Positions 1 through 64,000 of a DNA stretch of 64,000 nt are shown piece after piece. Both the position numbers and the translations under genes were made by a program. The notes beneath the pieces are model-generated. The model was not told the DNA's origin, did not search any database, and worked only from the letters and a program-made list of their open reading frames with translations. Each line of letters begins with the position of its first letter. Positions within the stretch are counted from its first letter, which is position 1. Source of the DNA: Pseudomonas paraeruginosa PA7 (GTDB lineage Bacteria > Pseudomonadota > Gammaproteobacteria > Pseudomonadales > Pseudomonadaceae); assembly GCF_000017205.1 (NCBI RefSeq), contig NC_009656.1, positions 3,352,001 to 3,416,000 of the forward strand, written 5' to 3'.

Positions 1-903
1 GAGCTGCCCGCCGCCCTGCGCCAGCGCCAGAGCGAACTGGCGCACCTGCTGCTGAAACACTGCGCCGACGATGGCATCTACGAAACCGCCATCGCCCCGC
101 TCGCGCTGATCCGCGCCAACGGCCCCACGCTGCCAGCGCGCGGCATGCACAAACCTGCGCTGTGCATCATCGCCCAGGGCCGCAAGGAGGTGCAGCTGGC
201 CGAGGAGCGCTACATCTACGATCCGCTGCACTACCTGGTGGTCTCGGTGACCCTGCCGCTGGCCGGCCAGGTGATCGACGCCTCGCCGGAAGCGCCTTAC
301 CTCTGCGTGCGCCTGGACATCGATCCGGCCGAGATCACCCAGCTGATCTCCGAGGCCGGGCCCATGGAAGTGAGCGGCCGCCGCGGCGACCGCGGCCTGT
401 ATGTCGATCGCATCGATGCCAGCCTGCTGGATGCGGTGTTGCGCCTGATCCATCTGCTGGACAGCCCGCGGGATATCGCGATGCTGGCGCCGCTGGTGCT
501 GCGCGAGATCTTCTACCGGCTGCTGCGCAGCGGCCAGGGCCAGCGCCTGCACGAGATCGCCATCGGCGATAGCCAGGCGCACCGCATCACCCGCGCCATC
601 GACTGGATCAACCAGAACTTTGGCAAGCCGCTGCGCATCGAGCAACTGGCCCAGGTGGTCAACCTCAGCCCCTCGACCCTGCACCACCGCTTCAAGGCCG
701 TGACCGCGATGAGCCCGCTGCAGTACCAGAAACAGCTACGCCTGCAGGAAGCACGCCGGCTGATCTTCAGCGAGGGCCTGGAAGTGGCCGCCGCCGGCTA
801 CCGGGTCGGCTACGAAAGCCCGTCGCAGTTCAGCCGCGAGTACAGCCGGCTGTTCGGCGCCCCGCCGCTGCGCGACCTGGCGCGGGCGCGGAGCAGCGCC
901 TAG
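1..903 (+). CDS. AraC-family transcriptional regulator, 3' part (5' end outside window)
   Basis: The reading frame is open from the first base of the window, so the start lies upstream and about 300 residues are visible. The N-terminal half resembles the AraC_N cupin-like sensor domain (PALCIIAQGRKEV region). The C-terminal 100 residues form the usual pair of AraC helix-turn-helix motifs, with a recognition segment at IEQLAQVVNLSPSTLHHRF and a second around YESPSQFSREYSRLFG. Such proteins bind DNA next to a co-regulated gene in response to a small ligand, which cannot be read from the sequence. An ATG at 145 is internal, because conserved N-terminal sequence precedes it. Its likely target lies left of the window. 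Confidence 0.9.
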   Translation, partial: ELPAALRQRQSELAHLLLKHCADDGIYETAIAPLALIRANGPTLPARGMHKPALCIIAQGRKEVQLAEERYIYDPLHYLVVSVTLPLAGQVIDASPEAPYLCVRLDIDPAEITQLISEAGPMEVSGRRGDRGLYVDRIDASLLDAVLRLIHLLDSPRDIAMLAPLVLREIFYRLLRSGQGQRLHEIAIGDSQAHRITRAIDWINQNFGKPLRIEQLAQVVNLSPSTLHHRFKAVTAMSPLQYQKQLRLQEARRLIFSEGLEVAAAGYRVGYESPSQFSREYSRLFGAPPLRDLARARSSA

Positions 904-990
904 GGGAACGTCGGGGCGACCGTGGCGGTCAATCGGTGAGCGGCGGGATACCTTCGTCGCCATGACCGGCCTTGCGAAACCGTCCCAACC

Positions 991-2346
991 ATGATCCGAA
1001 CCCTGCCCCTGGTCCTGCTTGCCCTATCCCTCCCCGCCGCCGCGACGGACAGCGAGGCGTTCGCCCGCCGCTACCTGGCCTATGCCCATGCCGTCGGCCA
1101 GCACAGCGAGCGACTCTGGCCCGGTTGGCGGTTGGCCGACAAGGCCTTTCTCTACAGCGACGGCCACGACACCTGGGTAGCCGATGCCGAAGGGCGCGCG
1201 CAGCGCACCACGGCGCCTGCCATCGGCGACCCGGAACTCGACCTGAGCTATGCCTTTGCGCAATACCAGGGTCGTCCGACGGTGCTGTTGCAGATCAGCC
1301 GCGCGCATCTGCGGAGCAATGCCGGCAATACCGAGGCGCTGGCCGCCATAGGTCCGCACGAAGCCTTCCACCGCTACGCCCAGGAAGACTGGCGGGGCCT
1401 GCGCAAGCCCGGCAGCTACCGCGGCGACCTGGCCACGCTCGACCCGCGCCCACGGCAATACCGCTACGCCTTGTTCCAGTCGCTGCTCCAGGCCCTGCGC
1501 ACGCCCGAGCAGCGCGACAGCTACCTGAGCGACGCCCAGGGCTGGCTGCGCCGCTGGCGCGAAGCGGCTCCCGAGGAAAGCCGGCTGGCGGCGCAGGTCG
1601 ATCTCAGCGAAGGCACCGCGCGCTATGTCGAGATGGCCGCCGCCGCGCGCTACCGCACCGATTTCACCGAGGACCCGCAACGCTATCGGCAGGCGCTGCG
1701 GGAGTACGCGCTGGCCTTCTACGATGCCAACGAGATCGGCGTCGGCGTCGACAGCGAAGCCTACGAGATCGGCGCGCTGGCCGGCGTGTTGCTGGACCTG
1801 CGCGAGGACGAAGCGGACTGGAAGGAGGCCGCGATGGATGGCACCTGGCCGCTGGACTACCTGCTGCGCGACCAGCCTCCGGCCTGGAGCGAACTATCCG
1901 ATGCCGCACGGGCGCGCGGCGAGCGCTACCGGCGCGAGATGGGCGCCACCCGCCAGCGCCTGGTCGAGTTGCAGGAGGCCTTCGCCGACCCACGGCGAGC
2001 GCTGCTGGTGATCCCGCAACCGCGGCGTACCATCGGCTTCGCCACGGCGGCAAGCGGGGTGCGCGGGGGCTTCTACGTCCTTCCCGACGGGCCGTTCCGC
2101 CAGGCCTACCTCGGCGCGCGCTGGAATGTCGGCGAGCTGACCCTGGACGGCGTCGACTATCTGGAAGGCGACGCCGAGGCGTACTGCCCGGGCTACGGCC
2201 GTTCGGCGCTGATTCCGTTGCGCGGAGGCGCTTGGCGCGAGGGTACGCTGGCGTTGGATGAACCGGGCTTGCGCGGCCGCCTGGCGACTGCTCGCAGCCT
2301 CGTCGACGGGCGGACCCTCTACTGTGCGGCGGAGAATGCGCCTTGA
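991..2346 (+). CDS. Secreted/periplasmic protein with HExxH motif (putative metallopeptidase)
   Basis: The protein has 451 residues. Residues 1-19 look like a Sec signal peptide ending at a PAAA-type cleavage site. I do not recognise a named family. What can be seen is HEAFH at residues 123-127, a textbook HExxH zinc site, followed about 80 residues later by EGTARYVE (residues 207-214), where a glutamate could be the third zinc ligand as in gluzincins. The C-terminal 100 residues look beta-rich and may be a separate domain. The gene stands alone between the AraC gene and yidD, without a clear Shine-Dalgarno site at 991. A periplasmic or outer-membrane peptidase is an inference from the motif only. 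Confidence 0.8.
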
Positions 2347-2405
2347 GGACCATCAACGGCGTTACAATGCCCGTTCGCCGCCGCAACCCCGCCGAGGGCA
2401 TCGCC

Positions 2406-2666
2406 ATGAAGTTCCTGCTGATCGGACTGATCCGCTTCTACCAGTACGTGATCAGTCCGCTGATCGGGCCCCGTTGCCGCTTCTATCCCAGTTGCTCGCA
2501 CTACACCCTGGAGGCGATCCGCACCCACGGCGCGCTGCGTGGCGGCTACCTCGGCGCGCGCCGCCTGCTGCGTTGCCATCCCTGGCATCCGGGCGGTTTC
2601 GACCCGGTGCCGGAGCGCCAGGAACAGGCGTGCGCCTGCCACAGAACGGCGAAACCGGGCGAATGA
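2406..2666 (+). CDS. yidD: YidD-family membrane protein insertion efficiency factor (orphan paralog)
   Basis: An 86-residue protein with the family core: an N-terminal amphipathic helix ([20 protein letters not shown]), the paired cysteines of [10 protein letters not shown], and the [15 protein letters not shown] signature near the end. YidD helps YidC insert inner-membrane proteins. I chose the ATG at 2406 because family members begin 6-8 residues before the amphipathic helix and a GAGGG lies just upstream; ATGs at 2343 and 2367 would add an unrelated extension. The usual yidD sits between rnpA and yidC. This copy is far from that context, next to a secreted protein and a periplasmic transglutaminase-like protein, so it is probably a second copy. 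Confidence 0.88.
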
Positions 2667-2840
2667 GGCCGGCGAAAAGCTCCCAACGGCGACATCCCGC
2701 ACATAACCGGACCCGCCGGTCGACATGCGGAATTGATAAAACATATCATTCAGGGCCAATCTCCCCGGCTATCCTCCACCGTCCCCTTGCGGCCGGCTGT
2801 GCCCGGGAGCTCCGCCCAAACGTTTCATCCTGAGGCACCG

Positions 2841-4715
2841 ATGCCCCGTCATCCCTTCTCTCCTTCCTTCCTCGCCGCCAGTGTCTTCTGTGCCGCCACC
2901 CCGGCCCTCGCCGCGCTGCAACCGATCGCCGAGGCCCCGCTGGCCGGCGAGACCGAGTTCCGTTGCCAGTTCAACGCCGACAACAGCACCGACTGCGTGA
3001 GCACCTACAGCTTCACCATCCTCAAGCCGAGCGGTCGCGAGATGCTCTCGCGGATCGACCGCAGCTATGCCGAGACCGACAGCCTGATCGTGGAGAAGGC
3101 CGAACTGACCCAGCCCGGCGAAAAGCCGGTGCCGCTGGACCAGTCGCAGATCGATACGCGGACCGCGCCGAACCCGGACCAGGGCTTCCTGCGCGAACGC
3201 CAGACCTCCCTGGCGTTCCCCAACCTGCGGGTCGGTACCCGCATCAGCTATACCCTGCGCGAGCACTTCACCGCCAAGCCGCTGAGCACCCAGTTCCACT
3301 ATGTCCTCAGCCGGCCGCCGATGCCGGTGCGCGACGACCGCTTCGTCGCCGAGTTCAAGGCCGAGCGGCCGATCTTCGTGCGCAGCGAGCTGATGGACGC
3401 CTATCGCATCGAACAGAGCGCGGACCGGAAGACCCTCAAGGTCAGCCTGAAGAAACCGCAATACACCAACTACATCAACGAAGCCGGCAATGCCTACCTG
3501 CGCCACACCCCGCGCCTGGAACTGGGCAGCTCGCTCGACCTGCAGGACAACTTCGGCCCGTTCGCCGCGCGCTACAACGAGATCCTCGCCGCGGAGCTGC
3601 CCAGGGGCGCCGCGGCGGCCGTCGCCGCGGTGAAGGGCAAGCCGGCGCGCGAGCAGGTCGCCGGCCTGATGCAGTACATCAACGACACCTACCGCTACCT
3701 CGGTGACTGGCGCGCCAGCGAGCGCGGCTACGTGCCTTTCTCCCTAGCGGAGATCGAGCGCAATGGCTATGGCGACTGCAAGGACCTGGCGATCCTCCTC
3801 GGCGCCATGCTCAAGGCCGCCGGAATCAAGGCCGAACCGACCCTGGTCAGCCGCGGCGACGTGGCCTGGGACCTGCTGGTGCCCGGCCTGTACGCGCCGA
3901 ACCACGCCATTGTCCGCGCCGAGGTGGACGGCAGTACCTGGTGGCTGGACCCGACCAACCCGGTGTTCGCTCCCGGCCGAACCATGCCCGACATCCAGCA
4001 GCGCTGGGCGCTGGTGCTGGGTGCCGACGGCAAGGTACGGCGCAACGAGATACCCCTGGAAGCGCCCAGCGACACCCTGCGCGTGACCCGCAGCGAGCAT
4101 TACACCCACGACGGCGAAGCCAGGGTCGAGTCGCGCGTGGAGCTTTCCAATGCGCCGCTGATGCAACTCAGCGTCGCCGACCGCCAGCGCGGCCGCACCA
4201 GCACCGACCAGGACCTGTGCCGCAACTTCGCCAAGGAAGGCAGCGACTGCGTGCTGGAGCGTGACGACAGCCAGTTCGTGTTGCCACCCAGCTATTCGAT
4301 CAGTGCCAGGCTTACCGACCGCCGCGCCCTCGACCGGCTGGGCGGGAAGTATTTCTACAACCGCCAGGACCTGGCCAGCCAGTGGGACGCCTTCGCCAAG
4401 TACCGCAGCGAAGGCCAGTTGGCCGAGCTGTACCTGGGCGAGCCGCAGATAACTTCCTATGACATCAGCCTGTCCGGCGGCAAGACCGACGAACCGGCGC
4501 ACAGTTGCGAGATCCGCAGCCCCTGGTTCGATATCGACCTGCAGGCCGAACCGGCCAAGGATGGCGGTTACCACTACCGCTACCGGGAAGTGCAGAAAAC
4601 CAGTTGGCTCAACCACGACGAGATCAACAGCGCCGAGTTCGGCAAGCTGATCGAGCAGAGCCGCGGATGCGTCGAGCAGTTGCGCCTGGTGGTCAGGCTG
4701 GACGAGCGGTCCTGA
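2841..4715 (+). CDS. Periplasmic DUF3857 / transglutaminase-like protein
   Basis: The protein has 624 residues. The start at 2841 gives a clean Sec signal peptide (hydrophobic core then ATPALAAL) and has TGAGG upstream; the longer frame from 2733 would bury that signal. Residues about 40-270 correspond to the DUF3857 beta domain, followed by a transglutaminase-like papain-fold domain with the full triad: Cys313 in GDCKD, His355 in NHAIV and Asp370 in WLDPT. The rest is beta-rich. Such proteins sit in the periplasm or outer membrane and are thought to cleave or cross-link peptides or cell-wall material; the substrate is not evident. No tightly linked neighbour defines its role. Confidence 0.85.
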   Translation: MPRHPFSPSFLAASVFCAATPALAALQPIAEAPLAGETEFRCQFNADNSTDCVSTYSFTILKPSGREMLSRIDRSYAETDSLIVEKAELTQPGEKPVPLDQSQIDTRTAPNPDQGFLRERQTSLAFPNLRVGTRISYTLREHFTAKPLSTQFHYVLSRPPMPVRDDRFVAEFKAERPIFVRSELMDAYRIEQSADRKTLKVSLKKPQYTNYINEAGNAYLRHTPRLELGSSLDLQDNFGPFAARYNEILAAELPRGAAAAVAAVKGKPAREQVAGLMQYINDTYRYLGDWRASERGYVPFSLAEIERNGYGDCKDLAILLGAMLKAAGIKAEPTLVSRGDVAWDLLVPGLYAPNHAIVRAEVDGSTWWLDPTNPVFAPGRTMPDIQQRWALVLGADGKVRRNEIPLEAPSDTLRVTRSEHYTHDGEARVESRVELSNAPLMQLSVADRQRGRTSTDQDLCRNFAKEGSDCVLERDDSQFVLPPSYSISARLTDRRALDRLGGKYFYNRQDLASQWDAFAKYRSEGQLAELYLGEPQITSYDISLSGGKTDEPAHSCEIRSPWFDIDLQAEPAKDGGYHYRYREVQKTSWLNHDEINSAEFGKLIEQSRGCVEQLRLVVRLDERS

Positions 4716-4751
4716 TCACAACGCGCCCGCTTCGACGGGCGCGTCTCCCAC

Positions 4752-5654
4752 TCACTCCTGCCATTCGAGTCTCAGCTCGGATTCGAATACACGCGCTTCC
4801 CCGCTCAGCGGGTCGTCGAAACGCAGGCCCCTGGCCAGCAGCTTGAGCGGCCGCCGATAGTCGTCGGGGCTGTCCTCGGCGTCCAGCAACCCGGGGTAGA
4901 AGCCGTCGTTCTGGATAGCCGCGCCGAGCGCCGCCAGATGTACGCGTAACTGGTGTTTCTTGCCGGTCACCGGATACAGCCGGTAGCGCCACCAGCGGCC
5001 GTTGCGCTCGGCCACCTCGATGCGCGTCTCGCTGTTCGGCTCGCCGTCGCCCTCGCGCATGCGGAAGAACGGCTCGCCGGGCACCAGGCGAGTCTTGCGC
5101 AGCAACGGGAAGTCCAGCCGCGGCAAGGCCGGAGCTATCGCCTCGTAGTACTTGTCGATGCGCCGCTCGCGGAACAGCGCCTGGTAGCGCCCGCGGCTTC
5201 CGGGATTGGTCGAGAACAGCACCAGACCGGCGGTATGCCGGTCGATCCGGTGCAGCGGCACCAGTTCGCGGTTGCCGGTGCTGCGTGCCAACCTCGCCAG
5301 GAGGGTCTGCTCGACATAGCCACCGGCCGGCATCACCGGCAGGAAGTGCGGCTTGTCCGCCACCAGCAGATGCTCGTCCTGGTGCAGGATGCGCGCCTCG
5401 AAGGGAATCGGTGTTTCCACCGGCACTTCGCGGAAGTAATGCACGCGCAGGCCTTCGCGATACGGCGTCCGCGCGTCCAGCGCGCGCCCTTCGGCATCCA
5501 GAACGCGGCCCCGTCGCATGCGCGCCAGCCAGGTATCGCGGTCGATGGCCGGAAAACGCGCGCAGAGACAGTCGAGCACGGTGCTCCAGGGACCGGCGGG
5601 CAGATGCAGGGTACTGGCGCGAAGACTGGCGCCAGGCAAGGCGGGAGACGACAT
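4752..5654 (-). CDS. RluA-family RNA pseudouridine synthase
   Basis: About 300 residues. The active-site segment HRIDRHTAGLVLFS carries the catalytic aspartate of the RluA/RsuA superfamily, and GKKHQLRVHLAALG is the conserved C-terminal motif. The enzyme isomerises uridine to pseudouridine in rRNA or tRNA in the cytoplasm; which position is modified cannot be told. The N-terminal region before the catalytic domain is short and S4-like. The frame is open to 5696, but I prefer the ATG at 5654 because the extra 14 residues look non-conserved; no strong ribosome-binding site decides it. It is convergent with the transglutaminase-like gene. Confidence 0.88.
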   Translation of the reverse strand: MSSPALPGASLRASTLHLPAGPWSTVLDCLCARFPAIDRDTWLARMRRGRVLDAEGRALDARTPYREGLRVHYFREVPVETPIPFEARILHQDEHLLVADKPHFLPVMPAGGYVEQTLLARLARSTGNRELVPLHRIDRHTAGLVLFSTNPGSRGRYQALFRERRIDKYYEAIAPALPRLDFPLLRKTRLVPGEPFFRMREGDGEPNSETRIEVAERNGRWWRYRLYPVTGKKHQLRVHLAALGAAIQNDGFYPGLLDAEDSPDDYRRPLKLLARGLRFDDPLSGEARVFESELRLEWQE

Positions 5655-5728
5655 GCGGCAACTCGGGGAAGACGGACGCCCATTAGGCCGCAGCACGGCG
5701 TCCAGGTCAAAGCCCGCCGGGCCGGAAC

Positions 5729-5760
5729 GAAGAAACCGCCCGCAGGCGGTTTCTTCCGGG
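5729..5760 (-). terminator. Intrinsic terminator downstream of sstT
   Basis: A perfect 12-bp inverted repeat, GAAGAAACCGCC and GGCGGTTTCTTC, with a CGCA loop (5729-5756). It lies 19 bp after the sstT stop on the minus strand, and the A/T end of the stem supplies the U-rich tail. Confidence 0.85.
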
Positions 5761-5774
5761 AGGCAGGCAGCGGC

Positions 5775-7004
5775 TCAGGCGGCGCTGGCCTTGCGCTCCT
5801 CCGCCTGGCAGGCCGCGGCGGTGAACAGCACGTCGGTGGAGGAATTCAGCGCGGTCTCCGCGGAATCCTGGAGGATCGCGATGATGAAACCCACCGCGAC
5901 CACCTGCATCGCCACTTCGCTGGGAATTCCGAACAGGCTGCAGGCCAGCGGGATCAGCAGCAGCGAACCACCGGCCACGCCTGACGCGCCGCAGGCGCAG
6001 ACCGAAGCGACCACGCTGAGCAGGATCGCGGTCGGCACGTCCACGTCGATGCCCAGGGTGTGCACCGCCGCCAGGGTCAGCACGGTGATGGTGATCGCCG
6101 CGCCGGCCATGTTGATGGTCGCGCCCAGCGGGATCGACACCGAATAGGTGTCTTCGTGCAGGCCAAGGCGCTCGCAGAGCTGCAGGTTGACCGGGATATT
6201 GGCCGCCGAACTGCGGGTGAAGAACGCGGTCATGCCGCTTTCGCGCAGGCAGGTCAGCACCAGCGGATAGGGATTGCGGCGGATCTTCAGGAACACGATC
6301 AGCGGGTTGACCACGAAGGCCACGAACAGCATGCAGCCGAGCAGTACCACCAGCAGGTGGGCGTAACCCTTCAAGGCCTCGACGCCGGACTCGGCGAAGG
6401 TCGAGGCGACCAGGCCGAAGATCCCCAGCGGAGCGAAGCGGATCACCACCTTGACGATCAGCGAGACGCCGCCGGACAGCTCGGAGAGCAGGTTGCGGGT
6501 GCTGTCGCTGGCGTGGCGGAAGGCGATGCCCAGGCCGATGGCCCAGGCCAGGATGCCGATGAAGTTGGCCGAAATCAGGGCGTTGACCGGGTTGTCCACC
6601 ACGCTCAGCAGCAGCGCCTGGAGCACTTCGGCGATACCGCCGGGCGGCGACATCTCGCCCGGCTGGCTGGCCAGGACCAGGCTGGAGGGGAAGGCGAAGC
6701 TGGCGATCACCGCGACCACCGCGGCACTGAAGGTGCCCACCAGGTACAGCAGCAGGATCGGCCGTATATGGGTCTGCTGGCCTTGCTTGTGGTTGGCGAT
6801 GGAGGCCATCACCAGGACGAACACCAGCACCGGCGCCACCGCTTTCAGGGCGGAAACGAAGACCTTGCCGATGAACCCGACCTTGAGCGCGGCGGCCGGG
6901 AAGAAGCTGGCGAGCAGCAGGCCGGCGACCAGGCCGACGATGATCTGGACCACCAGGCTGGTACGCGTCAGTAGATGAAGCAGGGGTCGTTCAGGGTATG
7001 TCAT
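5775..7004 (-). CDS. sstT: Sodium:serine/threonine symporter SstT
   Basis: The protein has 409 residues, close to the family's usual 410-414. It is a dicarboxylate/amino acid:cation symporter (DAACS family) in the inner membrane that imports serine and threonine with Na+. Eight or more hydrophobic segments are visible, with the conserved re-entrant region [20 protein letters not shown] and the [16 protein letters not shown] segment diagnostic of SstT. The start at 7004 ([12 protein letters not shown]) follows a GTGGAA; an upstream in-frame ATG at 7016 is less likely. The gene is monocistronic, ending in the hairpin at 5729-5756. Confidence 0.93.
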
Positions 7005-7484
7005 GCAGATTTCCACTCTTATAGGTGTGTCGAAGGCCGGCCCAGGCGGCTTCCATGCCGAACGACCCTGTGCCGTTCCGCCCCCGCGAAGGGATGGCTC
7101 GAATCGGCCCGGTAGTCTAGGGAAGGACCTGATGCGGCAGCGGAAACACCGACCAGCGGACAGCAGGCATCCCCGCCACGGCCATCGAACCGGATCGGGA
7201 CGGCGTGGATTCTAGCCGTGTCTGGGCTTTTTGGGGGCGTCCAATTCTGTCTGGATTCGGACATGTCGTCGCAGGCGCGGCGGCGCCCTGCAGGCCGGGA
7301 AAGCCCTGTGAAAAGGAGGGAAAACGCGGAATCCGCTGGCTGCGGATAGCCAAAGCCCGCCATGAGGCGGGCTTCAGATGGGGGGCTAGTCCGTTAGCCA
7401 TGGGTCCATGATTGACCCGTCGGCGTGAAAATTTCGTGAAGTTTAGCGCTCTTTTTTCTTCACCTTTCGCTGAATCGCTTCACG
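7005..7484. other. Intergenic region between sstT and the permease gene
   Basis: About 480 bases with no coding sequence I can support. It must hold the sstT promoter (minus strand) near 7005-7100 and the permease terminator near 7353-7374. The segment 7420-7470 is AT-richer. I see no further repeat or RNA signature. Confidence 0.5.
7353..7374 (-). terminator. Hairpin, probable terminator of the permease gene
   Basis: AAGCCCGCC and GGCGGGCTT form a perfect 9-bp stem with a 4-nt loop; on the minus strand the stem ends in TTT. It lies about 110 bp downstream of the permease stop. Confidence 0.6.
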
Positions 7485-8855
7485 TCAGCGGGTGGCACTC
7501 AGCTCGTTCTCCTGGAAGCGCGGCGGCGGCCGGCTGAACCGGCGGGTCAGGTAGAACAGATAGCCGAAGCCCAGCCCGGCCCAGGCCAGCCCCATCACCA
7601 GCGAGGTGCTTTCCAGGTTGAGCCAGAGCACCGCGACGATGGCCGCGCCGGTCAACGGCAGGACCAGGTAGTGGAAATGCTCCCTGAGGCTGCGGTTGCG
7701 CCCGCCGCGCACGTAGAAGTGCACGATCACCGACAGGTTGACGAAGGTGAAGGCCACCAGCGCGCCGAAATTGATCAGCGCCGTGGCGGTCACCAGGTCG
7801 AAGGAGATCGCCGAGAGCGCCACCATGCCGACGATCAGCACGTTGATCGACGGCGTACGCCATTTCGGATGGACGAAGCCGAAGACCCGCTCCGGTAGCA
7901 CGTTGTCCCGGCCCATCACGTACAGCAGGCGCGATACGCTGGCCTGGGAAGCCAGCCCGGAGGCCAGGGTATTGATGAAGGTAGCGCAGAGGAAGATCGA
8001 CTGGAACAACTTGCCGCCGACGTACAGGGCGATTTCCGGCAGCGCCGCGTCCGGCTCCTTGAAGCGCACGTTGGTCGGGAAGTACGACTGCAGGAAGTAG
8101 GACACGGTGATGAAGATCACCCCACCGTACAGCGCGGTGAGGAAGATCGCCCGCGGGATCACCCTGGCGGCATCGCGGGTCTCCTCGGACAGCGTGGTCA
8201 CCGCGTCGAAGCCGAGGAAGGAGAAGCAGAGGATGGTCGCACCCGCCACCATGGCCGAGAGATGCGCATGCTCGGAGAAGAATGGCTGGGTGCTGAGCAC
8301 CGTGCCGGTCCCCTCCCCGTTCTCCAGGCCATGGATCACCAGGCCGATGAAGACCACGATGATTGCCAGCTGGACCAGTACGAAGACGGTGTTGAAGTTG
8401 GCGACCAGATTCACGCTCTTGATGTTGATGACGGTCATGATCAGCACGAACATCACCACCCATATCCACGGCGCTACTTCAGGGAACAGTGCGGTCAGGT
8501 AGATCTTCGCCAGCAGCGCGTTGATCATCGGCAGGAACAGGTAGTCGAGCAGCGACGACCAGCCGACCATGAAGCCGACATGTGGATTGATCGCGCGTTG
8601 CGCGTAGGTATAGGCCGAGCCGGCGGTGGGGAACTGGCGGACCAGCTTGCCGTAGCTGACGGCGGTGAACAGCACGCCGGCCAGGGCCAGCAGGTAGGCG
8701 GTGGGCACGTGTCCCTGGGAGATCCCGGAAACGATGCCGAAGGTATCGAAGACGGTCATGGGGGTCAGGTAGGCCAACCCGATCATGACGATCTGCCACA
8801 GCTTCAGGGATTTGCGAAGCTGGGTTCGCTCTGCGGAGGGGGGTGGATTCGACAT
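7485..8855 (-). CDS. APC-superfamily amino acid/polyamine permease (PuuP-like)
   Basis: The protein has 456 residues and about 12 predicted membrane segments. It begins with the APC-family entry motif ([21 protein letters not shown]), and [14 protein letters not shown] and [15 protein letters not shown] are typical of the family. Such permeases import amino acids or polyamines across the inner membrane. Its neighbour on the same strand is a glutamate-polyamine ligase-type gene, the arrangement seen for putrescine uptake and gamma-glutamylation, so a polyamine substrate is likely. A 156-bp gap separates them, so it may have its own promoter. Substrate is inferred from context, not proven by residues. 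Confidence 0.88.
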
Positions 8856-8978
8856 GTATGCGCTTGCCTCGATTTCTTCTTTTTCTAATGCACAGCAAAG
8901 GAAGGCGGACAGGCGGAAACCGCAGGCTTGCCGCTGTCTACCTCCAGCAAGAATGGGGACCTCGACGGAAGTGCGGAC

Positions 8979-9004
8979 GGGCGGCGCCGGCTCGGCACCG
9001 CCCG
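8979..9004 (-). terminator. GC-rich hairpin after the glutamine synthetase-like gene
   Basis: GGGCGG and CCGCCC form the outer stem, enclosing a short CCG/CGG inner stem, 8 bp downstream of the minus-strand stop at 9012. No U-run follows, so it may be an attenuator or processing stem. Confidence 0.4.
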
Positions 9005-9011
9005 CCCCCGC

Positions 9012-10388
9012 TTACACGGTGTGCAGGTACCAGTTGTATTCCAGGTCGGAGATCGAGTACTCGAATTCCTCCAGCTCGCTCTCCTTGCAGGCGACGAAGA
9101 TGTCGATGTACTTCGGATCGATGTACTTCGCCAGGATCTCGCTGTCGTCCAGCTCGCGCAGGGCGTCGCGCAGGTTGTTCGGCAGGCTCGGCTCCAACTG
9201 CTCGTAGGAGTTGCCTTCGATCGGCGCGCCCGGCTCGACCTGGTTGCTCAGCCCGTGGTGGACCCCGGCCAGCACCGCTGCCAGCAGCAGGTAGGGGTTG
9301 GCGTCGGCGCCGGCCACACGGTGCTCCAGGCGCACCGCGTCCGGGCTGCCGGTGGGCACGCGCAGGGCCACGGTGCGGTTGTCCAGGCCCCAGCTCGGCG
9401 CGTTCGGCACGTAGAACTGCGAACCGAAGCGGCGGTAGGAGTTGACGTTGGGGCAGAGGAAGGCCATGGAGGCCGGCAGGGTCTCGAGCACACCGCCGAT
9501 CGCATGGCGCAATGCGGCGTTCTGCTCGGGGTCCTCGCTGGTGAAGATGTTGTTGCCGTGCTTGTCGAGCAGCGAGATGTGCACGTGCAGGCCGTTCCCG
9601 GCCTGGCCCGGATAGGGCTTGGCCATGAAGGTGGTGTCCATCTCGTGGTCGTAGGCGATGTTCTTGATCAGGCGCTTGAGCAGCACCGCATAGTCGCAGG
9701 CCTTCATCGGGTCGGCGACATGATGCAGGTTGACCTCGAACTGCGCCGGAGCGGATTCGGCGACGATGGCATCGGCCGGGATGCCCTGGGCGCGGGCGCC
9801 GTCGATGATGTCCTGGAGGCACTCGACGTATTCGTCGAGGTCGTCGATGGAATACACCTGCACCGACTGCGGGCGCTTGCCGGAGATCGGCGAGCGCGGC
9901 GGCTGCGGCCGGCCGTTCACGTTCTCCTGGTCGATCAGGTAGAACTCCAGTTCGAAGGCGGCGACGATGGTCAGTTCCATCTCGGTGAACTTGGCCACCA
10001 CCTGGCGCAGGACTTCGCGGGGGTCGGCGAAGAAGGGATCACCTTCCAGCTCATGCATGGTCATCAGCAGTTGCGCGGTGGGGCGCTTCTGCCAGGGCTC
10101 CATGGAGAGGGTGCCGGGGATCGGATAGCAGATCCGGTCGGCGTCGCCGATGTCGAGACCCAGGCCGGTGCTCTCCACGGTGGAGCCGGTGATGTCGAGG
10201 GCGAACAGGGAAGCGGGAAGGTTGATACCTTTTTCGAAGACTTTGGGCAGACTGTTGCGTTCGATCCGCTTGCCGCGAACCACGCCATTCATGTCTGAAA
10301 TCAGAAGGTCGACGAACTGGACCTCGGGATGTTCCTGAAGGAACAGGCTCGGCTCAGTGAGCTGAACGGCACGCAGGGGTACCGACAT
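9012..10388 (-). CDS. pauA4: Glutamate-polyamine ligase (glutamine synthetase family, PauA type)
   Basis: The protein has 458 residues with the glutamine-synthetase fold: N-terminal beta-grasp (VDLLISDMNGVVRGKRI) and catalytic domain with SAPAQFEVN, the GNGLHVHISL metal/ATP segment, and RVPTGSPDAVRLEHRVAGAD. Family members in P. aeruginosa (PauA1-7) join glutamate to putrescine, cadaverine or other polyamines using ATP, the first step of the gamma-glutamyl polyamine pathway. By gene order this corresponds to pauA4 (PA2040 as I recall). The adjacent PuuP-like permease supports a polyamine role. Which amine it prefers cannot be read from the sequence. Confidence 0.88.
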   Translation of the reverse strand: MSVPLRAVQLTEPSLFLQEHPEVQFVDLLISDMNGVVRGKRIERNSLPKVFEKGINLPASLFALDITGSTVESTGLGLDIGDADRICYPIPGTLSMEPWQKRPTAQLLMTMHELEGDPFFADPREVLRQVVAKFTEMELTIVAAFELEFYLIDQENVNGRPQPPRSPISGKRPQSVQVYSIDDLDEYVECLQDIIDGARAQGIPADAIVAESAPAQFEVNLHHVADPMKACDYAVLLKRLIKNIAYDHEMDTTFMAKPYPGQAGNGLHVHISLLDKHGNNIFTSEDPEQNAALRHAIGGVLETLPASMAFLCPNVNSYRRFGSQFYVPNAPSWGLDNRTVALRVPTGSPDAVRLEHRVAGADANPYLLLAAVLAGVHHGLSNQVEPGAPIEGNSYEQLEPSLPNNLRDALRELDDSEILAKYIDPKYIDIFVACKESELEEFEYSISDLEYNWYLHTV

Positions 10389-10937
10389 GATGCAACACCT
10401 TTTTTGTTAAAAATTTCAATCATGCGGGGGCTGGAGCCAGAGTCAATCGGAAAGCCAATTTGTTGTCAATAGCCCCTCCTCGATGCACACAAAATGCCGG
10501 GCGGCCGTAGAAAGGGCCTTCCAGGGCAGCAGGAAAGCGGTGAAAGCCAGGCCGGGCACGGTGTTCAACCGGGTGCAGCGGATATTTTACAGACGGCGTT
10601 GTACGAAAAATTGAACAAGGCTAAGCTGTGCCCACCCTACAACAGCAATAAACCGGGTGTTCCATGCCTTACCAGCCGTCCCTCGGCGCCAAGTTCCGTG
10701 GCCACAAGATCGGTCAGCATCCGCGCTAGCTGCGCTCCCTATCCCCGCCTGTCCCTGCCTTCGCCAGCCTCGCCGCCGTGGCCCGTGTTCGGCCGGCGAA
10801 CGTCTCGCCACTTCATCCTTATATAAGGAAGGACGGCGATCGCCTTTCGCACAGCCGCGAGCGGAGACGAACAGCAATATCGTTCAAGCCAGACCCGGAC
10901 GCCCCCTGGCATGCTGGCCCGACGTCCACCACCTGCC
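10389..10937. other. Long intergenic region with promoter-like and palindromic elements
   Basis: About 550 bases without a convincing gene. It contains the AT-rich promoter zone of the ligase gene (10395-10425), an ATG with a 21-codon frame (10662-10724) preceded by a leader-like CAACAGCAATAA stretch, and a perfect 14-bp palindrome, TCCTTATATAAGGA, at 10816-10829. The short frame looks like the remnant 5' end of a deleted gene rather than a functional peptide. The palindrome sits about 110 bp before azlC and could be an operator. Confidence 0.45.
10816..10829. promoter_or_regulatory. 14-bp perfect palindrome upstream of azlC
   Basis: TCCTTATATAAGGA is fully self-complementary and stands out as AT-rich in GC-rich surroundings. 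It may be an operator or an overlapping -10 element; no regulator gene adjoins it. Confidence 0.4.
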
Positions 10938-11654
10938 ATGCCCATGACCGCTACCGACCTGCCCCGCCACGCCTTTCTCCGCGGAGCCGTCGCCATCCTG
11001 CCACTGTCCCTGGCCGTCGCGCCCTGGGGCCTGCTGGCCGGATCGATGGCCATCGAAGCCAACCTGACCCCCGCCGAAGGCCAGGGCCTGTCCGCCATCG
11101 TCTTCGCCGGCGCCGCCCAGTTGGTGGCGATCGGCATGCTCAAGGGGGGCGCCGGTTTCTTCTCGATCATCTTCACCACCCTGCTGCTGACCTCCCAGCA
11201 CCTGCTCTACGGCATGAGCCTGCGCCCGGTGCTATCGCCGCTACCGGGACGCTGGCGGGTCGGCCTCGGCTTCCTGCTCACCGACGAATTCTTCGCTCTC
11301 GCCAGCCAGCACGACCAGCGCAACTTCGACCGCTGGTACGCACTCGGCGTCGGCCTGACCTTCTATGCCGCCTGGAACCTCTTCACCCTCGCCGGCATCC
11401 TCCTCGGTCGCAGCATTCCCGGCCTCGAGCACCTTGGCCTGGACTTCTCCATCGCCGCCACCTTCATCGCCCTGGTCGCGCCGCTGGTACGCAACGTGCC
11501 GACCGTGGTCTGCGTCGCCACCGCGCTGTTCTGCTCGGTGCTGTTCAGCTACTGGCAATGGAGTTCGGCGCTGGTCCTGGCCGGTCTCGCCGGGATGGCC
11601 GCCGGTTTCGTCTGCAACAAGCTGTATCGGGAGGCTCCATGGTCTGGGCAGTGA
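10938..11654 (+). CDS. azlC: AzlC-family branched-chain amino acid exporter, large subunit
   Basis: About 238 residues with 6-7 hydrophobic segments. It matches AzlC/YgaZ proteins, which pair with a small AzlD subunit to export branched-chain amino acids. The motif SAIVFAGAAQLVAIGML followed by SQHLLYGMSL and the LLTDEFFALAS segment are characteristic. Candidate starts are 10938 and 10944 (the frame opens at 10911); none has a clear ribosome-binding site and I chose 10938. The azlD start lies inside its 3' end, so the two are translationally coupled. Confidence 0.85.
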   Translation: MPMTATDLPRHAFLRGAVAILPLSLAVAPWGLLAGSMAIEANLTPAEGQGLSAIVFAGAAQLVAIGMLKGGAGFFSIIFTTLLLTSQHLLYGMSLRPVLSPLPGRWRVGLGFLLTDEFFALASQHDQRNFDRWYALGVGLTFYAAWNLFTLAGILLGRSIPGLEHLGLDFSIAATFIALVAPLVRNVPTVVCVATALFCSVLFSYWQWSSALVLAGLAGMAAGFVCNKLYREAPWSGQ

Positions 11655-11950
11655 TCTTCGGCATGGGCGCGATCGTCTTTCTCAACCGCTACCTGTTCCT
11701 CGAACCGCGCCTGCCGATCCGCCTGGGCAGCAACCTTCGGCAATTCCTCGGCTTCGCCGTGCCGGGCATGCTCACGGCGATCTGCGGCCCCATCGTGTTC
11801 ATGCCCGAGGGACGCATCGACCTCGGCTACGACAATCCCTACCTGGTCAGCGGCGTGGTCACCGTGGCGCTGGTGCTCTACACCCGCAACACCCTGGCGA
11901 GCATGCTGCTGGGCATGGCGTTCTTCTTTTTCTTCAAGTGGCTGGTCTGA
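11639..11950 (+). CDS. azlD: AzlD-family small membrane subunit
   Basis: 103 residues with three to four hydrophobic segments. The pattern AVIFGMGAIVFLNRYLFLEP then LGFAVPGMLTAI is typical of AzlD/YgaH, the small partner of AzlC. The ATG at 11639 has GGGAGG six bases upstream and overlaps the azlC 3' end by 16 bases. The C-terminal FFFFFKWLV is unusually phenylalanine-rich. It presumably forms the inner-membrane exporter with AzlC. Confidence 0.85.
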   Translation: MVWAVIFGMGAIVFLNRYLFLEPRLPIRLGSNLRQFLGFAVPGMLTAICGPIVFMPEGRIDLGYDNPYLVSGVVTVALVLYTRNTLASMLLGMAFFFFFKWLV

Positions 11951-12068
11951 CCGGGACCGGCCAGCGCTTCATGCGCAACGGGAATGAACTCGCGAAGAAA
12001 GGTCGCTTGGCGCCCACGCGCTTTCGGCCGAAGATCGGCGCATCGATCCTTCTCGCAGCGAGGTTCCC

Positions 12069-13727
12069 ATGGCCGACCCCCTTCCCCGGCGCAATGGCGG
12101 GCAGATCCTGGTGGAAGCGCTGCGGCGCAACGCCGTCGATACGGTCTATTGCATCCCCGGTGAAAGCTACCTGCCGGTGCTCGACGCGCTGCACGACGCC
12201 GCCGGCATCCGTACCGTCGTCACCCGTCACGAAGGCGCCGCCTCGAACATGGCCGACGCCTACGGCAAGCTGAGCGGACGACCGGGCATCTGCTTCGTCA
12301 CCCGCGGCCCCGGCGCCACCCACGCGGCCAATGGCGTGCACACCGCGAAGCAGGACTCGACGCCGATGATCCTGTTCATCGGCCAGGTGGAAAGCGCCTT
12401 CAAGGGCCGCGAGGCGTTCCAGGAAGTCGACTACGTGCAGATGTTCTCCGGCCTGGCCAAATGGGTCGTGGAAATAGACCGCATCGACCGGATACCGGAA
12501 CTCGTCGCCCGCGCCTTCGGTGTCGCCACCTCGGGCCGGCCGGGCCCGGTGGTGGTCGCGCTGCCCGAGGAGATCCTGTTCGGTTCCGCGCAGGTCGCGG
12601 ACGCACCGGCGCCACGCTTGCTGCCTGGCCAGCCTGCGGCCGCGGCGATGGGCGAACTGCAAGAGCGGCTGGACCGCGCGCAGCGTCCGCTGCTGGTGCT
12701 CGGCGGCAGCGGCTGGGACGAGACCGCCCGCAAGCGCCTGGCGGCCTTCGTTCATGCCAACGGCCTGCCGGTGGCCGCCTCGTTCCGCCGCCAGGACCTG
12801 TTCGACAACCGCGATCCGCACTATGTCGGACAACTGGGCTTCGGCGCCGCGCCAGGTCTGCTCGAGCGTGTTCGACAGGCCGACCTGCTGCTGGTGCTCG
12901 GTTCGCGCCTGAGCGAAACGCCGAGCGCCGGCTACAGCCTGGTCGGTTGCCCCGAGCCGGCGCAGGCGCTGGTCCACGTCCATGCCGACGGCGCGGAGCT
13001 CAACCGCGTCTACCTGGCGCACCTGCCGATCCAGGCCACTCCCGTCGCCTTCGCCGAGGCCCTCGCCGCCCTGCCGCCACGGCCCTCGCCGCCCTGGCAG
13101 GCCTGGCGCGAAGCCGCCCGCGCCGACTACCTGGCGTATTCGACCCCCGTCGCCAGCGACCCGGCGTTGCAGGGCGTCGACCTGGCGGCGGTGGTCGCGC
13201 ATCTGGATGAAACCTTGCCGGACGATGCGGTGATCGCCAACGGCGCCGGCAACTACGCGGTCTGGGTGCACCGCTTCTACCGCTATCGCCAGGCCCGCAC
13301 GCAGTTGGCGCCGACCAATGGCGCCATGGGCTACGGCCTGCCCGCGGCGATCGCCGCCAGCCTGCGCGAGCCGCGGCGCGACGTGGTGTGCTTCGCCGGC
13401 GACGGCTGCTTCATGATGTACCCGCAGGAACTGGCGACCGCCGCGCAGTTCGGCGCGACACCGGTGGTGATCGTGGTCAACAACGGCATGCTCGGGACCA
13501 TCCGCATGCACCAGGAGCGCGCATACCCAGGACGCGTTTCCGCCACCACCCTGGTCAATCCCGACTTCGTCGCCCTGGCGCGGGCGTTCGGCGCCTACGC
13601 CGAGCGGGTGGAACGCAGCGCCGACTTCCCCGAGGCATTCCGCCGCGCCCGCGCAAGCGGGCGCCCGGCGCTGCTCGAACTGCTCACCGATCCGCGCCAG
13701 GTCACGCCACAGGCACGCCTCGCCTGA
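12069..13727 (+). CDS. Thiamine diphosphate-dependent enzyme (acetolactate synthase-like)
   Basis: The protein has 552 residues with the three ThDP-enzyme domains: an N-terminal pyrimidine-binding domain with the cofactor-activating glutamate in RHEGAASNMADAYG, a central domain (about 190-330), and a C-terminal diphosphate-binding domain with GDGCFMMYPQEL...VVNNG. It resembles acetolactate synthase catalytic subunits and benzoylformate/indolepyruvate decarboxylases, but no regulatory small subunit is adjacent and it is separate from ilvIH. It lies 118 bp after azlCD on the same strand. A link between 2-keto-acid metabolism and branched-chain export is possible but only inferred. The true substrate is unknown. 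Confidence 0.85.
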   Translation: MADPLPRRNGGQILVEALRRNAVDTVYCIPGESYLPVLDALHDAAGIRTVVTRHEGAASNMADAYGKLSGRPGICFVTRGPGATHAANGVHTAKQDSTPMILFIGQVESAFKGREAFQEVDYVQMFSGLAKWVVEIDRIDRIPELVARAFGVATSGRPGPVVVALPEEILFGSAQVADAPAPRLLPGQPAAAAMGELQERLDRAQRPLLVLGGSGWDETARKRLAAFVHANGLPVAASFRRQDLFDNRDPHYVGQLGFGAAPGLLERVRQADLLLVLGSRLSETPSAGYSLVGCPEPAQALVHVHADGAELNRVYLAHLPIQATPVAFAEALAALPPRPSPPWQAWREAARADYLAYSTPVASDPALQGVDLAAVVAHLDETLPDDAVIANGAGNYAVWVHRFYRYRQARTQLAPTNGAMGYGLPAAIAASLREPRRDVVCFAGDGCFMMYPQELATAAQFGATPVVIVVNNGMLGTIRMHQERAYPGRVSATTLVNPDFVALARAFGAYAERVERSADFPEAFRRARASGRPALLELLTDPRQVTPQARLA

Positions 13728-13734
13728 ATCGCGC

Positions 13735-14409
13735 TCAGGCGGCGCGAAAGGCGATCCAGGCCTGGTAGCCGACAGCCTGGAAGTAGCGTCCGGGCAGGAC
13801 GAAGCCGCTCTCCGTGAGCAATTCGCCAAGACGCTGCTCGGAGAGCGGATCGAAGTCGTCGCGCAAGCGTTGCAGCATGCCGCCGGCCTCTTCGGCCGAC
13901 AGCCCGAGCAGGCGGCAGGCCTCGGCCTGCACCGGCCGCTCGAAGGCGTCCCGCGGCTCCATCAGGTTCGCCAGCAGCAACGGCGCCGCCGGCGCCAGGC
14001 GCGCGGCGATCGTCTCGAGGAAGCGAAGCTTGGCCTCGTCACCCCGGATGAAGTGCAGCACCAGCAGGAGCAGCGCCGCGTCGTAGGGAGGCGACGCGGG
14101 CAGGCCGGCCACTTCGCCACAGTGCAGGTCGATCCGCTCGAGCAGGCCGAGCATGGCGAAGCGTTGCCGGGCCAGCGCCAGCATGTCCGCCGACAGGTCC
14201 AGGGCGACGAACCGCCAGCCCGGGCGCTGTCCGGCCAGTTCCGCCAGTTCGCCACCGGCGCCGCAGCCGACGCTGAGCAGGCGCGCCCGTTCCGGCAGGC
14301 GGGCGAGCAACTGGGCGCGACTGAGCAGGTGTAACAGCTCGTAGCCTGGTAGCAGGCAACCGATGCGCGACTCGTAGCTGTCCGCGTCCTTCCCGACGAA
14401 ACGGCTCAT
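13735..14409 (-). CDS. Class I SAM-dependent methyltransferase
   Basis: 224 residues. The SAM-binding motif I, LLSVGCGAGGELAELA, and the acidic loop VALDLSADMLALAR are clear, so this is a class I Rossmann methyltransferase, probably acting on a small molecule. Its start overlaps the stop of the siderophore-interacting protein gene by one base (TGATG), so both are translated from one mRNA controlled by the Fur-like box near 15400. It may modify an iron-related metabolite; the substrate is unknown. It is convergent with the ThDP enzyme, only 7 bp away. Confidence 0.87.
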   Translation of the reverse strand: MSRFVGKDADSYESRIGCLLPGYELLHLLSRAQLLARLPERARLLSVGCGAGGELAELAGQRPGWRFVALDLSADMLALARQRFAMLGLLERIDLHCGEVAGLPASPPYDAALLLLVLHFIRGDEAKLRFLETIAARLAPAAPLLLANLMEPRDAFERPVQAEACRLLGLSAEEAGGMLQRLRDDFDPLSEQRLGELLTESGFVLPGRYFQAVGYQAWIAFRAA

Positions 14410-15317
14410 CAGTCGAAGACCTTGCCCAGGCGCCAGTAACCCATCAGCGTCAGGTGGCGTTTGTCGATACCGCGTTCCTTCACCAGGTAGCGCCGGATCG
14501 CCATCACCGCCGCCGACTCGCCGGCGACCCAGGCGTAGAAGGTGCCGCTTTCGGGATTGGCCAGTTCCCAGAGGATTTCCTCGTCGACATCGACATCCTC
14601 CAGCTCCTGGATGGCGCTGCCGACCATCTCGCTTTCCGGCAGGCGCGCCAGGCGCGCCGCCTCGATCATCCGCTCGCCGTTGCGCGAGTGGATCCCGGCC
14701 TGGTGGCGCGGCAACCAGTGCAGGCGCGCGCCGGGAATCGCCGGCAGGTCGAGGATGTCGGCCTCCTCCGGGACCTCGAGGAAGGCTTCGATTGCCGGCG
14801 GTTGCGCCTCGCCGGCGAGCGCCTCGAGAATGCCCGCCACCGCCGGCAAGGCGGTTTCGTCGGCGATCAGCAGGATATGCCGGACACCGGCCGGCGGCTT
14901 CCACTCGTAGCCGCCGGGATCCTCGCCGTAATGACGGTTGGGCGCGGCCAGCTGCAGGCGATCGCCGACCCGGGCGTGGGTCGCCCAGGCCGAGGCCGGG
15001 CCGTTCTCGCCGTGCAGGACGAATTCCACGTCGACCTCTTCCTGCTCGGCGCGCAAGGCGCGGATGGTATAGGTACGCATCGGCGGCCGGCGCGCCGGCT
15101 CGACGCTGCGGTAGGCCTGGTACCACTGGCTGCCGCCCGGCAGGCTGGGCGGCTGGCCGCTGGCATCGGGAAAGAAGATCTTGATCCGCTGGTCGGCGGC
15201 CAGGGTCTTCATCTCGGCGACCTCCGGGCCGCCGAAGACGAAACGGGTCAGCGCAGGACTGAGCCGCTCGCGGCGCTTGAGTTCGACATTGAACAATCGA
15301 TAGGCGGGTTGCGACAT
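14409..15317 (-). CDS. Siderophore-interacting protein (SIP family, ferric reductase-like)
   Basis: About 302 residues. The N-terminal FAD-binding barrel contains RTYTIRAL, and the C-terminal domain has the SIP-family pattern with IADETALPAV and AWVAGESAAVMAIRRYL. Family members such as ViuB/YqjH release iron by reducing ferric-siderophore complexes in the cytoplasm. The start at 15317 has AGGAGA upstream (the frame is open to 15365). A Fur-box-like element lies about 75 bp upstream, consistent with iron-starvation induction. It forms an operon with the overlapping methyltransferase. Confidence 0.9.
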   Translation of the reverse strand: MSQPAYRLFNVELKRRERLSPALTRFVFGGPEVAEMKTLAADQRIKIFFPDASGQPPSLPGGSQWYQAYRSVEPARRPPMRTYTIRALRAEQEEVDVEFVLHGENGPASAWATHARVGDRLQLAAPNRHYGEDPGGYEWKPPAGVRHILLIADETALPAVAGILEALAGEAQPPAIEAFLEVPEEADILDLPAIPGARLHWLPRHQAGIHSRNGERMIEAARLARLPESEMVGSAIQELEDVDVDEEILWELANPESGTFYAWVAGESAAVMAIRRYLVKERGIDKRHLTLMGYWRLGKVFD

Positions 15318-15390
15318 GACGATGGTCTCCTGGTGACCGGCGCCCCATGGCGCCGGCGGATGCATGCGTCAGGCAACTCTAGCAGACGAT

Positions 15391-15409
15391 GCGAATGATT
15401 AGCATTTGA
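15391..15409 (-). promoter_or_regulatory. Fur-box-like operator
   Basis: GCGAATGATTAGCATTTGA matches the P. aeruginosa Fur consensus form AATGATnATCATT at most positions. A second half-site-like CAATCATTCGC follows at 15419-15429. The position, 70-110 bp upstream of the siderophore-interacting protein start, fits iron repression. Confidence 0.65.
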
Positions 15410-15451
15410 CATTTACACAATCATTCGCTGCGTCGCGAGCACGCCTGGCAC

Positions 15452-16876
15452 TCAGGCCTCGCAAGGCTCCAGCAATTCGCAGGCGGACTCCCCTACCCGC
15501 CTGACCGCCTGTTCGATGGCCGGCGTCGGCGGCGCCGCGTAGTTCATCCGCAGGCAGTTCCGATACTTGCCGGAGGCGGAGAAGATGCAGCCCACCGCCA
15601 CCTGCACCCCACGCTGGCGCAGGGCCTTGTCCAGGCGCAGGGTGTCGAAGCCTTCCTCCAGCTCGACCCAGAGCAGGAAACCGCCCTGCGGCCGGCTGGC
15701 GCGGGTACCTTCGGGGAAATAGCGCGCCACCCAGTCAATCATCAGGTCGCGGCCGCGCTGATATTGCGCGCGCATGCGCCGCAAGTGCGGTTCGTAGTGG
15801 CCGTTGCCGATGAATTCGGCGATCGCCAGCTGCGGCTGCAGGGCGCTCGCCCCGGTGCTGATGTACTTCATGTGCAGCACCCGGTCGGCATAGCGCCCGG
15901 GAACCATCCAGCCGATCCGCAGCCCCGGCGCGAGGACCTTGGAGAACGAACCGCAGAGCAGCACCCGGCCATCGTCGTCGTATGACTTGATGGTGCGCGG
16001 GCGCGGATAGGTGTAGGCCAGGTCGCCGTAGACGTCGTCCTCGATGATCGCCACGTCATAGCGCTGCGCCAGCGCCAGCAGGGCCCGCTTGCGCGACTCC
16101 GGCATGATGTAGCCGAGCGGATTGTTGCAGTTCGGCGTGACCTGGATGGCCTTGATCGGCCATTGCTCCAGCGCCAGTTCGAGAGCCTCCAGGCTGATGC
16201 CGTTGACCGGGTCGGTTGGAATCTCCAGGGCCTTCATGCCCAGTCCCTTCAGCGATTGCATGGCGCCGTGGAAGCTCGGCGACTCCACCGCGACGATGTC
16301 GCCCGGCTCGCACACCGCGCGGATGCTCACCGACAGCGCCTCGTGGCAACCGGTGGTGATCATCACGTCGCTGGCGTTCGCCCGGCAACCGGAATCCACC
16401 AGCAGACGGGCGATCTCCTCGCGCAGCAGCGGCGAGCCATGAATACCGTCATAGGCCAGGGCGCGGGCATCGGCATGCCGGTTGAGGCGCGCCAGGCTGC
16501 GGGTCAGCGGTTTCAGCGAGGCGCTGGAAATATCCGGCATGCCACGGCCGAGCTGGACCACGTCCGGGCGCGGCACCGTGCTGACCAGGGCCAGTACCTG
16601 CTCCCATTGCGAGATTTCCACCGGCCGCTGGGCCAGCCGGGCGATCGCCGGCAACGGCGGCATCTGCCGTGCCGCCGGGACGAAATAGCCGGATTTCGGC
16701 CGTGGTTCGGCGAGGCCTCGATCCTCCAGCAGCCTGTATGCCTGTTGCACAGTACTCAGGCTGACGCCGTGCTCGATGCTCATCGCGCGTACTGAAGGCA
16801 GCCGGTCGCCCGGCCGGTAGAGGCCCTGTTCGATACGCGAGCCGAGGGTCTCGGCGAGTTGCAGATAAAGGGTCAT
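15452..16876 (-). CDS. MocR-type transcriptional regulator (GntR HTH plus aminotransferase domain)
   Basis: About 474 residues. Residues 1-70 are a GntR winged helix (RLPSVRAMSIEHGVSLSTVQQAYRLLEDRGL). The remainder is a fold-type I PLP aminotransferase-like domain with the Schiff-base lysine in SFSKVLAPGLRIGW and the VTPNCNNPLGY segment. MocR proteins use PLP or a PLP-amino acid adduct as effector and usually regulate a divergent gene. I chose the ATG at 16876 (MTLYLQLAETLGSRI), where the GntR domain begins; the frame is open to 16936. The divergent neighbour is the small DUF1127 gene, a possible target. Confidence 0.88.
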   Translation of the reverse strand: MTLYLQLAETLGSRIEQGLYRPGDRLPSVRAMSIEHGVSLSTVQQAYRLLEDRGLAEPRPKSGYFVPAARQMPPLPAIARLAQRPVEISQWEQVLALVSTVPRPDVVQLGRGMPDISSASLKPLTRSLARLNRHADARALAYDGIHGSPLLREEIARLLVDSGCRANASDVMITTGCHEALSVSIRAVCEPGDIVAVESPSFHGAMQSLKGLGMKALEIPTDPVNGISLEALELALEQWPIKAIQVTPNCNNPLGYIMPESRKRALLALAQRYDVAIIEDDVYGDLAYTYPRPRTIKSYDDDGRVLLCGSFSKVLAPGLRIGWMVPGRYADRVLHMKYISTGASALQPQLAIAEFIGNGHYEPHLRRMRAQYQRGRDLMIDWVARYFPEGTRASRPQGGFLLWVELEEGFDTLRLDKALRQRGVQVAVGCIFSASGKYRNCLRMNYAAPPTPAIEQAVRRVGESACELLEPCEA

Positions 16877-17055
16877 GAACGGGACTCCAGCGAGATCGAA
16901 AGCGGGACCGGTACAGATGGCGTGGAAATCCACCATTCAGGCCGGGAAGCGTCTGATCTGTATGCAGTCAACCCACCTTTTCTGGACCTGTACGGAACAG
17001 CGCGCAGTGGCCATTCTATCTCCATCGTCCAGCCGATCAACACGGAGTACGCAGC

Positions 17056-17310
17056 ATGTCGGGATACAGCGCGAGAACCGAGCGCCGCCAACGCCTCGAT
17101 GGCCACCTACCCTTCGCCGTGATGGATACCCTGGCCCAGGCCCTGCGCCGCGGCTATCGACTGGCCAGGCACCGCCAGCAGACCCGGCGTGCTCTGCTGG
17201 AACTGGAAGCGGCGGAACTTAAGGACATCGGCCTGAGCGCCGAGCAGGCCCGCGAGGAAGCCTCGCGACCGTTCTGGCAGGCTGGCAGCCCCCGCGGGAG
17301 GAACGCATGA
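17056..17310 (+). CDS. Small DUF1127 (YjiS-like) protein
   Basis: 84 residues, very basic in the middle (RRGYRLARHRQQTRR), ending with the DUF1127 hallmark ELKDIGLSAEQA...RPFW. Small arginine-rich DUF1127 proteins have been linked to RNA turnover and to carbon and phosphate stress in other bacteria; the role of this one is unknown. It is divergent from the MocR gene, and its stop overlaps the start of the zinc-ribbon gene (ATGA), so the two are coupled. Confidence 0.82.
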   Translation: MSGYSARTERRQRLDGHLPFAVMDTLAQALRRGYRLARHRQQTRRALLELEAAELKDIGLSAEQAREEASRPFWQAGSPRGRNA

Positions 17311-17549
17311 TCCGCTGTCGCAACTGCGCTGAATACCCGGCCACCGAAGAGCAGATCTGTATGGTCTGCAAGCGTCGATCCGACATCGATCCATACAAGG
17401 CACTGATCGCCATGGCCCTGTGGGTGTATTGCGGCGTCAGCCTGGCGGCCTATCTGAAACCCCGACTGCCGCCCGCTCCCGCCGCCCAGATCGAACGCTA
17501 CCAGGAGAGCAGCGCAGGGCGGACGGCCATCGTCCAGGGGGGCGGCTGA
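17307..17549 (+). CDS. Small zinc-ribbon membrane protein, unknown function
   Basis: 80 residues. Two CxxC pairs (CRNC at 4-7 and CMVC at 18-21) form a probable zinc ribbon, followed by one hydrophobic helix (ALIAMALWVYCGVSLAAYL) and a short charged tail. This suggests an inner-membrane anchored protein with a cytoplasmic zinc knuckle. The start overlaps the preceding DUF1127 stop by four bases, so the pair is an operon, closed by the strong terminator at 17568. I recognise no family function. Confidence 0.75.
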   Translation: MIRCRNCAEYPATEEQICMVCKRRSDIDPYKALIAMALWVYCGVSLAAYLKPRLPPAPAAQIERYQESSAGRTAIVQGGG

Positions 17550-17567
17550 AGCACGGAACGCATGTTA

Positions 17568-17602
17568 GGGAGGGGAGGCAAGCTGAGCCCCTCCCGTTTT
17601 TG
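17568..17602 (+). terminator. Intrinsic terminator after the DUF1127/zinc-ribbon pair
   Basis: GGGAGGGG (17568-17575) pairs with CCCCTCCC (17588-17595), followed by GTTTTTG. The 8-bp GC stem with a U-run is a classical terminator. Confidence 0.88.
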
Positions 17603-17809
17603 TCCCCCTGCCAACCTGGATTCGTCTGCCACAGCCCTGGCGATGCCTTTGTCGCGTTTTTGCGAACCACCGCGACCTTTGCCGATTTTCCCTTCGCCAC
17701 CCGCTTCCACGGCCGCCCCGCTGCCTAGTATCCCGCCCGCCGGCTGTTCGCAACCGGCGACAGGCCGAAGGCGCCGCATCCGGCGGCGCCTCGCATACGA
17801 GGATGGAAC

Positions 17810-18922
17810 ATGAGGCACTTCAGTTCGCTGTGGCTGGCGACAACCCTGGCGGCCATCTCAGGCTACGCCCAGGCAGATTACTTTTCCGATACGCTGACCA
17901 AGGCACTCCACTACCACGCAGTCAAGACCGACAACTCGATCGACTTCGACGAACAAACGCTGAAGAACACCTTCCTGGTCGAGCCTGAATCGATCTACTC
18001 CGATACCGTATCCAACCCGCCCATTCTCAACAGCATCGGCTGGGCGAGCGCTGTCGGCGATTTCAATCGCGACCAGGGCACGGCATTCGATCCCGAGGAG
18101 ACGCTCGGCATCTTCCTTCGCGAGACCGGACTGACCAAGGCGCGCCCGCATAGCGACATCGCCGTCGACCGGGTGCCGGAGGGCTATGTCAGCTTCGAAC
18201 GCGACGACCCGCTGATCCTCGCCAATGTGCTCAAGGCCGGGGTGGATGCCGACCTCTACTATCATGCCTACGAACTCTTCGGCTGGCGCTACGGCACCAT
18301 TGCCGCCAAGTTCGCTCTTGCCGCGCAATACCTGCGCGACTCGATGAACGCCATTCCGCTAGCGCAGCACCGGGCCAACGGCATAGACACCGGGGTCCTG
18401 ACCCGCTTCAAGGCGGCCCAGAGCTATACGCAGCTCAGTCACGGCGACCAGAACTATCTGATGGGCATCCTCGACTACCAGTTGAGGAGCCCGGACTATC
18501 GCGACGGCCAGGGCGGCTTCCATTTGCCTCCACAGTACCGACTGGCTCGCCTGGCCGCAGCCTACCGCTATCGCAACGGTTTCATTTCCAGCACCCCGAT
18601 CTGCACCGCGGACGGCCGCTACAGCGGCACCGACGGCGCCGAGCCATGCCTCAACGACATGACCGACAAGGCGCTGTTCGACTGGTACAAGGAAAAGTAC
18701 CGCGACCAGATGAAGCCTCGCTCCCCCGAGGAGCCCCAGAGCAGTTTCCTCGCCAAGCTGCTGGAGGTGATCGTACCGATCGCCACGCTGTTCGATGGCC
18801 TGGCATTGTTCGAATCCTTCGAAGCCGCCGAGGCTGGCGAGTTGGGTGCCGAAGGCGCGTTCAGCGAAGAAGAGGCGGAAGGCATTTCCGCTGCATCCCT
18901 AAGCAAGATCTGTCGTATCTGA
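17810..18922 (+). CDS. Exported protein of unknown function, paired with a deaminase-like protein
   Basis: 370 residues with a Sec signal peptide (SSLWLATTLAAISGYAQA). I recognise no family. The middle is helical and aromatic-rich (YHAYELFGWRYGTIAAKFALAAQYLRDS is split here at GWRY). Near the C-terminus a hydrophobic segment, AKLLEVIVPIATLFDGLALF, precedes a small-residue, acidic stretch (EAAEAGELGAEGAFSEEEAEG). That layout resembles the pre-toxin linker of polymorphic toxins, but no toxin domain follows: the frame stops after SLSKICRI. GAGGA precedes the ATG at 17810. The next gene starts 8 bp later, so the two are probably one operon. Confidence 0.75.
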   Translation: MRHFSSLWLATTLAAISGYAQADYFSDTLTKALHYHAVKTDNSIDFDEQTLKNTFLVEPESIYSDTVSNPPILNSIGWASAVGDFNRDQGTAFDPEETLGIFLRETGLTKARPHSDIAVDRVPEGYVSFERDDPLILANVLKAGVDADLYYHAYELFGWRYGTIAAKFALAAQYLRDSMNAIPLAQHRANGIDTGVLTRFKAAQSYTQLSHGDQNYLMGILDYQLRSPDYRDGQGGFHLPPQYRLARLAAAYRYRNGFISSTPICTADGRYSGTDGAEPCLNDMTDKALFDWYKEKYRDQMKPRSPEEPQSSFLAKLLEVIVPIATLFDGLALFESFEAAEAGELGAEGAFSEEEAEGISAASLSKICRI

Positions 18923-18930
18923 GGCTCGTC

Positions 18931-19740
18931 ATGACTATCGTCAAAGGTATTTCCCGGTTTTTCCTCGCTTTCGGCCTCAGCCTTGCCAGTGGATTCTCCC
19001 AGGCCGGCCCGGTGGTCACGGTGGAAGCGGTCAGCTCCGTGAACGAACAGGTCTCCTCGCGGCTACTCAAATCCGTGCGCTACCACGTCGACATGGCGGG
19101 ACGCGCTGTCGCCGAGGAGCAATTGAACCCGTCCAACGCGGCGAAAAAGGAACTGGTCTCGAAATGGCGCTCCAGTACCACCGCGCGCTTCGAATACAGC
19201 TACGTCCAGGAAGGCGTCGAACATCTGCGCGTCTATAACGCGATGTCCGGGCAAGACCTGCGCGACCTGCTCAAGGTGCCGCAGGACCATCCGCTCTATT
19301 CGGGGTTCGACGAACGCTTCGCCGCAAGAGGCGCCAATGCCGAGCGCTACGTGAAGAACATCGAGGTTCCCGATTCACGCTTCAGCGCATCGCTGGACAT
19401 TCGCCAGGCCGACGCCGAGCTGAAAGCGCTGCGCAACCTGGAGAGCGATATCCGCAGTGGTCTCGTCCCCAGCGGTGGGCGCCTGACCGGTTTCATTTCC
19501 CAGGCTCCTTGCGAATCGTGCAAGCCCATGCTGGAAAACGTACTGCCGGAAACCGGCTACGTCAGCGAGGCCCACGTTTCCTACCTGCCGAACGCCAGGG
19601 AAGCGGCCTCGGATCTGGAGCGACAGATCGCCAACAAGTTCTATGGTGTCAAGAAGAACCTGGTGAGCAAGGATGTTCTGGAAAAAGCCGCGGCGGCCAA
19701 CGCCTCGGCGGAAGGTGGTGCGCTGGAAGCCTGTCTATGA
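18931..19740 (+). CDS. Exported protein with zinc-deaminase (PCxxC) motif, putative deaminase toxin
   Basis: 269 residues with a Sec signal peptide (FFLAFGLSLASGFSQA). The C-terminal half carries two spaced motifs of the cytidine-deaminase-like fold: DAEL at 161-164, where D or H/C-x-E supplies a zinc ligand and the catalytic glutamate, and PCESC at 193-197, the PCxxC zinc site, 30 residues later and flanked by a predicted strand (GFIS) and helix. Bacterial toxin deaminases use this DxE...PCxxC variant. The N-terminal 150 residues are unrecognised. No immunity gene is obvious downstream; the next genes are regulators on the other strand. Enzymatic activity and target are inferred from motifs only. 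Confidence 0.72.
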   Translation: MTIVKGISRFFLAFGLSLASGFSQAGPVVTVEAVSSVNEQVSSRLLKSVRYHVDMAGRAVAEEQLNPSNAAKKELVSKWRSSTTARFEYSYVQEGVEHLRVYNAMSGQDLRDLLKVPQDHPLYSGFDERFAARGANAERYVKNIEVPDSRFSASLDIRQADAELKALRNLESDIRSGLVPSGGRLTGFISQAPCESCKPMLENVLPETGYVSEAHVSYLPNAREAASDLERQIANKFYGVKKNLVSKDVLEKAAAANASAEGGALEACL

Positions 19741-19792
19741 CGATCCTGGCCGTCTCCAGCGAGACGGCCTTCCTTGTTCGCGCGGGCTCGGC

Positions 19793-20098
19793 TCAGGCGG
19801 GTAACGCCGGATACTCCAACGCCTCGGCGAGCTTCGCGCGGTGTCGCGCCACCCACTCCCGCCGAACCGCGCCCCAGTCGCGGATCACATAGCCACCCTG
19901 GTGGTTACGCGCGCCTTCCTGCTGCTCGAACTCGCAGACGATATCCAGTTCCTCCAGCGCGGCGATGGTGTCCTGGGCGGTGCGTCGCGGCATGCCGGTG
20001 GCAGCCATGATCTCCGGCACGCTGGCAACGCCGCTGTCGATCAGGTGGGCGACATAGAGGCGACGATAGAAGCTGGACTTGGTCTTGCTGATGGCCAT
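19793..20098 (-). CDS. Small winged-helix DNA-binding protein
   Basis: 101 residues. The segment DSGVASVPEIMAATGMPRRTAQDTIAALEELDIV is a winged helix-turn-helix, and the remainder is a short C-terminal helix. It lies 23 bp downstream of the Lrp-type regulator gene on the same strand, so the two are likely co-transcribed. It is convergent with the deaminase-like gene, 52 bp away. Target genes are unknown. Confidence 0.78.
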   Translation of the reverse strand: MAISKTKSSFYRRLYVAHLIDSGVASVPEIMAATGMPRRTAQDTIAALEELDIVCEFEQQEGARNHQGGYVIRDWGAVRREWVARHRAKLAEALEYPALPA

Positions 20099-20121
20099 GG
20101 ACAGGCGTTCTCCGTGAAGGC

Positions 20122-20595
20122 TCAGGGGGCGAGCAGAGGCAAGGTAGTGGTGGACTTGATTTCCGACAGGGCGACGATGGAGTTGACCTCCTGGATACCC
20201 GGTACCGCCGACAGCTTCTCGAAGAAGAAGCGTTCATAGGACTCGATGTCGCGGGTGACGATGCGCAGCATGAAGTCCACCGCGCCCATCAGTACGTGGC
20301 ACTCCAGCACCTCGGGAAACTGGTGCATCGCCTCGGCGAAGTCGGTGAGGTTCTTGCGCCCATGGGCGTTGAGCTTGATCTGGGCGAATACCTGGGTATT
20401 CAGGCCGATCTTCTTGCGGTCGAGCAGGGTCACCTGCTTGCGGATCACCCCCTCCTCCTTCAGGCGCTGGATGCGCCGCCAGCAGGGCGATTGGGAAAGT
20501 CCGATACGCTCGGCGATCTCGGCAGTGGACAGCGAGGATTCCTCCTGCAATAGCGCAAGAATACGCTGATCGTATGCATCCAATGAAATGGACAT
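20122..20595 (-). CDS. Lrp/AsnC-family transcriptional regulator
   Basis: 157 residues. An N-terminal helix-turn-helix (LSTAEIAERIGLSQSPCWRRIQRLKEEGVI) is followed by the RAM/ACT effector domain (residues 65-150, with HVLMGAVDFMLRIV), the standard Lrp/AsnC architecture. Such proteins bind an amino acid and regulate transport or metabolism genes. It is divergent from the small gene at 20728, with an inverted repeat between them that may be its operator. It probably forms an operon with the winged-helix gene downstream. Confidence 0.92.
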   Translation of the reverse strand: MSISLDAYDQRILALLQEESSLSTAEIAERIGLSQSPCWRRIQRLKEEGVIRKQVTLLDRKKIGLNTQVFAQIKLNAHGRKNLTDFAEAMHQFPEVLECHVLMGAVDFMLRIVTRDIESYERFFFEKLSAVPGIQEVNSIVALSEIKSTTTLPLLAP

Positions 20596-20600
20596 ATAAA

Positions 20601-20626
20601 TTCCCTACAAGCACATTTACAGGGAA
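20601..20626. promoter_or_regulatory. Inverted repeat in the Lrp divergent promoter region
   Basis: TTCCCT and AGGGAA are perfect 6-bp arms separated by 14 bases, in an AT-rich stretch next to the Lrp-type gene start. It is a possible autoregulatory operator; the assignment rests on position only. Confidence 0.45.
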
Positions 20627-20727
20627 CGATTATGCACAAATAATCCGTATTCACGCAAAAACAGGATAAAAACTTCCAGCGGGCTTTGGGAGAATTTCTC
20701 TCGTCGAAACACTGCCTGGAGCTTCAC

Positions 20728-21120
20728 ATGTCTACCCTCGCCCCTGTTTTCCCGGCCAAGCACCCCCGCGGCGAAGAGCGCCAGGTGATCCGGCCGAACG
20801 TCTGGGAAAGCTCTTGCGCAGACAGCGAAACCCTGTCGATCTTCCACGTCGAGGGCATGGCCGATCCCGAGTTGCTGTGCCGAGTGCTCAATCTGTTCGC
20901 CGTGCAGTCCTTCACCCCGGAGCGAGTACGGGCTGACCGCGAGGAGCACAAGATCCGCCTGACCCTCTCCTACCAGGGGCTGAGCCAGCACCGCGCCAGC
21001 GTGATCGCGGAAAAGCTGCGCTCGCTGGTCACCGTGCTCGGCGTACGCCTGGAGTTTTCCCCTCTCGCGGGCAAGATCCGCCCCAGCCTCAGCGAGCCCC
21101 TGCTCGCCAGCGTCGTCTGA
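20728..21120 (+). CDS. Small conserved protein, possibly ACT-like
   Basis: 130 residues. Residues about 30-115 (LSIFHVEGMADPELLCRVLNLFAVQ...LRSLVTVLGVRLEF) have the alternating strand-helix pattern of ACT-type effector domains, though without a clear signature. I prefer the ATG at 20728 because GGAG lies seven bases upstream; the frame is open to 20686. It is divergent from the Lrp-type gene, the usual place for an Lrp target. Function unknown. Confidence 0.75.
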   Translation: MSTLAPVFPAKHPRGEERQVIRPNVWESSCADSETLSIFHVEGMADPELLCRVLNLFAVQSFTPERVRADREEHKIRLTLSYQGLSQHRASVIAEKLRSLVTVLGVRLEFSPLAGKIRPSLSEPLLASVV

Positions 21121-21271
21121 GCCCCGGGGCGGCGCCTGCGTCGCCCTGTCCATTCAGCGTCATCGGCTGGCCTTCTGGCGTTAGCCGGTCGCCGGCCCCA
21201 TGTCTACAGTGCAGGTTCGTCAGGCAGCCACGAGACTGCCGTGTGTTCCCCCGATCCTGCAGAGCGTGCCC

Positions 21272-22273
21272 ATGTCCCGACCGCGTTTCCTTCCGGATAA
21301 CTTCACCCTGGCGCTGATCGCCACCGTCCTGCTCGCTACCTTCCTGCCCTGTAGCGGCCAGACCGCCGTGGTCTTCGAATGGGTGACCAACATCGGCATC
21401 GGCCTGCTGTTCTTCCTCCACGGCGCCAAGCTGTCGCGCCAGGCGATCATCGCCGGCATGACCCACTGGCGCCTGCACCTGCTGGTGTTCGCCTGCACCT
21501 TCGTGATGTTCCCGCTGCTCGGCCTGGCGCTGAAACCGGCGCTGTCGCCGATGGTCACACCGGAGCTGTACCTCGGCATCCTGTTCCTCTGCGCCCTGCC
21601 GGCCACCGTGCAATCTTCCATCGCCTTCACCTCGCTGGCCCGCGGCAACGTGCCGGCGGCGGTCTGCAGCGCCTCGGTATCGAGCCTGCTCGGGGTGTTC
21701 CTCACCCCGCTGCTGGTCAAGCTGCTGCTCGGCGCCGAGGGCGAGACCGGCAACGCACTGGACGCCATCGGCAAGATCACCCTGCAACTGCTGGTACCGT
21801 TCATCGCCGGCCAGGTCCTGCGGCGCTGGATCGGCGCCTGGGTGGAGCGCAACAAGCCGGTGCTGCGCTATGTCGACCAGGGCTCGATCCTGCTGGTGGT
21901 CTATACCGCCTTCAGCGCGGCGGTGATCCAGGGCCTGTGGCATGAAGTGCCCTGGCTGGCGCTGATCGGCCTGACCGTCGCCTGCTGCGTGATCCTCGCC
22001 CTGGCCCTGGTGCTGACCACGGTGCTGGCGCGGCGCCTGGGTTTCAGCAAGGAAGACGAGATCACCATCGTCTTCTGCGGTTCGAAAAAGAGCCTGGCCA
22101 CCGGCGTGCCCATGGCCAAGGTGCTGTTCGCCACCAGCGCGGTGGGACCGATGGTGCTGCCGCTGATGCTGTTCCATCAGATCCAGCTGATGGTCTGTGC
22201 GGTGCTCGCTCAGCGCTACGCCAGGCGCCGCGATGACGCAGCGGCGGTGCTGGCGGAAGCATCCTCGCGCTGA
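21272..22273 (+). CDS. Bile acid:sodium symporter-type transporter (BASS/YfeH)
   Basis: About 333 residues with roughly ten membrane segments. The pattern LPDNFTLALIATVLLATFLP, the GIGLLFFLHGAKLS segment and the C-terminal CGSKKSLATGVPMAKVLF are typical of the SBF-like/YfeH branch of the BASS superfamily, inner-membrane transporters of organic anions. The start at 21272 (MSRPRFLPDN) is where homologues begin; the frame opens at 21200 without conserved sequence. Substrate unknown. It ends at a strong bidirectional terminator shared with gor. Confidence 0.9.
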   Translation: MSRPRFLPDNFTLALIATVLLATFLPCSGQTAVVFEWVTNIGIGLLFFLHGAKLSRQAIIAGMTHWRLHLLVFACTFVMFPLLGLALKPALSPMVTPELYLGILFLCALPATVQSSIAFTSLARGNVPAAVCSASVSSLLGVFLTPLLVKLLLGAEGETGNALDAIGKITLQLLVPFIAGQVLRRWIGAWVERNKPVLRYVDQGSILLVVYTAFSAAVIQGLWHEVPWLALIGLTVACCVILALALVLTTVLARRLGFSKEDEITIVFCGSKKSLATGVPMAKVLFATSAVGPMVLPLMLFHQIQLMVCAVLAQRYARRRDDAAAVLAEASSR

Positions 22274-22295
22274 GGCGACGCGCTCGCAAAAACGA

Positions 22296-22323
22296 AAGAA
22301 GCCGGCCCATGAGCCGGCTTCTT
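22296..22323. terminator. Bidirectional terminator between the BASS transporter gene and gor
   Basis: AAGAAGCCGGC (22296-22306) and GCCGGCTTCTT (22313-22323) form a perfect 11-bp stem with a 6-nt loop, symmetric enough to serve the two convergent genes. Confidence 0.85.
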
Positions 22324-22337
22324 CGTCTCGACGCGGC

Positions 22338-23693
22338 TCAGCGCGTCGGCGTGCGCAGGGTGACGAACTCTTCCGCCGCGGTCGGATGGATGCCGATGGT
22401 CTCGTCGAAGACCTGCTTGGTCGCCCCGGCCTTCATCGCCACCGCGATACCCTGGAGGATCTCGCCGGCCTCGGCGCCAACCATGTGGCAGCCCAGCACC
22501 CTGTCGTCGTGGGCATCGACGATCAGCTTCATCAGGGTCTTTTCCTGGTTGTCGGTGAGGGTCAGCTTCATCGGTCGGAAGCGGCTCTCGAAGATCTTCA
22601 CCTTGTGCCCGGCGCTCAGCGCCTCTTCCTCGGTCAGGCCGACGGTGCCGATGTTGGGCAGGCTGAACACCGCGGTGGGAATCAGCTTGTAGTCCACCGG
22701 ACGGAACTCCTCGGGCTTGAACAGCCGACGCGCCACCGCCATGCCCTCGGCCAGCGCCACCGGGGTGAGCTGCACGCGACCGATCACGTCGCCAAGGGCG
22801 AGAATCGACGGCTCGCTGGTCTGGTAGTGCTCGTCGACCTCGATGAAACCTTTGTCGGTCAGCTTCACTCCGGTGTTCTCCAGGCCGAGGTCGTCCAGCA
22901 TCGGCCGCCGTCCGGTGGCGTAGAACACGCAGTCCGCCTCCAGTACCCGGCCGTCCTTGAGGGTCGCGGCCAGGCTGCCATCGGCCTGCTTGTCGATACG
23001 GGCGATGTCGCTGTTGAACTGCAGGTCGAGCCCCTTCTTGCCCAGTTCGTCGCGCAGGTGCTCACGCACGCTGCGGTCGAAGCCGCGCAGGAACAGGTCG
23101 CGACGGTAGAGCAAGGTGGTCTCGGCGCCCAGGCCGTTGAAGATCGAGGCGAACTCTACGGCGATGTAGCCGCCGCCGACCACCAGCACGCGGCGCGGCA
23201 GGCGCTCGAGGAAGAACGCCTCGTTGGAGGTGATCGCGTGTTCCTTGCCCGGAATCTCCGGCACCTGCGGCCAGCCGCCGGTGGCGATGAGAATGTGCCT
23301 GGCGCTGAAGCGCTGGCCGTCCACCTCGACGCTGTGCGCGTCGAGCAGGCGGGCGTGGCCTTCGAGAAGGGTTACCCCGCTGTTCACCAGCAGGTTGCGA
23401 TAGATACCGTTGAGGCGGTGGATCTCGCGATTCTTGTTGCCGATCAGGGTCGCCCAGTCGAAGCGCGCCTCGCCAGCGCTCCAGCCATAGGCCCGGGCCT
23501 GTTCGAAGTCTTCGCTGTAGTGCGCGCCGTAGACCAGCAGCTTCTTCGGTACGCAACCGACGTTGACGCAGGTGCCGCCCAGGTAGCGGCTCTCCGCCAC
23601 CGCGACGCGGGCACCGAAGCCGGCGGCGAAACGGGCGGCGCGGACGCCCCCGGAGCCGGCGCCGATGACGAACAGATCGAAATCGAAAGACAT
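22338..23693 (-). CDS. gor: Glutathione reductase
   Basis: The protein has 451 residues, the expected length. It has an N-terminal FAD-binding [14 protein letters not shown], the redox-active disulfide in [14 protein letters not shown], an NADPH-binding [17 protein letters not shown], and a C-terminal dimer domain with the catalytic-base motif [11 protein letters not shown]. It reduces glutathione disulfide with NADPH in the cytoplasm and maintains the thiol pool. The asparagine in CVNVGC and the GIHPT...E end favour glutathione reductase over other disulfide reductases. It is convergent with the BASS gene and divergent from the glyoxalase-fold gene. Confidence 0.96.
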
Positions 23694-23837
23694 GTTCCTA
23701 CTCCTGGATCAGATGCGTTCCAGCATAACCCATTCCCTGCAGCGGACTCCTGCCGGATCGGCGCAAAAACCTGTCGAAACGGCTCAGCACAGGGCCTGGC
23801 AGGCGATGGGCTATGCTTGTCCGTGGAGGTAAGCGCG

Positions 23838-24260
<423 letters not shown>

Positions 24261-24348
24261 CCGGGCGCGGAGGTGCCGCCTGGCCTGGGCCACGCCCGCC
24301 GACAGCTCACGTAGGGCGGATACCCCCCATGGCCGTTCGCCCCATACG

Positions 24349-24385
24349 AAAAACGCCGCGCCCCCATCGGGGACGCGGCGTTTTT
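24349..24385. terminator. Bidirectional intrinsic terminator between the VOC gene and galU
   Basis: AAAAACGCCGCG and CGCGGCGTTTTT enclose a CCCC/GGGG inner stem, giving a long perfect hairpin with A- and U-runs on its two flanks. It serves the convergent VOC gene and galU. Confidence 0.92.
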
Positions 24386-24403
24386 CATCGGGAACGGCGA
24401 GGC

Positions 24404-25243
24404 TCAGTGAGCCTTGCCGGTCTTGTAGAGGTTTTCGTAGCAGAAGTTGGTCGCCTCGATGTAGCCCTCGGCGCTGCCGCAGTCGAAACGCTTGCCCTTG
24501 AACTTGTAGGCCAGCACGCAGCCGTCCTGGGCCTGCTTCATCAGGGCGTCGGTGATCTGGATCTCGCCACCCTTGCCCGGCTCGGTCTGCTCGATCAGGT
24601 CGAAGATATCCGGGGTCAGGATGTAGCGGCCGATGATCGCCAGGTTCGACGGTGCTTCTTCCGGCTTCGGTTTCTCGACCATGGTGTTCACCCGGAAGAT
24701 GTCGTCGCGGATCATCTCGCCGGCGATCACGCCGTACTTGTTGGTTTCCTCCGGCGGCACTTCCTGGATCGCCACGATGGAGCAGCGGAACTGGTTGTAC
24801 AGCTTGACCATCTGCTTCAGCACACTGTCGCCTTCCAGGTTCAGGCACAGGTCGTCGGCAAGGACCACGGCGAACGGCTCGTCGCCGATCAGCGGACGGC
24901 CGGTGAGGATCGCATGGCCGAGGCCCTTCATCTCGACCTGGCGGGTGTAGGCGAAGGTGCACTCGTCGATCAGCCGGCGGATGCCAACGAGGTACTTTTC
25001 CTTGTCGGTGTTGCGGATCTGGTGCTCCAGCTCGTAGCTGATGTCGAAGTGGTCTTCCAGGGAGCGCTTGCCGCGCCCGGTGACGATGCCGATTTCGGAA
25101 AGGCCGGCCTCCAGCGCCTCCTCCACCGCGTACTGGATCAGCGGCTTGTTCACCACCGGCAGCATTTCCTTGGGCATGGCCTTGGTGGCCGGGAGGAAAC
25201 GGGTACCGTAGCCGGCGGCCGGGAAAAGACATTTCTTGATCAT
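24404..25243 (-). CDS. galU: UTP-glucose-1-phosphate uridylyltransferase
   Basis: The protein has 279 residues, as expected for P. aeruginosa GalU. The nucleotide-binding N-terminus KKCLFPAAGYGTRFLPATKA carries the GxGxR(F) signature, and TKAMPKEMLPVVNKPLIQY the catalytic lysine region. It makes UDP-glucose from UTP and glucose-1-phosphate for LPS core and other glycans. It lies 47 bp downstream of ugd on the same strand, so the two consecutive steps to UDP-glucuronate are encoded together. Confidence 0.97.
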   Translation of the reverse strand: MIKKCLFPAAGYGTRFLPATKAMPKEMLPVVNKPLIQYAVEEALEAGLSEIGIVTGRGKRSLEDHFDISYELEHQIRNTDKEKYLVGIRRLIDECTFAYTRQVEMKGLGHAILTGRPLIGDEPFAVVLADDLCLNLEGDSVLKQMVKLYNQFRCSIVAIQEVPPEETNKYGVIAGEMIRDDIFRVNTMVEKPKPEEAPSNLAIIGRYILTPDIFDLIEQTEPGKGGEIQITDALMKQAQDGCVLAYKFKGKRFDCGSAEGYIEATNFCYENLYKTGKAH

Positions 25244-25290
25244 GAGAATCCTTCGACATGGACGAAGTATGCGGATGGCGCGCAGTCTAA

Positions 25291-26652
25291 TCAGGCTGCG
25301 CTCGCCTTACAATGCCCGGCCCTTGGACGTCCTATGCCCTGGTAGATGAAGCCCAGTTCCGCCATCCGCGCCGGCGCGTAGAGATTCCGACCGTCGACCA
25401 ACAGGGGAGTTCGCATGGATCCGCGGATTTTCTCGAAGTCCGGCTGGCGGAACTGTTTCCATTCGGTCACCAGAACCAGGGCGTCGGCGCCCTCTACCGC
25501 CACATAGGGCGAGTCGTGCAGGGTCAACTGGGCGCAGGCCAGCGCCTGCGGATAGCGCGCGGCGACCCCGGCGTTGGCCACCGGGTCATGGGCCCTGACC
25601 CTCACCCCGTGGCGCAGCAGCGCGTCCAGCAGGACCAGGCTCGGCGCCTCGCGCAGGTCGTCGGTCCCCGGCTTGAAGGCCAGCCCCCAGAGCGCCACGG
25701 TGCGCCCCTGCCAGCGGCCCTGGAACAGCTCGCCGAGGGTCTCGAAGAGCAGTTCCTTCTGCCGCGCGTTGCGCGCTTCCACGGCGCGCAGGATCGCGCT
25801 GTCGAACCCCTGCCGCTCGGCGCTGCGGATCAGCGCGCGGACATCCTTGGGAAAGCAGGAGCCGCCGTAGCCGCAGCCGGCATAGATGAAATGGGTGCCG
25901 ATGCGCCTGTCGCTGCCCATGCCACGGCGCACCTCCTCGATATCGACGCCGGTGAGACTGCACAGCCCGGCCATCTCGTTCATGAAGGAAATCTTCGTGG
26001 CGAGGAAGGCGTTGGCCGCGTACTTGCTGAACTCCGCCTCGCGGCGTCCCATCAGCAGGACCCGCTCGTGGTTGCGCAGGAACGGTGCGTAGAGCTGGCG
26101 CAGGGTCTCGCCGGCCTGCGCCTCGGCGCTGCCGATGATGACCCGGTCCGGGCGCATGAAGTCGTCCACCGCCGAACCTTCCTTGAGGAATTCCGGATTG
26201 CTCGCCACCGCCACCCTGAAGCGCTTGCGCCGACGCGCCAGGCCCAGGCGGATGATCTCTTCGACCCGCTCGGCGGTGCCCACCGGCACGGTCGACTTGT
26301 TCACCACGATGCAGTCCTGGCGTAGCTGTGCGCCCAGTTCCTCGGCTACCGCCAGCACATGGCTGAGGTCGGCGGAGCCATCCTCGCCGCAGGGCGTGCC
26401 GACGGCGATGAAGACCACCTCGGCATCCACCAGGCCTTGCGCGAGGCTGGTGGTGAAGGTCAGGCGCGCGGCCTCCAGCTGGTCGCGCAGGATATTCTCC
26501 AGGCCCGGTTCGTAGATAGGCGTTTCGCCGCGCCGCAGTCGCGCGACCCGCTCGCGGTCGCGCTCCACGCAGCACACCTGGTTGCCCATTTCGGCGAAAC
26601 AGGCCGCCGTCACCAGCCCCACATAGCCCGCCCCAATCACGCATAGCCGCAT
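25291..26652 (-). CDS. ugd: UDP-glucose 6-dehydrogenase
   Basis: The protein has 453 residues. An N-terminal NAD-binding Rossmann GAGYVGLVTAACFAEMG is followed by the central helical domain and catalytic cysteine in CGYGGSCFPKD, then a C-terminal UDP-binding domain (GLAFKPGTDDLREAPS). It oxidises UDP-glucose to UDP-glucuronate with two NAD+, the precursor for aminoarabinose addition to lipid A and uronate polymers. It precedes galU on the same strand. An isoenzyme is known elsewhere in P. aeruginosa (the arn cluster), so this is one of two copies. Confidence 0.96.
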   Translation of the reverse strand: MRLCVIGAGYVGLVTAACFAEMGNQVCCVERDRERVARLRRGETPIYEPGLENILRDQLEAARLTFTTSLAQGLVDAEVVFIAVGTPCGEDGSADLSHVLAVAEELGAQLRQDCIVVNKSTVPVGTAERVEEIIRLGLARRRKRFRVAVASNPEFLKEGSAVDDFMRPDRVIIGSAEAQAGETLRQLYAPFLRNHERVLLMGRREAEFSKYAANAFLATKISFMNEMAGLCSLTGVDIEEVRRGMGSDRRIGTHFIYAGCGYGGSCFPKDVRALIRSAERQGFDSAILRAVEARNARQKELLFETLGELFQGRWQGRTVALWGLAFKPGTDDLREAPSLVLLDALLRHGVRVRAHDPVANAGVAARYPQALACAQLTLHDSPYVAVEGADALVLVTEWKQFRQPDFEKIRGSMRTPLLVDGRNLYAPARMAELGFIYQGIGRPRAGHCKASAA

Positions 26653-26804
26653 CGCGTCGTCCTCCGCTGGCCTCGCCGTCTCTGCCGATGATTGCAGCCA
26701 AGCGCGGTGGCAGGCTCATGACCAGACCATGAAGCTGCTGTGACAGAACCCGGGACGGCCATCCACGGTCCACCCAGAGTGAGCAAAAAAAACAGGAGGC
26801 TCCC

Positions 26805-27029
26805 ATGGCCATCGAAATCGATTCGGATCAAGGCGTCTGCAGCGTCGAGATCGAAGGCAGCCGGCATCGCGCGGCGATCGACAGCCTGCGCGTCGGCACC
26901 GACGCCGAGGCTCGCCTGTCGGTGCTCTACATCGACGGCAGGCGCCTGCACATCAGCGAGGAAGATGCCCAGCGGCTGGTGGTGGCCGGCGCCGAGGACC
27001 AGCGCCGACACCTGATGGCGGACGACTGA
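26805..27029 (+). CDS. Small DUF3203-type protein
   Basis: 74 residues, acidic. It resembles the Pseudomonas-restricted DUF3203 family as I recall it, from patterns such as SVEIEGSRHRAAI and LYIDGRRLHISEEDAQRL. A GGAGG lies 9-13 bp before the ATG. It is divergent from ugd and convergent with mexZ, with only six bases between its stop and the mexZ stop. Function unknown; the MexXY neighbourhood does not by itself imply a role in efflux. Confidence 0.8.
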   Translation: MAIEIDSDQGVCSVEIEGSRHRAAIDSLRVGTDAEARLSVLYIDGRRLHISEEDAQRLVVAGAEDQRRHLMADD

Positions 27030-27035
27030 GCGGCG

Positions 27036-27658
27036 TCAGGCCTCGGCGCGCAACAGGTGGGGAGAACCGCGCAGGCTGTCGATGCCGGCGCGGAACAGGC
27101 GTTCGGCGCGGTTCCAGGGATCGTTGCGCAACCGCTCGGTCCAGGCCAGGGTGCCGCAGACCCCGTCCCACAAGGATTGCAGGTAGACGCTGGCCAGCTC
27201 GACGTCGAGCCGCGCCGGCAGTTCGCCCTGCGCCACCGCCCGGCGGATCAGGCGCAGGCCCAGGCGCTGGCCCTGCTTCTCGAGCAGTTCGCGCCGGCGC
27301 AGCAGCGGCTCGTTCTCGTCGCTGCGCTCGCACTTGAGATAGAGGATCTCCAGCACCCGTTGCACCGACCCGGGCTCGCAGCACTGGCGAAGGAAGCCCA
27401 TGCCGGCGCGCAGGAGGATATCCAGCGCCGGCACGTCCGCGCCACCTCGATGCGGGCGAAGGCCCGGTCGCACATCGCCAGGCAGACCTCGATCTTGTTC
27501 TTGTAGTGGCCATAGACCGCTCCGCGAGAAACCCCGGCGGCATCCGCCAGGTCGGCCATGGCAGTGTTGCCCACGCCCTTTTCCAGGAAGACCCGCTCGG
27601 CGGCGTCGAGTATGCCGTCGCGGGTCTTCTGGGATTCCTCTTTGGTTTTTCTGGCCAC
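27036..27658 (-). pseudogene. mexZ: mexZ, TetR-family repressor of mexXY, frameshifted
   Basis: The N-terminal 73 codons match MexZ (MARKTKEESQKTRDGILDAAERVF..., then the helix-turn-helix and AMCDRAFARIEV). The rest of the protein (VPALDILLRAGMGFLRQCCE to the C-terminus) continues in another frame. Only 8 bases (27435-27442) lie between the two matching segments, where 18 would be needed to encode the PDENAR linker I recall in functional MexZ. The gene is 623 bp, against 633 bp for a 210-residue protein, consistent with a 10-bp deletion. The product would be truncated in its ligand-binding and dimerisation domain, so repression of mexXY-oprA should be lost. A sequencing error is the alternative. 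Confidence 0.9.
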
Positions 27659-27720
27659 TGAACGTCCTCACAAGGGAAAGGCGCCGCAAATCATAAGGAT
27701 ATGTTACAGAAACGCCAATT

Positions 27721-27742
27721 AATCAATCACTCATGACTGATT
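27721..27742. promoter_or_regulatory. MexZ-type operator in the mexZ-mexX intergenic region
   Basis: AATCA (27721-27725) and TGATT (27738-27742) are the ends of a 22-bp imperfect palindrome, AATCAATCACTCATG plus ACTGATT, lying in the AT-rich part of the divergent promoter region. The position fits the known MexZ binding site between mexZ and mexX. Confidence 0.7.
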
Positions 27743-27823
27743 ATATGCTACTGTCGCGCCGCTCGTGGGTTGCACCGCCCATTCCCGGGCACGCCCACAG
27801 ACTCATGAATCCGAGGGACATCC

Positions 27824-29014
27824 ATGCACATCCAATGGACCGGCTCGCTGCGCGGGCTGCTGGCGACCCTGGTCGCCCTATTCCTGCTGGGCTGCGACAA
27901 GGCTCCGGAAGCCGAGAAGGCCACGGACGCTCCCGCCGAAGTCGGGGTGATCGTGGCGAAACCGGCGCCGATCGGCATCACCAGCGAACTGCCCGGCCGC
28001 CTCGAGGCCTACCGCCAGGCCGAGGTACGCGCGCGGGTCGCCGGCATCGTCACCCGCCGCCTGTACGAGGAGGGCCAGGATGTTCGCGCCGGCACCGTGC
28101 TGTTCCAGATCGACCCGGCGCCGCTGAAGGCCGCCCTCGACATCAGCCGCGGCGCCCTGGCGCGGGCCGAGGCCAGCCACGCGGCGGCGGCCGACAAGCT
28201 CAAGCGCTACGCCGACCTGGTCAAGGACCGCGCCATCAGCGAACGCGAGTACACCGAGGCGCAGACCGACGCACGGCAGAGCCTGGCGCAGATCGCCTCG
28301 GCCAGGGCCGAGCTGGAGCAGGCCCGCCTGCGCCTGGGCTACGCCACGGTAACCGCGCCGATCGACGGACGCGCGCGACGCGCGCTGGTCACCGAAGGCG
28401 CGCTGGTCGGCGAGGACTCGCCGACGCCGCTGACCCGCGTCGAGCAGATCGATCCGATCTACGTGAACTTTTCCCAGCCGGCCGGCGAAGTCGCCGCCAT
28501 GCAACGGGCGATCCGCGAGGGCCAGGTGCAGGGCGTCGCCGACAAGGACATCGCCGTGCGCCTGGTCCTGGCCGACGGCAGCGAGTACCCGCTGGCCGGC
28601 GAGCTGCTGTTCTCCGACCTGGCGGTGGATCCCGGCACCGACACCATCGCCATGCGCGCCCTGTTCCGCAATCCGCATCGCGAATTGCTGCCGGGTGGCT
28701 ACGTGCAGGTGCGCTTGCAGCGCGCAGTGAACCCGCAGGCGATCACTGTCCCGCGCGACGCGCTGATCCGCACCGCCCAGTCCGCCGTGGTCAAGGTGGT
28801 CAATCCACAGGGAGTGGTGGAAGACGTGGAAGTCCACGCCGACACCCTGCAGGGCCGCGACTGGATCGTCAGCCGCGGGCTCAAGGGCGGCGAACGGGTG
28901 ATCGTCGAGAACGCCGCCCAGCATGCCGCCGGTTCCAGCGTACAGGCGGTGGTCCGCCAGCCGGCCAGCGCCGGCGCCCCCTCACCGCTGGCCGCCTCGC
29001 CGGCGGGCCAGTGA
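27824..29014 (+). CDS. mexX: RND efflux periplasmic adaptor MexX
   Basis: The protein has 396 residues. The signal peptide ends in a lipobox (LLGC, Cys24), so it is a lipid-anchored membrane-fusion protein. The biotinyl/lipoyl domain (QAEVRARVAGIVTRRLYEEG), a coiled-coil hairpin (about 100-165) and the beta-barrel region are in order. MexX joins MexY to an outer-membrane channel and gives aminoglycoside, macrolide and tetracycline efflux. GAGGGA lies 6 bp upstream. mexY starts 15 bp downstream. Regulation is by MexZ at the divergent promoter, which is likely lost here because mexZ is broken. Confidence 0.96.
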   Translation: MHIQWTGSLRGLLATLVALFLLGCDKAPEAEKATDAPAEVGVIVAKPAPIGITSELPGRLEAYRQAEVRARVAGIVTRRLYEEGQDVRAGTVLFQIDPAPLKAALDISRGALARAEASHAAAADKLKRYADLVKDRAISEREYTEAQTDARQSLAQIASARAELEQARLRLGYATVTAPIDGRARRALVTEGALVGEDSPTPLTRVEQIDPIYVNFSQPAGEVAAMQRAIREGQVQGVADKDIAVRLVLADGSEYPLAGELLFSDLAVDPGTDTIAMRALFRNPHRELLPGGYVQVRLQRAVNPQAITVPRDALIRTAQSAVVKVVNPQGVVEDVEVHADTLQGRDWIVSRGLKGGERVIVENAAQHAAGSSVQAVVRQPASAGAPSPLAASPAGQ

Positions 29015-29029
29015 CGGAGAACACTACGA

Positions 29030-32000
29030 ATGGCTCGTTTCTTCATTGACCGGCCGGTCTTCGCCTGGGTGGTTTCCCTGCTGATCGTGCTCGCCGGGAT
29101 CCTGGCGATCCGCTTCCTTCCGGTCGCCCAGTACCCGGACATCGCGCCGCCGGTGGTCAACGTCAGCGCCAGCTATCCCGGCGCCTCGGCCAAGGTGGTC
29201 GAGGAAGCGCTGACCGCGATCATCGAGCGCGAGATGAACGGCGCGCCCGGCCTGCTCTACACCAAGGCCACCAGCAGCACCGGCCAGGCCTCGCTGACCC
29301 TGACCTTCCGCCAGGGCGTGAACGCCGACCTCGCCGCGGTGGAAGTGCAGAACCGCCTGAAGATCGTCGAATCGCGCCTGCCCGAGTCGGTGCGGCGCGA
29401 CGGCATCTACGTGGAGAAAGCGGCGGACAGCATCCAGCTGATCGTCACCCTCACCTCCGCCAGCGGTCGCTACGGTGCCATGGAGCTGGGCGAGATCGCC
29501 TCGTCCAACGTGCTCCAGGCGCTGCGCCGGGTGGAAGGCGTGGGCAAGGTCGAGACCTGGGGCGCCGAGTACGCCATGCGCATCTGGCCGGACCCGGCCA
29601 GGCTGACCTCGATGAACCTCAGCGCCAGCGACCTGGTCAACGCCGTGCGCCGGCACAACGCCCGTCTCACCGTGGGCGACATCGGCAACCTCGGGGTCCC
29701 CGACTCGGCACCGATCAGCGCCACGGTGAAGGTCGACGACACCCTGGTGACGCCCGAGCAGTTCGGCGAGATTCCCCTGCGCATCCGCGCCGATGGCGGC
29801 GCGATCCGCCTGCGCGACGTGGCCCGCGTCGAGTTCGGCCAGAGCGAGTACGGCTTCGTCTCGCGGGTCAACCAGATGACCGCCACCGGCCTGGCGGTGA
29901 AGATGGCGCCCGGCTCCAACGCGGTGGCCACCGCCAAGCGCATCCGCGCCACCCTCGACGAGCTGTCGCGCTACTTCCCCGAAGGCGTGAGCTACAACAT
30001 TCCCTACGACACCTCGGCGTTCGTCGAGATTTCGATCAGGAAGGTGGTCAGCACCCTGCTCGAGGCAATGCTCCTGGTGTTCGCCGTGATGTACCTGTTC
30101 ATGCAGAACTTCCGCGCCACCCTGATCCCGACGCTGGTGGTGCCGGTTGCCCTGCTCGGCACCTTCACGGTGATGCTCGGCCTGGGCTTCTCGATCAACG
30201 TGCTGACCATGTTCGGCATGGTCCTGGCGATCGGCATCCTGGTGGACGACGCGATCATCGTGGTGGAGAACGTCGAGCGCCTGATGGCCGAGGAAGGCCT
30301 GTCGCCGCACGACGCCACAGTCAAGGCGATGCGCCAGATCAGCGGGGCGATCGTCGGCATCACCGTGGTGCTGGTCTCGGTGTTCGTGCCGATGGCCTTC
30401 TTCAGCGGCGCGGTGGGCAACATCTACCGCCAGTTCGCGGTGACCCTGGCGGTGTCCATCGGCTTCTCGGCGTTCCTCGCGCTGTCCTTGACCCCGGCGC
30501 TGTGCGCCACCCTGCTGCGCCCGCTCGACGCCGGCCACCACGAGAAGCGCGGCTTCTTCGGCTGGTTCAACCGTACCTTCCTGCGCCTGACCGGGCGCTA
30601 CCAGAAGGCCGTGGGCGGGATTCTCGCCCGGCCGATCCGCTGGATGCTGGTCTACGCCCTGGTCATCGGCGTGGTCGCCCTGCTCTTCGCGCGCCTGCCC
30701 CAGGCGTTCCTGCCGGAAGAGGACCAGGGCGACTTCATGATCATGGTGATGCAGCCCGAGGGCACGCCGATGGCGGAAACCATGGCCAACGTCGCCGACG
30801 TCGAGCGCTACCTGGCGGAACACGAGCCGGTGGCCTACGCCTATGCGGTCGGCGGCTTCAGCCTGTACGGCGACGGCACCAGTTCGGCGATGATCTTCGC
30901 CACCCTGAAGGACTGGTCCGAGCGCCAGGACGCCAGCCAGCACGTCGGCGCCATCGTCGAGCGGATCAACCAGCGCTTCGCCGGCCTGCCCAACCGCACG
31001 GTGTACGCGATGAACTCGCCGCCGCTGCCGGACCTGGGCTCCACCAGCGGCTTCGACTTCCGCCTGCAGGACCGCGGCGGGGTCGGCTACGACGCCCTGG
31101 TCAAGGCCCGCGACCAGCTCCTGGCACGCGCCGCCGAGGACCCGCGGCTGGCCAACGTGATGTTCGCCGGCCAGGGCGAGGCGCCGCAGATCCGCCTGGA
31201 CATCGACCGGCGCAAGGCGGAGACCCTCGGGGTGAGCATGGACGAGATCAACACCACCCTGGCCGTGATGTTCGGCTCGGACTACATCGGCGACTTCATG
31301 CACGGCAGCCAGGTGCGCAAGGTGGTGGTCCAGGCCGATGGCGCCAGGCGCCTGAGCATCGACGACATCGGCAAGCTGCACGTGCGCAACGAGCAGGGCG
31401 AGATGGTCCCGCTGGCGACGTTCGCCAGGGCCGCCTGGACCCTCGGCCCGCCGCAACTGACCCGCTACAACGGCTACCCCTCGTTCAACCTCGAGGGCCA
31501 GGCCGCGCCGGGCTACAGCAGCGGCGAGGCGATGGCGGCGATGGAACAGCTGATGCAGGGCCTGCCCGAGGGCGTCGCCCACGAGTGGTCCGGCCAGTCC
31601 TACGAGGAACGCCTGTCCGGCGCCCAGGCGCCGGCGCTGTTCGCCCTCTCGGTGCTGATCGTGTTCCTCGCCCTGGCCGCCCTCTACGAGAGCTGGTCGA
31701 TCCCACTGGCGGTGATCCTGGTGGTGCCGCTGGGCGTGCTCGGCGCGCTGCTCGGGGTGAGCCTGCGCGGCCTGCCCAACGACATCTACTTCAAGGTCGG
31801 CCTGATCACCATCATCGGCCTCTCGGCGAAGAACGCCATCCTCATCATCGAGGTGGCCAAGGACCATTACCAGGAAGGCATGGACCTGCTGCAGGCGACC
31901 CTGGAAGCCGCGCGCCTGCGCCTGCGGCCGATCGTCATGACCTCGCTGGCCTTCGGTTTCGGGGTGATCCCGCTGGCGCTCTCGAGCGGCGCCGGTTCCG

Positions 32001-32167
32001 GCGCCCAGATCGCCATCGGCACCGGGGTGCTCGGCGGGATAGTCACCGCCACCGTGCTCGCGGTGTTCCTGGTGCCGCTGTTCTTCCTGGTGGTCGGCCG
32101 CCTGTTCCGGCTGCGCAAGGCGCCTCGCGCCGATGCGTCGGCCAATACCCCAACGGAGCTGACCTGA
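29030..32167 (+). CDS. mexY: RND multidrug efflux transporter MexY
   Basis: The protein has 1045 residues, full length for an HAE1-family RND pump. Visible hallmarks are ARFFIDRPVFAWVVSLLIVLAGI at the N-terminus, the proton-relay region with GILVDDAIIVVENVER (two aspartates in TM4), the periplasmic porter loops, and TSLAFGFGVIPLALSSGAG near the end. It is an inner-membrane drug/proton antiporter and works with MexX and OprA or OprM. It overlaps oprA by one base (TGATG). No interruption is present. Confidence 0.97.
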   Translation: MARFFIDRPVFAWVVSLLIVLAGILAIRFLPVAQYPDIAPPVVNVSASYPGASAKVVEEALTAIIEREMNGAPGLLYTKATSSTGQASLTLTFRQGVNADLAAVEVQNRLKIVESRLPESVRRDGIYVEKAADSIQLIVTLTSASGRYGAMELGEIASSNVLQALRRVEGVGKVETWGAEYAMRIWPDPARLTSMNLSASDLVNAVRRHNARLTVGDIGNLGVPDSAPISATVKVDDTLVTPEQFGEIPLRIRADGGAIRLRDVARVEFGQSEYGFVSRVNQMTATGLAVKMAPGSNAVATAKRIRATLDELSRYFPEGVSYNIPYDTSAFVEISIRKVVSTLLEAMLLVFAVMYLFMQNFRATLIPTLVVPVALLGTFTVMLGLGFSINVLTMFGMVLAIGILVDDAIIVVENVERLMAEEGLSPHDATVKAMRQISGAIVGITVVLVSVFVPMAFFSGAVGNIYRQFAVTLAVSIGFSAFLALSLTPALCATLLRPLDAGHHEKRGFFGWFNRTFLRLTGRYQKAVGGILARPIRWMLVYALVIGVVALLFARLPQAFLPEEDQGDFMIMVMQPEGTPMAETMANVADVERYLAEHEPVAYAYAVGGFSLYGDGTSSAMIFATLKDWSERQDASQHVGAIVERINQRFAGLPNRTVYAMNSPPLPDLGSTSGFDFRLQDRGGVGYDALVKARDQLLARAAEDPRLANVMFAGQGEAPQIRLDIDRRKAETLGVSMDEINTTLAVMFGSDYIGDFMHGSQVRKVVVQADGARRLSIDDIGKLHVRNEQGEMVPLATFARAAWTLGPPQLTRYNGYPSFNLEGQAAPGYSSGEAMAAMEQLMQGLPEGVAHEWSGQSYEERLSGAQAPALFALSVLIVFLALAALYESWSIPLAVILVVPLGVLGALLGVSLRGLPNDIYFKVGLITIIGLSAKNAILIIEVAKDHYQEGMDLLQATLEAARLRLRPIVMTSLAFGFGVIPLALSSGAGSGAQIAIGTGVLGGIVTATVLAVFLVPLFFLVVGRLFRLRKAPRADASANTPTELT

Positions 32168-33570
32168 TGCCCCTTTCGAAACTCTCGGCCTCCTCCCTGG
32201 CGCTGTGCCTGGGCCTGCTCGGCGCCTGTTCGCTGGCGCCCCGCTACCAGCGCCCGGAGGCGCCGATCCCGACGGCCTATCCGGCCGTCCCGGCGAGCCA
32301 GCAGGCTGGCGACCGGGCCAGGCTGGACGACTGGCAACAACAGTTCACCGACCCGGTGCTGCGCCAGATGATCGGCCAGGCCCTGGAGCACAACCGCAAC
32401 CTGCGCGTCGCCGCCCTGCGCATCGAGGAAGCCCGCGCGCTATATGGCGTACAGGCCTCGGAGCGCTTGCCGACGCTGGAGGCCAGCGGTCGCTACGAGC
32501 GCGAGCGCATGCGCGGCGAAACCCGCGAGGCCGGCCAGGTCGAACAGCGCTATCGGGTCGCAGCCGGCATCAGCGCCTTCGAGCTGGACTTCTTCGGCCG
32601 GGTGAAAAACCTCGGCGACGCCGCCCTGGCCGACTACCTGGCCAGCGAGGAGGCCCAGCGCAGCGCGCGGATCGCCCTGATCGCCGAGGTCGCCGGCGGC
32701 TACGTGCAGGAACGGGCGCTGTACGCACAGCAACGGCTGGCGGAACGCACCCTGCACGCGCGCGAAAACGGCCTGGCGCTGGTGCGCAAGCGCTACGCCG
32801 CCGGGATGAGCACGCGCATCGACCTGCGCAGCGAGGAAATGCTGGTGGAAAGCGCCCGCGCCACCCACGCCGCGCTGGTTCGCGAACGCAGCCAGGCGGT
32901 CAGCGGCCTGCAGCTGCTGCTCGGCGACTTCACCGGCGACTGGCAGGATAGCCAGCTGGACCTGGAACACCTCCAGCTGCAGCCACTGCCCGCCGGACTG
33001 CCCTCGGAGCTGCTCGCGCGGCGTCCGGACATCCGCCAGGCCGAACAACAACTGCGCGCGGCCAACGCCAACATCGGCGCGGCGCGCGCGGCGTTCTTCC
33101 CGAGCCTGCGCCTGAGCACCGACCTGGGCTCGGCCAGTTCAGGCCTGCACGGCCTGTTCAGGGGCGGCAGCCGGGTCTGGACCTTCAGCCCGCAGATGAC
33201 CCTGCCGATCTTCGACGGCGGACGCAACCGCGCCAATCTCGACCTCGCCGAAGTGCGCAAGGACATCGCCGTCAACCGCTACGAGGAAAGCATCCAGGTC
33301 GCCTTCCGCGAGGTCGCCGACGCGCTCAGCGCCGGCGACCAGCTGGAGCTCCAGCTGCGCGCGCAGCGCGCTGTCCGCGACGCCGACCGTGAACGCCTGC
33401 AACTGGTACGCAAGCGCTATGCCAAGGGTGTCGCCAATTACCTGGAAATGCTCGACGCCCAGCGCAGCCTGTTCGACTCGGAACAGCAACTGATCCACCT
33501 GCGGGGCCTGCGCCTGAACAATGGCGTCGCCCTCTATCGCGCCCTCGGCGGCGGCTGGTCGCAAGGCTGA
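32167..33570 (+). CDS. oprA: Outer-membrane efflux channel OprA of the MexXY system
   Basis: The protein has 467 residues and belongs to the OprM/TolC-type NodT family. The signal peptide ends in LGAC (lipidated Cys21), followed by APRYQRPEAP, and two outer-membrane-efflux repeats (about 60-250 and 260-450) containing RRPDIRQAEQQL and the C-terminal RSLFDSEQQLIHL. It supplies a dedicated outer-membrane exit for MexXY. In PAO1-type strains this gene is absent and OprM is borrowed; mexXY-oprA is the arrangement known from PA7-like strains. Start and mexY stop overlap (TGATG), so it is translationally coupled. Confidence 0.95.
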   Translation: MPLSKLSASSLALCLGLLGACSLAPRYQRPEAPIPTAYPAVPASQQAGDRARLDDWQQQFTDPVLRQMIGQALEHNRNLRVAALRIEEARALYGVQASERLPTLEASGRYERERMRGETREAGQVEQRYRVAAGISAFELDFFGRVKNLGDAALADYLASEEAQRSARIALIAEVAGGYVQERALYAQQRLAERTLHARENGLALVRKRYAAGMSTRIDLRSEEMLVESARATHAALVRERSQAVSGLQLLLGDFTGDWQDSQLDLEHLQLQPLPAGLPSELLARRPDIRQAEQQLRAANANIGAARAAFFPSLRLSTDLGSASSGLHGLFRGGSRVWTFSPQMTLPIFDGGRNRANLDLAEVRKDIAVNRYEESIQVAFREVADALSAGDQLELQLRAQRAVRDADRERLQLVRKRYAKGVANYLEMLDAQRSLFDSEQQLIHLRGLRLNNGVALYRALGGGWSQG

Positions 33571-33579
33571 GACGCCCAC

Positions 33580-34509
33580 CTAGCGGCCCGCCCGCAACGG
33601 ACGGCTGAAGCGGTAGAACAGGTTGGGTTCGCTGACCAGGTACAGATTCCCCCGATCATCCATCGCCAGCCCCTCGGCCTGCGGCACGTCGTCCGCCAGG
33701 CCGTGGTTGCCGGCGCGCAGGGTCAGGCCTCCGAGCGGGCGCCCGGCGCGATCCAGTTCGATGACCAGGCGCGACTCGTCGGAGAGCACCAGCAGGTGAT
33801 CGCTGGCCTTGTGATAGTAGAGGCTGGAGAGGTCGGTGAGGAACAGCCCGCGATCGCGCCGCGGGTCGCCGCCAACGCTCAGGTCGAGCGCCTCGCCGCG
33901 GTCGTTGAAGAAACCGTTGACCTCGATGATACCCACCGGCGCCTTTTCCCGGGCCACGAACAGGCGCTGGCGCAACGGGTCGTAGGCCAGCCCCTCGAAA
34001 CCCTTGTTGCGTTTGCTTTCCAGCCCCAGCGAGAGCTTGCGGGCGTTGCGCGGGTCGTCGATATGGATCTCCCGCGCGCCGGCATCCACATGGATTTCCA
34101 CCAGGCGCTGGCGGCGCTCCTCGGCCACCACGTAGACACCGGGACGGACGTATTCGATGGCCTCCGGGTCCCGGAAACCACGCAGCGGAATGCGCCGCAA
34201 CAGCTCACCGTCCAGCGACAGTTCGAGGAAGTGCGGGTCCTGGTTGGTCACGCTGACCAGGCTGCGCCGGTCCGGGTCGAAGGACAGCGCCGAGACGTTG
34301 GCTTCGGCGCCGAGCACGCGGGCCTCGATGTCGACCCGGAAGTCGGCCAGACCCAGCGCCCGCTCCCGCCCTGCGACGTCGCCATGGCGCTGTTCCAGCT
34401 TGAACCAGATACGCTCGAACGTGCGCTGCTGCTGGGCCGCCACGAGCGCCGCAGACAATGCGGCGAGCAGGCAGGCCAGGACCACCCTGTAGGACACCAG
34501 CCGACTCAT
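33580..34509 (-). CDS. SdiA-regulated-type periplasmic beta-propeller protein
   Basis: About 309 residues. It has a signal or anchor sequence at the N-terminus (RVVLACLLAALSAALVAAQQQ) and beta-propeller strands with the SdiA-regulated family pattern (VSALSFDPDRRSLVSVTNQDPHFLELSLDGELLRRIPL; repeats of similar type follow). GGAGGA precedes the ATG at 34509, which I preferred over the longer frame to 34557. It is convergent with oprA, only nine bases apart. Function is unknown; homologues are exported and predicted calcium-binding propellers. Confidence 0.82.
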   Translation of the reverse strand: MSRLVSYRVVLACLLAALSAALVAAQQQRTFERIWFKLEQRHGDVAGRERALGLADFRVDIEARVLGAEANVSALSFDPDRRSLVSVTNQDPHFLELSLDGELLRRIPLRGFRDPEAIEYVRPGVYVVAEERRQRLVEIHVDAGAREIHIDDPRNARKLSLGLESKRNKGFEGLAYDPLRQRLFVAREKAPVGIIEVNGFFNDRGEALDLSVGGDPRRDRGLFLTDLSSLYYHKASDHLLVLSDESRLVIELDRAGRPLGGLTLRAGNHGLADDVPQAEGLAMDDRGNLYLVSEPNLFYRFSRPLRAGR

Positions 34510-34636
34510 CACGACTCCTCCGGAAAAAACGCGTTCGGTGAAGCAGAACAGAGCCATCCGTGTCCTTTCATGAGGAGCAGGTTAAATCTTTCTGACAAGC
34601 ATCTTTCATGCTTGTCATTTTTCCCGGCGCGGGCCG

Positions 34637-34674
34637 TTGACAGAAAACCGGCACATCTTTACGTTAACGTAAAG
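34637..34674 (+). promoter_or_regulatory. LiuR operator/promoter
   Basis: TTGACA (34637-34642) is a perfect -35. It is followed by an 18-bp perfect palindrome, CTTTACGTTAACGTAAAG (34657-34674), in the spacer/-10 zone, the normal place for a MerR-family operator. The palindrome lies 24 bp upstream of liuR. Confidence 0.8.
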
Positions 34675-34697
34675 GTAAACGAGCAGGTGCCCCGCGC

Positions 34698-35102
34698 ATG
34701 TCCACCACCTACACCATTTCCGATCTCGCCCGCGAGCTGGACATCACCACCCGCGCCATCCGCTTCTATGAGGAGCAAGGCATGCTCTCTCCCGAGCGGC
34801 GCGGCCTGGAACGTATCTACTCGCCGCGCGACAAGGTCAGCCTGAAGCTGATCCTGCGCGGCAAGCGCATCGGCTTTTCCCTCGCCGAGTGCCGCGAGCT
34901 GATCGAGCTCTACGACCCGGACCCGAGCAGCGGCAACCAGAAACAGTTGAACACCATGCTGGAAAAGATCGCCGAGCGACGCGCCCAGCTGGAACAGCAG
35001 CTGCTGGATATCGAACAGATGCAGCTGGAACTCGACACCGCCGAAGAGCGCTGCCGCGCCGCGCTGATGAAAACCGATATCAAACATAAGGTTACTTCTT
35101 AA
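34698..35102 (+). CDS. liuR: MerR-family regulator LiuR
   Basis: 134 residues. The N-terminal MerR winged helix (YTISDLARELDITTRAIRFYEEQGMLSPERRGLERIY is split over two lines of the family pattern) is followed by a long dimerisation helix. No metal-binding cysteine cluster is visible, in keeping with an acyl-CoA or other organic inducer. LiuR controls liuABCDE in P. aeruginosa, and its gene lies 48 bp before liuA. The palindrome just upstream suggests autoregulation. Confidence 0.93.
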   Translation: MSTTYTISDLARELDITTRAIRFYEEQGMLSPERRGLERIYSPRDKVSLKLILRGKRIGFSLAECRELIELYDPDPSSGNQKQLNTMLEKIAERRAQLEQQLLDIEQMQLELDTAEERCRAALMKTDIKHKVTS

Positions 35103-35150
35103 ACTTAATCCGAAGCTTTAAACCGGACAAGCACAATTACAGGTGAAAGC

Positions 35151-36314
35151 ATGACCTACCCCAGCCTCAACTTCGCCCTCGGCGAAACCATCGACATGCT
35201 CCGCGACCAGGTTCGCGGCTTCGCCGCCGCCGAGTTGCAGCCGCGCGCCGCGCAGATCGACCAGGACAACCAGTTCCCCATGGACATGTGGCGCAAGTTC
35301 GGCGAGATGGGCCTGCTCGGCATCACCGTCGACGAGGAGTACGGCGGTTCGGCGCTGGGCTACCTGGCCCACGCCGTGGTCATGGAGGAGATCAGCCGGG
35401 CCTCGGCCTCGGTGGCGCTGTCCTATGGCGCGCACTCCAACCTCTGCGTCAACCAGATCAAGCGCAACGGCAACGCCGAACAGAAGGCCCGCTACCTGCC
35501 GGCACTGGTCTCCGGCGAGCATATCGGCGCGCTGGCGATGAGCGAACCCAACGCCGGCTCCGACGTGGTGTCGATGAAGCTGCGCGCCGACCGCGTCGGC
35601 GATCGCTTCGTTCTCAACGGCAGCAAGATGTGGATCACCAACGGTCCCGACGCCCATACCTACGTGATCTACGCCAAGACCGACATGGACAAGGGCGCGC
35701 ACGGGATCACCGCGTTCATCGTCGAACGCGACTGGAAAGGCTTCAGCCGCGGGCCGAAGCTGGACAAGCTGGGCATGCGCGGCTCGAACACCTGCGAGCT
35801 GATCTTCCAGGACGTCGAGGTGCCCGAGGAAAACGTCCTCGGCGCGGTCAACGGCGGGGTCAAGGTGCTGATGAGCGGCCTCGACTACGAACGCGTGGTG
35901 CTTTCCGGCGGCCCGGTGGGAATCATGCAGGCCTGCATGGACGTGGTGGTGCCCTATATCCACGACCGCCGCCAGTTCGGCCAGAGCATCGGCGAGTTCC
36001 AACTGGTCCAGGGCAAGGTCGCCGACATGTACACCAGCCTCAACGCCAGCCGCGCCTACCTGTACGCGGTGGCCGCCGCCTGCGACCGCGGCGAGACCAC
36101 CCGCAAGGATGCCGCCGGAGTGATCCTCTACAGCGCCGAGCGCGCCACCCAGATGGCCCTGGACGCGATCCAGATCCTCGGCGGCAACGGCTACATCAAC
36201 GAGTTTTCCACCGGCCGCCTGCTGCGCGACGCCAAGCTCTACGAGATCGGCGCCGGCACCAGCGAGATCCGCCGCATGCTGATCGGCCGCGAGCTGTTCA
36301 ACGAAACCCGCTGA
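35151..36314 (+). CDS. liuA: Isovaleryl/citronellyl-CoA dehydrogenase LiuA
   Basis: The protein has 387 residues with the acyl-CoA dehydrogenase domains in order, ending in the FAD-binding C-terminal segment [37 protein letters not shown] and [18 protein letters not shown] are the flavin/substrate signatures. It oxidises isovaleryl-CoA to 3-methylcrotonyl-CoA, step 3 of leucine breakdown. It is the first gene of liuABCDE, with a GGTGAAAGC upstream of the ATG. Confidence 0.95.
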
Positions 36315-36434
36315 AGCCTGGCTTCCGCGGCCCTTTCCCGGAAGGGAGAAGGCATTCCATTGCATCGACAGGCGCATCGCCAGGCCGGAACCGGCGCAAG
36401 CCGGTTCCGGCCACCTCGACACGGAGCCGCCGCC

Positions 36435-38042
<1,608 letters not shown>

Positions 38043-38055
38043 CGAGCAGACCAGC

Positions 38056-38853
38056 ATGAGCGAATTCCAGACCATCCAGCTTGAGATCGACCCGCGCGGC
38101 GTAGCCACCCTATGGCTGGACCGGGCGGAAAAGAACAATGCCTTCAATGCCGTCGTGATCGACGAACTGTTGCAGGCCATCGATCGCGTCGGCAGCGACC
38201 CGCAGGTCCGCCTGCTGGTGCTGCGCGGCCGTGGCCGGCACTTCTGCGGCGGTGCCGACCTGGCCTGGATGCAGCAGTCGGTGGACCTCGACTACCAGGG
38301 CAACCTGGCCGACGCCCAGCGTATCGCCGAACTCATGACCCACCTCTACAACCTGCCCAAGCCGACCCTGGCGGTGGTCCAGGGCGCGGTGTTCGGCGGC
38401 GGGGTCGGCCTGGTCAGTTGCTGCGACATGGCCATCGGCAGCGACGACGCGACCTTCTGCCTATCCGAGGTACGCATCGGCCTGATCCCGGCGACCATCG
38501 CCCCGTTCGTGGTCAAGGCCATCGGCCAGCGCGCCGCGCGACGCTATTCGCTGACCGCCGAGCGCTTCGACGGACGCCGCGCCAGCGAACTTGGCCTGCT
38601 CAGCGAAAGCTGTCCCGCCGCCGAACTGGAAAGCCAGGCCGAGGCCTGGATCGCCAACCTGCTGCAAAACAGCCCGCGCGCCCTGGTGGCCTGCAAGGCG
38701 CTCTACCATGAGGTCGAGGCCGCCGAACTGAGCCCGGCGCTACGCCGCTACACCGAAGCGGCCATCGCCCGCATCCGCATCAGCCCGGAAGGCCAGGAAG
38801 GCCTGCGCGCCTTCCTGGAGAAACGCACGCCCGCCTGGAGAAACGACGCATGA
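38056..38853 (+). CDS. liuC: 3-methylglutaconyl-CoA hydratase LiuC
   Basis: The protein has 265 residues in the enoyl-CoA hydratase/isomerase family, with the oxyanion-hole segments RHFCGGADLAWM and QGAVFGGGVGLVSCCDMAI and the glutamate-bearing FCLSEVRIGLIPATIAP. It hydrates methylglutaconyl-CoA to HMG-CoA in leucine degradation. Its stop overlaps the liuD start (ATGA), so the two are coupled. Confidence 0.94.
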   Translation: MSEFQTIQLEIDPRGVATLWLDRAEKNNAFNAVVIDELLQAIDRVGSDPQVRLLVLRGRGRHFCGGADLAWMQQSVDLDYQGNLADAQRIAELMTHLYNLPKPTLAVVQGAVFGGGVGLVSCCDMAIGSDDATFCLSEVRIGLIPATIAPFVVKAIGQRAARRYSLTAERFDGRRASELGLLSESCPAAELESQAEAWIANLLQNSPRALVACKALYHEVEAAELSPALRRYTEAAIARIRISPEGQEGLRAFLEKRTPAWRNDA

Positions 38854-40817
38854 GCCCGGACTACCGCAGCATCCAGCGCATCCTGGTCGCCAACCGCGGC
38901 GAGATCGCCTGCCGGGTGATGCGCAGCGCGCGCGCCCTCGGCATCGGCAGCGTCGCCGTGCACAGCGAGATCGACCGCCACGCCCGCCACGTCGCCGAAG
39001 CCGACATCGCCGTCGACCTGGGCGGCGCCAAGCCCGCCGACAGCTACCTGCGCGGCGACCGGATCATCGCCGCCGCTCTCGCCAGCGGAGCCCAGGCGAT
39101 CCATCCCGGCTACGGCTTCCTCTCGGAGAACGCCGGCTTCGCCCGCGCCTGCGAGGAAGCCGGCCTGCTCTTCCTCGGGCCGCCGGCGGCGGCCATCGAC
39201 GCCATGGGCAGCAAGTCGGCGGCCAAGGCGTTGATGGAAGACGCCGGGGTGCCGCTGGTGCCCGGCTACCACGGCGAAGCCCAGGACCTCGAGACCTTCC
39301 GCCGGGAAGCCGGGCGGATCGGCTACCCGGTGCTGCTCAAGGCCGCCGCTGGCGGCGGCGGCAAGGGCATGAAGGTGGTGGAGCGCGAGGCCGAGCTGGC
39401 CGAGGCCCTCTCCTCCGCCCAGCGCGAGGCCAAGGCCGCCTTCGGCGACGCGCGGATGCTGGTGGAGAAATACCTGCTCAAGCCGCGCCACGTGGAGATC
39501 CAGGTGTTCGCCGACCGCCACGGCCACTGCCTGTACCTCAACGAACGCGACTGTTCGATCCAGCGCCGCCACCAGAAGGTCGTCGAGGAAGCCCCCGCTC
39601 CCGGTCTCGGCGCGGAACTGCGCCGGGCCATGGGCGAGGCCGCGGTACGCGCGGCGCAGGCGATCGGCTACGTCGGCGCCGGTACCGTCGAATTCCTCCT
39701 CGACGAACGTGGCCAGTTCTTCTTCATGGAAATGAACACCCGCCTGCAGGTCGAGCACCCGGTCACCGAGGCCATCACCGGCCTCGACCTGGTCGCCTGG
39801 CAGATCCGCGTCGCTCGCGGCGAGGCGCTGCCGCTGACGCAGGAACAGGTGCCGCTGAACGGCCACGCCATCGAAGTACGGCTCTACGCGGAAGACCCCG
39901 AGGGCGGCTTCCTTCCCGCCAGCGGCCGCCTGGCGCTATACCGCGAAGCGGCCGCCGGCCCCGGCCGGCGGATCGACAGCGGGGTACGCGAAGGCGACGA
40001 GGTCTCGCCGTTCTACGACCCGATGCTGGCCAAGCTGATCGCCTGGGGCGAAACCCGCGAGGAAGCCCGCCAGCGCCTGCTGGCGATGCTGGCGGAAACC
40101 TCGGTCGGCGGCGTGCGCAGCAACCTGGCGTTCCTCCGCCGCATCCTCGGCCATCCGGCATTCGCCGCCGCCGAACTGGACACCGGTTTCATCGCCCGCC
40201 ACGAAGCCGACCTGCTGCCGGCGCCAGAGCCGTTGCCGGAGCATTTCTGGCAGGCCGCCGCCGAAGCCTGGTTGCAGAGCGAAGCCGGCTACCGCCGCGA
40301 CGACGACCCGCATTCGCCGTGGAGCCGCAACGACGGCTGGCGCAGCGCCCTGGCGCGGGAGTCGGACCTGGTGCTGCGCTGCCGCGACGAACGCCGTTGC
40401 GTCCGCCTGCGCCACGCCAGCCCCAGCCAGTACCGCCTCGATGGCGACGACCTGGTCAGCCTGGTGGATGGCGTCACCCGTCGCTCGACGGCTTTGCGCC
40501 GCGGTTCCCAGCTGTTCCTCGAATGGGCTGGCGAACTGCTGACCATCGAAGCCGTCGACCCGATCGCCGAGGCCGAGGCCGCCCATGCCCACCAGGGCGG
40601 TTTGAGCGCGCCGATGAACGGCAGTATCGTGCGGGTCCTGGTCGAGCCCGGCCAGACGGTCGAAGCCGGCGCCGCCCTGGTGGTGCTGGAGGCGATGAAA
40701 ATGGAACACAGCATCCGCGCGCCCCATGCCGGGGTGGTGAAGGCGCTGTATTGCAGCGAGGGCGAACTGGTCGAGGAAGGCACGCCGCTGGTGGAGCTGG
40801 ACGAGAACCAGGCCTGA
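38850..40817 (+). CDS. liuD: Biotin-containing methylcrotonyl-CoA carboxylase alpha subunit LiuD
   Basis: The protein has 655 residues. Biotin carboxylase (about 1-450) has the ATP-grasp loop AAAGGGGKGMKVV and MEMNTRLQVEHPVTE; a linker follows, and the C-terminal biotinyl domain carries the AMKM motif with the biotin-accepting Lys617. It carboxylates its own biotin with ATP and bicarbonate and hands CO2 to LiuB. The start overlaps the liuC stop by four bases. Confidence 0.96.
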   Translation: MSPDYRSIQRILVANRGEIACRVMRSARALGIGSVAVHSEIDRHARHVAEADIAVDLGGAKPADSYLRGDRIIAAALASGAQAIHPGYGFLSENAGFARACEEAGLLFLGPPAAAIDAMGSKSAAKALMEDAGVPLVPGYHGEAQDLETFRREAGRIGYPVLLKAAAGGGGKGMKVVEREAELAEALSSAQREAKAAFGDARMLVEKYLLKPRHVEIQVFADRHGHCLYLNERDCSIQRRHQKVVEEAPAPGLGAELRRAMGEAAVRAAQAIGYVGAGTVEFLLDERGQFFFMEMNTRLQVEHPVTEAITGLDLVAWQIRVARGEALPLTQEQVPLNGHAIEVRLYAEDPEGGFLPASGRLALYREAAAGPGRRIDSGVREGDEVSPFYDPMLAKLIAWGETREEARQRLLAMLAETSVGGVRSNLAFLRRILGHPAFAAAELDTGFIARHEADLLPAPEPLPEHFWQAAAEAWLQSEAGYRRDDDPHSPWSRNDGWRSALARESDLVLRCRDERRCVRLRHASPSQYRLDGDDLVSLVDGVTRRSTALRRGSQLFLEWAGELLTIEAVDPIAEAEAAHAHQGGLSAPMNGSIVRVLVEPGQTVEAGAALVVLEAMKMEHSIRAPHAGVVKALYCSEGELVEEGTPLVELDENQA

Positions 40818-40837
40818 CAGCCAAGACGAGGAACAGC

Positions 40838-41740
40838 ATGAACCTGCCGAAGAAGGTCCGCCTGGTGGAAGTCGGTCCGCGCGACGGACTGCAGAACGAG
40901 AAACAGCCGATCGAGGTGGCCGACAAGATCCGCCTGGTCGATGACCTGAGCGCCGCCGGCCTGGATTACATCGAGGTGGGCAGCTTCGTCTCGCCCAAGT
41001 GGGTGCCGCAGATGGCCGGCTCGGCCGAGGTGTTCGCCGGTATCCGCCAGCGTCCCGGCGTGACCTACGCGGCGCTGGCGCCGAACCTGAAGGGCTTCGA
41101 GGCGGCCCTGGAGTCGGGGGTGAAGGAGGTGGCGGTGTTCGCCGCCGCGTCGGAGGCCTTCTCCCAGCGCAACATCAACTGCTCGATCAAGGACAGCCTG
41201 GAGCGCTTCGTACCGGTGCTGGAGGCGGCGCGCCAGCACCAGGTGCGGGTGCGCGGCTACATTTCCTGCGTGCTCGGCTGTCCCTACGACGGCGATGTCG
41301 ATCCGCGCCAGGTCGCCTGGGTCGCCCGCGAGCTCCAGCAGATGGGCTGCTACGAGGTGTCCCTGGGCGATACCATCGGCATCGGCACCGCCGGCGCCAC
41401 CCGCCGGCTGATCGAGGCGGTGGCCGGCGAGGTTCCCCGCGAGCGCCTCGCCGGGCACTTCCACGACACCTACGGGCAGGCCCTGGCGAACATCTACGCC
41501 AGCCTGCTGGAAGGCATCGCGGTATTCGACAGCTCGGTGGCCGGCCTCGGCGGCTGTCCCTATGCCAAGGGCGCCACCGGCAACGTCGCCAGCGAAGACG
41601 TGCTCTACCTGCTGAACGGCCTGGGGATCGAGACCGGGGTGGACATGCACGCCCTGGTCGACGCCGGCCAGCGCATCTGCGCGGTGCTCGGCAGGAGCAA
41701 CGGCTCGCGGGCGGCGAAAGCGCTGCTGGCCAAGGCTTGA
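40838..41740 (+). CDS. liuE: Hydroxymethylglutaryl-CoA lyase LiuE
   Basis: About 300 residues in the DRE-TIM barrel family. VEVGPRDGLQNEK carries the catalytic Arg-Asp, and GLGGCPYAKGATGNVASED the active-site cysteine loop and glycine-rich signature of HMG-CoA lyases. It cleaves HMG-CoA to acetyl-CoA and acetoacetate, ending leucine degradation. The ATG at 40838 follows GACGAGGAACAGC and lies 20 bp after liuD. Acetoacetate made here can be used by the dhcAB/atoB genes at 55-58 kb. Confidence 0.95.
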   Translation: MNLPKKVRLVEVGPRDGLQNEKQPIEVADKIRLVDDLSAAGLDYIEVGSFVSPKWVPQMAGSAEVFAGIRQRPGVTYAALAPNLKGFEAALESGVKEVAVFAAASEAFSQRNINCSIKDSLERFVPVLEAARQHQVRVRGYISCVLGCPYDGDVDPRQVAWVARELQQMGCYEVSLGDTIGIGTAGATRRLIEAVAGEVPRERLAGHFHDTYGQALANIYASLLEGIAVFDSSVAGLGGCPYAKGATGNVASEDVLYLLNGLGIETGVDMHALVDAGQRICAVLGRSNGSRAAKALLAKA

Positions 41741-41745
41741 GAAGC

Positions 41746-41777
41746 GGCGGATAACCGCGAGCGGTAATCCGCCCTAC
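41746..41777. repeat. REP-like intergenic palindrome (P. aeruginosa type)
   Basis: GGCGGATAACCGC and GCGGTAATCCGCC form a 13-bp inverted repeat with one mismatch and a GA loop, followed by CTAC. The same GGCGGATAnCCGC...GCCCTACG motif recurs at 53447-53534 and at 24311-24322. It lies between convergent liuE and the IclR gene and may help terminate both transcripts. Confidence 0.75.
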
Positions 41778-41807
41778 CCGACGTCACGCCCAGGCTCGGA
41801 CACGGCG

Positions 41808-42611
41808 TCATCCACCCTGCGGGCCGTCATACCCCATCCGCCAACTGATAGCCCGGGTCGTCGCCAGCAGCCGTTCCGCCGCCGGCCCCTGTTCCTCGGC
41901 CTGGAAGATGCTCGCCGGGCCGACCACCGTGAGTACCGCCGCCACCCGCCCGCGGGCGTCGAACACCGGCGCCGAGAGCGCTTCCACGCCAGGCATCAGC
42001 AGGCCGTGGATCGCATGCAGGCCGCGCGCGCGGATGCCTTCCAGCAGCGCCTCATAGGCCGGGGGCGCAGCCAACGGATGGTCGTCGCGGCCGGCCAGTT
42101 CCTCGTCGCGCAATTCAGCCACCTCCCGTTCCGGCAGGAAGGCGGCGAACACCAGCCCGGTGGACGAGCCGAGCAGCGGCAGCACCGAGCCGACCTGGGT
42201 GACCACCGTCACCGCGCGCACCGCCTGTTCCACCTGCACCACGGTGGCGCCACGGTTGCCCCAGACGGCGAGGAAACAGGTCTCGTTGAGCTGGTCGCGC
42301 AGTTCGGCCAGCGGCGCGGCGGCGCTCTTCAGCACGTCCATGCTGTCCAGTGCCGCCAGGCCCACGCGCAGCGCCTCGCGCCCCAGCGAGTAATGGTTTG
42401 TGGAGGCGTCCTGGACCGCGAAGCCGCTGGCGATCAACGCCTGCAGGTAGCGATGGACCTTGCTCGCCGGCATGCCCACATGCTCCGCCAGGCGCGACAG
42501 CGAGGTCGCCGGCGACAGTTCGGCGAGGGCCTTGAGGATATCGGTGCCGACTTCGGCGGAGCGGACCTTCTGCTTGCCGGAGGTTTCGGCGGGACTGCTG
42601 TTCTTTTCCAT
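41808..42611 (-). CDS. hmgR: IclR-family regulator of the homogentisate operon (HmgR type)
   Basis: 267 residues. An IclR N-terminal winged helix (EVGTDILKALAELSPATSLSRLAEHVGMPASKVHRYL broken here) is followed by the effector domain (about 95-255). It is divergent from hmgA, with a palindromic site between them. In P. putida HmgR is an IclR-type repressor of hmgABC induced by homogentisate. The match by position and family is good; effector specificity is inferred. Confidence 0.88.
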   Translation of the reverse strand: MEKNSSPAETSGKQKVRSAEVGTDILKALAELSPATSLSRLAEHVGMPASKVHRYLQALIASGFAVQDASTNHYSLGREALRVGLAALDSMDVLKSAAAPLAELRDQLNETCFLAVWGNRGATVVQVEQAVRAVTVVTQVGSVLPLLGSSTGLVFAAFLPEREVAELRDEELAGRDDHPLAAPPAYEALLEGIRARGLHAIHGLLMPGVEALSAPVFDARGRVAAVLTVVGPASIFQAEEQGPAAERLLATTRAISWRMGYDGPQGG

Positions 42612-42669
42612 GGACGCGGGTTCCTGCAGGCGGGGCCGACGTTATAGCTTGACGCTGCTTTCCGCTCAA

Positions 42670-42686
42670 ATTACGTTATGCGTAAT
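42670..42686. promoter_or_regulatory. HmgR-type operator upstream of hmgA
   Basis: ATTACG and CGTAAT are perfect arms around TTATG, a 17-bp palindrome; a third AATTACG half-site follows at 42689-42695. The site is AT-rich, in the divergent gap between the IclR gene and hmgA, as expected for HmgR. Confidence 0.75.
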
Positions 42687-42771
42687 TGAATTACGATAAA
42701 AATAACGCAGCCAGCGTGCCAGGTCCCCGGCGGATCGGCGGCAAGCTGCCCCACTTCCCCGGAGGCCTCAG

Positions 42772-44070
42772 ATGAACCTCGACTCCACTGCCCTCGCCTA
42801 TCAATCGGGCTTCGGCAACGAATTCAGCAGCGAAGCGCTCCCCGGCGCCCTGCCGGTCGGCCAGAACTCCCCGCAGAAAGCGCCCTACGGCCTGTACGCC
42901 GAACTGCTCTCCGGCACCGCTTTCACCATGGCTCGCAGCGAGGCCCGGCGCACCTGGCTGTACCGCATCACGCCGTCGGCCAAGCATCCACCGTTCCGCC
43001 GCCTGGAACGACAGATCGCCGGTGCCGAGCTGGATGCGCCGACTCCCAACCGCCTGCGCTGGGACCCGCTGGCATTGCCCGAGCAACCCACCGACTTCCT
43101 CGACGGCCTGCTGCGCATGGCCGCCAACGCGCCCGGCGACAAGCCGGCCGGCGTGAGCATCTACCAGTACCTGGCCAACCGCTCGATGGAGCGTTGCTTC
43201 TACGACGCCGATGGCGAACTGCTGCTGGTCCCGCAGTTGGGCCGCCTGCGCCTGTGCACCGAACTCGGCGCGCTGCAGGTCGAGCCGCTGGAGATCGCGG
43301 TGATCCCGCGCGGGATGAAGTTCCGCGTCGAGCTGCTCGACGGCGAGGCGCGCGGCTATATCGCCGAGAACCACGGCGCGCCGCTGCGCCTGCCCGACCT
43401 CGGGCCGATCGGCAGCAACGGCCTGGCCAATCCGCGCGATTTCCTGGCCCCGGTGGCGCGCTACGAGGACAGCCGCCAGCCGCTGCAACTGGTGCAGAAA
43501 TACCTCGGCGAGCTGTGGGCCTGCGAGCTCGACCATTCGCCGCTGGACGTGGTCGCCTGGCACGGCAACAACGTGCCCTACAAATACGACCTGCGCCGCT
43601 TCAACACCATTGGCACGGTCAGCTTCGACCACCCGGACCCGTCGATCTTCACCGTGCTGACCTCCCCCACCAGCGTCCACGGCCTGGCCAACATCGACTT
43701 CGTGATCTTCCCGCCGCGCTGGATGGTGGCCGAGAACACCTTCCGCCCGCCGTGGTTCCACCGCAACCTGATGAACGAGTTCATGGGCCTGATCCAGGGC
43801 GCCTATGACGCCAAGGCCGGCGGCTTCGTGCCCGGCGGCGCCTCGCTGCACAGTTGCATGAGCGCCCACGGCCCGGACGCGGAAAGCTGCGACAAGGCCA
43901 TCGCCGCCGACCTCAGGCCGCACAGGATCGACCAGACCATGGCCTTCATGTTCGAGACCAGCCAGGTCCTCCGGCCGAGCCGTGCCGCCCTCGAGACGCC
44001 GGCCCTGCAGAATGACTACGATGCCTGCTGGGCGTCGCTCGTATCCACCTTCAACCCGCAACGGAGATAA
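42772..44070 (+). CDS. hmgA: Homogentisate 1,2-dioxygenase
   Basis: The protein has 432 residues, the expected length. Family segments [19 protein letters not shown] at the start and the iron-binding region [20 protein letters not shown] (His-Glu ligands) are present. It opens the ring of homogentisate, giving maleylacetoacetate, in tyrosine/phenylalanine breakdown. It is first of hmgA-fahA-maiA; the next start is four bases downstream. Confidence 0.97.
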
Positions 44071-44074
44071 CCCC

Positions 44075-45373
44075 ATGAACCAGCCAACCCCCACTCGTAG
44101 CTGGGTCGCCTCCGCCAATGGGCATGCCGACTTTCCCCTGCAGAACCTGCCGCTGGGCATCTTCAGCCGTGCCGGCCTGAGCCCGCGTTGCGGCGTGGCC
44201 ATCGGCGACTCGATCCTCGACCTGGAGGCGGCGCTGGCCGCCGGCCTGTTCGAGGGTGCCGCCGGCGAAGCCGCCGAAGCCACCCGTGGCGGTGCGCTGA
44301 ACGCTTTCTTCGCCCTCGGCAAGCCGGCCCGCGTGGCGCTGCGCCAGCGCCTGCTGGAGCTGCTCGGCGAAGGCGCCGCGGAGCGCCCGGAGCTGCTCCA
44401 TCCGGCCGCCGAGTGCCAAATGCACCTGCCGGCCAGGATCGGCGACTACACCGACTTCTACGTCGGCATCCGCCATGCCGAGAACGTCGGCAAGCTGTTC
44501 CGCCCGGACAACCCGCTGCTGCCCAACTACAAGCACGTGCCCATCGGCTACCACGGCCGCGCCTCGACCGTGCGCGTCTCCGGCAGCGAAGTGCGCCGGC
44601 CCAACGGCCAGACCCTGCCGGCCGGCGCCAGCGAGCCGGTGTTCGGCCCCTGCGCGCGGCTGGACTACGAACTGGAGCTGGGCATCTGGATCGGCCAGGG
44701 CAACGCCCCGGGCGAAGCCATCCCGGTTTCCCGCGCCGCCGAGCACATCGCCGGCTTCTGCCTGCTCAACGACTGGTCGGCGCGCGACATCCAGGCCTGG
44801 GAATACCAACCGCTCGGCCCGTTCCTGTCGAAGAGCTTCATCACCAGCGTCTCGCCCTGGGTGGTCACCGCCGAGGCCCTGGAACCGTTCCGCCGCGCCC
44901 AGCCAGCGCGCCCCGAAGGCGACCCGCGGCCGCTGCCGTATCTCTACGACGACAACGACCAGGCCCACGGCGCCTTCGACATCGAGCTGGAGGTCCTGCT
45001 GCTCACCGAGGGCCTGCGCGAGAAAGGCCTGCCGCCGCAGCGCCTGACCCTGAGCAACAGCCTGAGCATGTACTGGACGGTGGCGCAGATGGTCGCCCAC
45101 CACAGCGTCAACGGCTGCCAGTTGCAGCCCGGCGACCTGTTCGGCTCCGGCACCCTGTCCGGCGCCGAGCCCGGCCAGTTCGGCTCGCTGCTGGAGATCA
45201 CCGCTGGCGGCAAGCAGCCGGTGCAACTGGCCTCCGGCGAGACCCGGCGCTTCCTCGAGGACGGCGACGAGGTCATCCTGCGCGCCCGCTGCAAACGCGA
45301 GGGGCAGGTCTCGATCGGCTTCGGCGAATGTCGCGGCAAGGTGCTCGCGGCCCATCCGGGGGCGCGCGGATGA
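44075..45373 (+). CDS. fahA: Fumarylacetoacetase
   Basis: The protein has 432 residues with the family's N-terminal SH3-like domain (SWVASANGHADFPLQNLPLG) and the beta-roll catalytic domain with HIPI-type metal site residues (DYTDFYVGIRHAENVGKLF; YELELGIWIG; LNDWSARDIQAWEYQPLGPF). It hydrolyses fumarylacetoacetate to fumarate and acetoacetate. GGAGATAA precedes the ATG. It overlaps maiA by four bases. Confidence 0.96.
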   Translation: MNQPTPTRSWVASANGHADFPLQNLPLGIFSRAGLSPRCGVAIGDSILDLEAALAAGLFEGAAGEAAEATRGGALNAFFALGKPARVALRQRLLELLGEGAAERPELLHPAAECQMHLPARIGDYTDFYVGIRHAENVGKLFRPDNPLLPNYKHVPIGYHGRASTVRVSGSEVRRPNGQTLPAGASEPVFGPCARLDYELELGIWIGQGNAPGEAIPVSRAAEHIAGFCLLNDWSARDIQAWEYQPLGPFLSKSFITSVSPWVVTAEALEPFRRAQPARPEGDPRPLPYLYDDNDQAHGAFDIELEVLLLTEGLREKGLPPQRLTLSNSLSMYWTVAQMVAHHSVNGCQLQPGDLFGSGTLSGAEPGQFGSLLEITAGGKQPVQLASGETRRFLEDGDEVILRARCKREGQVSIGFGECRGKVLAAHPGARG

Positions 45374-46008
45374 AGCTCTATACCTACTACCGTTCCACCT
45401 CCTCCTACCGGGTGCGCATCGCCCTGGCGCTGAAGGGGCTGGACTACCAGTCGCTGCCGGTCAACCTGCTCCGCGACGGCGGCGAACACCGCCAACCCGC
45501 CTACCTGGCGCTCAACCCACAGGGCCGCGTACCGGCCCTGCAGGTCGACGAGGGCGAGTTGCTGATCCAGTCGCCGGCGATCATCGAATACCTCGAGGAG
45601 CGCTACCCGCAACCCGCCCTGCTCTCCAGCGATCCGCTGCGCCGCGCCCAGGAACGCGGGGTCGCGGCGCTGGTCGGCTGCGACATCCACCCATTGCATA
45701 ACGCCAGCGTGCTCAACCTGCTGCGCCAGTGGGGCCACGACGAAGAGCAGGTCCGGCAGTGGATCGGCCACTGGGTCGGCCAGGGGCTCGCCGCCGTCGA
45801 GCAACTGATCGGCGACCAGGGCTGGTGCTTCGGCGACCGGCCGGGCCTGGCCGACGTCTACCTGGTCCCGCAGCTCTACGCCGCCGAGCGCTTCGGCGTG
45901 GCATTGGACGCCTGGCCACGGATCCGCCGGGTCGCCGCCCTGGCCGCCGCTCATCCGGCGTTCCGCCAGGCCCATCCGGCCAACCAGCCGGACACCCCGG
46001 CCGCCTGA
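45370..46008 (+). CDS. maiA: Maleylacetoacetate isomerase (zeta-class GST)
   Basis: The protein has 212 residues. The zeta-class active-site motif SSCxWRVR appears as STSSYRVRIALALKGL, in the thioredoxin-like N-terminal domain; the helical C-terminal domain includes CDIHPLHNASVL. It isomerises maleylacetoacetate with glutathione. ATGA overlap with fahA. The variant SSxSYR differs from the classical cysteine, but Pseudomonas members share this form as far as I recall. Confidence 0.94.
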   Translation: MKLYTYYRSTSSYRVRIALALKGLDYQSLPVNLLRDGGEHRQPAYLALNPQGRVPALQVDEGELLIQSPAIIEYLEERYPQPALLSSDPLRRAQERGVAALVGCDIHPLHNASVLNLLRQWGHDEEQVRQWIGHWVGQGLAAVEQLIGDQGWCFGDRPGLADVYLVPQLYAAERFGVALDAWPRIRRVAALAAAHPAFRQAHPANQPDTPAA

Positions 46009-46041
46009 GCGACCGCAGAGTCCCGCTCCTGAAGATAAAGG

Positions 46042-46062
46042 GGGGCGTCCGCCGGACGCCCC
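46042..46062 (+). terminator. GC hairpin between maiA and the MFS transporter gene
   Basis: GGGGCGTCC and GGACGCCCC form a perfect 9-bp stem with a 3-nt loop. No U-run follows, so it may attenuate rather than fully stop transcription into the downstream transporter gene 31 bp away. Confidence 0.55.
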
Positions 46063-46092
46063 ATCACCAATAAGAACCTCAGGTACCTTGCG

Positions 46093-47445
46093 ATGCAGAA
46101 CCAGATCGCCAGCTTTCGCGCGGCGCTCGACGCGCGCCCCGTGTCCCGCTACCAGTGGCTGTTGCTGCTGCTCCTCGCCCTGTTGCTGGTCACCGATGGC
46201 TACGATGCCCAGGTGCTCGGCTACGTGGTGCCGACCCTGGCCCAGGAATGGGGCCTGGACAAGGCCGCGTTCGGCCCGGTGTTCAGCGCCAACCTGTTCG
46301 GTCTGACCGTCGGTTCGCTGCTGGTGACGCCGCTGGCGGACCGCTTCGGCATCCGTCGGGTGCTGCTCTGCTGCGTGCTGATCTACGCCAGCCTGACCGT
46401 CCTGATGGTCTTCGCCGGTTCCCTGGAAAGCCTGATGCTGGCGCGCTTCGTCTGCGGCATCGGAATGGGCGGGGCAATGCCCAGCGCCATGGCGCTGATG
46501 GCCGAGTACTCGCCACCGCGCCTGCGTACCCTGATGGTCACCCTGGCGGCCTGCGGTTTCTCCTTCGGCGGCGCCGCCGGCGGTTTCGTCGCGGCTGCCT
46601 TCATGGACGGCTTCGGCTGGCAGGCGGTGTTCCTCGCCGGCGGCGTCACCCCGTTGCTGCTGTTCCCCTTCCTCCTCCTGTTCCTGCCGGAATCGCTGCC
46701 GCGCCTGCTGCGCGACGCGCCGCCCTATGCCCGCCTGCGCCAGCTCAGCGAGCGCATGGCGCCGGGCTGGCAGCCGCCGCCGGCACAGGCCGACGCCGAG
46801 CCGGCGGCGCGCCTGAGCGTGCTGGAGCTGTTCCGCCACGGCTATGCGCGCCCGACCCTGCTGCTCTGGGCGACCTTCTTCGTCAGCCTGATCCTGCTCT
46901 ACTTCATGGTCAGCTGGCTGCCCTCGCTGCTCCAGGAAAGCGGCCTGACGCGCAATGCGGCGAACCTGGCGACCTCGATGTTCCTCTTCGCCGGCACCCT
47001 CGGCGCGATGCTCCTGGCCTGGCTCGCCGACCGCCTGCGCAGCAAGGTGCGCCTGTTGGCGGCGATTCTCGCCGGCGCCGCGCTGTGCACCCTGCTCCTC
47101 GGCCTCGACCACGACCAGCCGCGCTGGCTGCTGGCGTTCGTCTTCGCCGCCGGCTTCTGCATCATCGGCGGGCAGCTGACCCTGAACGCCTTCGCCAGCA
47201 ACTTCTACCCGGCCCAGGTGCGCGCCACCGGCACCGGCTGGGCGCTGGGCGTGGGCCGCTTCGGTTCGATCCTCGGCCCGCTGTTCGGCAGCCTGCTGCT
47301 GGGCATGCACATATCCGTGGAGAACATCTTCATGCTTGCGGCGATACCCGCCGGGCTCGCCGCGCTGCTGATCCTCCAGGTCCGCTCGCCCGCCGCCCAG
47401 GCGCAGCGGGAAAGCACCGCCGCGCTGGCCGTCGAGGAATCCTGA
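46093..47445 (+). CDS. MFS transporter, aromatic acid:H+ symporter (AAHS) type
   Basis: The protein has 450 residues with 12 hydrophobic segments. DGYDAQVLGYVVPTLAQEWGL in TM1, DRFGIRRVLLCC in the loop 2-3 and FASNFYPAQVRATGTGWALGVGR near TM11 are typical of PcaK/BenK-type AAHS permeases. It follows maiA after a hairpin, suggesting uptake of an aromatic acid such as 4-hydroxyphenylpyruvate or homogentisate. The substrate is inferred from neighbours. Confidence 0.88.
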   Translation: MQNQIASFRAALDARPVSRYQWLLLLLLALLLVTDGYDAQVLGYVVPTLAQEWGLDKAAFGPVFSANLFGLTVGSLLVTPLADRFGIRRVLLCCVLIYASLTVLMVFAGSLESLMLARFVCGIGMGGAMPSAMALMAEYSPPRLRTLMVTLAACGFSFGGAAGGFVAAAFMDGFGWQAVFLAGGVTPLLLFPFLLLFLPESLPRLLRDAPPYARLRQLSERMAPGWQPPPAQADAEPAARLSVLELFRHGYARPTLLLWATFFVSLILLYFMVSWLPSLLQESGLTRNAANLATSMFLFAGTLGAMLLAWLADRLRSKVRLLAAILAGAALCTLLLGLDHDQPRWLLAFVFAAGFCIIGGQLTLNAFASNFYPAQVRATGTGWALGVGRFGSILGPLFGSLLLGMHISVENIFMLAAIPAGLAALLILQVRSPAAQAQRESTAALAVEES

Positions 47446-47513
47446 GCCTTCACCGCGAGCGGCTTCCCGGCTACAGTGGCGACCCGTTTCGCCGCCCGCC
47501 GCAGGAGCCGCCA

Positions 47514-48959
47514 ATGACCGCTGCCGACAGCCTCCAGGATTACCAGCGCGTACGCCAGCAGGCGATCCGCTCGCTGTTCGAGATCGTCGAAGGTTCCAGC
47601 GAAGGCACGGTGATCGTCGACCGCGAGGCGCGCATCGTCTGGATCAACCAGCGCTACGCGCAGCGCTTCGGCCTCGCCGAGCCGGCGCAGGCCATCGGCC
47701 GGCCCTGCGAGAGCGTGATTCCCGGTAGCCTGCTGCGCGAGGTGGTGCGCAGCGGCAAGCCGATCCTGCTGGACATGATGGACAGCGCGAAGGACCCCTT
47801 GGTGGTGATGCGCCTGCCGATCCACGACGACGCCGGCGAGGTGATCGGCGCCATCGGCTTCGCCCTGCTCGACGAACTGCGCTCGCTGTCGCCGCTGGTG
47901 ACCCGCTACCTGAGCATGCAGCGCGAACTGGCCTCGACCCGCTCGCAATTGCAGGCGCGCCAGGCCAAGTACAGCTTCAGCCACTTCGTCGGCACCAGTC
48001 CGGCCAGCCTGGAAGTCAAGCGCCGCGCCCGCCGTGGCGCGGCCAGCGAAGCGCCGGTGCTGCTGCTCGGCGAGACCGGCACCGGCAAGGAACTGCTCGC
48101 CCACGCCATCCACAGCGCTTCGCCGCGGGCGCACAAGGCCTTCGTCAGCGTGAACGCCGCGGCGATCCCGGAAAGCCTGCTGGAGGCCGAATTCTTCGGT
48201 ACCGCACCCGGGGCCTTCACCGGTGCCGAGCGCAAGGGTCGACCTGGCAAGTTGCAGGTGGCCCAGGGCGGCACGTTGTTCCTCGACGAGATCGGCGACA
48301 TGCCGCTGGCGTTGCAAGGCAAGCTGTTGCGCGTGCTACAGGAGAAAGAATTCGAAGCGGTGGGGTCCAACGAAGTGATCCGCAGCGACATCCGCCTGGT
48401 CGCCGCCACCTCCATCGACCTCCAGCAGGCGATGCGCGAAGGCCGTTTCCGCGCTGATCTCTACTACCGGCTGAACGTCCTGCCGATCGAGATCCCGCCG
48501 TTGCGCCAGCGCCTGGACGACCTCCCGGCGCTCTGCGAGTCGATCCTCGACAGCCTCGACCATGGCCGTCTCCACGAACTCGGCGGCGACGCCCTGGCGC
48601 TGCTCGCCCGGCATGCCTGGCCGGGCAACGTCCGCGAACTGCGCAACGTGCTGGAACGCGCGCTGCTGCTGGCCGACCAGCCGTTGCTGGACGCCGCCGC
48701 CCTCGGCGCGGCGCTCGGTCCCCTGCAGCCGTTGCCTGAACTTGCGCAGCCCGGGGACGAGGTGCCGGTCGGCGATTTCCAACGGGCCCGCGAAACCTTC
48801 GAGCGCGAGCTGATCGCACGTGCCCTGGCGCAGAGTGCCGGCAATGTGGTGGAAGCGGCGAAACGCCTGGGCCTGGGTCGCTCGACCCTGTACAAGAAGA
48901 TCGTGGCGCTGGGCATCCGTCTCAATAACGGGACTCGTCTCGAAATCGAGACGAACTGA
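47514..48959 (+). CDS. hbcR: Sigma-54-dependent enhancer-binding regulator (HbcR type)
   Basis: About 481 residues: N-terminal PAS domain (residues 17-130), AAA+ domain with Walker A GETGTGKE, the GAFTGA sigma-54 contact loop and [12 protein letters not shown] Walker B, and a Fis-type HTH ([20 protein letters not shown]). GCAGGAG lies upstream of ATG 47514. The P. aeruginosa counterpart (PA2005, HbcR) activates (R)-3-hydroxybutyrate catabolism with RpoN. Its binding sites and a sigma-54 promoter lie directly downstream, partly inside the last codons of this gene, driving gntP-bdhA. Confidence 0.93.
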
Positions 48960-49008
48960 AACCGGCATAGCCCCGCACCTCGGCTCGAATCCGTCTCCAT
49001 CTGGAGAC
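48919..49008 (+). promoter_or_regulatory. Upstream activating sites for HbcR
   Basis: Three 16-bp palindromes of the form GTCTCnAnnTnGAGAC: 48919-48934 (imperfect), 48937-48952 (inside the 20-bp palindrome TCGTCTCGAAATCGAGACGA) and 48993-49008 (GTCTCCATCTGGAGAC, perfect). They start 79-150 bp upstream of the sigma-54 promoter. The first two overlap the 3' end of hbcR. The arrangement suits an enhancer-binding protein. Confidence 0.8.
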
Positions 49009-49071
49009 AAGGCTATTCCCCGCACGCCCCTTCGCCTCGCCGCAGCCCGCGAAAACCGCGACCTTGTGGCC

Positions 49072-49087
49072 TGGCACGGTTATCGCT
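49072..49087 (+). promoter_or_regulatory. Sigma-54 promoter of gntP-bdhA
   Basis: TGGCACGGTTATCGCT has GG-N10-GC spacing and matches the TGGCACG-N4-TTGCT consensus at all but one position. It lies 133 bp before the gntP start, downstream of the palindromic enhancer sites. Confidence 0.85.
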
Positions 49088-49219
49088 ACCGGGCTTTCCG
49101 ACGGCCCTGCCCCGTTCCAGGCCGTCACGCCGGTGCCCGCACCGTTCGACAACAAGAAACAGGCCCGGAGCGCCCTTCCCCATGCGGAGCGCGCCCGCAG
49201 CGCCGTGGAGATATGCCCG

Positions 49220-50611
49220 ATGAGCGTGATCATCGCCCTTGCCGCCCTGGGCCTGCTGATGCTGGCCGCCTACCGGGGCTACAGCGTCATCCTGTTCGCC
49301 CCCCTCGCCGCCCTCGGCGCCGTGCTGCTCACCGATCCCGGCGCGGTCGCGCCGACCTTCACCGGGGTGTTCATGGAGAAGATGGTCGGTTTCATCAAGC
49401 TCTACTTCCCGGTTTTCCTGCTTGGCGCGGTGTTCGGCAAGCTGATCGAGCTGGCCGGCTTCTCCCGCTCCATCGTCGCCGCGGCGATCCGCCTGCTCGG
49501 CACCCGCCAGGCGATGCTGGTGATAGTGCTGGTCTGCGCGCTGCTCACCTACGGCGGCGTCTCGCTGTTCGTGGTGGTGTTCGCGGTCTACCCGTTCGCC
49601 GCGGAGATGTTCCGCCAGAGCGACATCCCCAAGCGGTTGATCCCGGCGACCATCGCCCTCGGCGCGTTTTCCTTCACCATGGACGCGCTGCCCGGCACCC
49701 CGCAGATCCAGAACATCATCCCCTCGACCTTCTTCGGCACCCACGCCTGGGCCGCGCCCTGGCTCGGCACCCTCGGCGCGCTGTTCGTCTTCGCCGTGGG
49801 CATGCTCTACCTGCGACACCAGGCGAACAAGGCGCGGCGCAACGGCGAAGGCTACGGCAGCGACCTGCGCAACGAGCCGGAGACCGCCGATGACCTGCGC
49901 CTGCCCAATCCCTGGCTGGCGCTCTCACCGCTGGTGCTGGTAGGGGTCGCCAACCTGCTGTTCACCCACTGGATCCCGCAGTGGTACGGCCAGGTCCATA
50001 CCCTGCAATTGGCCGGAATGGCCACGCCGCTGCAGACCGAGGTCGGCAAGCTCACCGCGATCTGGGCGGTGCAGGCGGCCCTGCTGCTGGGCATCCTGCT
50101 GGTGCTGGCGAGCGGCTTCGCGGCGATCCGCAGCCGCCTCGCCGAAGGCACCCGCAGTGCGGTGGCCGGCTCGCTGCTGGCGGCGATGAACACCGCCTCG
50201 GAGTACGGCTTCGGCGCGGTGATCGCCTCGCTGCCGGGCTTCCTGGTGCTGGCCGACACGCTCAGGAGCATTCCCAATCCGCTGGTCAACGAAGCGATCA
50301 CCGTCACCCTGCTGGCCGGCATCACCGGTTCCGCGTCGGGCGGCATGAGCATCGCCCTGGCGGCGATGTCCGACACCTTCATCGCCGCCGCCAACGCCGC
50401 GCAGATCCCCCTGGAAGTCCTCCATAGGGTCGCCGCCATGGCCAGCGGCGGGATGGATACCCTGCCGCACAACGGCGCGGTGATCACCCTCCTGGCGGTT
50501 ACCGGCCTGACCCATCGGGAGGCGTACAGGGACATTTTCGGTATTACCCTGATCAAGACCCTGGCGGTGTTCTTCGTCATCGGACTGTTCTACGCCACCG
50601 GCCTGGTCTGA
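49220..50611 (+). CDS. GntP-family transporter (probable 3-hydroxybutyrate permease)
   Basis: About 463 residues and 12-14 hydrophobic segments. PGTPQIQNIIPSTFFGT, GVSLFVVVFAVYPFA and MNTASEYGFGAVIASLPGF are characteristic of GntP permeases. Family members import gluconate or hydroxy-acids. Its position between the HbcR sites and bdhA implies hydroxybutyrate uptake. ATG 49220 (MSVIIALAAL) is chosen because hydrophobic sequence begins there and GGAG lies 9 bp upstream; the frame opens at 49064 with non-conserved sequence. Confidence 0.88.
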   Translation: MSVIIALAALGLLMLAAYRGYSVILFAPLAALGAVLLTDPGAVAPTFTGVFMEKMVGFIKLYFPVFLLGAVFGKLIELAGFSRSIVAAAIRLLGTRQAMLVIVLVCALLTYGGVSLFVVVFAVYPFAAEMFRQSDIPKRLIPATIALGAFSFTMDALPGTPQIQNIIPSTFFGTHAWAAPWLGTLGALFVFAVGMLYLRHQANKARRNGEGYGSDLRNEPETADDLRLPNPWLALSPLVLVGVANLLFTHWIPQWYGQVHTLQLAGMATPLQTEVGKLTAIWAVQAALLLGILLVLASGFAAIRSRLAEGTRSAVAGSLLAAMNTASEYGFGAVIASLPGFLVLADTLRSIPNPLVNEAITVTLLAGITGSASGGMSIALAAMSDTFIAAANAAQIPLEVLHRVAAMASGGMDTLPHNGAVITLLAVTGLTHREAYRDIFGITLIKTLAVFFVIGLFYATGLV

Positions 50612-50645
50612 TCCGCCCTTTTTTTCATCCAGCGGGAGAAACAGC

Positions 50646-51416
50646 ATGACCCTGAAAGGCAAGACCGCCCTGGTCACCGGCTCCACCAGCGGCATCGGCC
50701 TGGGCATCGCCCTGAGCCTGGCAGAGGCCGGCGCCGACCTGCTCCTCAACGGCTTCGGCGAGGTCGACGCGGCGCTGGCGCAGGTCCGCGCCCGCGGCGT
50801 GCGCGCCGAGCACCACCCGGCCGACCTCTCCAGCCCGGAGCAGATCGGCGAACTGATGGCCTTCGCCGAGCGGACCTTCGGCGGCGTCGACATCCTGGTC
50901 AACAACGCCGGCATCCAGTACGTGGCGCCGGTGCAGGAGTTCCCCACGGAACGCTGGGACGCGATCATCGCGATCAACCTGTCCTCGGTGTTCCATACCA
51001 CCCGCCTGGCCCTGCCGGGCATGCTCGCGCGCGGCTGGGGGCGGATCGTCAACATCGCCTCGACCCACGGCCTGGTCGCCTCGGCCGGAAAGAGCGCCTA
51101 CGTCGCCGCCAAGCACGGCGTGCTCGGCCTGACCAAGAGCGTGGCGCTGGAAACGGCGCGCACGCCGGTGACCTGCAACGCCATTTGCCCCGGCTGGGTA
51201 CTGACCCCGCTGGTGCAGAAGCAGATCGACGCGCGCATCGCCGAGGGCGTCTCGGCCGAACAGGCGCAACACGACCTGCTGGCGGAAAAACAACCCTCGC
51301 GGGCCTTCGTCACCCCCGAGCAACTCGGCGGATTGACGCTGTTCCTTTGCAGCGAAGCCGCCGACCAGGTGCGCGGCGCGGCCTGGAACATGGATGGCGG
51401 CTGGGTGGCACAATAG
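50646..51416 (+). CDS. bdhA: 3-hydroxybutyrate dehydrogenase
   Basis: The protein has 256 residues in the short-chain dehydrogenase family: TGSTSGIGLGIA cofactor-binding, NNAGIQYV, catalytic Ser (NIASTHGLVAS) and Tyr-Lys (KSAYVAAKHGVLGL). The C-terminal LLAEKQPSRAFVTPEQLGG is typical of bacterial 3-hydroxybutyrate dehydrogenases. It converts (R)-3-hydroxybutyrate to acetoacetate with NAD+. It lies 34 bp after gntP, with GCGGGAGAA upstream. Acetoacetate is then activated by dhcAB or the synthetase at 59 kb. Confidence 0.95.
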   Translation: MTLKGKTALVTGSTSGIGLGIALSLAEAGADLLLNGFGEVDAALAQVRARGVRAEHHPADLSSPEQIGELMAFAERTFGGVDILVNNAGIQYVAPVQEFPTERWDAIIAINLSSVFHTTRLALPGMLARGWGRIVNIASTHGLVASAGKSAYVAAKHGVLGLTKSVALETARTPVTCNAICPGWVLTPLVQKQIDARIAEGVSAEQAQHDLLAEKQPSRAFVTPEQLGGLTLFLCSEAADQVRGAAWNMDGGWVAQ

Positions 51417-51455
51417 GACTCGCCGGCGCCGCGCCGGCCAACTGGAACAGGGACA

Positions 51456-51480
51456 GGCCCGGAACATGAAACTCCGGGCC
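51456..51480 (+). terminator. Hairpin downstream of bdhA
   Basis: GGCCCGGA and TCCGGGCC, perfect 8-bp stem with a 9-nt loop, 39 bp after the bdhA stop; no strong U-run follows. Confidence 0.5.
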
Positions 51481-51586
51481 GATCGCGATGCCGGGGACGC
51501 CTTTCTCCAAATGAAATTCATCTCCATGACTCGGAATGAATACCGAACAATAGCGAAACGCTATATTCCATATGAGGAACTAGCGT

Positions 51587-51615
51587 TTGACTCTTTTCTG
51601 GCGTCAAATTAAAAA
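51587..51615 (+). promoter_or_regulatory. Sigma-70-like promoter of the cassette
   Basis: TTGACT (51587-51592), a 17-bp spacer and TAAAAA (51610-51615) match the -35 and -10 consensus at five and four of six positions. The expected transcription start, near 51621, falls just before the RraA-like gene leader. Confidence 0.55.
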
Positions 51616-51619
51616 AGCC

Positions 51620-51694
51620 CTCACATCGAGTTCCCCCTGAAGAAGGGGAATCTGCAACACGGACGAAACTTTCCTGAAGGAGCATCGATGTGAG
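51620..51694 (+). promoter_or_regulatory. Structured 5' leader that can sequester the RraA-like start codon
   Basis: CTCACATCGA (51620-51629) is the exact complement of TCGATGTGAG (51685-51694), which contains the GTG start. Inside lies a TTCCCC/GGGGAA hairpin and, near the end, TTCC/GGAA pairing at the ribosome-binding site. Because the predicted transcript begins at about 51621, the first ten bases could pair across the start codon. Alternatively, read on the minus strand the stem is followed by TTTTTT and looks like a terminator. Confidence 0.5.
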
Positions 51695-52385
51695 CCATGA
51701 ACTTTTCATTGAAATAAGACAGCAGCCAATCAGCACTTCGACTTTCGCCGACCTCCTGGATACTTATGGTGTCGGCGAAGTTCTCTGTCGAAATATCGTT
51801 TCAAGAAACACGCAACGACATTATTTCATAGGGCATGCCTATACGGTGGAATGGGAGCGGGTCAGGAAGACCGGCGACATCACCCGTGCGCAACCTTCCA
51901 CCTGGGAACAGGTGAAGGACTTCCTCGTCCCGGACCTGAGTTCGGCCAGGGACCTGGTCTACGTCGCCGGAGCCGGCGCGCTGACGACCGACGCCGCGCT
52001 GGCGGGGGGCCTGAGTTGCACCTATTTCGCCAAGCTGGGTTTCGAAGGCATCGTCCTCGGTGGCTCCGTCCGCGATGCGGCGGAAGTAAGGGCCCTGACG
52101 ACCCCCGTCCTGGCCAGCAACTTCACCCCGGTCGATACCCAGGGCGCCTACCGCGTCAGGAGCACGGGGGAAAGCTGCATGATCGAAGGCAGCCGCGTGA
52201 CGAGCGGCGACGTGGTGGTCTCGGACGACAACGGCACCGTGGTGTTCCCTGCCCCGCTACTCGGCGAACTCTACGAAAAGGCCCTCGAAATCGAGCGGAT
52301 CGAGGGAGAAATCCTCGCCACCCTGCGTAACGGGCATGACCACAGGAGCCTGGCCAGCCTCGTGGAGGAACGCAACCGCATCTGA
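51690..52385 (+). CDS. RraA-like family protein (HMG/CHA aldolase-like fold)
   Basis: 231 residues. FEGIVLGGSVRDAAEVRAL holds the GGxxRD motif and SGDVVVSDDNGTVVFP the D-D-G-V strand of the RraA/4-hydroxy-4-methyl-2-oxoglutarate aldolase superfamily, where Arg and Asp bind a pyruvate-like substrate and divalent metal. Family members are either aldolases/decarboxylases or RNase E inhibitors; this one has the aldolase-type pocket residues, so an enzymatic role is likelier (inference). The GTG start follows AAGGAG by seven bases; an ATG two bases earlier is followed at once by TGA. It heads a three-gene unit. Confidence 0.82.
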   Translation: MSHELFIEIRQQPISTSTFADLLDTYGVGEVLCRNIVSRNTQRHYFIGHAYTVEWERVRKTGDITRAQPSTWEQVKDFLVPDLSSARDLVYVAGAGALTTDAALAGGLSCTYFAKLGFEGIVLGGSVRDAAEVRALTTPVLASNFTPVDTQGAYRVRSTGESCMIEGSRVTSGDVVVSDDNGTVVFPAPLLGELYEKALEIERIEGEILATLRNGHDHRSLASLVEERNRI

Positions 52386-52415
52386 CCCGGTAAACACCAC
52401 AGGGAAGAACCAAGG

Positions 52416-52949
52416 ATGAATATCTATACGCTGGGTCCCAGCGGGACCAACTGTGAAAAAGCCGCCCGGCAATATATGGCCAAGAGTGGCTGGAATGGCC
52501 AGATCGAACTTCGCGCCACCCTCGAAGAAGCCCTGGATGATTTGCTCGGCTCACAAGAACCGGGAATCCTGATGGGCTGTATCGTTTATCCCAGGCTGCA
52601 TGAAATCGTATTTCGTCACCTCGATCGCTTGAAACTTGTCGACCACCATCTCATGGATACCTATGACATGGTCTTCGCGCGAAACGGAAATACCACGGTA
52701 AAACGAATCGGCTCCCATCCAGCACCCACCAGTCTGCTGGCAAAGTTAGGGGAGCCTGCAACTTCCGCCGAACTTGTCCTGTGCACTTCGAACAGTGAGG
52801 CCGCTCGCCAATGTGCCCTGGGAAATATAGATGGCTGCATCACCACCATCGAGGCGGCGCAGAATAACGAGCTGCATATCGTGGAGAACTTCGGTCCGGT
52901 ACCGATGGGTTTCAGTATCCACCTGAAAACCGCGACGCCGGTAGCCTGA
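52416..52949 (+). CDS. Prephenate dehydratase/BacA-like small protein
   Basis: 177 residues. The N-terminus TLGPSGTNCEKAARQY is the GP-GTxxExAA signature of prephenate dehydratase-type periplasmic-binding-like folds, and the end (ENFGPVPMGFSIHL) fits their last strand. The TRF motif required for dehydration in canonical prephenate dehydratase is not seen, and there is no ACT domain. That is also the situation in non-aromatising prephenate decarboxylases such as BacA of bacilysin biosynthesis, so a decarboxylase or a binding protein is possible. It is 30 bp after the RraA-like gene and 31 bp before the cupin gene. Base composition is lower in GC than flanking genes. Confidence 0.75.
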   Translation: MNIYTLGPSGTNCEKAARQYMAKSGWNGQIELRATLEEALDDLLGSQEPGILMGCIVYPRLHEIVFRHLDRLKLVDHHLMDTYDMVFARNGNTTVKRIGSHPAPTSLLAKLGEPATSAELVLCTSNSEAARQCALGNIDGCITTIEAAQNNELHIVENFGPVPMGFSIHLKTATPVA

Positions 52950-52980
52950 CGATTCCGGACTCATGGAGCCAATGATTCCC

Positions 52981-53352
52981 ATGGAAAAGATCATCATCGA
53001 AAACCTGAAGAAGCATGCGATCAATGCCGACGGCAGCGCCCGTGCCGGCTTCATCCACACCGCGCACTGCACCATAGCTTTCTGGAACCTGGAAAAGGGA
53101 GCGGTGATCCCCTGCCACCGGCATGTGCACGAAGCCTGCCCCATCATCATCAAGGGCCGGCTGAAACTGCGGGTCGGCGACGTGACCCATGTGCTCGGCG
53201 ACGGTCAATGCGCGGTGATCGCCTCGAATGTCGAGCATGAAGCCCTGGCGCTCGAAGCCTGCGAGATACTCGAGATCTACTCGCCGGTGCGGGAGGACTA
53301 CCAGCAACTGGACTTTCGCAAGGTCGCCTGGGACGTGGTCGCCGAAACCTGA
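52981..53352 (+). CDS. Single-domain cupin protein
   Basis: 123 residues from ATG 52981; an in-frame ATG at 52963 would add six. GGAG at 52965-52968 favours the later start. The conserved metal site is visible: IPCHRHVHEACPIIIKGR (HxHxxE) and SNVEHEA, giving His, His, Glu, His ligands. Small cupins act as isomerases, epimerases, dioxygenases or sensors. Its tight spacing with the BacA-like gene is reminiscent of the BacA-BacB decarboxylase-isomerase pair, although BacB has two cupin domains. The true reaction is unknown. Confidence 0.8.
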   Translation: MEKIIIENLKKHAINADGSARAGFIHTAHCTIAFWNLEKGAVIPCHRHVHEACPIIIKGRLKLRVGDVTHVLGDGQCAVIASNVEHEALALEACEILEIYSPVREDYQQLDFRKVAWDVVAET

Positions 53353-53416
53353 TCCGGCGCCTGCGGCGATAGCTGTCCTCCACGCCAGTCATCCCTCCGT
53401 GGGCGTTTACCGTCCC

Positions 53417-53535
53417 AGGCGTTATCCGCCATTGCCCCGCTGGCTCGGCGGATAGCCGCGTTGCGGTCATTCGCCCTACGGCCCCGGCTCCGTGCCCCGG
53501 CGTAGGGCGCATAACGCCGCAGGCGTTATCCGCCG
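53417..53535. repeat. Cluster of REP-like palindromes
   Basis: Three partial or complete copies of the P. aeruginosa GGCGGATA-n-CGC motif: 53418-53430 (AGGCGTTATCCGCC half), 53447-53480 (GGCGGATAGCCGCG then GCGGTCATTCGCCCTACG) and 53501-53534 (CGTAGGGCGCATAACGCC then GGCGTTATCCGCC). They separate the cassette from the convergent permease gene and may terminate transcription on both sides. Confidence 0.8.
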
Positions 53536-53551
53536 TTGTTCCACCGATACG

Positions 53552-54976
53552 CTACGGCATCACCGGCGGAATGTAGGCCAGGGTGCTGCCCAGGGCCCAG
53601 AGCAGCACCAGCACCAACGGGATGTGCACCAGCAGCTGGACGAACGAGAAGCCGATCAGGTCGCGCGCCTTCAGCCCCAGCACGCCGAGCAACGGCAGCA
53701 TGTAGAACGGGTTGATCAGGTTCGGCAGCGCCTCGGCGGCATTGTAGATCTGTACCGCCCAGCCGAGGTGGTATTGCAGTTCGTTGGCCACCTGCATCAC
53801 GTACGGCGCCTCGATGATCCACTTGCCGCCGCCCGAAGGAATGAAGAAGCCCAGCACCGCCGAGTACACGCCCATCAGCAGCGCATAGGTATCGTGGGAG
53901 GCGATCTGCACGAAGAAGGTCGAGATATGGTGGGCCAGGGTCTCGCCGTCGCTGCCGTTGACCGTCGTCATGATCGCCGCGATCGAGCCGTACAGCGGGA
54001 ACTGGATCAGCACCCCGGTGGTGGTCGGCACCGCGCGCGCCACCGCGTCGAGGAAGCTGCGCGGGCGCCAGTGCAGCAGCGCGCCGAGCATCAGGAACAG
54101 CAGGTTATAGGTGTTCAGCCCGGAGATCGCCAGGATCGCCGGCTTGGTCGAGAACTCGTGGACCAGCCAGCCGCCGGCCAGCAGCACCAGCAGGATGATC
54201 AGCAGCGGGCTGTGCTCCAGCCACTCGCCGGGCCGGGTCGGCGCCAGTTTCGCCGGTGCCGTGAAGCTCACGTCGACCCCGCAGGCCTTGGCGTCGCGGG
54301 CGCTGGCGGCGCTCGGCGCGGTCATGTAGGCGATCACCAGCGAGACCAGGACCAATGCCAGCAGCATGACTCCTGACTGCCAGAGGAAGATGGTCTCGGT
54401 GAACGGGATCACCCCGGTGATCGCCAGGATCGACGGTGGCAGGCTGGCCGGGTTGGCCTGCAACTGCGCGGCCGACGACGACAGGCCCAGCGCCCACACC
54501 GCGCCGAGGCCAAGGTAGGCGGCGGCGCCGGCGGCGCGGTAGTCCATGCGCAGCTCTTCGCGGCGCGCCAGGGCGCGTACCAGCAGGCCGCCGAAGACCA
54601 GGCTGAGACCCCAGTTGAGCAGCGAGGCGAGCATCGACACCAGCGCCACCCAGCAGACCGCCGAGCGGCCATTCTTCGGCACTCGCGCGAGCAGATCGAT
54701 GAGACGCGAGGCGGGGCCTGAGCTGGCTACCACGTAGCCGCCGATGACCACGAAGGCCATCTGCATGGTGAACGGGATCAGGCTCCAGAAACCGTCGCCG
54801 AAGGCCTTCGCCGTGGCGGTCGGGCCGGCGCCCATGGCCAGCGCGGCCAGGCTGACGATAAGGATGGCCAGGGCGGCGAACACCCAGGAGTCGGGAAACC
54901 AGCGCTCGGCCCAGCTCGAGCAACGCATGGCGAAGCGCGCGGAGCGGCTTTCTTGGATGGGAAGGATAGCGGTCAT
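53552..54976 (-). CDS. atoE: Short-chain fatty acid transporter (AtoE family)
   Basis: About 474 residues with 10-12 hydrophobic segments. NGSDGETLAHHISTFFVQIASHDTYALLM and GFFIPSGGGKWIIEAPYVMQVA are characteristic of AtoE/SCFA transporters, which take up butyrate or acetoacetate. ATG 54976 (MTAILPIQESR) is where hydrophobic homologous sequence begins; the frame opens at 55156 without conserved sequence. It is the last gene of the dhcA-dhcB-atoB-atoE group. I use atoE by family, not by proven substrate. Confidence 0.87.
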   Translation of the reverse strand: MTAILPIQESRSARFAMRCSSWAERWFPDSWVFAALAILIVSLAALAMGAGPTATAKAFGDGFWSLIPFTMQMAFVVIGGYVVASSGPASRLIDLLARVPKNGRSAVCWVALVSMLASLLNWGLSLVFGGLLVRALARREELRMDYRAAGAAAYLGLGAVWALGLSSSAAQLQANPASLPPSILAITGVIPFTETIFLWQSGVMLLALVLVSLVIAYMTAPSAASARDAKACGVDVSFTAPAKLAPTRPGEWLEHSPLLIILLVLLAGGWLVHEFSTKPAILAISGLNTYNLLFLMLGALLHWRPRSFLDAVARAVPTTTGVLIQFPLYGSIAAIMTTVNGSDGETLAHHISTFFVQIASHDTYALLMGVYSAVLGFFIPSGGGKWIIEAPYVMQVANELQYHLGWAVQIYNAAEALPNLINPFYMLPLLGVLGLKARDLIGFSFVQLLVHIPLVLVLLWALGSTLAYIPPVMP

Positions 54977-55054
54977 CGCGGATTCTCTCGGTTTTATTGT
55001 TATTCGGCGGCAACGGGGCCGCCTGTGTGTGCGGTACGGCTCCCTGGGCGCCCG

Positions 55055-55108
55055 ACCGTTCCGGGGAACGGAACGGTGCGGCGCCGGTCGGACGGCCAAG
55101 GCCGTCCG
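55055..55108 (-). promoter_or_regulatory. Two tandem hairpins between atoB and atoE
   Basis: ACCGTTCC/GGAACGGT (55055-55077) and CGGACGGCC/GGCCGTCCG (55089-55108), both perfect stems, lie in the 214-bp gap between atoB and the transporter gene. They may reduce transporter expression relative to upstream genes or stabilise the atoB message. Confidence 0.5.
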
Positions 55109-55190
55109 CCGCTCGTTCCCTGGACACGAGCGCGCCATGCCCCCGCGAAAGGACATGGCGCGATCACGCCGCGAGCGGCCGGTCGATGGA

Positions 55191-56372
55191 TCAGTCGCGG
55201 GCCAGGGTCAGGGCGACGCCCTGGCCGCCGCCGATGCACAGGGTGGCGAGGCCCTTCTTCGCGTCGCGACGGATCATCTCGTGCAGCAGGGTCACCAGCA
55301 CCCGGCAGCCGGACGCGCCGATCGGGTGGCCAAGGGCGATGGCGCCGCCGTTGACGTTGACCCGGGCGGCATCCCAGCCCAGTTCCCGGCCCACCGCCAG
55401 GGACTGCGCGGCGAAGGCTTCGTTGGCCTCGATCAGGTCCAGTTGCTCCAGGCTCCAGCCGGCCTTGTCCAGCGCGCGCCGGGTGGCGGAGACCGGGCCG
55501 ATGCCCATGATCGCCGGGTCGACCCCGGCGCTGGCGTAGCTGGCGATCCGCGCCAGCACCGGCAGCCCCAGGGCCTTGGCCTTGGCCGCGCTCATCAGCA
55601 ACACCGCGGCGGCGCCGTCGTTGAGGCTGGAGGCGTTGCCGGCGGTGACGCTGCCGTCCTTCCTGAAGGCCGGCTTGAGCTTGGCCAGGGCCTCGACGGT
55701 GGTGCCGGCGCGCGGCTGCTCGTCGGTGTCGAAGCTCAGCGGCTCGCCCTTGCGCTGCGGGACCTGGATCGGCGTGATCTCGTCGCGGAAGCGCCCGCCC
55801 TCGATGGCGGCGATGGCCTTCTGCTGCGAAGCGGCGGCGAAGGCGTCCTGCTCCTCGCGGGTCAGGCCATACTTCTCCGCCAGGTTCTCGGCGGTGATGC
55901 CCATGTGGTAGTCGTTGAAGGCGTCCCACAGGCCGTCCTCGATCATGCTGTCGACCAGCTTCGCATGGCCCATGCGCAGGCCGGTGCGGGCGCCGGGCAT
56001 GACGTAGGGCGCCAGGCTCATGTTCTCCTGGCCGCCGGCGACGATCACCTCGGCGTCGCCGCAGCGGATCGCCTGGGCGCCCAGGTGCAGGGCCTTGAGG
56101 CCGGAGCCGCAGACCTTGTTCAGGGTCATGGCCGGTACGCCGACCGGCAGGCCGGCCTTGATCGCCGCCTGGCGCGCCGGGTTCTGCCCGGACCCGGCGG
56201 TGAGCACCTGGCCGAGGATCACTTCGTCGACCTGGCCGGCATCGAGACCGGTCTGTTCGAGCAGGCGGCGGATCACCGCGGCGCCCAGCTCGGGGGCGGG
56301 AATGCCGGCCAGCGAGCCCTGGAAGCTGCCGACGGCGGTGCGGGTGGCGGCGACGATGACGACGTCTTGCAT
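55191..56372 (-). CDS. atoB: Acetyl-CoA acetyltransferase
   Basis: The protein has 393 residues in the thiolase family: acyl-accepting Cys in [14 protein letters not shown], His in [13 protein letters not shown] and Cys in [14 protein letters not shown]. It cleaves acetoacetyl-CoA to two acetyl-CoA. It lies 150 bp downstream of dhcB, with a strong hairpin in the gap. With dhcAB it completes acetoacetate catabolism. Confidence 0.95.
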
Positions 56373-56472
56373 GGATGGTTCTCCTGGATTCGCCCGTGGC
56401 CGGGCCGAATCGCTGCGGGTGGACGTAGGGGTGGATCGCTGCCCTATCCTACGCCCTCTGGAAAGGGACGGA

Positions 56473-56513
56473 CCGCGCGGCCGGCGCCTTGCGTGGAAGC
56501 GCCAGCCGCGCGG
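56473..56513 (-). promoter_or_regulatory. Long GC hairpin between dhcB and atoB
   Basis: The 15-bp arms CCGCGCGGCCGGCGC (56473-56487) and GCGCCAGCCGCGCGG (56499-56513) differ by one pair. It may protect the dhcAB message or attenuate. A REP-like GTAGG...CCTACG element lies just beside it (56425-56456). Confidence 0.6.
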
Positions 56514-56522
56514 GCCGGGGAC

Positions 56523-57179
56523 TCAGAAGCTCATTTCCGGCACGTGCTCGGGGACGATCAGCTTGCCGGCGGTCTTCGCCACGATCTCCTCGACGCTGAC
56601 CCCGGGGGCGCGCTCGCGGAGGATGAAGGCGCCGTCCTCGATCTCCAGGTAGGCCAGGTCGGTGAGCACCTTGCGGATGCAGCCGCAACCGGTCAGCGGC
56701 AGGGTGCAGTACGGCAGCAGCTTGGACTCGCCGTCCTTGGAGGCATGGGTCATGGTGACGATGATGTTCTCCGCGCCGGCCACCAGGTCCATGGCGCCGC
56801 CCATGCCCTTGACCAGCTTGCCGGGGATCATCCAGGAAGCGATGTTGCCGCGCACGTCCACCTCGAAGGCGCCGAGCACGGTGAGATCGACATGGCCGCC
56901 ACGGATCATGGCGAAGGACTGCGCCGAGTCGAAGATCGACGCGCCGACGCGGGCGGTCACGGTCTGCTTGCCGGCGTTGATCATGTCCGCGTCGACTTCC
57001 GCCTCGCTGGGAAACGCGCCCATGCCGAGCAGGCCGTTCTCCGACTGGAGCATCACGTCGATGCCCTCCGGCACGTAGTTGGCCACCAGGGTCGGGATGC
57101 CGATGCCGAGGTTGACGTAGTAGCCGTCCTTCAATTCGCGCGCCACGCGCTGCGCCATCTGTTCGCGGGTAAGTGCCAT
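56523..57179 (-). CDS. dhcB: 3-oxoacid/dehydrocarnitine CoA-transferase, subunit B
   Basis: About 218 residues. Family I CoA-transferase beta subunit: LGIGIPTLVANYVPEGIDVMLQSENGLLGMG contains the catalytic glutamate in SENGLLG, and GGAMDLVAGAENIIVTMTHASKDG is typical. It moves CoA from succinyl-CoA to a 3-oxoacid such as acetoacetate or dehydrocarnitine. ATG 57179 (MALTREQMAQRVA) is the family start; the frame is open to 57494 in shadow sequence. dhcA lies 34 bp upstream. Confidence 0.93.
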   Translation of the reverse strand: MALTREQMAQRVARELKDGYYVNLGIGIPTLVANYVPEGIDVMLQSENGLLGMGAFPSEAEVDADMINAGKQTVTARVGASIFDSAQSFAMIRGGHVDLTVLGAFEVDVRGNIASWMIPGKLVKGMGGAMDLVAGAENIIVTMTHASKDGESKLLPYCTLPLTGCGCIRKVLTDLAYLEIEDGAFILRERAPGVSVEEIVAKTAGKLIVPEHVPEMSF

Positions 57180-57213
57180 CTGGGGAAACCTCTTGTCGTT
57201 GTAGCGGCCGCCG

Positions 57214-57912
57214 TCAGGCGCGCAGCGTGCGTTTCTCGATGCGTTTCTCGAACCGACCCTGGATGATCCGGTCGACGTAGATGCCGGGGGTGTGGATCTG
57301 CGTCGGGTCCAGTTCGCCGGGTTCGACGATCTCCTCCACCTCGACCACCGTGATGCGCCCGGCGGTGGCGACCAGCGGGTTGAAGTTCTGCGCGGTGTGG
57401 CGATAGACGACGTTGCCGAAATGGTCGGCCTTCCAGCCCTTGACGATGGCGAAGTCGCCGGTGATGGCCGGTTCGAGGATGTAGTGGCGGCCATTGAACT
57501 CGCGTGCCTCCTTGCCCTCGGCGACCGGGGTGCCGTAGCCGGTGGCGGTGAAGAAGGCCGGGATGCCGGCGCCGCCGGCGCGGATCTTCTCGGCCAGCGA
57601 GCCCTGGGGGGTCAGTTCGACCTCCAGCTCGCCGCTGAGCAGTTGCTGCTCGAATAGGGCGTTCTCGCCGACGTAGGACGCGATCATCTTGCGGATCTGC
57701 CGGTCCTCCAGCAGCACCCCGAGGCCGAAGCCATCGACGCCGCAGTTGTTCGAGACCACCGTGAGGTCCCTGACCCCGCGCCGGCGGATTTCCGCGATCA
57801 GGTTCTCGGGGATCCCGCAGAGGCCGAAGCCCCCGGCGAGGACGGTCATGCCGTCGGTCAGGCCTTCGAGGGCCTCTTCGTAACTGCCTACTCGCTTGTC
57901 GAGTCCGCTCAT
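57214..57912 (-). CDS. dhcA: 3-oxoacid/dehydrocarnitine CoA-transferase, subunit A
   Basis: The protein has 232 residues. [13 protein letters not shown] is the glycine-rich CoA-binding motif of family I alpha subunits, and [30 protein letters not shown] and [19 protein letters not shown] are conserved. It pairs with DhcB. By neighbourhood (divergent LysR regulator) it matches the P. aeruginosa dhcA gene for carnitine catabolism, but activity on acetoacetate is also plausible given atoB and atoE. Confidence 0.93.
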
Positions 57913-58043
57913 GCTGCTGTGCCTCTTCCGGCTCTTGTGATTGTGCGTGCGGCAGTCCGACTGCCGGGTCGCACAGAGCTTCTCCGCTGCGGACTGATTT
58001 GTTAAGTTTGTTTTTCCAATCCATTGATGAGAAAAACAAATAA
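57913..58043. promoter_or_regulatory. Divergent dhcA/dhcR control region with long inverted repeat
   Basis: TTTGTTTTTC (58007-58016) and GAAAAACAAA (58031-58040) are perfect 10-bp arms separated by 14 bases, with the right arm ending three bases before the dhcR ATG. The centre contains CCATTGATGA. The arm spacing and AT-richness fit a LysR-type binding site for DhcR. Confidence 0.75.
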
Positions 58044-58964
58044 ATGACCGTCAAGCAGTTGCGCGCCTTCCTCGCCGTGGCGCAGAGCCTCAGCTTCGCC
58101 CAGGCCGGCGAACGCCTGCACCTCTCCCAGCCGGCCCTGAGCCTGGCGATCAAGAGCCTGGAGGAAAGCCTCGGCGGTGCGCTGCTGGAACGTACCACCC
58201 GCAGCGTCAGCCTCACCCCCGAGGGCGAGGCCCTGCTGCCGTTGGCGCAGCGCCTGCTGGCCGACTGGGACAACACCGAGGAATTGCTGCGCCAGCACTT
58301 CACCCTGCAACTGGGCAAGGTCTCCATCGCCGCCATGCCCTCCTTCGCCGGCAACCTGCTGCCGCTGGTATTGAAGACCTTTCGCGAGCGCCACCCGCGG
58401 GTCAACGTGGCGGTGCACGACGTGATCAACGAGCAGGTGCTGGAGATGGTCCGCAACCGGCGCGTCGAGCTGGGCATCGCCTTCGAGCCGGAGTTCCTGG
58501 AAAACCTCGAATTCACCCCGTTCTACAACGACCGCTTCGTCGCCGTGGTGCCGGCCGGCTCGCCGCTGGTCGGGCGGGAGCGGATCAGTTGGCGCGAACT
58601 GCTCGGCGAGCCCTTCATCACCCTGCAACGCCCCTCGGCGGTGCGCCTGCTCCTGGAAGAAAGCGTGGCCGCCGAGCACGGCCGCCTGCCGGTGGCGTTC
58701 GAGAGCCACCAACTGGTCACGGTCGGGCGGATGGTCGCCCAGGGCCTCGGTGTCAGCGCCGTGCCGACCCTGTGCATCCAGCAGATGCGGGAACTCGGCG
58801 CGCGCTGCCTGCCGCTCTATGCGCCGCAGGTGCAGCGCCGGGTCGGCCTGCTGCGGCTGAGCGAGCACAAGCTGTCCACCGCCGCCCAGGCCCTCAGCGA
58901 CGTGCTGCTGCATGGCACCGACTGGCGCTCGCTGGCGCTGCCCGAAGACCAGTCCGGCGATTGA
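58044..58964 (+). CDS. dhcR: LysR-family regulator DhcR
   Basis: 306 residues. The N-terminal LysR winged helix ([39 protein letters not shown] is split here) is followed by a periplasmic-binding-like effector domain (about 90-300). It is divergent from dhcA; in P. aeruginosa the LysR gene at this position (dhcR) activates dhcAB. The inverted repeat between them is the likely binding site. Confidence 0.92.
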
Positions 58965-59031
58965 GGCAGGCGCCGCCGCGGGCGGTTATGCTTGGCGCAT
59001 GGGTCAGAACGACAAGAAGGACGGACACGCC

Positions 59032-60987
<1,956 letters not shown>

Positions 60988-61005
60988 AGCCACGGCGGGC
61001 CTGGG

Positions 61006-61011
61006 CTAGAA
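61006..61011 (+). promoter_or_regulatory. -10 element before ppiC
   Basis: TAGAAT in the sequence GGGCTAGAATGCGC is a strong -10; the 38-bp spacing to ATG 61044, with AGAAGG, fits a short leader. Confidence 0.5.
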
Positions 61012-61043
61012 TGCGCGTTCCGTTTCCCGCAGAAGGTAATCCC

Positions 61044-61322
61044 ATGCCTGTCGCCATGGCCCGCCACATCCTGGTCAAGACCGCCGCCGAGGCCGAGCAA
61101 CTGAAGCAGCGCCTGGCCAGGGGCGAGGACTTCGCCACGCTGGCCAGGAAGCATTCGACCTGCCCGTCCGGCAAGCGTGGCGGCGACCTCGGCGAGGTGC
61201 GCCCGGGACAGATGGTCCGGCCGATCGACAATGCGATCTTCAGAAAGCCCGTGGGCGTACTCCAGGGTCCGCTGAAGAGCCAGTTCGGCTACCATCTCCT
61301 GGAAGTGTACTTCCGCGACTGA
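61044..61322 (+). CDS. ppiC: Peptidyl-prolyl cis-trans isomerase (parvulin, PpiC)
   Basis: 92 residues, the classical single-domain parvulin size. The conserved blocks ARHILVKTAAEAEQLKQRL, GEDFATLARKHSTCPSGKRGGDLG and SQFGYHLLEV give the active-site histidines and the Cys-like residue. No signal peptide, so cytoplasmic. It speeds proline isomerisation in protein folding. AGAAGG precedes ATG 61044; the YjbR-type gene follows after 18 bp. Confidence 0.95.
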   Translation: MPVAMARHILVKTAAEAEQLKQRLARGEDFATLARKHSTCPSGKRGGDLGEVRPGQMVRPIDNAIFRKPVGVLQGPLKSQFGYHLLEVYFRD

Positions 61323-61340
61323 CCCGCCACCGGAGCGTCC

Positions 61341-61697
61341 ATGACCGCCGACCAGATCGCCACCTTCTGCCTGCAACTGCCCGGTGCCCGGGAAGACCTC
61401 AAGTGGGGGTCGAACCGGGTGTTCTCGGTGGCCGGCAACAAGATGTTCGCCATCCTCGACTTCGTCGACAAGGACGGCGGCCTGGCCTTCAAGGTCGGCA
61501 GCGAGCTGTTCCTCGGCTATGTCGACCGCCCCGGCATCCGTCCGGCACCCTACCTGGCGCGGGCGCACTGGATCGTGATGGCGCGTCCCTACCCGATGAA
61601 GGCCGCCGAGCTGCGCGAGGCCCTGGTCCGCTCCCATCAGCTAGTGGTGGCGCGCCTGCCCAGGCGCCAGCGCCTCGGCCTGGTACTCGACGCATGA
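61341..61697 (+). CDS. MmcQ/YjbR-family protein
   Basis: 118 residues of the CyaY-like YjbR fold: CLQLPGAREDLKWGSNRVFSVAGNKMFA at the start and AHWIVMARPYPM near the end are diagnostic. These proteins are thought to bind DNA or act as accessory factors in stress; the role here is unknown. Its stop overlaps the start of the next gene (ATGA). Confidence 0.88.
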   Translation: MTADQIATFCLQLPGAREDLKWGSNRVFSVAGNKMFAILDFVDKDGGLAFKVGSELFLGYVDRPGIRPAPYLARAHWIVMARPYPMKAAELREALVRSHQLVVARLPRRQRLGLVLDA

Positions 61698-62257
61698 GCG
61701 GCGAGCGTCTGTACACCTGGGCTGGCCTGTGGCGCTCGCCGTCGTCCAGCTGGGAGGCCCTGCGCCTGGAGCACGACCAGGCGGAAAGCCAGTTGCGCGC
61801 ACCCGACGAACGCAGCGGACTGCCCTACCAGCTGGACTACCGGCTGCGCTGGGACGCCGGCTGGCATCTGCGCGAAGCGGTGTTCCACGTCGAAAGCGAG
61901 ACCGGGGTGCGCAAGCTGCACCTGCTCGCCGATGGCCGCGGCCACTGGCAGGACGGCGACGGCGAAGCGCTGCCGGCGTTCGACGGCTGCCTGGACATCG
62001 ACCTCTGGCCAAGTCCCTTCACCAACACCTTCCCGATCCGTCGCCTGGGCCTGGCCGATGGCCAGCGCGCGGAAATCCGCGTCCTCTACATCGAGGCCCC
62101 GGCCCTGGAGCCGCGCAGCATGCGCCAGGCCTACACGCGCCTGGACGCCGGCCACTATCTTTACGAGAACCTCGAAGGCAGCGCGTTCAAGGCGGTGCTG
62201 CTGGTCGACGAACAAGGGCTGGTGATCGACTACCCGGGCCTCTTCCAGCGCCTCTGA
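61694..62257 (+). CDS. Putative glycolipid-binding domain protein
   Basis: About 187 residues. The beta-rich sequence (RLEHDQAESQLRAPDE; LDIDLWPSPFTNTFPIRRLGL; HYLYENLEGSAFKAVL) fits the PF06475-type glycolipid-binding family as I recall it. No signal peptide. The four-base overlap with the YjbR gene shows co-translation. Function unproven. Confidence 0.75.
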   Translation: MSGERLYTWAGLWRSPSSSWEALRLEHDQAESQLRAPDERSGLPYQLDYRLRWDAGWHLREAVFHVESETGVRKLHLLADGRGHWQDGDGEALPAFDGCLDIDLWPSPFTNTFPIRRLGLADGQRAEIRVLYIEAPALEPRSMRQAYTRLDAGHYLYENLEGSAFKAVLLVDEQGLVIDYPGLFQRL

Positions 62258-62381
62258 ACGTACCTGCGCCACGCGCCGCGCGCCGCTGATCGCCCGGCGA
62301 ATCCGTTAGCCTGCTTTCATTCCTCATCGGCAACGGTCATCATGGCGAACCGCGACAACCCACTGCGACCGCGTTTCCCAC

Positions 62382-63590
62382 ATGTCCGTCGATATCCCCC
62401 CCATCCCGCCGGCGCAAGACAGCGCGCGGCAGAACGTCACCCTGCAGATCGTCTCGGTGGTGCTGTTCACCTTCATCGGCTACCTGACCATCGGCATTCC
62501 GCTGGCGGTGCTGCCCGGCTACGTGCACGACGACCTCGGCTACGGCTCGGTGCTGGCCGGCCTGGTGATCAGCGTGCAGTACCTCGCCACCCTGCTCGCC
62601 CGGCCCTACGCCGGGCGCGTCATCGACGGCCTCGGGCCGAAGCGCGCGGTGCTCTACGGCATGGCCGGCAGCGCCGCGAGCGGGCTGTTCATGCTGCTCT
62701 CGGTGGCGTTCCAGGGCTGGCCGGCGCTGAGCCTGGCCAGCCTGCTGGTCGGCCGCCTGGTGCTCGGCGCGGCGGAAAGCCTGGTCGGCTCGGCGGCGAT
62801 CGGCTGGGGCATCGGCCGGGTCGGCGCGCCGCACACCGCCAAGGTGATTTCCTGGAACGGTATCGCCAGCTACGGCGCCATCGCCCTCGGCGCGCCGCTA
62901 GGGGTATTGCTGGTGCAATGGCTGGGACTGTGGAGCATGGGCGCGGCGATCGTCCTGCTCGGGCTGCTCGGCTTCGCCCTGGCCTGGCCGAAGCTGCCGG
63001 CGCCGCTGGTGCACGGCGAACGCCTGCCGTTCCACCATGTGCTCGGCCGGGTCACCCCGCACGGCATGGGCCTGGCGCTGGGCGCGATCGGTTTCGGCAC
63101 CATCGCCACCTTCATCACCCTCTACTACGCCAGCCGTGGCTGGGCCCACGCGGTGCTCTGCCTGAGCGCCTTCGGCGGCTGCTTCATCGGCGCCCGGCTG
63201 CTGTTCGCCAATAGCATCAACCGGCTCGGTGGCTTCCGCGTGGCGATCGTCTGCCTCGGCATCGAAAGCCTCGGCCTGCTGTTGCTGTGGAGCGCGCCGA
63301 ACCCCTGGATCGGCCTGGCCGGCGCGGCGCTCACCGGCTTCGGCTTCTCCCTGGTGTTCCCGGCCTTCGGCGTGGAAGCGGTGAACCTGGTGCCGGCTTC
63401 CAACCGCGGCGCGGCGCTGGGTGCCTACTCACTGTTCGTCGACCTGTCGCTGGGCGTCACCGGGCCGCTGGTGGGCTTCGTCGCCAACCTGTTCGGCTTC
63501 CGCTCGATCTTCCTCTTCGCCTGCCTGGCCGCGCTCAGCGGGCTGGCCCTGGCCGTCGCGCTGCACCGGCGCAGCCGCCGGCCCGGCTAG
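62382..63590 (+). CDS. MFS transporter (YhhS/arabinose-efflux type)
   Basis: The protein has 402 residues and 12 hydrophobic segments. [21 protein letters not shown], the [20 protein letters not shown] loop 2-3 motif and the [32 protein letters not shown] region (split in the family) are typical of the YhhS subfamily. Substrate unknown. Its stop overlaps the stop of the receiver-domain gene on the other strand by three bases. Confidence 0.88.
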
Positions 63591-64000
63591 GGCCTGCCAC
63601 CGTCTCCGGCGCCGCGGGGAGCGCCCTGGGCCTCGCCGAGCAAGGCGCTTAGGGCGGCACGCAGCTTGCCGGGCTTCAGCGGCTTGTTCAGCAGCGGCAC
63701 GCCCAGTCGATTCAGCGCGCGACGGCAGTCGTCGCTGCGGTCGGCGGTGATCATCACCGCCGGGATAGCGGCGCCGTAGTCCCCGCGCAACGCGCCCAGC
63801 AACTGGCAGCCGGTGGCGCCGTGATCGAGATGGTAATCGGCGAGGATCACGTCGGGCGCGCGTCCGCCGAGCACCCGCCGGGCGCTTTCCAGGTCGCTGG
63901 CGGTGAGCACTTCGCAGCCCCACTGGCCGAGCAGCGCGGCCATGCTGAAGAGAATCTCGGTCTCGTTATCCACCACCAGCAGCCGCCTTCCCGGCAGCGG
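63587..64000 (-). CDS. Receiver-domain end of a hybrid sensor kinase (5' part outside window)
   Basis: 138 residues are visible and the frame is open at the window's right edge, so the start lies beyond it. It is a complete CheY-like receiver domain: acidic pair in LVVDNETEI, phospho-acceptor Asp in VILADYHLD, Thr in VMITAD and Lys in LNKPLKPG. By gene order it is the C-terminus of the ErcS-type hybrid histidine kinase (PA1992 as I recall). Kinase and input domains lie outside the window. Confidence 0.85.

Follow-up and report, generated by a model that had tools for sequence, protein, structure and literature searches.

A three-gene cassette of Pseudomonas paraeruginosa PA7 pairs BacA-type and cupin proteins with an RraA-like enzyme and may divert prephenate

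The window analysed here, a stretch of 64,000 nucleotides from Pseudomonas paraeruginosa PA7, carries three consecutive genes for an RraA-like protein, a short protein with a prephenate dehydratase (PDT) fold and a single-domain cupin. These genes form a conserved, rare module, whose members co-occur and co-vary across two phyla. Our preferred reading, to which we give a probability of roughly 0.6 from sequence comparison, is that of a horizontally moved cassette in which a bacilysin-like front end, consisting of a BacA-like protein and a cupin, would act together with a metal/enolate enzyme to convert prephenate to a non-aromatic 2-oxo acid or a fragment. Most likely, the cassette diverts prephenate to an unusual building block of the small-antibiotic kind.

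The order of genes at the locus is permease, bdhA, RraA-like, PDT-like, cupin, permease. The ORFs and family matches confirm the arrangement described in the original prediction, with three same-strand genes between a convergent pair, bdhA on the plus strand and an atoE-type permease gene on the minus strand. Upstream, bdhA (50646-51416, + strand; GC3 0.918) scores above the cut-offs of NF009093 and TIGR01963 and encodes a 3-hydroxybutyrate dehydrogenase. The RraA-like gene, of HMG/CHA-aldolase type (51690-52385, +), starts with GTG and encodes 231 amino acids with a PF03737 match of 72 bits. It is followed after 30 bp by the short PDT-like gene, of the TdaC-like or BacA type (52416-52949, +; 177 amino acids, PF00800), and then by the cupin gene (52963-53352, +; 129 amino acids, Cupin_2 44.3 bits). 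The cupin perhaps starts at ATG 52981, a position favoured by alignment with two Pseudomonas relatives; the predicted spacing of 30-31 bp holds, the 31 bp between the PDT-like and cupin genes depending on this start. On the far side, the short-chain fatty acid permease gene (53552-54976, - strand; PF02667 279 bits) belongs to an ORF extending to 55156, and its start at 54976 was judged by eye.

All three folds foreseen for the cassette (RraA/aldolase, PDT and cupin) were recovered by family matches, alignments and a fold search. The PDT-like protein matches PF00800 above the gathering score (26.2 bits, cut-off 25.2) over residues 3-157. A PDB sequence search returned chance-level matches with no PDT among them, whereas the fold search placed residues 1-174 on the PDT part of 3mwb. 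The protein has no C-terminal ACT regulatory domain. TRF is the catalytic motif of prephenate dehydratase. It occurs in 5/5 canonical PDTs that were inspected, two of them near-identical, and in 0/90 PDT-like relatives, three of which are BacA-type; the PA7 protein has MGF at that place, and YP and HPAP where the canonical enzymes have the EN and SH-type motifs. By these motifs, the protein does not belong to the canonical prephenate dehydratases. When profiles were compared with hhalign, the PDT-like family aligned over 167 columns with the BacA-type profile (99.7%, E 2.7e-25), built from three rows only (L021 and L023, annotated as BacA, and L022, which is not annotated), and over 73 columns with the canonical PDT profile (E 2.5e-6). 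The motifs TLGPxGT, HPAP, TT..AA and PM.F/W are common to the PDT-like and BacA-type proteins. The closest named relative is TdaC (41.1% over residues 2-169, 95% of the length), and identity to proteins annotated as BacA is about 26-34%.

These observations bear on an alternative that we consider unlikely, namely that the PDT-like protein works as a prephenate dehydratase that escapes regulation for want of an ACT domain and boosts the flux to phenylpyruvate, which the RraA-like protein and the cupin, acting on it or on a by-product, would turn into a small aromatic compound. The PF00800 match and the PDT fold accord with such a role, as does the class II DAHP synthase neighbour described below, and PMC7497051 suggests it for TdaC; the distribution of TRF, the replacement of the EN and SH-type motifs and a profile much nearer to the BacA type argue against it.

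In the RraA-like protein, the pyruvate-enolate site is complete (G106, R128, D129 and E205), and R128, D129 and E205 are invariant in 25/25 aligned module copies. These three residues match R123, D124 and E199 of the HMG/CHA aldolase by spacing alone, and the protein is predicted to keep the enolate-stabilising Arg and the metal Asp and Glu of the HMG/CHA (class II pyruvate) aldolases. It scores 38.9 bits against the LigK/PcmE equivalog, below the cut-off of 304.5, and 35.1 bits against the equivalog of the RNase E regulator RraA, below the cut-off of 136. We rejected a reading as an RNase E regulator, given the missed NCBIfam cut-offs and the retained catalytic set. Another RraA-family gene lies at 3661173-3661619 of the PA7 genome. 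In the cupin, H52, H54, E57 and H92 are invariant in 24/24 aligned module cupins; comparison with BacB in the PDB gave an E value of 0.2, which is not significant. Locus L032 was left out of the RraA and cupin alignments, and L040 out of the cupin alignment.

The PDT-like family was searched in genome contigs, where the best 80 of 88 relatives were kept, and a further 11 loci were fetched from 83 plasmid-collection records, mostly Phaeobacter, giving 91 loci with the window not counted. One record labelled as a plasmid (L002, NZ_OL790811.1, 4.08 Mb) is evidently the Proteus mirabilis chromosome, as recognised by eye from cca, plsY, tsaD, dnaG and rpoD. Gene presence at each locus was determined by tblastn (E <= 1e-5) with PA7 and Proteus queries. 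Relatives of both the RraA-like protein and the cupin were found at 26/91 loci and only one of them at 0/91, the counts including near relatives. The conserved co-occurrence of the three families that had been predicted is therefore real, as 26/26 RraA loci also have the cupin and the PDT-like gene; we found neither presence in all Pseudomonas with matching composition nor absence of co-occurrence elsewhere. The module-bearing loci belong to Pseudomonadota and Actinomycetota. The order RraA, PDT-like, cupin is seen at 16/26 of them, in Pseudomonas, Acinetobacter, Aeromonas, Proteus, Providencia, Morganella, Yersinia, Serratia and Buttiauxella; six actinobacterial loci have the order cupin, PDT-like, RraA, and four (L060, L062, L082 and L104) have extra genes between the module genes.

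The distances between the three proteins are correlated (Mantel r 0.857, 0.752 and 0.652, with 0/999 permutations as high) across the window and 25 loci. L091, from Providencia alcalifaciens, is counted among the 26 and was left out of the alignments and the Mantel test; its PDT-like and DAHP synthase genes (9263-12396) match in separate pieces, and this module copy is therefore probably broken, or misread. In a tree of the PDT-like proteins (89 rows; L005, L070 and L102 omitted as near copies, L088 trimmed to its first 175 residues), PA7 clusters with P. costantinii and P. psychrophila (support 100/100), and a further 13 gammaproteobacterial rows, together with Trinickia, join this trio (96/84); in the full tree, the module rows fall into more than one group (2 changes). 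A search that began with RraA in 392 genomes, a draw from the family to which Morganella belongs, matched 4 of them. In each of the four (4/4), genes for the PDT-like protein, the cupin and a class II DAHP synthase adjoin the RraA gene, and three of the four were already among the known loci. The RraA subfamily (E <= 1e-30) was found in 1/398 drawn Pseudomonadaceae genomes and in 1/369 drawn Gammaproteobacteria genomes, in each case PA7 itself; these draws, like that of 392, are samples, not entire groups, and the two other module-bearing Pseudomonas species must lie outside the 398, since no match to them appeared there. Within the genus, the PDT-like gene was present in 1/25 genomes, again only its own.

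The surroundings of the module provide a link to its presumed substrate. A class II DAHP synthase gene lies near the module at 16/26 loci. Of the 65 loci without the module, L096 also carries a class II DAHP synthase, and in L003 there is a gene annotated as DAHP synthase/chorismate mutase. DAHP synthase is the first enzyme of the shikimate pathway, and this neighbour points to prephenate chemistry. Larger clusters add a class IV aminotransferase (L060, L062, L082 and L104), a PF10014 dioxygenase (L062, L082 and L104), an ATP-grasp ligase (L082), AMP-binding and carrier proteins (right after the cupin in L104; more distant, with an acyltransferase domain, in L062) and, in the actinobacterial L045 and L085, a zinc-dehydrogenase-type reductase. 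In L085, from Actinoplanes couchii, the reductase (11276-12436) is fused to an MbtH-like domain, and the stretch after RraA in L060 resembles, by eye, an NRPS condensation domain. Enzymes of these kinds act after BacA and BacB in the making of bacilysin, or serve peptide assembly (PMC9147277). The proposal that the pathway is self-contained is not supported by the gene content: the PA7 cassette has no DAHP synthase, aminotransferase, ligase or exporter genes, and its relatives have a DAHP synthase nearby at the 16 loci mentioned above.

Many PDT-like relatives without RraA and the cupin adjoin DUF6421, ATP-grasp and exporter genes. A cluster of an EamA/DMT-type exporter, an ATP-grasp ligase, a TdaC-like protein and DUF6421, which looks like a dipeptide pathway, is found in Bacillus, Priestia, Staphylococcus, Pantoea and Marinobacter (L004, L020, L048, L054, L055, L057, L061, L063, L065, L072, L075, L077, L079, L090 and L099); the Staphylococcus xylosus plasmid stretch L004 has it without DUF6421. 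A cluster of TdaC-like, DUF6421, ATP-grasp and class IV aminotransferase genes occurs in Pseudomonas edaphica, P. salomonii, P. cichorii and P. batumici (L084, L086, L092 and L093). According to PMC12614342, the DUF6421 family includes an Fe/pterin oxidase acting on isoleucine; the literature match for DUF6421 concerns polyoxin. In the open-access papers searched, we found nothing joining the RraA family with prephenate dehydratase in a gene cluster, nor an RraA-like protein with prephenate.

In the bacilysin-like reading that we prefer, the PDT-like protein would take prephenate and remove CO2, with the ring not aromatised; this non-aromatising decarboxylation is suggested by the absence of the dehydratase motif and the full-length likeness to BacA-type proteins. 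The cupin would then relocate the double bonds of the ring, in the manner of BacB during bacilysin formation, and the RraA-like enzyme would use a divalent metal to hold the side chain, a 2-oxo acid, and to stabilise its enolate. Given this presumed metal binding and enolate stabilisation, the most likely task of the enzyme is to enolise, isomerise or cleave that side chain. The product would be a 2-oxo acid that derives from prephenate and is not aromatic, or a fragment of it; in the larger clusters, it may undergo amination and hydroxylation and be linked by ATP-grasp or adenylation/carrier enzymes. In PA7, the host's own shikimate pathway would supply the substrate, and host enzymes such as a general aminotransferase would finish the product. 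We see a little less than an even chance that an RraA-aldolase-fold metal/enolate enzyme, a BacA-type protein and a cupin together perform a reaction sequence on prephenate that has not yet been described. If so, the module would represent a new branch leading off the shikimate pathway, a mobile unit common to two phyla that feeds several kinds of peptide assembly, and TdaC would be a BacA-type enzyme, not a dehydratase.

It is quite improbable, in our estimate, that the RraA-like enzyme instead cleaves pyruvate off prephenate, or off its decarboxylated product, by a vinylogous retro-aldol or elimination reaction, to leave a piece of the ring, for instance a cyclohexadienone or a hydroxybenzoate, and not a 2-oxo acid. 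The complete pyruvate-enolate site would suit such a lyase, and in prephenate, as in CHA, a quaternary carbon with a carboxylate also bears a pyruvyl side chain; however, the class IV aminotransferases (4/26 loci) and the amino-acid-type ligases in some loci fit an alpha-keto acid product, and a single enzyme would be enough, leaving the other two idle. A catabolic or detoxifying cassette, whose three enzymes would degrade an external keto acid in a bdhA/atoE setting of acid catabolism, is hardly credible: RraA relatives do serve gallate and protocatechuate breakdown (PMC5065237) and the flanking genes are short-chain acid genes, but elsewhere the module adjoins other genes, its DAHP synthase and adenylation/carrier neighbours are biosynthetic, and the minimal module has no transporter gene.

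Horizontal acquisition, as the original prediction proposed, is supported by odd composition, rarity in the genus, family and class draws, and differing sites elsewhere. While the module lies between bdhA and the permease gene in PA7, it lies near a fasciclin-domain gene in P. costantinii and between plsY and tsaD (recognised by eye) in Proteus. The plsY-tsaD interval is a variable slot and not an empty one, since E. coli K-12 has ttd genes there. At the P. psychrophila site, the module part was matched in 0/25 other genomes, and the flanks are not conserved. Being rare, co-varying and found at different sites, the module appears to have passed between lineages. The best permease DNA match among 24 other genomes of the genus was 91%, and none of the 24 seems to be P. 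aeruginosa. Among the matches listed, 12 genus genomes have long matches to bdhA and to the permease gene; the two genes are found on separate contigs or, within one contig or numbering, 46 kb or more from each other, and these genomes therefore give no empty site. No record of the plasmid collection covers 80% of the locus. Table 3 of PMC2809737 lists no PA7 island between PSPA7_3263 and 3353, an interval in which its distance from the mexXY-like ORFs would place the cassette. In Yersinia similis (L087), two ORFs directly 3' of the cupin (11043-12214) resemble an IS3-type transposase by eye and are a possible vehicle.

The GC contents of the RraA-like, PDT-like and cupin genes are 0.613, 0.544 and 0.602, compared with 0.681 +/- 0.031 for 37 other window ORFs, and their GC3 values are 0.753, 0.616 and 0.806, compared with 0.891 +/- 0.036, a contrast that is flattering because the reference ORFs, some perhaps not genes, were selected by script for GC3 > 0.80. 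A codon-adaptation measure gave 0.478, 0.348 and 0.624, compared with 0.680 +/- 0.075 for the same ORFs. Gene by gene, these values agree with the lower GC that had been noticed from two 60-base samples. Both samples indeed have 40% GC, but one of them, 51541-51600, lies between genes, and neither represents the composition of an entire gene.

The AT-rich leader between bdhA and the module (51417-51689, + strand; GC 0.524) contains a promoter-like block, TTGACT-17-TAAAAA (51587-51615, +). The element TTGACT-17 nt-TA(A/G/C)AAA, with the same 17-nt spacing, lies upstream of the module in PA7 (51587), P. costantinii (L026) and P. psychrophila (L027). The predicted promoter of the cassette's own is thus favoured by a block shared with two Pseudomonas copies, although a promoter consensus scan found 0 upstream of the PA7 module. 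A perfect 10-nt inverted repeat (CTCACATCGA/TCGATGTGAG) lies in 51620-51694, its 3' arm overlapping the RraA GTG start, and 0/200 shuffles fold as well as the leader (z -3.4). The repeat could be a translation switch; in the two Pseudomonas relatives, inspection by eye shows no clear counterpart. A REP/BIME-like repeat without strand (53355-53548; inverted repeat arms 53446-53480/53501-53535) closes the cassette, and the REP-like character expected there is corroborated by 49 matches in the PA7 genome, itself included, at E <= 0.001. Two Rfam P33 matches under the gathering score both fall on this element.

Our analysis joins three unremarkable annotations into one testable pathway, for which the minimal cassette of the PA7 type would be the simplest system for finding what these proteins make. 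Most discussion of the RraA fold concerns regulation of RNase E or catabolic aldolases; here, an RraA-fold enzyme is placed in a setting that appears biosynthetic.

Among known systems, the BacA-BacB front end of bacilysin synthesis is likewise a PDT-fold protein and a cupin, acting on prephenate (PMC9147277). Some larger module relatives also have counterparts of its aminotransferase, ATP-grasp ligase or reductase. The PA7 cassette differs in its RraA-like third enzyme and its single cupin, BacB being a double cupin, in having no bac-type ligase, aminotransferase or exporter genes, and in that the SDR flanking it scores as 3-hydroxybutyrate dehydrogenase. Compared with the HMG/CHA aldolase (PDB 3noj), the RraA-like protein is far under the LigK cut-off and has conserved blocks of its own, such as STW and DTQG, and the cassette has no ring-cleavage genes. 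TdaC, the nearest named relative of the PDT-like protein, belongs to the tropodithietic acid cluster of Phaeobacter, and its role is called obscure in PMC7497051. The PA7 locus is without tdaB, tdaD and tdaE neighbours, and we therefore rejected a TDA-type tropone pathway; RraA or cupin relatives occur at 0/12 TDA-type loci. The TdaC-like/DUF6421/ATP-grasp clusters of Bacillus, Streptomyces and the Pseudomonas cichorii group carry DUF6421 and no RraA or cupin relative, yet have the PDT-like protein in common with the module. Our reading would place TdaC in a family, a BacA-type branch within the PDT fold that counts dozens of members; these adjoin ligases and oxidases and, at a few loci, carrier proteins.
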